The notes below the pieces were generated by a model. It worked only from the letters and a program-made list of their open reading frames with translations. It made no database searches and had not been told where the DNA came from. 32,081 nucleotides of DNA from a virus: IMG/VR virus record IMGVR_UViG_3300042400_000364, positions 1 to 32,081 of that record; one strand, 5' to 3'. Positions 1 to 32,081 of the stretch are shown here, piece by piece. Within the stretch, counting starts at the first letter, position 1, and the number at the start of each line of letters is the position of its first letter. The position numbers were made by a program, and so were the translations under genes.

Positions 1-147
1 GTTATTGCTTATGAATTATTAACTAAAGATGATGTAATTGCATGGGTGCAAAATTTAGTGGGAAAAGAAATGCAAGATCAAGCAGATACAGAATTAGAAG
101 CCTATAAAGATCGTAAAGCTTTAACATTGGGAACACCTTGGCTATGA
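1..147 (+). CDS. C-terminal end of an unidentified late gene (5' truncated)
   Basis: Frame 1 is open from the first base to TGA at 145-147 and gives 48 residues ending in GTPWL. The fragment is charged and probably helical, with no motif I can assign. Its stop overlaps the start of the next gene in an ATGA arrangement, as is usual within this phage's late operon, so it is very likely the end of a real structural or virion-associated gene whose start lies outside the window. Function unknown. Confidence 0.6.
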   Translation, partial: VIAYELLTKDDVIAWVQNLVGKEMQDQADTELEAYKDRKALTLGTPWL

Positions 148-620
148 TAGATTTCATGGTTTTAGCGCTTCCTCGATCTGGAACAGCTTGGGTCGCTAAT
201 CTTTTAACGACTGATACATCGCTGTGTATTCACGAAGCGTTTATGGATCACTCCATTGATGATCTGGATACTCGATCTTACGATGGAATGTTAGGAATCG
301 CTGAAACCAGTGCATTTATTAGAGCGGATGAACTTAACCTACACTCTGCTAAAAAGCTAATTATAGACCGTCCTTTTGATGAAATAAATAATTCAATAGT
401 AAAGTTAGGTTTTAAAGCTATGCCATCATATTCGGCTGATTTGATGATTCGACTTAAAGCGTATAGAATAGCTTATAAAGATTTGTTTAATTACGATATT
501 ATGGCTGAAGCGTATTATTATTTACTGCGTAAAGAGCTTAACCAAGAACGGCATAAAATGTTATGCCAAATGAATATAGAAGACACCGTAGCTATTGAAC
601 GTGTCAGAGGGTTAGTATGA
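144..620 (+). CDS. sulfotransferase-like P-loop protein
   Basis: This 158-residue protein begins MIDFMVLALPRSGTAWVANL. The PRSGTxW loop at residues 10-16 matches the 5' phosphosulfate-binding loop of PAPS-dependent sulfotransferases, at the expected N-terminal position after a beta strand. The protein is shorter than cellular sulfotransferases (about 250-300 residues) and resembles compact phage versions; I cannot identify the 3' phosphate-binding site. A TTG six bases upstream (138) is possible, but ATG at 144 overlaps the preceding TGA as ATGA and puts the motif at the usual distance. It overlaps the following oxygenase-like gene by ATGA, so the two are probably translationally coupled. Transfer of sulfate to a virion, cell-surface or small-molecule target is inference; the substrate is unknown. 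Confidence 0.7.
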   Translation: MIDFMVLALPRSGTAWVANLLTTDTSLCIHEAFMDHSIDDLDTRSYDGMLGIAETSAFIRADELNLHSAKKLIIDRPFDEINNSIVKLGFKAMPSYSADLMIRLKAYRIAYKDLFNYDIMAEAYYYLLRKELNQERHKMLCQMNIEDTVAIERVRGLV

Positions 621-1192
621 ACAACATTATGGCTATTGCTAAGGTAGATATTACGCAAATACTGTTACAGTTGAAGCGTAATCCTCAGCTTTGGAATAGA
701 AATCCTATTAGGACTAATACGCCTTCTAGCCCGCATTATGGATTTGAGGATATTCATGTTAGATTCCGTGATCTCGCTGAGTATGATGGTGGAGATTGGA
801 CTAAGTTCAATGGTGAACACCGTTCATGCTGGTATAAAGAAGCAGATAGCCTTCCAGCTATTAAAGACTTAGCCTTTCAGTTAATGGCTACCGTGAAAGG
901 CGAAGAACTAGGTGGAATCTTAATTTCTAAAATCCCTCCAGGGGGATTATGCAAACCCCATACTGATACTACTTGGCACGCCAAGTATTATGACAAATAT
1001 GCCGTACAGTTAGAAAGCCATCCAGATCAAGCGTTCTGTTTTGAAGAAGGAGAGCATATATCTCCACCAGGTGAAGTCTATTGGTTTAATAACCAAGCCG
1101 TTCATTGGGTGCGTAATAATTCTCCGGTTGACCGGATCACATTAATTTTCTGTATTAAATCAGATAGGAGGTTTTCATGCCTTGGGGAATAG
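617..1192 (+). CDS. 2OG-Fe(II) oxygenase / aspartyl beta-hydroxylase-like protein
   Basis: This 191-residue protein has the double-stranded beta-helix dioxygenase signature: His115-Thr-Asp117 in a KPHTDTTWH context, a distal metal-ligand candidate His163 in AVHWVRNNS, and Arg173 in DRITLIF at the place that binds the 2-oxoglutarate carboxylate. The spacing fits the aspartyl/asparaginyl beta-hydroxylase branch common in phages. It starts within the stop of the sulfotransferase-like gene (ATGA), and its 3' end overlaps the next gene by 16 nt. The strong Shine-Dalgarno for that next gene lies inside this coding region. The pairing suggests two tailoring enzymes produced late with virion proteins. 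The substrate (virion protein, host protein or nucleotide) cannot be read from the sequence. Confidence 0.75.
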   Translation: MNNIMAIAKVDITQILLQLKRNPQLWNRNPIRTNTPSSPHYGFEDIHVRFRDLAEYDGGDWTKFNGEHRSCWYKEADSLPAIKDLAFQLMATVKGEELGGILISKIPPGGLCKPHTDTTWHAKYYDKYAVQLESHPDQAFCFEEGEHISPPGEVYWFNNQAVHWVRNNSPVDRITLIFCIKSDRRFSCLGE

Positions 1193-1881
1193 CAGCGGCA
1201 GGAATAGCATCAGGCGCTTTAGGGGCAGCGGGGCAATCTGACGCAGCCGCGGCATCAGCCGCCGTTGCGAGAGAACAACTAGCTTGGACTAAGAAAGTCT
1301 ATGAAAACGCTCAAAAAGATATTGTACCCTACACGCATTTAGGTGAAGTAGGCGCTAAAGGTTATGAAGCTAATCTACCTTATTTAACATCGCAATACGG
1401 TATGGAGGATTATAAAAAGAGTCCTTTATACACACCGATGGTTAGGAACTTAGCTGAACTGCAAGCAACGCCAGGCTATCAATTTCAATTGCAACAAGGC
1501 CTGCAAGGGATTCAACAAGGTGCAGCCGCTAAAGGTGGCTTGCTATCTGGTGCGGCTGGTCAAGCCATGAACAATTACGCGCAAGGTCAAGCAGCTCAAG
1601 GTTATCAATCGGCTTGGGAAAGAGCGCAAAAAGCGTACGGTACAGCCTTCAATCAAGATTTACAGCAAAAAGCACAAATTGGAACGATGTATTTAGAACC
1701 TGCTAAGTTAGGTCAAAACTCTGTATTAGGTTTAGGTAATATCGGGGTAGGCGCGGCTAATGCAATGGCTCCAGCTTATCAAGCTTTAGGCGCTGCAAAT
1801 GCAGCGGGCGCAGCTGCACCTTGGACTGGAGCTGCTAGTGCAGTAGGGTCATTAGGAAGCTTATTTGGTTTAGGAGGCTAA
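1177..1881 (+). CDS. DNA transfer / ejection protein (internal virion protein 1)
   Basis: The protein has 234 residues rich in Ala, Gly and Gln. Its N-terminus is hydrophobic (residues 3-20, Ala/Gly-rich). A central segment contains ATPGYQFQLQQGLQGIQQGAAAKGGLLSG, split here by description: a GYQF box followed by a Gln-rich stretch and AAKGGLLSG, which is characteristic of podovirus DNA-transfer or pilot proteins. The Ala/Gly C-terminus could insert in a membrane. A textbook AGGAGG at 1166-1171 precedes the ATG by 5 nt. It is the first of three consecutive genes of this character, equivalent in position and composition to the P22 ejection proteins gp7, gp20 and gp16, which leave the head with the DNA and form a conduit across the envelope. 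The family-level role is likely; one-to-one orthology is not claimed. Confidence 0.75.
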   Translation: MPWGIAAAGIASGALGAAGQSDAAAASAAVAREQLAWTKKVYENAQKDIVPYTHLGEVGAKGYEANLPYLTSQYGMEDYKKSPLYTPMVRNLAELQATPGYQFQLQQGLQGIQQGAAAKGGLLSGAAGQAMNNYAQGQAAQGYQSAWERAQKAYGTAFNQDLQQKAQIGTMYLEPAKLGQNSVLGLGNIGVGAANAMAPAYQALGAANAAGAAAPWTGAASAVGSLGSLFGLGG

Positions 1882-1882
1882 A

Positions 1883-3379
1883 ATGAGTGATTTAACTGAA
1901 ATTTTAAAAATGCAATGGGAAGCATATCCTAACGCCTTAAAAACCGGACAAGATGCACAAGCTAACGCTATAGCTTTACAAAATGCCCGTAGAGCGCAAC
2001 AAGAGCGTGAAGGGTTAAAAGCTTTATACGCTCAACAAGCTCAACCATCTTTTCAAGCGATTGGAGCTATCAGCCCTGAATACGCACAAACGGCAATGAA
2101 AAACCGGTTGGAGATGCAACAAGCTATGATGGGCATGCGCCATCAACAAGCGCTGACTGGTGAAATTGAAGATAAAATGGATCGAGAAAAAGAAGCTTTA
2201 ATGTCTAAGGCAGCGTTGCCTTTTTTAAACGCTTATGAAGCTAATAAAGGTAAAATTCCAGAAGCTGAAAATCACTATAATTTAATGACCGCGTTAAGTA
2301 AAATTTCAACTCAAGCAGTTGCAGAAGGGTGGGCGCCTAGTCACCATACATCAATCGATCCTAATGCTACATTTGAATCCGTAATATCAAATGCTAATAA
2401 AAGCGGTGTTTTTACAGATAACCAACGATTAAATCAAGAGCGGCTAAAAGCTCGAGGTTCTCAAGAAGGGCTTGTTCAAGGAGGGGTTGCACCTCAACCA
2501 AGCACTTATTACAATTCATATGGACATGACGAAAAAGGAAACGCTTTTGTTATTCCAGGGTCTAGTGGAATGTGGCCTCCAGACGCTAAAAGCCCTGAAA
2601 ATACTCAGCCTCCTGACGCTAACGCTACGCCTGCCGATCCAGCCAATATTAAGAAATTAACTTTTTATGAAAATATGTTGAAGGCTCCTGATGCAACTGC
2701 TGAAGAACAAGCTTTTGCAGAGGCTCAAATTATAAAATTAAGTCCTAAAGAAAATTTTAAAGTACAACCTCAAGTAGTAATTAACACACCTGAACAAATG
2801 GGTGTTAAAAACATTCAGCTAAAAGGTGAAATTGCAGCCGCGGAAAAAGAAGCTGTTTTAACTGCTGAAGAAAAACAAGCGTCTAAATTGTCAATCGACA
2901 ATTATTTCCGAAGTAAGCCCCCTCAACAAGTATTGGGGCTTATTAAAGAATCTCTTGCAGGCGATATTGATGCTGGTGTTGCTAGAATTGGGCAAGTTTT
3001 TGGTATTGCTACTCCTGGGGCAAGTGCGACTGAGGTGTTAAAAGTTGTTACTCAACAACTTGCCATGTCATCCCCCTATCCTCCAGGTTCACAATCTGAT
3101 GCAGAATTTAAAGCTAGATTGCTTTCAATAGGCGATCCTGGCGCAGTTACACCTATTGAATCAAGACTTAGAGCATTAGAAGAAGTTTATCGAAATGTTG
3201 AATCTTTTGTCGTTCAAAAAGGTGATTTCTTATCTGAAAAACAAATTCTTGATGCCATTGCAAATGGATACCTATCTGAATCTAGTGGATTAGAAATGCT
3301 TAATAACCAAATGCTTAATAAAGGCGCTCCAATTTACGCCCCAACGCAAGATAAGAAAACTTCAACTGGGGTAAAGTAA
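1883..3379 (+). CDS. probable internal virion / ejection protein 2
   Basis: This is a 498-residue, Gln/Ala-rich, mostly helical protein. Residues about 20-75 are rich in Gln and charged residues (coiled-coil-like), and a disordered Pro/Asn/Asp-rich linker lies near residues 225-255. No catalytic motif is visible. A GGAGG at 1874-1878 overlaps the end of the previous gene, and only one base separates the two reading frames. Position between two other ejection-type proteins and the composition suggest a second component of the DNA-ejection apparatus. I do not recognise a specific family, so the role rests mainly on context. Confidence 0.65.
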   Translation: MSDLTEILKMQWEAYPNALKTGQDAQANAIALQNARRAQQEREGLKALYAQQAQPSFQAIGAISPEYAQTAMKNRLEMQQAMMGMRHQQALTGEIEDKMDREKEALMSKAALPFLNAYEANKGKIPEAENHYNLMTALSKISTQAVAEGWAPSHHTSIDPNATFESVISNANKSGVFTDNQRLNQERLKARGSQEGLVQGGVAPQPSTYYNSYGHDEKGNAFVIPGSSGMWPPDAKSPENTQPPDANATPADPANIKKLTFYENMLKAPDATAEEQAFAEAQIIKLSPKENFKVQPQVVINTPEQMGVKNIQLKGEIAAAEKEAVLTAEEKQASKLSIDNYFRSKPPQQVLGLIKESLAGDIDAGVARIGQVFGIATPGASATEVLKVVTQQLAMSSPYPPGSQSDAEFKARLLSIGDPGAVTPIESRLRALEEVYRNVESFVVQKGDFLSEKQILDAIANGYLSESSGLEMLNNQMLNKGAPIYAPTQDKKTSTGVK

Positions 3380-3380
3380 A

Positions 3381-5363
3381 ATGAGTATAACAGTAGAAGA
3401 TTTACGCGCAAAAATGGCACAAAGAGCTGAATCTCGTAAAGCAACTCAACCAAATGAAAATGTATTGAAAGCGGTAGCTAATGCTGCTGCGAAATGGAAA
3501 GCTTCACAAATGCCTGAGCCTAGTGCAGCTCCTGAAGTGTGGGAGCAATATGGATACCCTAAAAATCCTGCTGCAATTCCATCTGTAAAACGTGAAGTTC
3601 CTATCGGATCGGGAAAGTCATTGGATGTAGCACCCTTTATGCTTGATTTTGATCTTAGGGATAAACCTTCTAATTTTCAATTAGGCGTTGATGCAGCTTT
3701 AAAAAGACAGTTCAAAGGGTTGAAAGGAATGTTTACCGATTTAACCCCTGCGGAGCGAGAAGAATTAGCCGCTTCAAAAGCTTATATAGAAGCTGCGCCT
3801 TGGCAAGCTACAGCAGGTGAAATGGCTGGTCAAATAGCTCCTCAAATAGTATTAAGTAAAGTTATGCCTGCAATAGCAGCCGCTAAAAGTGCAGTGCCTT
3901 TTCTTTCTAGGTTAACAGGTGCAGGAGCTTATGCGGCAGCGACAGAACCTGAAAATAGGGGAGGAGCTGCAATGTATGGCATGGGGGGTCAAGCTGGCGG
4001 TGAAGCTTTAGGTTATACAATCCCCCACGCTGTAAATTTAGGAAAAAAAGTATATGAAGGCGTAGCTGGAATGCTCCACGCGCCTACAGCAGCAGCGCAA
4101 ACTTTAGGTAAATTTGCAGACGTTCCTGGAAGAACTATTCCAGAAACGGTTGATCTTTCTCGCACATATAAAAATATTCCTGAACTTAAACCAACTTTAG
4201 GAATGATGGTTCCTGAAGATCAAAGGTCATTGCTTGAGTTTGAAAATTATGTGCGTACTAAATTTGGTAAAACTGCTTTAGCTGAAGCAGATATTTATAA
4301 TCAACAAGCTATATTAAAAGGGCTTCAAGAACGCGCATTTGATCCAACGCGTGCAACTAAAGAAATGGAGTTATTAAACGCTGAAACTGGAGCTTTGCGT
4401 AAAACAGCTTTTGAAAAAGCCAGAGAAAAATCATCTGCTGAACTTGCAGCGCCCATAATGCGTGTAACATCTGCAATTAGAACTCGCCCAGGTGAAACTG
4501 GCTTAGGCTCTCCAGCAGCGCAAACACAGGCATCTGAAATTGAAAACATTGCTTTAGGCCCTGTAAGTAAAAAATCAGTTATTGGCGCAGGAGGATTAGC
4601 AGTTGATGTTCCTGTATTTGCCAGAAAAGTTGATCCTGCCAATCTTTATGCGGCCAGAAAAACAATTGATGATGTTTTAAGGGGCGCTGTAGGGCCGAAT
4701 GATGAAATTAAAAATGCTATTAAAGCTAATAAAGTAACATCAATAGAATTGAAAGGTGCAATTGATGAAGCGTTAAAAGCTGCAAGCGCTGGAAATTGGG
4801 AAAAATATCTTGATACTTACATAGAAAAGATAAAACCTATTGAAGAAGGTAAAGCTTTTCAGGGAGTTTTAGATTTATTTAATACCGCGCCTAGAATTCC
4901 AGGATCAACTTTGGCAAGCATTAGTCCTTTTAAAATGCGTAAAGCTGCTTCAGAAGCCACATATAAAGAAATAGGAACTTCATTAAAAGACATACTTTCA
5001 CCAGAAGGTAGATCATTTTTAGATGATGCTGCAAATGCAATGTCAGCTATTGAAAATGTTAGGTCTGGATTAAATGCAACTAACAATTCAGCCACAGCAT
5101 CAAGATTTTATGAAATGTTTAGAAACCTACCTAAAGCAGCGCAACCCGTAATAAATGCAGGTTTAGCAGCGGTTAATATACTTACCAAAAATAAATCGCA
5201 AGAAATTATTGTTGACGCTTTACAAAACCCTCAAAATTTTCAAGCAATTGTTGATAGATATAATAAAATGAACAAAGTTCCAATATCTCCTGCTCAAGCT
5301 AAAGGGCTTCAAGTGCTATTGGGTTCTGTTGGTGCAGGCGCAGCGCAACAAGGTAGAAGATAA
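3381..5363 (+). CDS. probable internal virion / ejection protein 3
   Basis: This 660-residue protein begins with a charged helix and has an Ala/Gly-rich, partly hydrophobic region at about residues 150-240 (including KVMPAIAAAKSAVPFLSRL and AGGEALGYTIPHA), a candidate membrane-active segment. A long helical region follows, and the C-terminus is Gly/Ala-rich (LQVLLGSVGAGAAQQG). There is no lysozyme or transglycosylase motif that I can see. It follows the previous gene with a one-base gap and a weak G-rich ribosome-binding site. Size and place fit the largest P22-like ejection protein. Assignment is by context and composition, not by a family signature. Confidence 0.65.
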   Translation: MSITVEDLRAKMAQRAESRKATQPNENVLKAVANAAAKWKASQMPEPSAAPEVWEQYGYPKNPAAIPSVKREVPIGSGKSLDVAPFMLDFDLRDKPSNFQLGVDAALKRQFKGLKGMFTDLTPAEREELAASKAYIEAAPWQATAGEMAGQIAPQIVLSKVMPAIAAAKSAVPFLSRLTGAGAYAAATEPENRGGAAMYGMGGQAGGEALGYTIPHAVNLGKKVYEGVAGMLHAPTAAAQTLGKFADVPGRTIPETVDLSRTYKNIPELKPTLGMMVPEDQRSLLEFENYVRTKFGKTALAEADIYNQQAILKGLQERAFDPTRATKEMELLNAETGALRKTAFEKAREKSSAELAAPIMRVTSAIRTRPGETGLGSPAAQTQASEIENIALGPVSKKSVIGAGGLAVDVPVFARKVDPANLYAARKTIDDVLRGAVGPNDEIKNAIKANKVTSIELKGAIDEALKAASAGNWEKYLDTYIEKIKPIEEGKAFQGVLDLFNTAPRIPGSTLASISPFKMRKAASEATYKEIGTSLKDILSPEGRSFLDDAANAMSAIENVRSGLNATNNSATASRFYEMFRNLPKAAQPVINAGLAAVNILTKNKSQEIIVDALQNPQNFQAIVDRYNKMNKVPISPAQAKGLQVLLGSVGAGAAQQGRR

Positions 5364-5383
5364 CCATATTTTTAGGAATTAAA

Positions 5384-6328
5384 ATGACTCAAGCTTACTT
5401 ATCACCGATTTTACAAAACGCTCAGTTTAGCGATGACGGTACTTTCCTAAATGGAGGTCTTATTTGGTTCTACGCGGCTGGCACTTCTACACCTTTAACT
5501 GCTTATCAAGATGGCGCTGCTACAACGCCTTGGCCTAACCCTATAGTTCTAAACGCTAGAGGAGAAACAGGCGGTGAGATTTGGTTAGACGGTATTTACA
5601 AGTTGGTATTGCAAGGCGCTCCTTTAGTTGGTGAAACTAATGGCCCTGCTATCTCGACATTTGATAACATCTACGGTGTCAACGCTCCGACATCGTTTGC
5701 ACCTCCTTATGTGTTTGCAGGCACGTCAACTTCACAATCTAACACTGACATCTTCATGGGATGGAACGGTGTTAATTTTACTGCTTCACAAGAAACAACC
5801 GATTTTGGTGCTAACTGGCCTATTAATATTACGGGAACTGCTGGCCCTGTTGGTCATGTAGCAGCTTACGCTGGTAATGTCGTACCATTAGGGTACTTAG
5901 AATGTAATGGTGCAGCTGTATCAAGAACGACTTATGTTGATCTGTTTGGCGTCTGCGGTATTTTATACGGGGCAGGCGATGGCACAACAACTTTCAACCT
6001 TCCCGATCTAAGAGGATATTTCGTTCGTGGTTGGGATGACAGCGCTGGTGTGGATGTAGGCCGTGTCTTAGGTTCTACCCAAGCAGATTTAGTTGGCCCA
6101 ATTACTGATCCAGGACATACACATACTGATGCAGGGCATACACATAGTGATAATGGCGCTACAGTTGTTACTGGCGGCACATCAGGGCCAGATAGTATGC
6201 AATCATGGTCAAGTACACATAACACCGCAACAGGTATTGCTGATATTCAATCCAGTGTAACAGGCATCACAGGGGGCGCTGAAACACGTCCTAAGAACGT
6301 AGCGATGATGTATATCATAAAAACATGA
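5384..6328 (+). CDS. tail fibre with N-terminal attachment domain and tail-collar domain
   Basis: The protein has 314 residues in three parts. Residues 1-100 form a beta domain (TTPWPNPIVLNARGE, then WLDGIYKLVLQGA, then STFDNIYG), a type of fibre N-terminal domain that also appears on the gene starting at 31158. Residues about 164-220 are a phage tail-collar domain: PLGYLECNGAAVSRTTY, LFGVCGILYGAGDGTTTFNLPDLRG reported as overlapping halves, and FVRGWD. The C-terminal region carries two HTH metal-ligand motifs at 245-247 and 252-254, like the metal-stabilised needles of T4 gp12-type fibres, and ends with RPKNVAMMYIIKT, the usual collar-fibre ending. It probably binds host surface receptors. 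AGGAA lies about 8 nt before the ATG. It overlaps the holin-like gene by ATGA. Confidence 0.85.
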   Translation: MTQAYLSPILQNAQFSDDGTFLNGGLIWFYAAGTSTPLTAYQDGAATTPWPNPIVLNARGETGGEIWLDGIYKLVLQGAPLVGETNGPAISTFDNIYGVNAPTSFAPPYVFAGTSTSQSNTDIFMGWNGVNFTASQETTDFGANWPINITGTAGPVGHVAAYAGNVVPLGYLECNGAAVSRTTYVDLFGVCGILYGAGDGTTTFNLPDLRGYFVRGWDDSAGVDVGRVLGSTQADLVGPITDPGHTHTDAGHTHSDNGATVVTGGTSGPDSMQSWSSTHNTATGIADIQSSVTGITGGAETRPKNVAMMYIIKT

Positions 6329-6486
6329 AAATAAACTGGTCAGAAGCATCAACTAAACGTGGGCTTATTTGGCTATCAACAGCCATTGCAGGTTCAATAT
6401 TCATTTATCTAGGTAAGCCTATAGATCAGCTTTTGATACTTGCCAGTGCAGTTGCAGGTGGATTAGGATTGGTTTTAAAAGATTAA
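6325..6486 (+). CDS. small holin-like membrane protein
   Basis: This 53-residue ORF starts MKINWSEASTKRGLIWLST and has two predicted transmembrane helices, about residues 13-29 and 34-51, joined by a short polar turn (GKPID), and ends in KD. A short charged tail, two helices and a location immediately before an XhlA-like gene and a lysozyme are typical of class II holins. Its ATG overlaps the TGA of the fibre gene, so it is probably coupled to late structural expression. It would permeabilise the inner membrane to release the lysozyme. The call is by topology and context; an antiholin role is also possible. Confidence 0.7.
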   Translation: MKINWSEASTKRGLIWLSTAIAGSIFIYLGKPIDQLLILASAVAGGLGLVLKD

Positions 6487-6497
6487 AAGGAAAAAAC

Positions 6498-6731
6498 GTG
6501 ACAGACCTTGACCTTAACTGTAGAGTTGCTAAAGTAGAACAAAAGATTGAAGGGCTTACGCAAGAACTTCATAAAGAACTTGAAGATTCCAGAAGAAGAT
6601 CGGATCGTATTTTCTTAGCGTTAGATGAACTTAAAAAAGAATCTGCAAACAACAAGGGTTTCTTTGGAGGGGTGGTCTTTGCTGTGGCCGCTATTTTCTC
6701 TGTTATAGCATACGTTTTTGGTAAAGGTTAA
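6498..6731 (+). CDS. XhlA-like coiled-coil membrane protein of the lysis cassette
   Basis: The 77-residue product starts with GTG at 6498, preceded by AAAGGA at a good distance. Residues about 5-52 form a charged amphipathic helix or coiled coil (VEQKIEGLTQELHKELEDS region). A single transmembrane helix follows at about 56-74 and the tail is basic. This is the layout of haemolysin XhlA-type phage lysis proteins and of some holin partners. It lies between the two-helix holin-like gene and the lysozyme, and its TAA overlaps the lysozyme start as TAATG. It may modulate or assist holin function. Confidence 0.6.
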   Translation: MTDLDLNCRVAKVEQKIEGLTQELHKELEDSRRRSDRIFLALDELKKESANNKGFFGGVVFAVAAIFSVIAYVFGKG

Positions 6732-7162
6732 TGTCGGCATTAGAACTATTAATCAAACTTATTAAAGAATCAGAAGGATGTAAGCTAAAAGCATATAAAG
6801 ATTGTATTGGTGTGGTAACAATCGGTTGGGGTCAAACTAAAGGTATCAAAGAAGGAATGACTTGGACTCAAAACCGAGCTGATGAAGATTTAATTAAAAC
6901 GGCACTAGAGGTGCTTAATCAAGCGATTAAGGCTTCACCCATACTAGCAACAGCTAATATGGAAAAACAAGCTGCAATAGCGGATTTTGTTTATAATTTA
7001 GGCATTGGTAGTTACACTTCTTCAACGCTGAAGAAAAAAGTAGATGCTAATGATTGGATTTCCGCAGCGGTTGAAATCAAACGTTGGGATAAAGCAGGCG
7101 GTAAGGTCTTAAAAGGTCTTACTATTCGTAGAAATAAAGAAGCAGAATTAATATTATCATGA
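6731..7162 (+). CDS. endolysin, T4/P22-type lysozyme (glycoside hydrolase 24)
   Basis: This 143-residue lysozyme carries the family's E-8-D-5-T catalytic triad: Glu15 in ESEGCKLKAY, Asp24 in YKDCIG and Thr30 in VTIGWGQT. The C-terminal half has the expected AAIADFVYNLGIGSY and WDKAGGKVLKGLTIRR elements. It cleaves the MurNAc-GlcNAc bond of peptidoglycan at the end of infection. There is no signal peptide or signal-anchor, so release should depend on the holin encoded two genes upstream. The start overlaps the preceding stop (TAATG), and the 3' end overlaps the next small ORF by ATGA. Length is normal for the family. Confidence 0.93.
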   Translation: MSALELLIKLIKESEGCKLKAYKDCIGVVTIGWGQTKGIKEGMTWTQNRADEDLIKTALEVLNQAIKASPILATANMEKQAAIADFVYNLGIGSYTSSTLKKKVDANDWISAAVEIKRWDKAGGKVLKGLTIRRNKEAELILS

Positions 7163-7320
7163 ACGAAATTACATTGTCATTGTCATTAGAAGAACTAAAC
7201 ATCATCATGAACGCATTAGGCGTTGGTCAATTTACCCAAGTTGCTCCAGTCATTCAAAAGATACAACTTCAAGCAGGCCCACAAGTTCAAGCGATGCCTG
7301 CTGAAACAGAAGTTGAATAA
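7159..7320 (+). CDS. small conserved-type phage protein after the lysozyme
   Basis: This 53-residue ORF reads MNEITLSLSLEELNIIMNAL, followed by a segment ending AGPQVQAMPAETEVE. Its ATG overlaps the lysozyme stop (ATGA). A beta strand, then an ELNIIMNALG helix and a PVIQKIQ helix make a pattern I associate with very small phage proteins of unknown function found near structural or lysis genes. It is the last gene of the rightward late cluster; its TAA abuts the TAA of the first leftward gene. I see no hairpin terminator between the convergent clusters. Confidence 0.65.
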   Translation: MNEITLSLSLEELNIIMNALGVGQFTQVAPVIQKIQLQAGPQVQAMPAETEVE

Positions 7321-7632
7321 TTACTTATTGAAACCTGGTATTGGTTCAATAGGTTGAATTTGAGGAAATGGGGCAACTAGCATAGCAGGCGCTATTTGCT
7401 CCATTGGTGGTAAAACAGGTTCAGGTGTAGTAATGTTTGTACCTAATGCCATTCTATTGATTGTCATTCCATTAGAACAGGTTGTTAAAGTACCAAAGGA
7501 TGTGCAGTTTATTGATTCTGCTGAAGCCACATTAACCGTTAACGATATGATTAAAGCTATAGTAAGATATAAATTAAGCATTCTAGCTTTATAAAGTTTA
7601 GCTTCTAATTCTTCACAGTTATAAAAGATCAT
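7321..7632 (-). CDS. small secreted or membrane-anchored protein, unknown
   Basis: The protein has 103 residues. A charged N-terminus (1-17) is followed by a hydrophobic stretch (LYLTIALIISLTVNVASA, about residues 21-38) ending in an AxA-type signal peptidase site before ESINC. A short domain with two cysteines follows, then a Pro-rich tail (PEPVLPPMEQIAPAM). The ATG overlaps the upstream gene's TGA (ATGA), though translation could also begin at Met18, which would give a cleaner signal peptide. It is the last gene of the long leftward operon. Export to the periplasm or inner membrane is inferred; function unknown. Confidence 0.65.
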   Translation of the reverse strand: MIFYNCEELEAKLYKARMLNLYLTIALIISLTVNVASAESINCTSFGTLTTCSNGMTINRMALGTNITTPEPVLPPMEQIAPAMLVAPFPQIQPIEPIPGFNK

Positions 7633-7814
7633 TGTTGTTCTCCAAATAATTGATTGCGCTCTCTAGCCATCCTCAAGGTGCAAAAACGTTGATGTAGCCG
7701 TATTAAAACCATCGCACGTCTAGCACCTACTTTTTCTTCCTCAAGAAGTTTAAGGACTTCTTCTTCACTCATATTTGCCAATACTTCATTTAAACTTCGC
7801 CAACTTAATTTCAT
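7629..7814 (-). CDS. small helical protein, unknown
   Basis: This is a 61-residue, highly charged, helical product (MKLSWRSLNEVLANMSEEEV followed by a Glu/Lys-rich helix and an Arg-rich one). No motif is recognised. It is joined by ATGA overlaps both to the helicase gene upstream and to the secreted protein downstream, which supports real, coupled translation. A role as an accessory to the adjacent SNF2-like helicase is only a contextual guess. Confidence 0.6.
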   Translation of the reverse strand: MKLSWRSLNEVLANMSEEEVLKLLEEEKVGARRAMVLIRLHQRFCTLRMARERNQLFGEQQ

Positions 7815-9157
7815 CGTAACGCCTCTATTGCAATTTCAGATAACGTGCATTTTTCCTGTAATACAGAATAAATGCGCTCGTCTATAGTATTTTCAGTCAT
7901 TAAAATATAACACCACACTTCACGTTTTTGACCACTCCGGTGAATACGCCCGATCGCTTGTTCATAAAGCTCCCGTGACCAAGGCAACGATAAAAAGACT
8001 ATCTTATTGCCATGATGCTGAAGATTCAGTCCATGCCCTGCGCTCTTAGGGTGCGCCAACAACAACTCAATCTGCCCAGTATTCCAGCGCTCAACGGCAT
8101 TAGGATCATCTAATGTTTGAGCGTGAGGGTATCTCCGTTTAAGTTCTTCAAGTTCTTCCTTGTACATGTAAAAAATCATTGTACAATCTCTTTGATTTTC
8201 TGCAAGCAATTCTTCTAAACTATCGAATTTATGACTGGAAAACCATATTGATTGTGTGGAAGTGTTGAATTTACCTGGCGACTTACTGGGCGAAGATGTT
8301 GAGTGATAAACGAACCCAGAACTCATTTGCTGAAGCTTACCCGTCACTACTGCAAGATTAGTTGCAACCGCAGTTGCACTGGGAAATGCTACTACTAAAT
8401 CTTTCTTCATAGTATTATAATGTTCCATGTCCATTCGGCATTTAATCTCAACCATGTGCAAAGGTGGCATCAGATCAGCGTAATCTCCTGCATCCAATAG
8501 ATAGGTAGCAGGTTTGATAGTTTTCATAATCTTAGGTAAGGAGTCAGGCCGTGCAGCCCATTCACCATAATCACGATTCATCAGAACAAAATACTTTTGT
8601 AAGAAAGCGTTTTTGCTTCTGCCTAGCAATGATTGGTCTACTACTTTACATTGCCCAAACACATCTTCTAAACCATTGCTAGTAAACGATCCGGTCAAAC
8701 CCCAACGTATCTTGAACAGGTCAATTACTTTAAACAATGCTTTAAAGCGTGAGCCTGACGGGTTTTTCAAACGTGTCAGCTCGTCAAAAACAATACCGTC
8801 AAAACCTTGAAGCAAATCTGGACGTTCACGGCATAGCCATAGCAAATTATCGTAATTCGTTACGATGACATTGGCGCTGCATTTAAAAGCGTCCAATCTG
8901 TTCTTAGCTGTACCAACAGCTACTTCAATGTATAGATTAGAAGCCCATTTAAGCCCTTCCTGCCTCCAAACATCTGTACATACACGCTTAGGAGCAAGCA
9001 CTAGAAATCGTTTAACATGCCCGTCCTGAATCATCGCTTGCATAGCTGTTAGAGTAATCATTGTTTTTCCTGCACCAACTGGTGCAAGGATCATCGCTCG
9101 ATCACGGCTATATAGGAAGTCAGCTGCTTCATCTTGGTAAGGTCTAGGTTTAAACAT
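7811..9157 (-). CDS. SNF2-like DEAD/DEAH-type helicase
   Basis: This 448-residue superfamily 2 ATPase has Walker A APVGAGKT at residues 25-32, motif Ia LVLAPKRVC, motif II FDEL (in GIVFDELTRLKNP), motif III LTGSF, a C-terminal helicase domain with HPKSAGHGLNLQHH, and motif VI QAIGRIHRSGQ with the arginine finger. The SNF2/Rad54-like C-terminal sequence is typical of phage helicases that accompany a VRR-NUC nuclease, which is encoded upstream in this operon. It probably remodels or translocates on DNA during replication or recombination. An in-frame TTG at 9166 is possible, but ATG at 9157 lies 10 nt after AAGGAG. The start overlaps the AP2-like ORF by 8 nt. Confidence 0.92.
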   Translation of the reverse strand: MFKPRPYQDEAADFLYSRDRAMILAPVGAGKTMITLTAMQAMIQDGHVKRFLVLAPKRVCTDVWRQEGLKWASNLYIEVAVGTAKNRLDAFKCSANVIVTNYDNLLWLCRERPDLLQGFDGIVFDELTRLKNPSGSRFKALFKVIDLFKIRWGLTGSFTSNGLEDVFGQCKVVDQSLLGRSKNAFLQKYFVLMNRDYGEWAARPDSLPKIMKTIKPATYLLDAGDYADLMPPLHMVEIKCRMDMEHYNTMKKDLVVAFPSATAVATNLAVVTGKLQQMSSGFVYHSTSSPSKSPGKFNTSTQSIWFSSHKFDSLEELLAENQRDCTMIFYMYKEELEELKRRYPHAQTLDDPNAVERWNTGQIELLLAHPKSAGHGLNLQHHGNKIVFLSLPWSRELYEQAIGRIHRSGQKREVWCYILMTENTIDERIYSVLQEKCTLSEIAIEALR

Positions 9158-9299
9158 GTCTAGCAAACTCCTTATGTAATTTAAGCCGAATTTCTTGCGC
9201 TACAAGTTCTGCAAATTCTAAATTTTCAAAAACACCATAATGTTTTGTTTTGCCATTTACAGAAAACCTAACTTGCCATTTACAAGGTCTTAAAACCAT
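9150..9299 (-). CDS. AP2-like mini DNA-binding protein
   Basis: This 49-residue ORF reads MVLRPCKWQVRFSVNGKTKH followed by YGVFENLEFAELVAQEIRLK and LHKEFARHV. The pattern of three short strands (W.V.F, GK..HYG.F) and one helix ending in LHKEFA resembles the AP2 DNA-binding domain found at the C-terminus of HNH homing endonucleases, here alone without a nuclease. It overlaps the stop of the upstream 39-residue ORF by 10 nt and the helicase start by 8 nt, consistent with operon coupling. It could be a free-standing DNA-binding protein or a homing-endonuclease relic. Confidence 0.6.
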   Translation of the reverse strand: MVLRPCKWQVRFSVNGKTKHYGVFENLEFAELVAQEIRLKLHKEFARHV

Positions 9300-9409
9300 T
9301 GGTTTCTCCAATTTAAATAGGCTTCACAAGGAGTGCGTCCATATCCTGCAATTTCGTAAGGCCCTCCGCATACCCAAAATCGTCCTACACGTTTAATTTT
9401 TGGTTTCAT
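9290..9409 (-). CDS. 39-residue small phage protein
   Basis: MKPKIKRVGRFWVCGGPYEI, then AGYGRTPCEAYLNWRNQWF. The compact strand-rich start with two aromatics, a G-x-G-x-TP turn and an AYLNW helix form a pattern I associate with very small early phage proteins of unknown function. Overlaps with both neighbours on the same strand (17 nt with the Lys-rich ORF, 10 nt with the AP2-like ORF) support it as a real gene. No function assigned. Confidence 0.5.
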   Translation of the reverse strand: MKPKIKRVGRFWVCGGPYEIAGYGRTPCEAYLNWRNQWF

Positions 9410-9473
9410 AACTGCGCTCGTTAGCTTTATAAGCGTTTTTCTTACGCTGTTTGTTGGTTGTCTTGTTAGCCAT
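9393..9473 (-). CDS. 26-residue basic peptide
   Basis: MANKTTNKQRKKNAYKANER plus SYETKN: a very short, strongly basic, Asn/Lys-rich peptide. A purine-rich Shine-Dalgarno (GAGAGGG, inside the end of the upstream gene) sits well placed before the ATG, and the ORF fills an otherwise empty gap. Such peptides may bind nucleic acid, but nothing more can be said. It could be non-coding. Confidence 0.4.
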   Translation of the reverse strand: MANKTTNKQRKKNAYKANERSYETKN

Positions 9474-9475
9474 TT

Positions 9476-9733
9476 TTATCCCTCTCTCCTTTCCATCATT
9501 GCGTCTGCCATCTTGTATGACCATCTTGCTAAAGTTTCCATATCCGGTATATTTTTTGGTAATGTCTGCATAGCCAAGCCAGCAAAGTGGTCACGTAGTG
9601 ATATAGGTGTAGATGAAAACTCCTTGCCGTCATGATAGCCATGACTATAAATCTCAGTTATAAATATATTTAAGCTATCTGGTGTTTTTGCAGTTACTCC
9701 ATATAGCTCTGTTAGTTCTTTTATGTTATTCAT
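9476..9733 (-). CDS. hypothetical phage protein (SLRDHFAGLAMQ type)
   Basis: The protein has 85 residues. Its C-terminal half contains ISLRDHFAGLAMQTL and ARWSYKMADAMMERREG, a pattern recurrent in small early phage and prophage proteins: a helix of the type SLRDyFA..AM followed by AY..ADAM...R. The function of that family is unknown to me. It is coupled to the upstream gene (ATG within the 9730 overlap) and lies in the run of short leftward genes. Confidence 0.7.
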   Translation of the reverse strand: MNNIKELTELYGVTAKTPDSLNIFITEIYSHGYHDGKEFSSTPISLRDHFAGLAMQTLPKNIPDMETLARWSYKMADAMMERREG

Positions 9734-10101
9734 TTCCCACCTCCAATGCCATGTTCTTTTTCTATAATACGAACCAGATCAACAAAACCTTTCCATTCTT
9801 TCTTTAATAATATTTCGCATACATTTTCATCGGTTAATGGCTCACGTTTTTGCGGTGCTGTGTAGTAGAGTGGTCGAATGTTTATTTGATGTGCATTAGC
9901 AGTAGGTTTATCTATACTAACAACATCTAACCACCCTCCAGCCGTGTGTTTTTTCCACATCCAAGCCACAGGCTCTTGCTTTGACTCAGGTTGGGCGAGG
10001 AGTTCTTGTGCTTCTTTAAGCAGTTCATTGCTGATAAAGAAATCACCTCTGTTGTCGCCTTCCACTATTAGATGTAACATGTCTATGTATTTACTCATCA
10101 T
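9730..10101 (-). CDS. hypothetical phage protein with EPVAWMW and REPLTDE motifs
   Basis: The product has 123 residues. The N-terminal part has FFISNELLKEAQELLAQPE, then KQEPVAWMW, PLYYTAPQKREPLTDENVCE and a C-terminal VRIIEKEHGIG. These short boxes recur in many mosaic phage hypotheticals of this kind; function is not known. The N-terminal box ELLAQPE and the C-terminal HGIG ending are shared with the next upstream gene, so the two look like shuffled relatives. It starts at an ATG-ATG pair and overlaps the upstream gene by 11 nt. Confidence 0.7.
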   Translation of the reverse strand: MMSKYIDMLHLIVEGDNRGDFFISNELLKEAQELLAQPESKQEPVAWMWKKHTAGGWLDVVSIDKPTANAHQINIRPLYYTAPQKREPLTDENVCEILLKKEWKGFVDLVRIIEKEHGIGGGK

Positions 10102-10393
10102 TTACTCCAATGCCGTGATGATTTTCAGCAAACATAACTCCATCCATGAAGCCATCTTTATATTCAAAACTTCCATCTATAGAGCGATCTAATATGTCAT
10201 CATGATTTATACGCTCAAGTTTCAAATCCAACTCTGCTTTTGCGTAGCCTTTTTTATATTCTTCTAGCCCTTGTCGTGGTGTTAAATTTTCTTGCTCAGG
10301 TTGTGCGAGTAGTTCTTTGATTTCTTTATATAGCCCAAAACTAATATACCCTTCAGCTTTAACTCTTTCCAACAACTCTCTTTCTTTACTCAC
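10091..10393 (-). CDS. hypothetical phage protein related to its neighbour
   Basis: This 100-residue protein starts with GTG (SKERELLERV...), with GGAG about 7 nt upstream. It contains ISFGLYKEIKELLAQPEQEN, then LTPRQGLEEYKKGYAKAELD, and ends NHHGIGVNDE. The LLAQPE element and the HGIG ending match the adjacent 123-residue protein. It overlaps the upstream membrane-protein gene by 8 nt. No function known. Confidence 0.65.
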   Translation of the reverse strand: MSKERELLERVKAEGYISFGLYKEIKELLAQPEQENLTPRQGLEEYKKGYAKAELDLKLERINHDDILDRSIDGSFEYKDGFMDGVMFAENHHGIGVNDE

Positions 10394-10736
10394 CTTTCTT
10401 CTCCAGTTCTTTTACATAGTCGTTTAGCTTAGACTCGATAATCTTTTTAACTTTGATACCAATATCAGATTGCATAACATCTCTACCTATTACTGTACCA
10501 GCCACCATATATATTGTTTTCTGTGATGGTATAAAAAAGCATACCACTACAATTATTGCACTTATGCGCCCTATTTTTTTACAATAGTCTATCGTTTTAG
10601 AGTTATCGTTATATGAATCCGTCATATTTACCCCAGCAACAATTAAAGCACCGACAATAACTAATACGGCGATAACTATAATAGCTGGAACTCTACTAGA
10701 TAAATCCGCAATATAAATTAATAGTTCAATGCTCAT
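10386..10736 (-). CDS. two-helix inner-membrane protein
   Basis: This is a 116-residue protein with transmembrane helices at about residues 15-37 (PAIIVIAVLVIVGALIVAGV) and 57-70 (ISAIIVVVCFFIPS). The connecting segment is polar (TDSYNDNSKTIDYCKK) and the charged C-terminal tail is predicted helical (KKIIESKLNDYVKELEKKG). A Gly-rich Shine-Dalgarno (GGGGGAA) precedes the ATG. It sits among early genes, so an early effect on the host membrane, such as superinfection exclusion or takeover, is conceivable, but the sequence shows only topology. Confidence 0.65.
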   Translation of the reverse strand: MSIELLIYIADLSSRVPAIIVIAVLVIVGALIVAGVNMTDSYNDNSKTIDYCKKIGRISAIIVVVCFFIPSQKTIYMVAGTVIGRDVMQSDIGIKVKKIIESKLNDYVKELEKKGE

Positions 10737-10926
10737 AGTAATTCCCCCTAAAATCTATAAAAAAATCACAGTCATGTTGTTTTAATTCTTTTTTAAAATC
10801 TCCATGCCAAAAATGATCTTTTGTATCAATTTCTATACTTAAATACCTGGCACAATTTTGTTTCTTGTCGCAGTTACTGCCTAAACAGCGTGCGTTTTCA
10901 TTCGGCAATGGATACTTCATCTTCAC
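10726..10926 (-). CDS. small Cys-rich (putative zinc-binding) protein
   Basis: This 66-residue protein has Cys14, Cys19 and Cys25 in ARCLGSNCDKKQNCARY, followed by a DFFIDF ending with another Cys-Asp pair. This could be a small metal-binding site. The start is a GTG, favoured by AGGAG about 6 nt upstream; an ATG two codons later is possible. It overlaps both neighbours, as throughout this operon. Similar small phage proteins with a C-x4-C-x5-C core are known to me only as hypotheticals. Confidence 0.6.
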   Translation of the reverse strand: MKMKYPLPNENARCLGSNCDKKQNCARYLSIEIDTKDHFWHGDFKKELKQHDCDFFIDFRGNYYEH

Positions 10927-11173
10927 AATACTCTCCTAAATCAATGTAATCCCCAACATGGGGTGGTGCTTCACCTAGTGCTTTACGGTAATAATCTTGT
11001 AATGCCAAGCCTTCCCAGCCATCATGCCAACCAATTGGTACAGGTTTAGTTTCTTGTTTAACATTAGATAACGAGCTTACCGCTGTGCCTGTAACTTTTG
11101 ATATACTAGCTAAGGTGTAGCCTCTGCTATAAAGCACTTGCAATATGAGGGCGTAGTCAACATCCCTAGCCAT
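10898..11173 (-). CDS. small HTH-type DNA-binding protein
   Basis: The 91-residue product from ATG 11173 begins MARDVDYALILQVLYSRGYT and continues LASISKVTGTAVSSLSNVKQ. The segment from about residue 10 to 38 reads as a helix-turn-helix: a positioning helix, then SISKVTG turn and a Ser-rich recognition helix. GGAAGA lies about 9 nt upstream of this ATG; an ORF extension to 11188 has a poorer ribosome-binding site. The acidic C-terminus has no known motif. A role as a phage transcription regulator of the early region is possible but unproven. Confidence 0.6.
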   Translation of the reverse strand: MARDVDYALILQVLYSRGYTLASISKVTGTAVSSLSNVKQETKPVPIGWHDGWEGLALQDYYRKALGEAPPHVGDYIDLGEYCEDEVSIAE

Positions 11174-11636
11174 TATTAATTCTTCCATCTAACTGTTTAC
11201 GTCTTAATTCATCGCAATACAACTCCATGTCTTTACTGCGGTGCATGAATTGGACGATCTGCGCTGCCATTCCAGTTAATTTGATCGGCGGACGTTTATA
11301 CATGAATGCGCAAACTTCTCTAATATATGGAAGCCAATCCATAATCTCGGCTCGGTTGAATAGAATTGATCCGTCAATATGAGTCGCGACATGCTTAGGC
11401 ATACAATAGCGAGGGTCTTTCACGATCTTATCAAGCATCAATGCTTTAATGCCGATTAAAGCCATTATTTCTTTCTTAGTAATGCTTTTTTGAGGTACTG
11501 GAGGGATTACAACATTAGCTTTTAAACGATCCATTTTGCGTTTTAGCATAACACGTTCGTGTATGGCTTTTTTGTTCTTATGGTAATACTCAAGGCATCT
11601 TTTTCGTTGTTTATCTCGTTGATTCATTGTATTCAA
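11166..11636 (-). CDS. putative DNA-binding protein with AlpA/excisionase-like winged helix
   Basis: The product has 156 residues. A very basic N-terminus (NQRDKQRKRCLEYYHKNKKA) is followed at about residues 50-105 by SITKKEIMALIGIKALMLDK, then a P-rich loop, a small hairpin (HIDGSILFNRAEI) and MDWLP. This order of helix-turn-helix, wing, then E(I/V)..WL is the layout of AlpA/excisionase-type small winged helices. The C-terminal third is helical. It overlaps DUF3310 upstream and the HTH gene downstream. It may regulate early genes or act in DNA metabolism. Confidence 0.6.
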   Translation of the reverse strand: MNTMNQRDKQRKRCLEYYHKNKKAIHERVMLKRKMDRLKANVVIPPVPQKSITKKEIMALIGIKALMLDKIVKDPRYCMPKHVATHIDGSILFNRAEIMDWLPYIREVCAFMYKRPPIKLTGMAAQIVQFMHRSKDMELYCDELRRKQLDGRINNG

Positions 11637-11823
11637 GCTCCAAGATTAGTTCACAGTAGTGTATGATTTTCTTTATATCTTCTGCGCCATTCTTGCTTCG
11701 ATGGCGCGTAATGTATTTTATAATGTTACCTTCCATAAACGGTAGATTGTTAGCATGGATGTAAGTAACAGGTTGGATCGGTAATAAATAATGCGTACCT
11801 CCAACCATCTTTTTGTCGGGCAT
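11611..11823 (-). CDS. DUF3310 protein (T7 gp1.7-related domain)
   Basis: This 70-residue protein matches the DUF3310 pattern over nearly its full length: GGTHYLLPIQPVTYIHANNL, then FMEGNIIKYITRHRSKNG and AEDIKKIIHYCELILELE. Conserved features are G-G-x-H-Y, QP, the EGNxIKYxxRxxxKNG core and the final DIKKxxHY helix. In T7 the domain is part of the gp1.7 nucleotide kinase; free-standing versions are frequent in phages. A role in nucleotide metabolism is a family-based inference. The upstream gap to the next gene is 36 nt. Confidence 0.88.
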   Translation of the reverse strand: MPDKKMVGGTHYLLPIQPVTYIHANNLPFMEGNIIKYITRHRSKNGAEDIKKIIHYCELILELEYNESTR

Positions 11824-11859
11824 GGGATAACTCCATAAATTTATTGGTGGAAACGTTAA

Positions 11860-12042
11860 TCACATCATAACTTCTTTGAAAGCTCTTGTTCTGGCTGAAG
11901 ATACAGTTAAGCCTAACAAACGTCTATATCGGCTCACTAGATAATCAAATTCATCTTCCTGCTTCTCAGTTGGACGTTTAAGTCCTCCTTTTACAGTTTG
12001 TGCATACAACCAGTCTATGTCTTGATCTATTTCTCTTTCCAT
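11860..12042 (-). CDS. small helical protein, unknown
   Basis: This 60-residue product begins MEREIDQDIDWLYAQTVKGG and is charged and helical, with a C-terminal SARTRAFKEVMM. No family recognised. It overlaps the end of the 36-residue membrane ORF by 16 nt. Confidence comes from operon continuity and the absence of any alternative coding in the interval. Confidence 0.5.
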   Translation of the reverse strand: MEREIDQDIDWLYAQTVKGGLKRPTEKQEDEFDYLVSRYRRLLGLTVSSARTRAFKEVMM

Positions 12043-12137
12043 TTCATTACCCCTAAATTAATGATGGCCAGCGGAAGCATGACCGTTAAAATTACTAAAC
12101 ATATAATCAATCTAATTAAATATGTAATCCCAAACAT
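12027..12137 (-). CDS. 36-residue single-helix membrane protein
   Basis: MFGITYLIRLIICLVILTVM then LPLAIINLGVMKWKEK. Almost the whole ORF is one transmembrane helix, with an Arg near the N-terminus and a Lys/Glu-rich tail. The frame overlaps the end of the VRR-NUC gene by 22 nt and the next gene's start by 16 nt. Tiny single-pass proteins of this kind are common in early phage operons. Function unknown. Confidence 0.5.
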   Translation of the reverse strand: MFGITYLIRLIICLVILTVMLPLAIINLGVMKWKEK

Positions 12138-12403
12138 TCTATTGCCCAATTATCAATCTGTTCTATTGTCCAAAGACATGCGTAGTTTTGGTTCAGTCTT
12201 ATCATTTCTTGTGCAAATAGTTTTTGTAGTTCTGATAATCTACCTCCTTTTGTTTTAAGTTCGACAAACCAAGTTGTGCCATCTGACATGCAAGCAATTC
12301 TATCTGATACACCTCGATGTGCAGGTGAAGTGAATTTATACGTCTTTCCTCCGTTCACTTCAACCACCCATTTAAAATATTTTTCAATGTCACGTTCTAG
12401 CAT
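12116..12403 (-). CDS. VRR-NUC domain nuclease
   Basis: This 95-residue protein consists of just the VRR-NUC fold of the PD-(D/E)XK superfamily: Glu3 in the first helix, then SPAHRGVSDRI (Asp34), TTWFVELKTKGG (Glu48-x-Lys50) and SELQ with Gln60. Free-standing phage VRR-NUC proteins are structure-selective endonucleases (family knowledge), plausibly for branched DNA. Its usual partner, a SNF2-like helicase, is in the same operon. ATG follows the upstream gene's stop directly (TAAATG). Confidence 0.92.
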   Translation of the reverse strand: MLERDIEKYFKWVVEVNGGKTYKFTSPAHRGVSDRIACMSDGTTWFVELKTKGGRLSELQKLFAQEMIRLNQNYACLWTIEQIDNWAIECLGLHI

Positions 12404-12619
12404 TTAATCTCTTGGGGTTACAAAGCTGGGAATATTGCCAGGCAATTCCAACACCTGATAAATTTGTTCCTCACCTTTTAAATTCTTTTGAATGATGAAT
12501 GATCCTGATCTGGTTTTGTGTATAACACTTGATTCATTATTAGAAAGTTTATTGATAGCTAAACCTCCAGAAATAAAAGAAATTACTGCTGCTATTGCGA
12601 TCATTGTATTTTTGTTCAT
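12404..12619 (-). CDS. small membrane-anchored protein, first gene of the leftward operon
   Basis: The 71-residue protein has an N-terminal hydrophobic anchor (TMIAIAAVISFISGGLAI, residues 5-22) and a soluble, mildly charged domain (SVIHKTRSGSFIIQKNLKGE...). No lipobox. It is the first gene after the divergent control region; its leader carries the conserved TAAACGAAACGAGA element ending nine bases before the ATG. As the first early gene it may act at the host membrane. Function unknown. Confidence 0.6.
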   Translation of the reverse strand: MNKNTMIAIAAVISFISGGLAINKLSNNESSVIHKTRSGSFIIQKNLKGEEQIYQVLELPGNIPSFVTPRD

Positions 12620-12628
12620 GTTGTTTAC

Positions 12629-12642
12629 TCTCGTTTCGTTTA
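12629..12642 (-). repeat. left arm of 14-bp inverted repeat (leftward leader element)
   Basis: On the minus strand this reads TAAACGAAACGAGA, identical to the right arm at 12714-12727. It ends nine bases before the leftward ATG at 12619, so it covers the Shine-Dalgarno-like GAGA of the first leftward gene. Confidence 0.85.
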
Positions 12643-12713
12643 GTGAGGTTATAGCTTATCATTGTAAAAAACATTTGTACAATATATTTTTTTGTGGAAT
12701 AATATATTCACTT

Positions 12714-12727
12714 TAAACGAAACGAGA
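12714..12727 (+). repeat. right arm of 14-bp inverted repeat (rightward leader element)
   Basis: TAAACGAAACGAGA, identical to the minus-strand left arm, ending eight bases before the ATG at 12736. The two arms are centred on 12678, within half a base of the central TTGTACAA palindrome. Each start codon therefore has the same leader, a possible operator or mRNA-level control element. Confidence 0.85.
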
Positions 12728-12735
12728 ATATATTA

Positions 12736-13857
12736 ATGGCACATTCAAAGATTGTTGGCGGTTCTACTGCCAAACGTGTTATCAACTGCCCAGGCTCAGT
12801 CAAGCTGTGCAATGAAGCACCTGAAAAGCCTTCCAGTTCTTACGCTGATGAAGGTACACTTCTCCATAATACCATCGCTGAATACTTAGATATTGGTACA
12901 AAGCCTGTAGTCGGCACACAATATGAAGATGTTATACTGACACAAGATTTAATTGATGAAAAAATTCATGCCGCACTGGAGTTATTGAATGAAGTTGATT
13001 CAGGATATTTTATGGACTATGAAGTCGAAGTTGAAGTTAATTTCGGTGATTTCATGCCTGATGTATTTGGCAGCTGCGATCTGCTTGGTCGTATACATGA
13101 TCGTGCTATTGTCTTGGATTGGAAGTTTGGCAATGGCGTTATCGTAGAAGCAAAAGAAAACGAACAGCTAATGTTCTACGCGGCTGCTGCAATGCGTACT
13201 GAGAAAGCTAAATGGGCGTTTAAAGACGTAAAAGAAGTCGAGCTAATCATTATCCAACCTCCGATGATTAAACGTTGGGTAACATCAATTGAGCGCATTA
13301 AAGCGTTTGAGCAGCAGCTTTTAAGTGCCGTTAAAGCATCTCAAAAACTTGACGCACCCTTGCGTGAAGGTAGCCATTGTAAATGGTGTGCAGCTAAACC
13401 TACTTGCCCATTAATGACGGGCGCAGTTGAACGCGCATTAAAAGTTAAAATAGATGCGATAGACGCACCAACTATAGATGCGTATCTTCAGAACGCTGAA
13501 ATTCTTGAAGAATGGATAAAAGACTTGCGGGCTTTAGCATTTAACATGCTAGAATCAGGCCGTGATTTACCAAATTACAAACTGGTTGCCAAAAGGTCAA
13601 CCCGTAAATGGTCAGATGAAGTTGAAGCTAAACAAGCTTTACTTGATGCTGGCTTAACAGAATCTGATGTGATGGAAGCATCGTTTATCTCTCCTGCTCA
13701 GGCTGAAAAGAAGCTCAAGAAGCTTAAACAGCCTCTGCCAGAAGGATCAACCGTTTCTATTTCATCGGGTAACACAATGGCACATGTAGACGATCCTCGT
13801 CCTGCTGTGCTGTTAATCGGGCAACAGTTGTCTGCTGCTCTTACTAAACTTCAATAA
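12736..13857 (+). CDS. DUF2800-type Cas4/RecB-like exonuclease with Fe-S cysteines
   Basis: This 373-residue protein has a PD-(D/E)XK nuclease core: His44 (TLLHNTIAEYL), Asp115 (GSCDLLGRI), Asp128-x-Lys130 (VLDWKFGNG), and Gln144/Tyr148 (ENEQLMFYA). Cys18 near the N-terminus plus Cys215-xx-Cys218-x5-Cys224 reproduce the four-cysteine iron-sulfur pattern of Cas4/AddB nucleases. The family in phages is DUF2800. A role in DNA end processing during replication or recombination is inferred from the fold and from the adjoining DNA polymerase. It opens the rightward replication operon, with the conserved TAAACGAAACGAGA leader just before its ATG. Confidence 0.88.
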   Translation: MAHSKIVGGSTAKRVINCPGSVKLCNEAPEKPSSSYADEGTLLHNTIAEYLDIGTKPVVGTQYEDVILTQDLIDEKIHAALELLNEVDSGYFMDYEVEVEVNFGDFMPDVFGSCDLLGRIHDRAIVLDWKFGNGVIVEAKENEQLMFYAAAAMRTEKAKWAFKDVKEVELIIIQPPMIKRWVTSIERIKAFEQQLLSAVKASQKLDAPLREGSHCKWCAAKPTCPLMTGAVERALKVKIDAIDAPTIDAYLQNAEILEEWIKDLRALAFNMLESGRDLPNYKLVAKRSTRKWSDEVEAKQALLDAGLTESDVMEASFISPAQAEKKLKKLKQPLPEGSTVSISSGNTMAHVDDPRPAVLLIGQQLSAALTKLQ

Positions 13858-13868
13858 GGTACAATATT

Positions 13869-14501
13869 ATGTCTAATTTAGTAGCGTTTTCTGGTTCTAA
13901 TCTTCCTTCTGTTACTTCACTCTCTACTGCGCTTCGTTCTTTGGAAACTGAAGTGGGTGGAAGCAATGGTTCTGCGATACTTAAAATGGATCGCACAGGT
14001 CATTGGGTGTTTGGTGCAGGAGAATCTGAAGTAGAATCGGACTCTACATGGGCGGTTAATCCGTTCTCTTTTGTTCACGGTTTTATCTGCTGGGGTGAAG
14101 GTGAAGTTTTAGGTGAAAAGATGGTAAGTATTACATCACCATTACCTGAACTTGATGCTGCTCCTGCTGGTGGTAAACGTGGCTGGGAAACTCAAGTCGG
14201 CATGAGCTTAAAATGCTTATCCGGTGAAGATAAAGGCTTGGAAGTTCGTTACTCAACCACTTCAGTTGGCGGTAAACGTTCAGTACAGACTCTTGCAGTT
14301 GCTATTGCAGCGCAAGTAGATGCCGATCAAGATAAACCTGTTCCAGTTATCAACCTGAAGAAAGAATTTTACCAACACAAAGCGTACGGTAAGATTTACA
14401 CTCCTGTGTTTGAAGTTGTTGAATGGGTAGGTTTGGATGGTGAAACTAAGGATGAAGATGGCGTGCCAGAAGAAACAGGCAGACGTAGACGTTCAGTCTA
14501 A
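13869..14501 (+). CDS. phage replication-associated protein, possibly ssDNA-binding
   Basis: This 210-residue protein contains WAVNPFSFVHGFICWGEGEV and a PLPELDAAPAGGKRGWETQV region, with an acidic then Arg-rich tail (EETGRRRRSV). AAGG lies close upstream of its ATG. I recognise the type as one that recurs between Cas4-like nuclease genes and DNA polymerase genes in phages; single-stranded DNA binding is often proposed for it, but no OB-fold signature is evident by eye. Position between nuclease and polymerase supports a replication or recombination role. An intrinsic hairpin immediately follows it. Confidence 0.65.
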   Translation: MSNLVAFSGSNLPSVTSLSTALRSLETEVGGSNGSAILKMDRTGHWVFGAGESEVESDSTWAVNPFSFVHGFICWGEGEVLGEKMVSITSPLPELDAAPAGGKRGWETQVGMSLKCLSGEDKGLEVRYSTTSVGGKRSVQTLAVAIAAQVDADQDKPVPVINLKKEFYQHKAYGKIYTPVFEVVEWVGLDGETKDEDGVPEETGRRRRSV

Positions 14502-14503
14502 GT

Positions 14504-14536
14504 AAGGAGAAGCCCCGAAAGGGGCTTTTTTTAGCT
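14504..14536 (+). promoter_or_regulatory. ribosome-binding site separated from the polA-type ATG by a hairpin
   Basis: AAGGAG at 14504-14509 is the only good Shine-Dalgarno near the DNA polymerase start, but it is 27 nt from the ATG at 14537. A strong hairpin (14511-14526) lies between. When folded, the hairpin shortens the effective spacing to about 11 nt. Seen in sequence: the three elements and their spacing; the regulatory meaning is inferred. Confidence 0.45.
14511..14532 (+). terminator. intrinsic terminator or attenuator before the DNA polymerase gene
   Basis: AGCCCC-GAAA-GGGGCT forms a six-base-pair stem with a stable GNRA tetraloop, followed by a run of seven T (14526-14532). It lies between two co-directional replication genes, only five bases before the polymerase ATG, so it would attenuate rather than fully end the transcript. 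Confidence 0.85.
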
Positions 14537-17185
14537 ATGCTACTTATAGATTTCGAAACAAAGAGCGCCTGTGACTTGAAGAAGCATGGGGTTTACAATT
14601 ACGCGCAAGACAGAAGCACTGAAGTGTTGTGTATGTCTTATGCTTTCGATGATGAAGATGTTCAGACTTGGACACCCGAACAGCCATTTCCTGATCGTGT
14701 CAGAAACTTTAAAGGTCAGATAAGGGCGCATAACGCGGCATTCGAACGCTTAATCTTTTGGTATGTGTTAGGCATTAACTTTAAGCTGGAGCAGTTCTAT
14801 TGCACCGCTACCCAAGCTAGGGCTAATTGCTTGCCTGGAAGTCTTGAAGATATTGGACGGGCGATGTCGGCTAAGATGAAGAAAGATCATCGAGGTAAGC
14901 AGTTAATCCGTCAATGTTGCGTTCCTCCGTATAATACTGCGTTGCTTCCTGAGCTGATTCATTATTGTGAGCAAGACGTTCGGGCTATGCGTGAAGTTAG
15001 TCTGGCACTTCGTCAATTATCTGATGATGAACTGCTGGATTACCATGTGAATGAACGCATTAATGATAAAGGATTATTAGTTGATGTGCCGTTATGTCAT
15101 GCAGCTATTGGTTACGCTACGGCTGAACTGGAGGACATCCAGACGTTAGTGAAAGATATTACAGGTATTGCCTCGGCTAGATCGCCAAAGCTTAAACAGT
15201 GGGTAGCTGACCGCGTTGATCCTGAACTGATGATGGTTGAGGACAAATTATCTTTGAACAAAGCTACTCGGACGGCATTACTGCAAATGGATTTACCCAA
15301 TGAAGTGTTGGACGTTGTTCAGTGTATCGATGACATTAGCGCATCATCGGTGGCTAAGTTTAAGCGCATGGCAGAGCTGGCAGATATTGAAGATGGACGT
15401 GTTCGTGGTGCGTTTGTCTTTAACGGTGGTTCTGCTACTGGGCGTGCTTGCGTTGCTTCAGATACTTTAGTAATGACTGATAAAGGTGAAGTTCCTATAT
15501 CATCTTTGAATGTAGGAGAGAATGTTTTGACTCATATGGGTAGGTTGTGTAAAATATCCCATGTAATTTATAAAGGTCTTGAGGACATGTATCGCGTCCA
15601 AATAGGTAATTCTTGGGTAGATTGCACAAAGAACCATATGATTTTAACTTCTTTAGGATGGACTTATGTCAATCAGCTTATCAGCATTAAACAATCCAGA
15701 AATTCGTGCCGAAGTAACACGGCTTTTTACATCCCCACCATATCCAACTATGGCGCAAGTAGGCGTTCTTACAAAACAAACTCACGCTACAGTTGGAAGA
15801 ATAGTTCGGGAAACAGTGCCTCCAGAAACGTTAAAAATTTTAAAGGTAGCAAATTACTCCAAATCGAAAATGGGCGCAAAGAACCCTATGTTTGGGGTAA
15901 GAACTCAAGTAGAAACTATTTTACGCAACGGTTACCTTTATCTATGGCAAGGCGAAGAAAAGCAATATGTTCAACACCATCGGTTAATATTGATGGATGC
16001 TTTAAACCTAAAAGAATGGCCCGAAAATTGGGAGGTTCATCATATAGATGGAATAAAAACAAACAATTCTTTAGACAATCTAGCAATAGTAACAAAGATT
16101 GGGCATCAGCTACTTCATTCTCAGAAATTAAAGAAATTATATGCTTGGGAAAAAAGGGAGTTTGGGACATCGCAGTTGAAAGAGATGGTAGCTATGTTGC
16201 TCAAGGATTAATCCATCACAATTCTTCATATGGAGTCCAGTTACAGAACATGGCTAGAATCTGCGCTAAAGACCCTGTTGCTGTGCGTTCCGCTATGATG
16301 GCAGGTGATGATCTTAGTCCATTTGGTACGCGCGTCACAAATGTTTTAAAAGGCATGATTAGACCTGCTATTATCCCTGCTAAAGGTAATGTTTTAGTCG
16401 TGGCTGATTGGGCAGGTATTGAAGCAAGATGTAATCCGTGGTTATCTAATCATGTGGCATCGGAAGCAAAGCTGGACATCTTTCGATCGGGTGGCGATGT
16501 TTATGTTGAAAATGCTAAGTCTACATTTAATGTTAAAGAAGTCACTAAAGATCAGCGTTTTATCGGTAAGGTGCAGGAGTTGGCCTTAGGGTACTCGGGT
16601 GGAGCTGGTGCATTTGCATCGATGGCTAGAATTTACGGTCTTGAAATGCCGGAGCATCAGATCAAACGCATGATTAACGGGTGGCGTGTGGCAAACCCCT
16701 GGTGCATCCCATACGGCCAAGAGTTAGAACGTGCTTACATGAGCGCAATGCGTCACAAAGGGCATGAGTTCTCGGCCGGTCGAGTGACTTACCTTTTTGA
16801 TGGTAATCACCTCTGGTATATTTTACCGTCAGGTCGTATACTCTGTTACCCATTCGCTCGGATAGATGATGGCGCAGTTACTTATTGTAAAGCAGCGTTC
16901 AAACCTGCGTCCGATGCTGAGGAATGGCCTCGCGCTAGACTATGGCAAGGTATTGCACAAGAAAACTGCGCTCAAGCAACCGCTAATGATTTACTACGCT
17001 ATTCGCTACGCCAATTAGATAACGTTATCGCACATATCCATGATGAGATCGTTGTGGAGTGTAAAGCAGATGACGCTGAAGAAACAACAAAAAGAATGAT
17101 ATCGGTGATGTGTACTCCTCCAGTTTGGGCTGAAGGAATACCATTAGATGTCGAGATTGCAACTATGGCTAGATACGGAAAATGA
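14537..17185 (+). CDS. family A DNA polymerase with 3'-5' exonuclease, interrupted by an intein
   Basis: The 882-residue precursor encodes a polymerase of 624 residues once the intein is removed. Exonuclease motifs: DFET (Asp5, Glu7), AHNAAFE (64-70) and YCEQD (Tyr143-Asp147). Polymerase motifs: TGR-A...SSYGVQLQN (split by the intein after residue 304), motif A VADWAGIEAR (Asp624, Glu629), a K-x8-YSGG motif B-type helix (VQELALGYSGG) and motif C HIHDE (His835-Asp836-Glu837). The size matches phage replicases of the DNA polymerase I type. It replicates the phage genome together with the primase-helicase encoded directly downstream. The start is fixed by DFET, which sits at the extreme N-terminus in these proteins. 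A hairpin intervenes between its Shine-Dalgarno and ATG. Confidence 0.95.
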   Translation: MLLIDFETKSACDLKKHGVYNYAQDRSTEVLCMSYAFDDEDVQTWTPEQPFPDRVRNFKGQIRAHNAAFERLIFWYVLGINFKLEQFYCTATQARANCLPGSLEDIGRAMSAKMKKDHRGKQLIRQCCVPPYNTALLPELIHYCEQDVRAMREVSLALRQLSDDELLDYHVNERINDKGLLVDVPLCHAAIGYATAELEDIQTLVKDITGIASARSPKLKQWVADRVDPELMMVEDKLSLNKATRTALLQMDLPNEVLDVVQCIDDISASSVAKFKRMAELADIEDGRVRGAFVFNGGSATGRACVASDTLVMTDKGEVPISSLNVGENVLTHMGRLCKISHVIYKGLEDMYRVQIGNSWVDCTKNHMILTSLGWTYVNQLISIKQSRNSCRSNTAFYIPTISNYGASRRSYKTNSRYSWKNSSGNSASRNVKNFKGSKLLQIENGRKEPYVWGKNSSRNYFTQRLPLSMARRRKAICSTPSVNIDGCFKPKRMARKLGGSSYRWNKNKQFFRQSSNSNKDWASATSFSEIKEIICLGKKGVWDIAVERDGSYVAQGLIHHNSSYGVQLQNMARICAKDPVAVRSAMMAGDDLSPFGTRVTNVLKGMIRPAIIPAKGNVLVVADWAGIEARCNPWLSNHVASEAKLDIFRSGGDVYVENAKSTFNVKEVTKDQRFIGKVQELALGYSGGAGAFASMARIYGLEMPEHQIKRMINGWRVANPWCIPYGQELERAYMSAMRHKGHEFSAGRVTYLFDGNHLWYILPSGRILCYPFARIDDGAVTYCKAAFKPASDAEEWPRARLWQGIAQENCAQATANDLLRYSLRQLDNVIAHIHDEIVVECKADDAEETTKRMISVMCTPPVWAEGIPLDVEIATMARYGK
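15655..15658 (+). promoter_or_regulatory. ribosome-binding site of the nested HNH gene
   Basis: AGGA lies seven bases before the ATG at 15666, inside the codons of intein block B (SLGW). It gives the out-of-frame endonuclease its own translation start within the polymerase mRNA. Confidence 0.6.
15666..16211 (+). CDS. HNH homing endonuclease nested out of frame inside the intein
   Basis: This complete 181-residue protein is read in the +1 frame relative to the polymerase/intein. Residues 28-50 look like a helix-turn-helix (TMAQVGVLTKQTHATVGRIV). Residues 65-77 (SKSKMGAKNPMFG) match the NUMOD3 nuclease-associated DNA-binding motif. The HNH core follows: YVQHHRLILM (His104, His105, Arg106), WEVHHIDGIKTNN (His125-His126-x-Asp128-Gly, Asn133-Asn134), LDNLAIVT and distal His147 and His151. 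The order and spacing are those of phage intron/intein HNH homing enzymes. It begins three codons after intein block B and its TAA (16209-16211) lies 11 bases before the intein's end, so it is wholly nested, with its last 30 residues overlapping blocks F and G. It presumably cuts intein-free polymerase genes to drive homing. Confidence 0.9.
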   Translation: MSISLSALNNPEIRAEVTRLFTSPPYPTMAQVGVLTKQTHATVGRIVRETVPPETLKILKVANYSKSKMGAKNPMFGVRTQVETILRNGYLYLWQGEEKQYVQHHRLILMDALNLKEWPENWEVHHIDGIKTNNSLDNLAIVTKIGHQLLHSQKLKKLYAWEKREFGTSQLKEMVAMLLKD

Positions 17186-17186
17186 T

Positions 17187-19484
17187 ATGAACTTTATAGA
17201 TTACCTTGTTAGTATAGCACCAGAGGGGGAAACCTGTCTATTTGTTAAGCAGGTTCCTAAAGCTGATTTATTTCACGCTGATGGCGCACAAAAATGTACT
17301 TGGCCCGCTTACCTTCCCACTAAATATGATTATAAAGGTGCTTGGTACTGTAACACGGCATCTTTCATCATTAAGCGTTTTAAAGATGGCAAACCCAGTG
17401 CTTCTGCAAGCAATTGTGAATTGGTTGCGTTCCTTGTGTTGGATGATGTCGGAACTAAATCAAAAATGCCTGATCTGATTCCAACATGGATTATGGAAAC
17501 TTCACCAGGTAATTACCAATACGGTTATACTTTCAGTCTTGACGACCAACCAACAAAAGGGGATTTCAGTGCAGCTATTAAAGCGATTGCTGATGCAGGT
17601 TATACTGATGGGGGCGCTATTAATGCCGTTCGTAATTTTCGCCTTCCTAATAGTGTCAATCTTAAGCCTGGTCGAGATGATTTTAAGTCCGTATTGGTCA
17701 AATTCAATCCTGAATTAGAGTTCACCTTACCACAGATATGTGAAGCGTTAGGTGTTACACCTGCTGAGGCAGACACCGCAACAGTAAAGCGTATTGATTT
17801 AATTGATGATGGCAAAGATGATGTTTTAACATGGCTTGTTGAGCGTGGAGATGTCATTGAAGGTGCTAATGGTGAAGGCTGGGTGGGTGTGACTTGCATT
17901 AACGCTAGCGCTCATTCGGATGGCAATCCTATGGCACGTTATCATCCTGTTAATCGTGCTTTCATGTGTTTTCACGAGTCATGCCAACATCTTGACAGTA
18001 AAACGTATCTTGAATGGGTGCAGGCAGAAGGTGGCCCGAAACATTCGCATGGAATTCGTGAAGAATTGTTAGCCTCAGTTATGGTTGATACATTAGCTAA
18101 ACTTGAACCCACTGACATGTTTAGCCAAGACGCGGCTAGTGCTATCGCTGAAGTCGAACGTAAGGAGTTAGGACGATTGGAAAAAAAAGATTGGTTCAGT
18201 AGATTCGCTTACATTCAAGCTGATGAATCTTATTTTGATTTGGTTGCTAGACGTGAAGTCAGCCGATCTACTTTTAATGCGCTGTTCCGTCATCTTGAGT
18301 GCAAGTCCATTCACACGGGGCGTAAGATAGAAGCCTCAGTTTGTTTTGACGAGAACAGACAAGCGATGGGTGCTCATGCTTTGGTAGGAATCACTTACGC
18401 TGCTGGGGAAACCATGCTGACTGCTTTGGATGGTGACATGTACGGCAATCGTTGGCGTGATGCACGTCCTGATGTGTCGGGTAAGGCGGGCAATGTCACC
18501 CGTTGGCTTGACCATTGCAAGAACTTAGTTCCTAATGAAGCTGAACTGGAGCATATCTTTAACGTCATGGCTTACAAAGTCCAGAACCCTAAGATAAAGA
18601 TCAATCACGCCATTCTGCACGGTGGTGATCAAGGAGCTGGTAAGGATACGATGTATGCGCCTTTCATCTGGGCAGTGTGTGGCCCTCACTTTAAGAACCG
18701 AGGGTACATTGATAACGATTCGATGAACAGCCAGTTTGGTTACGCATTAGAGTGTGAAATCTTAGTCCTTAACGAGTTAAAAGAAACCGATGCACGAGAA
18801 AGACGAGCGTTGGCTAACAAATTGAAACCTATCATTGCTGCACCTCCAGAAACGTTGTCTATCAACCGTAAAGGACTACACCCTTACGATATGGTGAACC
18901 GTTTGTTTGTGTTGGCTTATTCAAACGATCCTGTGCCTATTCAATTAGAGTCACAAGACAGACGTTGGTTCTGCGTTTGGTCACATGCGCCTCGTATGGA
19001 TTACGCAGAAGCGCAATCAATGTGGGAGTGGTTTAAGACCGGAGGAGGTTATGAAGCAATTGCCAGTTGGTTGTACGCTAGGGACGTTAGCGCGTTCAAT
19101 CCAGCAGCTGCACCGATGATGACTGAGTTCAAAATAAACCTAGTTGAGCAAGGCATGTCGAGCGCTGAGTCTTATCTTGTTGAGCTGATGCGTAACCGTG
19201 TCGGAGAGTTTGCATCGGGAGTGATAGCGTCCCCCTTCCATGCGCTTTGTGATCGGTTGGCTAATAGCGCACCAGGTAATGTTAAAGTTCCTCAAGCTGC
19301 GTTACTTCATGCTCTTAAAGAAGCCGGCTGGAATGATATGGGTCGTATTGCATCAAGGGAATTCACCACACAAAAACATATTTACACCGCCCCTAATGAC
19401 GAAGCAATTAACGCGCTAAGTAAGACAGAACTTAGGAAAAAAGTTGAGCCGGAACTAAACAGAAAATTGTCACTTGTGAATTGA
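17187..19484 (+). CDS. primase-helicase (AEP-like N-terminus, SF3-type helicase C-terminus)
   Basis: The 765-residue protein has an N-terminal part with VAFLVLDDVGTKS, then ETSPGNYQYGYTFS and RNFRLPNSVNLKPGRDDFKS, a primase-polymerase-like arrangement. A Cys/His segment follows (VTCINASAHSDGN, then AFMCFHESCQH), a likely zinc-binding site. The C-terminal ATPase has Walker A GGDQGAGKDT (479-488), Walker B EILVLNEL (to Glu530), and the downstream NRLFVLAYSNDPVPI and QDRRWFC segments typical of DUF5906/D5-like phage helicases. It would unwind the template and prime synthesis for the polymerase. ATG 17187 follows the polymerase stop by one base; an in-frame ATG at 17148 would overlap the polymerase gene by 38 nt. 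Tandem terminators follow. Confidence 0.88.
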   Translation: MNFIDYLVSIAPEGETCLFVKQVPKADLFHADGAQKCTWPAYLPTKYDYKGAWYCNTASFIIKRFKDGKPSASASNCELVAFLVLDDVGTKSKMPDLIPTWIMETSPGNYQYGYTFSLDDQPTKGDFSAAIKAIADAGYTDGGAINAVRNFRLPNSVNLKPGRDDFKSVLVKFNPELEFTLPQICEALGVTPAEADTATVKRIDLIDDGKDDVLTWLVERGDVIEGANGEGWVGVTCINASAHSDGNPMARYHPVNRAFMCFHESCQHLDSKTYLEWVQAEGGPKHSHGIREELLASVMVDTLAKLEPTDMFSQDAASAIAEVERKELGRLEKKDWFSRFAYIQADESYFDLVARREVSRSTFNALFRHLECKSIHTGRKIEASVCFDENRQAMGAHALVGITYAAGETMLTALDGDMYGNRWRDARPDVSGKAGNVTRWLDHCKNLVPNEAELEHIFNVMAYKVQNPKIKINHAILHGGDQGAGKDTMYAPFIWAVCGPHFKNRGYIDNDSMNSQFGYALECEILVLNELKETDARERRALANKLKPIIAAPPETLSINRKGLHPYDMVNRLFVLAYSNDPVPIQLESQDRRWFCVWSHAPRMDYAEAQSMWEWFKTGGGYEAIASWLYARDVSAFNPAAAPMMTEFKINLVEQGMSSAESYLVELMRNRVGEFASGVIASPFHALCDRLANSAPGNVKVPQAALLHALKEAGWNDMGRIASREFTTQKHIYTAPNDEAINALSKTELRKKVEPELNRKLSLVN

Positions 19485-19528
19485 AAAACCAAAATTTTCA
19501 AATTTCAAATCAAATCGGATTAAATTGG

Positions 19529-19562
19529 GTTTTGCTCAGAAATAGTTGGGCAAAACTTTTTT
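19529..19562 (+). terminator. intrinsic terminator of the replication operon
   Basis: GTTTTGCTCA at 19529-19538 pairs with TGGGCAAAAC at 19547-19556 (ten pairs with one G-T wobble, eight-base loop) and is followed by six T. It lies 45 bases after the primase-helicase stop. Confidence 0.85.
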
Positions 19563-19588
19563 GGCTGGTGGGTGGTTTTTTAGCAATT

Positions 19589-19623
19589 ACCCTACAACCT
19601 AGTAGGAAGTAGGGTTATTTTTT
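19589..19623 (+). terminator. second, backup terminator
   Basis: ACCCTAC at 19589-19595 pairs with GTAGGGT at 19609-19615, with an inner CCTA/TAGG stem (19598-19606), then TA and six T. It directly backs up the first terminator before the convergent leftward operon. Confidence 0.65.
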
Positions 19624-19770
19624 AGGTGGTTTTTAAGCTATTGTAGGCGCGTTTATTTTTATGGCTATGTAACCATTGCTTTTGCATAATAGAGCCTTAA
19701 AACGTGTTATTTAATGTTAAGCTGCTTGTTAGACGGTAGGTTATAGGCTGGAATACTGGAACGCAAGGTA

Positions 19771-19799
19771 TAAAAAAAGGCCGCTTAACAAGCGGCCTT
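19771..19799 (-). terminator. intrinsic terminator of the leftward accessory operon
   Basis: Stem AAGGCCGCT/AGCGGCCTT (nine pairs, five-base loop) with a run of seven T on the minus strand (19772-19778). It ends the leftward transcript 25 bases after the ribbon-helix-helix-like gene. The 19624-19770 stretch holds no gene or structure I can support. Confidence 0.88.
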
Positions 19800-19823
19800 A
19801 TTGAATTATTAAGTTAAATTGGT

Positions 19824-19985
19824 CTATGGCGTATTGGTAAAATGTTTGGTCAAAAGTAACTGTATCAATTTACTTTTGTTTTTTGTATCTTTTAACCGCT
19901 GCACTTGCCATCTTTTTAAACTAAATGTAGCAAGTATGTTTTTATCCTCTTTTGCTATTGATGGTCTACCAGGTTTATTAATCAT
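19824..19985 (-). CDS. small ribbon-helix-helix-like protein
   Basis: This 53-residue ORF begins MINKPGRPSIAKEDKNILAT and continues FSLKRWQVQRLKDTKNKSKL. A GRP box, a short strand (TFSLK), a helix (WQVQRLKD), then NKSKLIQLLLTKHF is the strand-helix-helix pattern of CopG/ParD/MetJ-type DNA-binding proteins. Its ATG is three bases after the stop of the Cys-rich gene and it lies directly before the terminator, so it is the last gene of this operon. It might autoregulate the operon. It is encoded opposite a longer plus-strand open frame, which I regard as spurious. Confidence 0.65.
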   Translation of the reverse strand: MINKPGRPSIAKEDKNILATFSLKRWQVQRLKDTKNKSKLIQLLLTKHFTNTP

Positions 19986-19988
19986 AAT

Positions 19989-20672
19989 TTACCCCAAGTT
20001 ATTTGTTGCAAGCGCTGCTTTTTTGGCGTTTGTACCGTGTGCAATAAAACCGATGCTAAATGAGCGCTCTTTTTTAGCGCATAACATGCAATCGATGCAT
20101 CTTGTTGCGTCGTTTGTTTGAGCTGGACAAATAACTACTTTGTTACCCGCTGCAGTATAAGATACTTTAGGCGCGTTGATTGGCATAATAACCGCTATAG
20201 GCGCAATATTAAGCGTAAGTAAGTTATCTACTTCATTTATATGATTGGCACTTAGATTAATTGTAAAACCTTGATCATTAGCTTGTTTGATGGCCATCCT
20301 ATTATTAAGATTAGATATCACGTTGTAATGTGTATAAGTAAAAGCTTTTAATTTACGGCGTTTTATTATCGCTGCTAAACGAGCAAGTTTTGGCGCGTCA
20401 ATTTGGCCATTTTCGCTTGGTAAATCGCCGGCCTGATTATGGCGATATTCTGCTCGCATTGGCAACGCGCCAACTTGCAAAAGAAAATCATCAAAAGAAA
20501 CACCGCGTGTTCCATCAGTTACCTTTTGCCAGTGCAAATTTAAAGGGCCGTTTCCGGCATAACAGCCTTTTTCTTTTAATGGACAATCATCTGGACATGT
20601 AGATTTTGAGCTCGTACTAACTGCGATCGGGCCAGTTTTGGCATTGTTTGATACTTTAGTTAAATGATACAT
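19989..20672 (-). CDS. Cys-rich protein of a phage/plasmid family, function unknown
   Basis: The protein has 227 residues. Near the N-terminus it has Cys26-x3-Cys30-x6-Cys37 in STCPDDCPLKEKGCYAG, then PLNLHWQKVTDGTRG, EYRHNQAGDLPSENGQID and AFTYTHYNVI; the C-terminal half has FTINLSANHINEVD, VVICPAQTND and CIDCMLC, with FIAHGT near the end. I associate this string of motifs with a hypothetical family on proteobacterial phages and plasmids that has cysteine clusters at both ends (metal or cluster binding likely); the spacing is not the classical radical-SAM CxxxCxxC. AAAGGTAA precedes the ATG. It has its own promoter-terminator unit, separate from replication and late genes, which suggests an accessory role. 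Confidence 0.7.
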   Translation of the reverse strand: MYHLTKVSNNAKTGPIAVSTSSKSTCPDDCPLKEKGCYAGNGPLNLHWQKVTDGTRGVSFDDFLLQVGALPMRAEYRHNQAGDLPSENGQIDAPKLARLAAIIKRRKLKAFTYTHYNVISNLNNRMAIKQANDQGFTINLSANHINEVDNLLTLNIAPIAVIMPINAPKVSYTAAGNKVVICPAQTNDATRCIDCMLCAKKERSFSIGFIAHGTNAKKAALATNNLG

Positions 20673-20703
20673 TTTAGTTTACCTTTTAGTTATAGTTTAG
20701 TTT

Positions 20704-20865
20704 TTAAGCTGCTTGGATCATTACAAGCAATTCACAGATTAGGCGTATTCCACCAACAAATAACAACGCGCTTGTTGCGGCTAATACGTAAATTTTCAAG
20801 TCGATTGTTGGTAACACGTTTTCTTTTAAAGTTATTCTTTCATTCTTAATAGTGTATTTTTTCAT
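20704..20865 (-). CDS. small membrane protein, first gene of the accessory operon
   Basis: The 53-residue product begins MKKYTIKNERITLKENVLPT and has one transmembrane helix at about residues 22-46 (IYVLAATSALLFVGGIRLIC). ATG 20865 follows AAAAAGGTAA, the same ribosome-binding sequence as its downstream neighbour, so I prefer it to the upstream start at 20913. Function unknown; membrane location is the only secure inference. Confidence 0.6.
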   Translation of the reverse strand: MKKYTIKNERITLKENVLPTIDLKIYVLAATSALLFVGGIRLICELLVMIQAA

Positions 20866-20919
20866 GTCGATTACCTTTTTTAGTGTTTTTGTTCCCAGGA
20901 AATCTGAAAACATGGCTAA

Positions 20920-20948
20920 ATAATAAAACTATTAAGTTATATTGTAAA
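20920..20948 (-). promoter_or_regulatory. sigma70-type promoter of the leftward accessory operon
   Basis: On the minus strand TTTACA (20948-20943) and TATTAT (20925-20920) are separated by exactly 17 bases, a close match to the sigma70 consensus, 55 bases upstream of the ATG at 20865. It implies host RNA polymerase recognition. Confidence 0.75.
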
Positions 20949-21155
20949 TATTTATTTGTAGGTAATGTATGTAGTTTGTAAGTAGTCAAAAATGGGTGTA
21001 ATTGCATACATGCGCGCCCTTTATTGGCGAGGCTTTGGAGCTTATGTATATAATGTAAGTAGTTAGATAATACTTTAAAAATTAAAATAATATAATATAA
21101 TAGTTTTATTATTACGGGCGGAAAATGTTATAGCGCGCCAACTTTTTTTTAATGA

Positions 21156-21267
21156 TTACATTGCTTACATTGCATACAAAATTAAATTGGGCGCTTAACG
21201 TTCCAGGGCATTGTAAGCAATGTAAGCTATCAAAAACAAATAGCTTACATTGCATACAAAAATAAAT
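21156..21267. repeat. iteron-like cluster of TTACATTGC repeats
   Basis: TTACATTGC occurs in tandem at 21156-21164 and 21165-21173 and again at 21245-21253; its reverse complement GCAATGTAA is at 21217-21225, next to a one-mismatch copy at 21208-21216. Two longer copies, GCTTACATTGCATACAAAA then (A/T)TAAAT, at 21163-21187 and 21243-21267 agree at 24 of 25 positions. Confidence 0.8.
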
Positions 21268-21459
21268 GGGGGTATTTTTGGGGGTATATTATAGAACAAA
21301 AAAACAAATAAGTTATGATAATCAATAAGTTACAATGCTAATTAGGCTCCTTGTATATCCTTCGAATTGATGGCAATGATAATACTCAAACCGTAAACTG
21401 TATATAAATCAATAGGTTAGCTTGTAATGATATGCTATGACGTAACGCGCCCGGTTGAT

Positions 21460-21509
21460 GGGGGGTGATAGGGGGATTTTGAACCGTCCGTCGCCCATGT
21501 ACACCCCCC
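21460..21509. repeat. G/C-rich inverted repeat upstream of the small terminase gene
   Basis: GGGGGGTG at 21460-21467 is the reverse complement of CACCCCCC at 21502-21509, with 34 bases between that include CCGTCCGTCGCCC. It stands out from the A+T-rich surroundings and lies about 150 bp before the small terminase gene, a usual place for a cos or pac packaging site. Confidence 0.6.
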
Positions 21510-21517
21510 GCAGTAAA

Positions 21518-21574
21518 TTTTTTTTAAATTGAAAAGTACCTTCAAGAGAAATTTTTTTTTTTAAATTGAAAAGT
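21518..21574. repeat. 20-base direct repeat, T-rich
   Basis: Eight T followed by AAATTGAAAAGT occurs at 21518-21537 and again at 21555-21574 (there within a run of eleven T). The repeat unit is 37 bp apart and precedes the small terminase leader. Confidence 0.8.
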
Positions 21575-21659
21575 TAACCCCCTAAAAATTTTTTTAAAAA
21601 AAAAATCTAACGCAGATGTAAAAAATTTTGCTACTATAAGTAAACCAATAGGAGGAATG

Positions 21660-22157
21660 ATGATATCAATCCCATTTACGCCAAGAGAAGTGCAAGCCAC
21701 CGAATGGCGTTTACAACAAATATATGATGCTGCTGCTTTAGGGTTGAAAGGCGACAAGCTTGCCTTAGCCGCAGGAATGTTACCTTCCGAATATCGACAG
21801 TTATGTCAACTTGATCCTGTTGCTGAAATGGCAGCGTTAAAAGGTGCAGCTGATGGGGAACTGGAAGCATCATCTCAATTAAGAGAAGCTGCCAGAAATG
21901 GCGATGCTAAAGCAGCGCTGTCAATCTTGCAACACGTTCATGGATGGACTGCCAAGCAAGAAATATCCATGTCAATTGAAACTATTAATATACAATCTGC
22001 CTTAGATGAAGCGCGTAGTCGAGTCATTGAAGGAACGTCATCACCCATTCGCACTCAAATAGAGGAACAAACTCACAATGGCTCAACAACCAATATATCG
22101 TCCAGACGAAGAACAGACGTTGATGGTGGAGTTATGGTCGCCCAAGATAGCGGATGA
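21660..22157 (+). CDS. terminase small subunit (probable)
   Basis: This 165-residue protein has an N-terminal helical region with a helix-turn-helix-like segment (DAAALGLKGDKLALAAGMLP), a middle part with LREAARNGDAKAALSILQHVHGW, a motif typical of phage small terminases, then a flexible tail. It binds the packaging site and recruits the large subunit. AGGAGG at 21650-21655 favours ATG 21660; an ATG at 21657 is only one base from the Shine-Dalgarno. Its last 80 bases overlap the large terminase gene in another frame. The gene is next to the candidate packaging site. Confidence 0.85.
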   Translation: MISIPFTPREVQATEWRLQQIYDAAALGLKGDKLALAAGMLPSEYRQLCQLDPVAEMAALKGAADGELEASSQLREAARNGDAKAALSILQHVHGWTAKQEISMSIETINIQSALDEARSRVIEGTSSPIRTQIEEQTHNGSTTNISSRRRTDVDGGVMVAQDSG

Positions 22158-23616
22158 TCCCGAAGCGTTTGTGTTGTTCGTGTTTCCTTGGGGAAAGAAG
22201 AACACGCCATTAGAACACTTTCACGGGCCGAGAAAATGGCAACGAGAAGTGCTAAGGGATATTGCCGAGCATATTAAGGAGAATAAAGGCCAAGTAGATA
22301 TGAACACCCTGCGGTCAGCAGTATCATCAGGGCGTGGTATTGGTAAATCTGCATTGGTGTCATGGTTAATATTGTGGATGTTGACAACACGGGTAGGCTC
22401 AACGGTAATCGTGTCAGCTAACTCAGAATCACAATTGAAGTCCGTCACATGGGGTGAATTGTCGCGCTGGTACGCCATGTCGATCAACACGCATTGGTTT
22501 GAATTGTCTGCTACTAAGATAACACCAGCTACATGGCTGACTAATTTGGTGGAGATGCAACTGAAGAAAGGTACACGCTATTGGGGCGCTGAAGGTAAGT
22601 TATGGAGTGCTGAGAACCCTGATAGTTATGCAGGGGTTCACAATCATGACGGAATGATGTTAATCTTTGATGAAGCGTCAGGTATTCCTAACGAGATATG
22701 GTCAGTAGGGGCGGGTTTCTTTACCGAGAATATTCTTGATCGATATTGGTTTGCTTTCAGCAACCCTAGACGGAATGAAGGGTATTTCTTTGAGTGCTTT
22801 CATGGCAAACGAGCGTTTTGGAAAAGCCGTATGGTGGACGCAAGAACTGTCGAGGATACGGATAAACAGGTTTATGAACAGATCATTGCGGAATATGGTG
22901 AAGATTCTTCCCAAGCAAGGGTTGAAGTGTACGGTGAATTTCCCACCGCAGGCGAAGATCAGTTCATATCACCCGACCTCATTGAAGATGCGTTTCAACG
23001 TCCATTATATAAGGATACAACTGCACCTATTGTTATTGGTGTCGATCCTGCACGAGGTGGGGCTGATTCAACTGTAATTATTATCAGGCAGGGACGTGAT
23101 TTATTAGCGATTAAACGATATTCCGGTGAAGATACCATGACGATTGTTGGACGAGTGATCGATGCGATTGAACAATATCGCCCTGCCTTGACGGTACTTG
23201 ATGAAGGTGGTTTGGGCTATGGTATTCTTGATCGTTTAGTTGAGCAACGATATAAGGTAAGAGGCGTGAATTTTGGTTGGAAGGCGACTAATGCTATTAT
23301 GTGGGGCAACAAACGCGCGGAGATGTGGGGCGCAATGAGGGATTGGTTAAAAACTGCCAGTATTAAGGAAGATAGGCAATTGAAATCTGATTTAATAGGG
23401 CCTATGAAGAAACCTAATTCTTCAGGGACTATCTTTCTTGAAGGTAAGAAAGAAATGCGGTCTAGGGGTTTAGCCTCACCTGATGCAGCGGACGCATTAG
23501 CGGTTACTTTTGCGTTTCCGGTAGCCCATAGGGAACAGCGAGAGCATAGGGAAGGAGGAGGAAATCGGTCTTATAATTCATCTGGGGGAAGCACTTCTTC
23601 TTGGATGGGCGCTTAA
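22078..23616 (+). CDS. terminase large subunit
   Basis: The 512-residue packaging motor has Walker A SGRGIGKS (84-91), Walker B MLIFDE (Asp198, Glu199), and a C-terminal RNase H-like nuclease with Asp323 in VIGVDPARGGADST, ALTVLDEGGLGYGI and SPDAADALAVTFA. It pumps DNA into the prohead and cuts the concatemer. Length and motifs are normal. ATG at 22078 follows AGAGGAAC by about 10 bases; an alternative ATG at 22123 would reduce overlap with the small subunit gene. It precedes the portal gene, as usual. Confidence 0.95.
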   Translation: MAQQPIYRPDEEQTLMVELWSPKIADDPEAFVLFVFPWGKKNTPLEHFHGPRKWQREVLRDIAEHIKENKGQVDMNTLRSAVSSGRGIGKSALVSWLILWMLTTRVGSTVIVSANSESQLKSVTWGELSRWYAMSINTHWFELSATKITPATWLTNLVEMQLKKGTRYWGAEGKLWSAENPDSYAGVHNHDGMMLIFDEASGIPNEIWSVGAGFFTENILDRYWFAFSNPRRNEGYFFECFHGKRAFWKSRMVDARTVEDTDKQVYEQIIAEYGEDSSQARVEVYGEFPTAGEDQFISPDLIEDAFQRPLYKDTTAPIVIGVDPARGGADSTVIIIRQGRDLLAIKRYSGEDTMTIVGRVIDAIEQYRPALTVLDEGGLGYGILDRLVEQRYKVRGVNFGWKATNAIMWGNKRAEMWGAMRDWLKTASIKEDRQLKSDLIGPMKKPNSSGTIFLEGKKEMRSRGLASPDAADALAVTFAFPVAHREQREHREGGGNRSYNSSGGSTSSWMGA

Positions 23617-23640
23617 CATTTTAATAGCTCAGGAAAAATC

Positions 23641-25836
23641 ATGGCAAATTTAGATACAGATTCAATAATGGAATCATTTGGTGTTGGTATGGATACCGAA
23701 ACGGACGAAGAAAAAATGGATGAAGATACGTTAAGTGAGATACGCGAACGTTTCAGTTCTGCGGTAGAGTTTACTTCTGTCAATAGACAGGAAATGTTGG
23801 ACGATGTTCGTTTTGCACGTTTAGGCGATCAATGGCCTGAGTCTGCAAAGTATGACCGTAATCGCCCAGGTAAAGAACGTCCAATGTTGGTGATTAATCG
23901 ATTACTTCAGTATCGTGATCGAGTGGTCAATGAAATTCGTCAGAATACTCCCAGTATTCGTATTCGTCCGGTCAACGATGAAGCCGATCAGGAAACAGCG
24001 GAAGTATTGCAGGGGCTGATTCGCCACATTCAAGATAATAGTAATGCAGGTATGGCTTACGATACTGCGGTGGAATCGCAAGTAGATATGGGTATTGGAT
24101 ATGTGCGTATTCGTAATGATTGGGCTGATGATTCCAGTTTCGATCAAGAAATTTACATTGACCGGATACCTGATCCATTTAAAGTCTACATGGATCCGCA
24201 CAGCAAATCGCCAGACGGCTCTGATGCTGAATGGTGTATTTTAGCGGAAGAAATTTCTAAAGATGAATTTGAACGTTTATATCCTGGCGTTGATGAAACG
24301 CATTTTGATGATGCAGGCAATGGTGATGCTCAAGGTTGGTACACTAAAGACAGCGTTCGTATTGCTGAATACTATTATATAGAGCATGAAGAAGTAGAGA
24401 TTACCGATCCTCAAGACCCAACACAGGTGCGTATAGCAGATAAAAAACGTTGTATGTGGTGTAAAGCTACTGGTGATACCATTTTAGAGCGTGGTGAGCT
24501 TCCTACGAAGTTTATCCCTATTGTTCCAGTCATCGGCCATGAACTATGGTTACAAGGTAGACGTTATTTATCAGGATTAATTCGTAATGCTAAAGATGCT
24601 CAACGGTTGTATAACTATTATCTATCTGCTAATGCTGAAAATGTTGCATTGTCGCCTAAAGCTCCGTTTATAGGCGTAGCAGGGCAATTTGAAACTGACC
24701 CTAATTGGGGAAGGGTAAACAAAGAATCAGTCGCATACCTCGAATATGACCCTGTATCAATAGCTGGAACACCTGTTGGTTCACCTCAACGGGCAATGCC
24801 TCCACAATCAAGCCCAGCGATCATGCAAGCTATTCAATTAGCTGAAAATGACATCATGCAAAGCATGGGGATTTATCAACCTACATTAGGCGCACAATCT
24901 AACGAAACGTCTGGTAGAGCCTTATTATTGAGGCAAAAACAAGCGGATATTAACACTTTTCATTATCAAGACAATTTATCACGCTCCGTTCGTCAAATTG
25001 GCCGTGTTGTATTGGATATGATTCCAAAAGTTTATGACAGGCCTAGAGTTGCACGAATTTTAGGTGAAGATGGAACACCAAGAACTGTACAACTTAACCC
25101 TAACATTCAAACTCCATCTGCTAATACTGAAAATAGCGCTATCGATTCGATTTTTAATCCGACTATTGGACGTTATGATGTTGTTTGTGATGCTGGCCCT
25201 TCATATGCAACTAAACGCGATGAAGCAGCTACAATGATGCTGACTTTAACTCAAGCAAATCCATCATTATTTAATATCATTGGTGATTTGATGTTGAAAA
25301 ATATGGATTGGCCAGGAGCTGAAGAAATCAGCAAACGACTTCAAGCTATGTTACCTCCGCAAATACAAGCAGTGGCTAAGAGTGGTGATAAAGTCGATCC
25401 TCAAGTCCTTCAAGCTAGACAAATGATGGATGAATTGGCAGGTCAAATGGAGCATATGAGTCAAGAAATTACTCAACTTCGTGACCAACGCATGCTTGAA
25501 CTTCAAAAGCAGGAACGTGAATGGTTTGAAGCCCAAACTAAACGCATGGATGTTGAAGGTAAAATTTTGATGACAGACACGCAATTACAAGCTGCTGTCA
25601 GGGAAAATTTAACATTAATGATGGGAATGGGAACTCAAGAGCTAGTAGAAAATAATCAAGAATTTGAACAATTAGAAATGCAAGCAACTCAACCACCTCC
25701 ACAACCTCAAGGTATGCCTCAAGGCGCACCACAAGGTCAAGCACCTGCTGGTCAACCTATTAGACCTGGTGCTATGCGAAGGGAGCCTGATATTGCAGCA
25801 TTAACAAGTGAAGCGAAACCCGGAGAAACAAAATGA
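23641..25836 (+). CDS. portal protein, P22 type
   Basis: This 731-residue protein matches the P22 portal in length (P22: 725) and in N-terminal sequence style: RERFSSAVEFTSVNRQEMLD, DVRFARLGDQWP, ERPMLVINRLLQYRD and NEIRQNTPSIRIRPV. Downstream come ETSGRALLLRQKQADINTFH and a long C-terminal helical, Gln/Pro-rich region comparable to the P22 portal barrel. Twelve copies form the DNA entry vertex. Its TGA overlaps the scaffold's ATG (ATGA). Confidence 0.95.
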   Translation: MANLDTDSIMESFGVGMDTETDEEKMDEDTLSEIRERFSSAVEFTSVNRQEMLDDVRFARLGDQWPESAKYDRNRPGKERPMLVINRLLQYRDRVVNEIRQNTPSIRIRPVNDEADQETAEVLQGLIRHIQDNSNAGMAYDTAVESQVDMGIGYVRIRNDWADDSSFDQEIYIDRIPDPFKVYMDPHSKSPDGSDAEWCILAEEISKDEFERLYPGVDETHFDDAGNGDAQGWYTKDSVRIAEYYYIEHEEVEITDPQDPTQVRIADKKRCMWCKATGDTILERGELPTKFIPIVPVIGHELWLQGRRYLSGLIRNAKDAQRLYNYYLSANAENVALSPKAPFIGVAGQFETDPNWGRVNKESVAYLEYDPVSIAGTPVGSPQRAMPPQSSPAIMQAIQLAENDIMQSMGIYQPTLGAQSNETSGRALLLRQKQADINTFHYQDNLSRSVRQIGRVVLDMIPKVYDRPRVARILGEDGTPRTVQLNPNIQTPSANTENSAIDSIFNPTIGRYDVVCDAGPSYATKRDEAATMMLTLTQANPSLFNIIGDLMLKNMDWPGAEEISKRLQAMLPPQIQAVAKSGDKVDPQVLQARQMMDELAGQMEHMSQEITQLRDQRMLELQKQEREWFEAQTKRMDVEGKILMTDTQLQAAVRENLTLMMGMGTQELVENNQEFEQLEMQATQPPPQPQGMPQGAPQGQAPAGQPIRPGAMRREPDIAALTSEAKPGETK

Positions 25837-26672
25837 GTGAAGAAATAATCGAAAGTACACCTGTAGAGATTCAAGAAGTTGAATCACAAGAAATTGAATC
25901 AGATGGTAATCAGGAGGAGGTAGAGGCAACTGAAGAACCTACCTCCGAAAAACAAGACCCTTGGTATAAGAAACGGATTGATGAATTAACTCGTGATAAG
26001 CACGAAGCAAGAAGGCAAGCAGAGCGTTTGGAAAAGATGCTTGAGCAGCAGGAGCAAATACTTAGGCAATATTCTCCTGCTCAAGAGCAACAAGCGCCAT
26101 CATTAGCACCACCTGATCCATCACAATTTGCTGGCGGTCAATATGATCCTCGGTATATGGATGCAATGATGCAATATACCCGTGAATCTGCGGTTATGGA
26201 GGCGAAACAAGCTGTCGCTCAGGAATATGAGCAACGGGCAAGATTGCAAACCCAACAAGCTGCACAAGCTAAATTAGAAACGGCTGAAGCAGCTGCTCGT
26301 GTTAGATATGCAGATTATGATTCTGTTATTGAAAGAATCACATCTGATCCAATATTAGCTCAGAACCAAACTATTAGAGAAGCTATATTAGGTATGGAAA
26401 ATGGCCCTGATATAGCTTATCAATTAGGTAGAAACCTTGATGTAGCCTATGAAATCTCTAATATGTCACCTGTACAAGCGGGTATGAGATTAGCAGCGAT
26501 TGTTAGGCAAGATGCTAGAACAAGTTCAGCTCCAAAACCCATACGCCCTATTAATGGGACTGGAGGTACTGTAAATGGAACTAAATCTTACGCTGAGATG
26601 TCTACTTCAGAATATATAGCTGCGCGTAATGCTGAAGATAAAGCTAAACTGGTCGCACGATTGAAACGATAA
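25833..26672 (+). CDS. scaffolding protein
   Basis: This 279-residue protein is acidic at the N-terminus (EIQEVESQEIESDGNQEEVE), with a central coiled coil (KHEARRQAERLEKMLEQQEQ) and a basic C-terminal end (AEDKAKLVARLKR), the usual coat-binding tail of scaffolds. Its place between portal and coat genes is that of P22 gp8. It directs procapsid assembly and then leaves. A strong terminator follows. Confidence 0.88.
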   Translation: MSEEIIESTPVEIQEVESQEIESDGNQEEVEATEEPTSEKQDPWYKKRIDELTRDKHEARRQAERLEKMLEQQEQILRQYSPAQEQQAPSLAPPDPSQFAGGQYDPRYMDAMMQYTRESAVMEAKQAVAQEYEQRARLQTQQAAQAKLETAEAAARVRYADYDSVIERITSDPILAQNQTIREAILGMENGPDIAYQLGRNLDVAYEISNMSPVQAGMRLAAIVRQDARTSSAPKPIRPINGTGGTVNGTKSYAEMSTSEYIAARNAEDKAKLVARLKR

Positions 26673-26681
26673 CTCCGACTC

Positions 26682-26712
26682 GCCACCAATACCATATTGG
26701 TGGCATTTTTTT
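26682..26712 (+). terminator. intrinsic terminator between scaffold and coat genes
   Basis: GCCACCAATA at 26682-26691 pairs with TATTGGTGGC at 26695-26704 (ten pairs, three-base loop) followed by A and seven T. It separates the packaging/portal/scaffold transcript from the highly expressed coat transcript. Confidence 0.92.
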
Positions 26713-26713
26713 A

Positions 26714-26744
26714 TGTACATTTTAAATACGATATGGTATATAAT
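26714..26744 (+). promoter_or_regulatory. promoter of the coat protein gene
   Basis: TATATAAT at 26737-26744 is preceded by TGG (extended -10), with a partial -35 TGTACA at 26714-26719, 17 bases upstream of TATATA. Immediately after a strong terminator and before the coat gene, it would allow separate, high coat expression. Confidence 0.65.
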
Positions 26745-26751
26745 GACCTCA

Positions 26752-26875
26752 CATCTATTTAAACTTTTGCCTGTTTAGATAGCTAGGCAACCTCAGTACA
26801 GATAATTCGAGGGATTGGCTCCCATCTGGAAATAAATCAGGCTAAATACCTTTTTCTTTTCATTTGGAGACAAAT
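26752..26875 (+). promoter_or_regulatory. long structured 5' leader of the coat protein mRNA
   Basis: The leader is about 120 nt long with several potential stems. CTATTTAAAC (26755-26764) can pair with GTTTAGATAG (about 26773-26782), alternatively GCCT pairs with AGGC around the same hairpin, and GGGA/TCCC forms a short stem near 26813-26825. GGAG at 26866-26869 is the ribosome-binding site, six bases before the ATG. No other gene here has such a leader. Confidence 0.5.
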
Positions 26876-28129
26876 ATGTCTAATCAATTGCTTACCATAA
26901 GCATGATTACAAACGAAGCTCTGCGGGTCTTGACCAACAGCTTAGTTTTTACTCGTGCTATTAGCCGTCAATATGACGACAAATTCGCCATCGAAGGCGC
27001 AAAAATCGGTACTACTATTAACTTGAGAAAACCTCCTCGTTATGTTGGTAGAACTGGCCCTGCACTTCAAGTTGAATCTTCTGTTGAAACTTACGTTCCA
27101 TTGACTCTGAACACTCAATTTGGTGTTGATATGGCGTTTACAACTCAAGATTTGAGCTTAAACATTTCTGACTTTTCAGATCGTTTTATTAAGCCTGCTA
27201 TTGCTGCGGTTGCTAACAAAATCGACTATGATGGTCTACAACAATTCTTGAACGTATATAACATGGTCGGTACTCCTGGCGTGTTATCTAACTCACCAAC
27301 TCAAGCTCAATCTTTGAACACAATCTTAGCTGCTCGTGCTAGGTTGAACCAAGAAGCTGCTCCTGTTGATGAATTAAGAAGCATTATTGTTGATCCTACT
27401 ATTGATGTTGGTATCGTTTCTGGTTTGACTAACTTGTTCAACCCACAAGGTGTTATTTCTGAAATATTTAAGAAAGGCGCAATGGGCGACAGCACTTTAG
27501 GCTTTAACTTTGCAATGGATCAAAACGTAGGTAATTTTACTTCTGGATCTTTCATCGTTGGTACTGACACTATTGCTGTAGCTGCACAAGCTGGCGGTTC
27601 TGTTCAAACTAACGCTGCAACTACTTTTGGTTTAACTGCTACTATTACTAATGGTAAAACTTTAACTCAAGGTACTGTTTTCACAATTCCTGGCGTTTAC
27701 GCTGTGAATCCACAAAACCGTCAATCAACTGGTACACTGCGTAACTTCGTAGTAACTGCGTTGACTACTGGTACTGGTTCTTCACAAACAGTTCAAGTAT
27801 TCCCAACACCTGTATTTAGTGGTCAATTCCAAAACGTAACTAGCACCACTGGTACTATTGCTTCTGGCAACGCTACTGTAATTTCAGGTTCTGCTGGTGC
27901 AAGCTACGCCAATGCTATTGCGTTCCATCGCGATGCGTTTGCTCTTGGTACTGCTGACCTATTATTACCTCAAGGTGTTGATATGGCTGGACGTGCTTCT
28001 GCTGATGGTTTGTCAATTCGTTTGGTTCGCCAATACGATATTAACTCTGACCAATTGCCGACTCGTCTTGATGTTCTTTATGGTTTCAGCACAGTTTATC
28101 CTGAGCTGGCTTGCCGTATCACTGGTTAA
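26876..28129 (+). CDS. major capsid (coat) protein, P22 type
   Basis: This 417-residue protein begins MSNQLLTISMITNEALRVLT and has RAISRQYDDKFAIEGAKIG, TTINLRKPPRYVGR and TTQDLSLNISDFSDRFIKP, the P22 gp5-type coat pattern (P22: 430 residues). A Thr/Gly-rich central section (about residues 225-345) corresponds to the inserted I-domain, after which AIAFHRDAFALGTADLLLP returns to the HK97 fold. ATG 26876 is chosen over an upstream TTG because GGAG lies six bases before it. It has its own promoter and leader. Confidence 0.95.
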   Translation: MSNQLLTISMITNEALRVLTNSLVFTRAISRQYDDKFAIEGAKIGTTINLRKPPRYVGRTGPALQVESSVETYVPLTLNTQFGVDMAFTTQDLSLNISDFSDRFIKPAIAAVANKIDYDGLQQFLNVYNMVGTPGVLSNSPTQAQSLNTILAARARLNQEAAPVDELRSIIVDPTIDVGIVSGLTNLFNPQGVISEIFKKGAMGDSTLGFNFAMDQNVGNFTSGSFIVGTDTIAVAAQAGGSVQTNAATTFGLTATITNGKTLTQGTVFTIPGVYAVNPQNRQSTGTLRNFVVTALTTGTGSSQTVQVFPTPVFSGQFQNVTSTTGTIASGNATVISGSAGASYANAIAFHRDAFALGTADLLLPQGVDMAGRASADGLSIRLVRQYDINSDQLPTRLDVLYGFSTVYPELACRITG

Positions 28130-28144
28130 TAGGAGTATTTTAAT

Positions 28145-28519
28145 ATGAGTAATCCAGGCCCCAATATAGTTGCAGTCGCACCAATCCGCGCTACAGCTAT
28201 TGTATCTTTAGCAGTAACTCCTGCTGCTGTTGCAACAATTACCACTGCCGAGCAAGATTTTACTCTTACTGGCGTTGCTGTAGGTGATTTTGTATCAGTA
28301 TCAACTACAGCAGCTCAAACTGCTGGCGTTGCTATAGCTGGCGCAAGAGTGAAAGCTGCTAATACTATTAGTATCACATATGTAAACCCAACTGCTGCAA
28401 GTAAAACACCAGCAGCTGATACATATTTAGTTCAAATTGTTCGTTCTTACCCTGTTGCTACTGACTTTATGACAGCATCACCAAGTAACTACGGTGCAAT
28501 TGCGGCTAATAACCCATAG
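28145..28519 (+). CDS. head decoration / capsid-associated protein (probable)
   Basis: This 124-residue beta-rich protein contains TAEQDFTLTGVAVGDFVSVS, GVAIAGARVKAANTISITYV and NPTAASKTPAADTYLVQIVR, a pattern seen in small proteins encoded right after the coat gene in many phages. It is expected to decorate or stabilise the capsid. It follows the coat gene by 15 bases with TAGGAG upstream, and a strong terminator follows it, so coat plus this protein form a two-gene, highly expressed unit. Confidence 0.7.
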   Translation: MSNPGPNIVAVAPIRATAIVSLAVTPAAVATITTAEQDFTLTGVAVGDFVSVSTTAAQTAGVAIAGARVKAANTISITYVNPTAASKTPAADTYLVQIVRSYPVATDFMTASPSNYGAIAANNP

Positions 28520-28526
28520 TAAGTTG

Positions 28527-28558
28527 AAGGTGGAGGGATAAAGTCCTCCACCTTTTTT
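28527..28558 (+). terminator. intrinsic terminator after the coat/decoration unit
   Basis: AAGGTGGAGG at 28527-28536 pairs with CCTCCACCTT at 28545-28554 (ten pairs, eight-base loop), then a T-rich tract (28553-28566 with one C). Confidence 0.92.
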
Positions 28559-28574
28559 CTTTTTTAGGTGAATT

Positions 28575-28751
28575 ATGGCAATCGAATATCCATGCTCGAT
28601 GCACAAAGACTCATATGACAATTCAACAATTGCCATTGATGAGCAAGAATATAAAGCTTTATCCAAGGATGGATGGCTAACTTCCCAAGAATGGGATGAT
28701 AAGGGCAAAACCCCTAAAAAACGTATTAGAAATACTCCATTTGAGGAATAA
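28575..28751 (+). CDS. small acidic protein before the tailspike, unknown
   Basis: This 58-residue ORF begins MAIEYPCSMHKDSYDNSTIA and ends KKRIRNTPFEE. AGGTG lies close upstream, and the tailspike gene starts three bases after its TAA, with GAGGA inside its end as ribosome-binding site. No motif recognised. Its location suggests a minor virion or chaperone role, unproven. Confidence 0.6.
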   Translation: MAIEYPCSMHKDSYDNSTIAIDEQEYKALSKDGWLTSQEWDDKGKTPKKRIRNTPFEE

Positions 28752-28754
28752 AGA

Positions 28755-31136
28755 ATGTCTAGCCTAGCGAATCAGCAACAAAATCTATCCTTCCCAGGCT
28801 TATTGCAGGTTCCTGGAGGCATTACTAATACTTTACAACAAGTTCAAGATGGCGATGGAAACCCTACAGGATTAAGCCTTAGCTCTACTGGCGCGTCTGT
28901 CACTACTTCAGACACAGCTATAGTATCAAAAAACGGTACCCCCTTGAGCGGCGCTACCCCGAGATTAATATCTGACATGTTTGGCGATCTTCCAACAGTC
29001 AAAGATTTCGGCGCAGTAGGTAATGGTACGACTGACGATACCGCTGCTTTTATTGCAGCTACCGCTGCAAACCCTACAGGTATAGCTGTACCTGCTGGAA
29101 GTTATAAAATTATAGGTACGGTTACAGGCGCATTTTATAGTTTTGGTACAGTAACTATTGTTACAGGAACTGTTACATCAATTCAAAATGTTGCAGCAGT
29201 CCAAATAAATTACGCGGCTTCCACAGGCTCAACCCTAGTCGGCACTATACAATCAGGCATAGGCACGGTTGCTCGTACAGTAGCGTCTAAACTTAATGAC
29301 ATTATTAATGTTAAAGATTTTGGTGCTGTTGGTAATGGTACAACTGATGACACTACTGCAATTCAAGCTGCAATTAACGCAGCAAACACGGCTGGCGGGG
29401 GTTCAGTTTACTTTGAAGCTAAAGATTATTTAATCAGCAATGCAATTACTCTTTACTCAGGCATTTCTTTAATAGGTTTTGGTGCTGGACAATACCCACC
29501 ATCGGCTTACGCTTCTGATGCTGATTTTGATGGGCTTAACCGTACTCGATTAATTGCCCATCCATCGTTCCCTGCTTTAACGGCAATGGTTAAAGTAGTC
29601 ACACCAGATTTTGCAGCATATACATTACAAGCCGTTACCGTTCAAGGCATTATGATTGATTGTAACCTTGAAGCTGATTACGGACTTCAAGTGGTCAGTG
29701 TTAAAAATTCATTCTTCTCTGACTTGTTAATTTACCAACCGCTTTTAATTGGTATTATTGAAGATTGTCTTGTACCTGTTAATACAACTGGAACTGCTCA
29801 AACTGGCGGCGCAAATACAATCACACTTGCAACAACGGCAAGTACAAGAGCCGGATTGTATGATGGTTTAACAATTACAATTGCATCTGGCACTGGAAGC
29901 GGGCTAACACGGACAATTAGCTCGTATGGTGGGAGTACGCAAATCGCTACTGTGAGCGTCCCATGGGGGATTTCACCAGATAACACAAGCGTTTATTTGA
30001 TTGCTGGGCCAGGCGCTACTAAAGGCAACAACGCCACTCAGTTTAATAATTGGGAAACCGTTACAGTTTGGGCAGCTATGCCAACTCAGAATACAACAGT
30101 TGGCTGGGTACAACAAGGCAACCCTACTAATAACGTAAATCAAAGTGTTTATACAAATTGTGGTTGTGTGGTGTGGCATGGCGATGCTCTACAGTGTATA
30201 AACTCTGATACAAATACTTATACTGGCTTTAGAACGTACACGTTCGGTAAAGGTGTAGGTGTTAGGTTGTATGGCAATGATAAAAACGATGCGGAATTTG
30301 CTCGTCAACATTGCTTTATAAATCCTGTATTGGGTGGCTTAGCGGCTACTGGAACTGCACAAGCTGGTGCGGCGGGTACAATCACTTTGGCTGCTACCGC
30401 ATCAACAAGTAATTTGCAGTATGAAGGTCGGGTTATTCGCATTACTAGCGGCACTGGGTCAGGCCAAGAAAATCAAATTACTACTTATAACGGAGCAACA
30501 AAAATAGCAACCGTTATCGCAAATTGGGTAACTGTTCCAGACGCTACAAGTCATTATGCTGTTTATACTGGTGGTGCTAATGCTGAAACAGGCGCCGCTA
30601 CAAATTCTACTGATAATGGCATGTATAACTACCATACGGCTGATGGCGCAAGTCGGCCTATTATTGGAAGTCAAGTCCGCTTCACATATAGCGTTGCAGG
30701 AGACGCGTCATTTGGGTGGACACCTTTTGTCCCTACTTTAACATTTGCTACTGTAGGCGATTTAGCAGTAAGTTATACAACTAGGTCTGGCAGATACTGG
30801 AGAACTGGCACTACAATTAGATTTGTTATCCAGCTCACGTGTACACCAACCTATACAACTGCTTCTAGCACATTGAGAATTGGCGGTTTACCATATCCTT
30901 GTAAATCGGGTGTTGGACTTGGTTTTTATCCCGTTACGGTTCACAATTCAGATACATCTTGGACATTTGGTGCTTCAGCTACACAAGCCGTAGGTAGAGT
31001 TATACCTGGTCAAACATACGTTCAACTTCAAGGACTAGGTTCGGGTATTGACACCATAAATATTGGAACTACAGAAGTAGCATCTGGATCGGCAAAAAAC
31101 TTTTTTATTTCTGGTGAGTACGAAGCTACAGCGTAA
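28755..31136 (+). CDS. tailspike / tail fibre with pectate-lyase-like beta-helix and duplicated modules
   Basis: This 793-residue protein has an N-terminal virion-attachment segment, then two copies of VKDFGAVGNGTTDDT (residues 82-96 and 186-200), the opening motif of pectate-lyase-like beta-helix spikes. Only the second copy is followed by a full helix (AIQAAINAANTAGGGSVYFE). Two roughly 74-residue repeats of the type TGTAQ...TITLA..AST...SGTGSG...ATV occur at about 345-418 and 532-605. The C-terminal domain (from about residue 650: FTYSVAGDASFGWTPFVPTL) resembles fibre trimerisation/receptor domains. It likely degrades or binds host surface polysaccharide; no catalytic residues can be named with confidence. 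Confidence 0.88.
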   Translation: MSSLANQQQNLSFPGLLQVPGGITNTLQQVQDGDGNPTGLSLSSTGASVTTSDTAIVSKNGTPLSGATPRLISDMFGDLPTVKDFGAVGNGTTDDTAAFIAATAANPTGIAVPAGSYKIIGTVTGAFYSFGTVTIVTGTVTSIQNVAAVQINYAASTGSTLVGTIQSGIGTVARTVASKLNDIINVKDFGAVGNGTTDDTTAIQAAINAANTAGGGSVYFEAKDYLISNAITLYSGISLIGFGAGQYPPSAYASDADFDGLNRTRLIAHPSFPALTAMVKVVTPDFAAYTLQAVTVQGIMIDCNLEADYGLQVVSVKNSFFSDLLIYQPLLIGIIEDCLVPVNTTGTAQTGGANTITLATTASTRAGLYDGLTITIASGTGSGLTRTISSYGGSTQIATVSVPWGISPDNTSVYLIAGPGATKGNNATQFNNWETVTVWAAMPTQNTTVGWVQQGNPTNNVNQSVYTNCGCVVWHGDALQCINSDTNTYTGFRTYTFGKGVGVRLYGNDKNDAEFARQHCFINPVLGGLAATGTAQAGAAGTITLAATASTSNLQYEGRVIRITSGTGSGQENQITTYNGATKIATVIANWVTVPDATSHYAVYTGGANAETGAATNSTDNGMYNYHTADGASRPIIGSQVRFTYSVAGDASFGWTPFVPTLTFATVGDLAVSYTTRSGRYWRTGTTIRFVIQLTCTPTYTTASSTLRIGGLPYPCKSGVGLGFYPVTVHNSDTSWTFGASATQAVGRVIPGQTYVQLQGLGSGIDTINIGTTEVASGSAKNFFISGEYEATA

Positions 31137-31157
31137 TAAAAACTAAGGAAAAGTATA

Positions 31158-32081
31158 ATGTCACGATATTTCACCATTGATTTAGTTCCTCAGTCAGGAG
31201 GTCAATTAGGTTTGATCTCCGCAGGGGTATTTCATGCAAATACTTCTTCTGCGGTAGCAATCTTTGAAGATCAAGCAATGACTACACCTATTGCTAATCC
31301 TATAGTAATTACTAGCGGCTATAATATATCTTTTTGGGTAGCAGATGGAACTCAAGAATATGATATTCAGTTGATAGGCGGTAATCTCATATCAACAGTT
31401 TTCATTAATGATATTTGGACATTGCCAGGGCCTATCTGGGGTAATCGTTCAGTATTTTGGAGTAATGCTCCAGAAGAATGGGCGCATATTTCACCTTATC
31501 CTATTGCCGTTTCAATGGTCAGCAATGTTGGTCAACTTTATACAGCAAATGATTTAGTACGCGCTGCGATGCGATTAATTCAAGTATCATCCGTAGATAC
31601 TGATTTAACCGCAAACGAGCTTAAAGATGGCATAGAATCGCTTAATCGCATGTTAGATTCGTGGTCGGTTGATGAATTAATGCTTTATCAGATTACTAGG
31701 GAAACCTTTCCTTTATCCTCTGGTACTAACCCTTACACTATAGGGCTTGGAGCTACTTGGAATACTATCAGGCCTAGTCGAATTATTGACGCATATTTTA
31801 CTATCTACACAGGTAGCATACCTGTTGATTACCCCATGCAAATTATGGAATGGGATGATTACAATGCTGTAAGACTTAAAAGTTTACAAACTAATTTTCC
31901 CGGCTATTTATTTTATGATAGAGGGTTTCCTATTGGTAATGTCTACATCTATCCAATATGCTCATCTAGTAATGAAACGATTACATTGACATCTTGGAAG
32001 CCTTTTACAGTTGTTAATGATCCTACTGCATACATTAGCCTTCCTCCAGGCTATTGGGAAGCGATAGTATTTAATTTAGCA
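31158..32081 (+). CDS. P22 gp4-like head-completion/tail accessory protein with extra N-terminal fibre domain (3' truncated)
   Basis: The frame is open from ATG 31158 to the window end (308 residues). From about residue 125 it reads YTANDLVRAAMRLIQVSSVD, TANELKDGIESLNRMLDSWS, then YTIGLGATWNTIRPSRIID and IYPICSSSNETITLTSWKPF, the pattern of P22 gp4 tail accessory factor that extends the portal. Residues 1-95 are an extra domain (AIFEDQAMTTPIANPIVITS, FWVADGTQEYDIQLIGGN, FINDI) that resembles the N-terminal domain of the tail-collar fibre at 5384. There is no stop between the two parts, so this is a true fusion. AAGGAA lies about 7-12 bases before the ATG. Confidence 0.85.
   Translation, partial: MSRYFTIDLVPQSGGQLGLISAGVFHANTSSAVAIFEDQAMTTPIANPIVITSGYNISFWVADGTQEYDIQLIGGNLISTVFINDIWTLPGPIWGNRSVFWSNAPEEWAHISPYPIAVSMVSNVGQLYTANDLVRAAMRLIQVSSVDTDLTANELKDGIESLNRMLDSWSVDELMLYQITRETFPLSSGTNPYTIGLGATWNTIRPSRIIDAYFTIYTGSIPVDYPMQIMEWDDYNAVRLKSLQTNFPGYLFYDRGFPIGNVYIYPICSSSNETITLTSWKPFTVVNDPTAYISLPPGYWEAIVFNLA

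Follow-up and report, generated by a model that had tools for sequence, protein, structure and literature searches.

Can a single stretch of phage DNA encode a protein-splicing element in one reading frame and a complete homing endonuclease in another? The question is raised by a family A DNA polymerase ORF of 882 aa (14537-17185, + strand) in a virus record, which has no stop anywhere in frame and is interrupted by an insertion of 258 codons. We refer to the whole stretch of DNA analysed, 32,081 nt (32 kb) in length, as the window. The initial annotation had proposed that an HNH enzyme is encoded out of frame inside a mini-intein at this position. In our analysis the best explanation, which we hold with considerable confidence, is that a homing-endonuclease gene lies nested within a mobile mini-intein, in a different, overlapping frame, and is translated by internal initiation. 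The architecture, fold, two-frame constraint, conservation and empty-site polymorphism described below were all established by computation.

Two overlapping genes in the polymerase insertion

The features of the locus, with the evidence for each, are as follows.

14537-15448, + strand: N-extein of the family A DNA polymerase, ending in GGSATGRA (ORF; DNA_pol_A; empty alleles in about 40 loci)
15449-15664, + strand: N-terminal splicing region in the polymerase frame (Pfam; alignment; residues 1-85 at pLDDT about 75-90; Foldseek matches to inteins)
15449-15487, + strand: block A, within the N-terminal splicing region
about 15617-15661, + strand: block B with T60..H63, within the N-terminal splicing region
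15655-15661, + strand: Shine-Dalgarno-like AGGATGG, inside the Leu-Gly-Trp codons of block B (duplex energy -6.4)
15665-16114, + strand: intein linker in the polymerase frame, predicted disordered and free of stops, shadowing the HNH gene (pLDDT about 30; stop counts; substitutions)
15666-16211, + strand: HNH homing endonuclease gene (HNH_3, E 3.3e-10; PHROG HNH families; likeness to I-HmuI)
about 15858-15920 and 16014-16103, + strand: NUMOD3 segment and HNH_3 segment, respectively (Pfam)
16115-16222, + strand: C-terminal splicing region, blocks F/G, ending in HHN and dual-coded with the HNH tail to 16211 (alignment; model; slow in both frames)
16223-17185, + strand: C-extein, starting with Ser+1 (ORF; DNA_pol_A; empty alleles)

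In the polymerase frame, Pfam finds DNA_pol_A together with weak Hint_2 and Intein_splicing matches in the insertion. The intein (15449-16222) interrupts a polymerase motif between GGSATGRA and SSYGVQLQN, beginning with CVASDTLVMTDKG and closing with GLIHHN before Ser+1. All class 1 splicing residues are present (C1, T60..H63 of block B, H257 N258 and S+1) and are invariant across nine aligned intein members. An AlphaFold2 model built on this nine-member alignment shows both halves of the Hint domain with confidence (residues 1-85 and 223-258), the 137 residues between them (86-222) being predicted as disordered. At E<=0.001, Foldseek matches the model to 25 PDB entries, every one an intein or an intein-like (BIL) domain (7cfv, 6qaz, 1mi8 and others), and a sequence profile search concurs. 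The earlier assignment of blocks A, B, F and G and of the Cys1, His-Asn and Ser+1 residues to the polymerase frame is thus confirmed by ORF, Pfam, alignment and fold, and the spliced length of 624 residues given there agrees with 882 minus 258. A group I intron was ruled out as the nature of the insertion by Rfam covariance models, which gave no intron match in the window at E<=5 and group I matches only in intron controls.

The HNH ORF lies in the +1 frame relative to the polymerase and encodes 181 aa from its own ATG to a TAA that sits 11 nt short of the intein end. It matches several PHROG HNH families in addition to HNH_3, with a weak NUMOD3 match (E 0.0049) below that family's cut-off, and the pattern HHID..NN..NLA..GH is invariant in the HNH alignment of relatives. 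A model of moderate confidence (mean pLDDT 69) resembles I-HmuI in Foldseek (1u3e, probability 0.99, E 0.024); a PDB sequence search with the HNH profile gave no match, and a profile search of genome contigs with the HNH alignment returned nothing, thus no bacterial copies were found. The complete HNH enzyme with a NUMOD3-like segment, a Shine-Dalgarno-like site and an ATG of its own is therefore upheld, the NUMOD3 part weakly. Its placement over a linker of about 140 residues holds in that the 137-residue linker is disordered and stop-free, but the gene is not confined to the linker, since its last ~30 codons also cover blocks F/G. Two familiar layouts do not describe this locus: the polymerase is one uninterrupted 882-codon ORF, whereas a split intein has its host gene in two ORFs, and the endonuclease between blocks B and F is not in frame, as it would be in a canonical large intein, the in-frame sequence there being the disordered linker.

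Upstream, between a DUF2800 gene and the polymerase, lies a gene without a Pfam match at E<=1 (13869-14501), a homologue of which adjoins the polymerase in the related loci read (L003, L004, L056, L068 and L070; L-numbers label related loci compared with the window).

Recurrence in other phages and constraint on both frames

Relatives with an intein at the same site carry HNH proteins with 94% (L003/L004), 71-75% (L068, L073, L074, L075, L063) and 62-63% (L069, L070) identity to that of the window. In other family A polymerases an intein is inserted one codon further on (L064/L065, L077/L078, L079, L080, L135/L144), with HNH identities of 34-40% where measured. The initial annotation had called for a search of such relatives for linkers open in one frame and HNH-coding in another, and this is what we found in every same-site and neighbouring-site member, the HNH being in +1 and the intein frame open. 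The offset recurs in independent contigs with GC contents of 0.38-0.59, as well as in isolated phages.

The same intein architecture is also found with a second, unrelated-looking HNH family (PHROG 374/3377, GGRGI motif), both in isolated phages (Caulobacter phage RW and three near-identical records, APSE-1 P45/P46, Shewanella SFCi1) and in viral contigs (L033, L056, L112-L114, L118-L121). The hidden polymerase-intein HNH genes of Caulobacter phage RW (L097 2703-3341) and Shewanella phage SFCi1 (L109 2501-3157) are unannotated in GenBank; intein annotation pipelines miss such nucleases. In L118 (2692-5661), L119 and L121 (919-4752) a single polymerase ORF holds a pair of inteins, both of which contain a separate out-of-frame HNH gene, and L115, L116 and L117 have out-of-frame HNH inteins outside the polymerase, the L116 host gene being helicase-like. 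Frame use varies at the KVQELA/CGYSGG site, with the HNH in +2 in L033 (1903-2769) and in the first L121 intein (L121a) and in +1 in L056, L112 and L113; such differing frames at the same polymerase site suggest that the captures were independent. Because the survey started from out-of-frame cases, it is uninformative on the frequency of in-frame HNH inteins. Among candidates for further cases, the methylase inteins of B22, Lana and Pacc40 proved to be ordinary in-frame LAGLIDADG-like insertions, and a Staphylococcus phage HNH annotated as dUTPase an ordinary free-standing ORF.

Two loci showed further peculiarities. An APSE-like polymerase intein in L122 (2932-4077) has disrupted frames and is apparently a decaying copy. 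The L033 polymerase (523-3366) is a mosaic, its N-terminal part diverged and the remainder nearly identical to the window's group, an identity pattern that suggests recombination.

To quantify the openness of the intein frame, we shuffled HNH codons among synonyms and counted intein-frame stops. The window linker has none where 8.3 are expected, a value reached in 0 of 3000 shuffles, while its third frame has 22 stops. For the linker alone in 16 elements, 2.3-8.8 stops are expected per element (84 in sum) and all 16 have none; 11 further elements, compared over the matched HNH span, have none against 76 expected. Together, the 27 elements, a set that includes the near-duplicates window/L003 and L108/L121b, contain 0 intein-frame stops against about 160 expected, and their third frames hold normal stop numbers. 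A chance open frame is ruled out by these shuffles.

Substitutions between close relatives reveal which frame is constrained where. Before the HNH start, window and L003 differ at 2, 3 and 12 sites at codon positions 1, 2 and 3 of the intein frame, and in the linker at 5, 3 and 27 sites of the HNH frame. For L069 and L070 the linker differences are 30, 12 and 58 at the three positions of the HNH frame, and the amino acid identity there is 84% read as HNH vs 54% read as intein. Across the 36 codons of blocks F/G the same pair has only 4 differences, and here the nucleotides are common to the HNH tail LYAWEKREFGTSQLKEML and the intein EIVCLGEKGVWDITVEGD. The codon-position pattern shows that constraint lies on the intein frame up to the HNH start and on the HNH frame from there on, with both frames held over F/G. 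Selection therefore acts on the intein frame at the N-terminal blocks, on the HNH frame over the linker, and on both over F/G. These elements offer clean natural examples of DNA that codes in two frames, where one of the frames is passive (linker) or both are active (blocks F/G). A functional in-frame linker is ruled out by its low identity, the changes at HNH third positions and the disordered model, and an HNH pseudogene by the HNH-frame constraint together with the invariant catalytic residues.

Translation, mobility and alternative explanations

The Shine-Dalgarno-like pairing energy at the window HNH start compares with a mean of -2.6 at 1037 other ATGs. A Shine-Dalgarno-like site is kept in all site-1 relatives, with pairing energies of -5.5 to -7.9, and weak sites are present in L064, L056 and L080. 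Additionally, in most members the HNH frame stays open for only 3-6 codons above its start. The short open stretch upstream and the pairing make internal initiation the likely route by which the HNH is made. Part of the conservation of the site may be protein-driven, as it overlaps Gly-Trp codons that are common in inteins at this position. Programmed +1 frameshifting from the polymerase frame is an unlikely alternative route: nearly all members share the +1 offset, and some overlapping genes are expressed in this way, but the closed frame above the start leaves a very short slip window, Shine-Dalgarno-like sites and ATG/GTG starts are present, and a +2 lineage exists (L033, L121).

Like internal initiation, the other steps, from splicing to cleavage and homing, are inferred. 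Ribosomes in the polymerase frame would make a precursor from which the Hint domain (1-85 plus 223-258, with the disordered linker) excises itself to leave the 624-residue polymerase, and ribosomes starting internally at AGGATGG...ATG would make a separate 181-aa HNH from the same mRNA. It is plausible that splicing and nuclease production are separately controlled. Polymerase genes that lack the intein would be nicked or cut by the HNH at their conserved TGRA/SS stretch, and the whole element would be copied in during repair. Selection would keep the linker stop-free and the F/G codons meaningful in both frames.

The exact intein-less junction GG[SA]ATGRA^SS, an empty site, is present in about 40 related polymerases. 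Compared with 300 flanking extein residues, HNH identity is higher in many pairs (window-L068, 75 vs 58%; L068-L074, 83 vs 60%; another pair, 80 vs 60%), though not in all, the HNHs of L069 and L073 being less similar than their exteins. Empty sites together with HNH identity often above extein identity form the pattern of a homing element.

Free-standing phage HNH enzymes can exclude competing phages, and the HNH might likewise serve a role other than homing, such as excluding competitors by cutting their polymerase gene. Empty-site relatives are common, but the closest annotated HNH relatives are found within group I introns inserted in that same motif of the gene, and the distribution is homing-like. 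We regard such a role as very unlikely to replace homing; exclusion would follow from the same cut, and the two readings overlap.

Scarcely probable is a non-splicing insertion, resembling the ShiLan domain, in which host-frame translation past an out-of-frame HNH is merely tolerated. It has a published precedent in actinophage methylases (PMC11855218), and the hidden HNH of the Pacc40 insertion is 43% identical to that of the Caulobacter RW intein. Against it, the splicing blocks, Cys1, the block-B T..H, His-Asn and Ser/Cys+1 are all present and conserved, the model has a Hint fold, and the polymerase motif could hardly tolerate 258 extra residues. The idea that two assembly or sequencing frameshifts have broken a canonical large intein, which the initial annotation named as its possible refutation, can be dismissed almost outright: an in-frame nuclease is the ordinary layout of endonuclease-bearing inteins (B22, Lana and Pacc40 have in-frame LAGLIDADG-like ones), but diverged copies in independent contigs and GenBank phages replicate the same offset, the HNH ORFs have their own starts and stops, and blocks F/G stay in the polymerase frame with their codons used in both.

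Possible origin and comparison with known systems

Group I introns in phage DNA polymerase genes harbour annotated relatives of the window's HNH family, with identities of up to 44% to the L080 protein. These introns interrupt TGRLSSxxP^N, a point that our own alignment with Pf-WMP3 places 12-15 nt downstream of where the inteins sit. The HNH tree separates intron from intein HNHs cleanly (100/99); it is unrooted and gives no direction. At the homologous site of its DNA polymerase, Microcystis phage Mvi-JY20 (L098) has an HNH-free mini-intein, annotated as a hypothetical protein, which would be the expected type of receptor for a nuclease gene. A nuclease gene already aimed at the polymerase motif may thus have been exchanged between intron and mini-intein. 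Being complete and bringing its own start, such a gene would not need in-frame placement; only the host frame must stay open. On balance, we favour the view that full-length, mini and split inteins are joined by a further distinct and common architecture, in which the endonuclease gene is nested, overlapping and separately translated. Such inteins would have several origins (two HNH families, +1 and +2 frames, several polymerase sites and one helicase-like gene), possibly through exchange of whole nuclease genes among group I introns and mini-inteins lying only a few codons from one another in the same polymerase motif.

In canonical bifunctional inteins such as PI-SceI, the homing endonuclease is an in-frame domain that is spliced out with the intein. 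The element in the window shares with them the splicing blocks, insertion in a conserved motif, an endonuclease inside the intein and empty-site alleles, but its endonuclease is a separate gene in another frame and not part of the spliced-out polypeptide. In contrast to textbook inteins, splicing and nuclease production are genetically separable here, and with this separability the nuclease dose could be set independently, and inteins and introns could trade whole nuclease genes. Split inteins in which a free-standing endonuclease separates the gene halves (fractured genes) were reportedly described by Dassa et al. in 2009. These too have an independent endonuclease gene inside an intein, whereas here host gene and intein form one unbroken ORF that overlaps the nuclease gene.

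The APSE-1 P45 polymerase with the P46 HNH has the same architecture, visible as overlapping CDS annotations, but with another HNH family and another insertion site; our literature search found no paper discussing the P45/P46 overlap. The polymerase group I introns (Pf-WMP3, PhAPEC7, PS3, Dor1) resemble the window element in having a related HNH aimed at the same TGRLSSxxPN motif, as with I-PfoP3I in the Pf-WMP3 intron (PMC3428280). They differ in being spliced as RNA, and Rfam finds group I introns there and none in the intein loci.

The initial annotation knew of no described intein class with this architecture. We likewise found no intein paper describing it, but for an insertion that does not splice, an out-of-frame HNH in a phage gene is already on record: Arsenault, Gosselin and Gogarten (2025) report the ShiLan domain and the Pacc40 insertion, with out-of-frame HNH in actinophage methylases and no intein or intron splicing domain found (PMC11855218), and a 2025 genome announcement mentions an out-of-frame HNH in a methylase (PMC12613952). 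Our literature search returned no matching paper beyond these two; a preprint on the non-canonical architecture of actinophage inteins, cited by Arsenault et al. (PMC11855218), may cover this arrangement in inteins. We therefore regard the two-frame intein architecture as real and little described, with priority uncertain. Much like ShiLan and Pacc40, the elements described here have an HNH out of frame with the host gene, an insertion frame that is open and a patchy distribution, and the Pacc40 HNH is homologous to the second HNH family of our intein set. The difference lies in the splicing domain: none was found in those insertions, whereas here the HNH gene lies within a Hint domain and shares part of its coding sequence with it.
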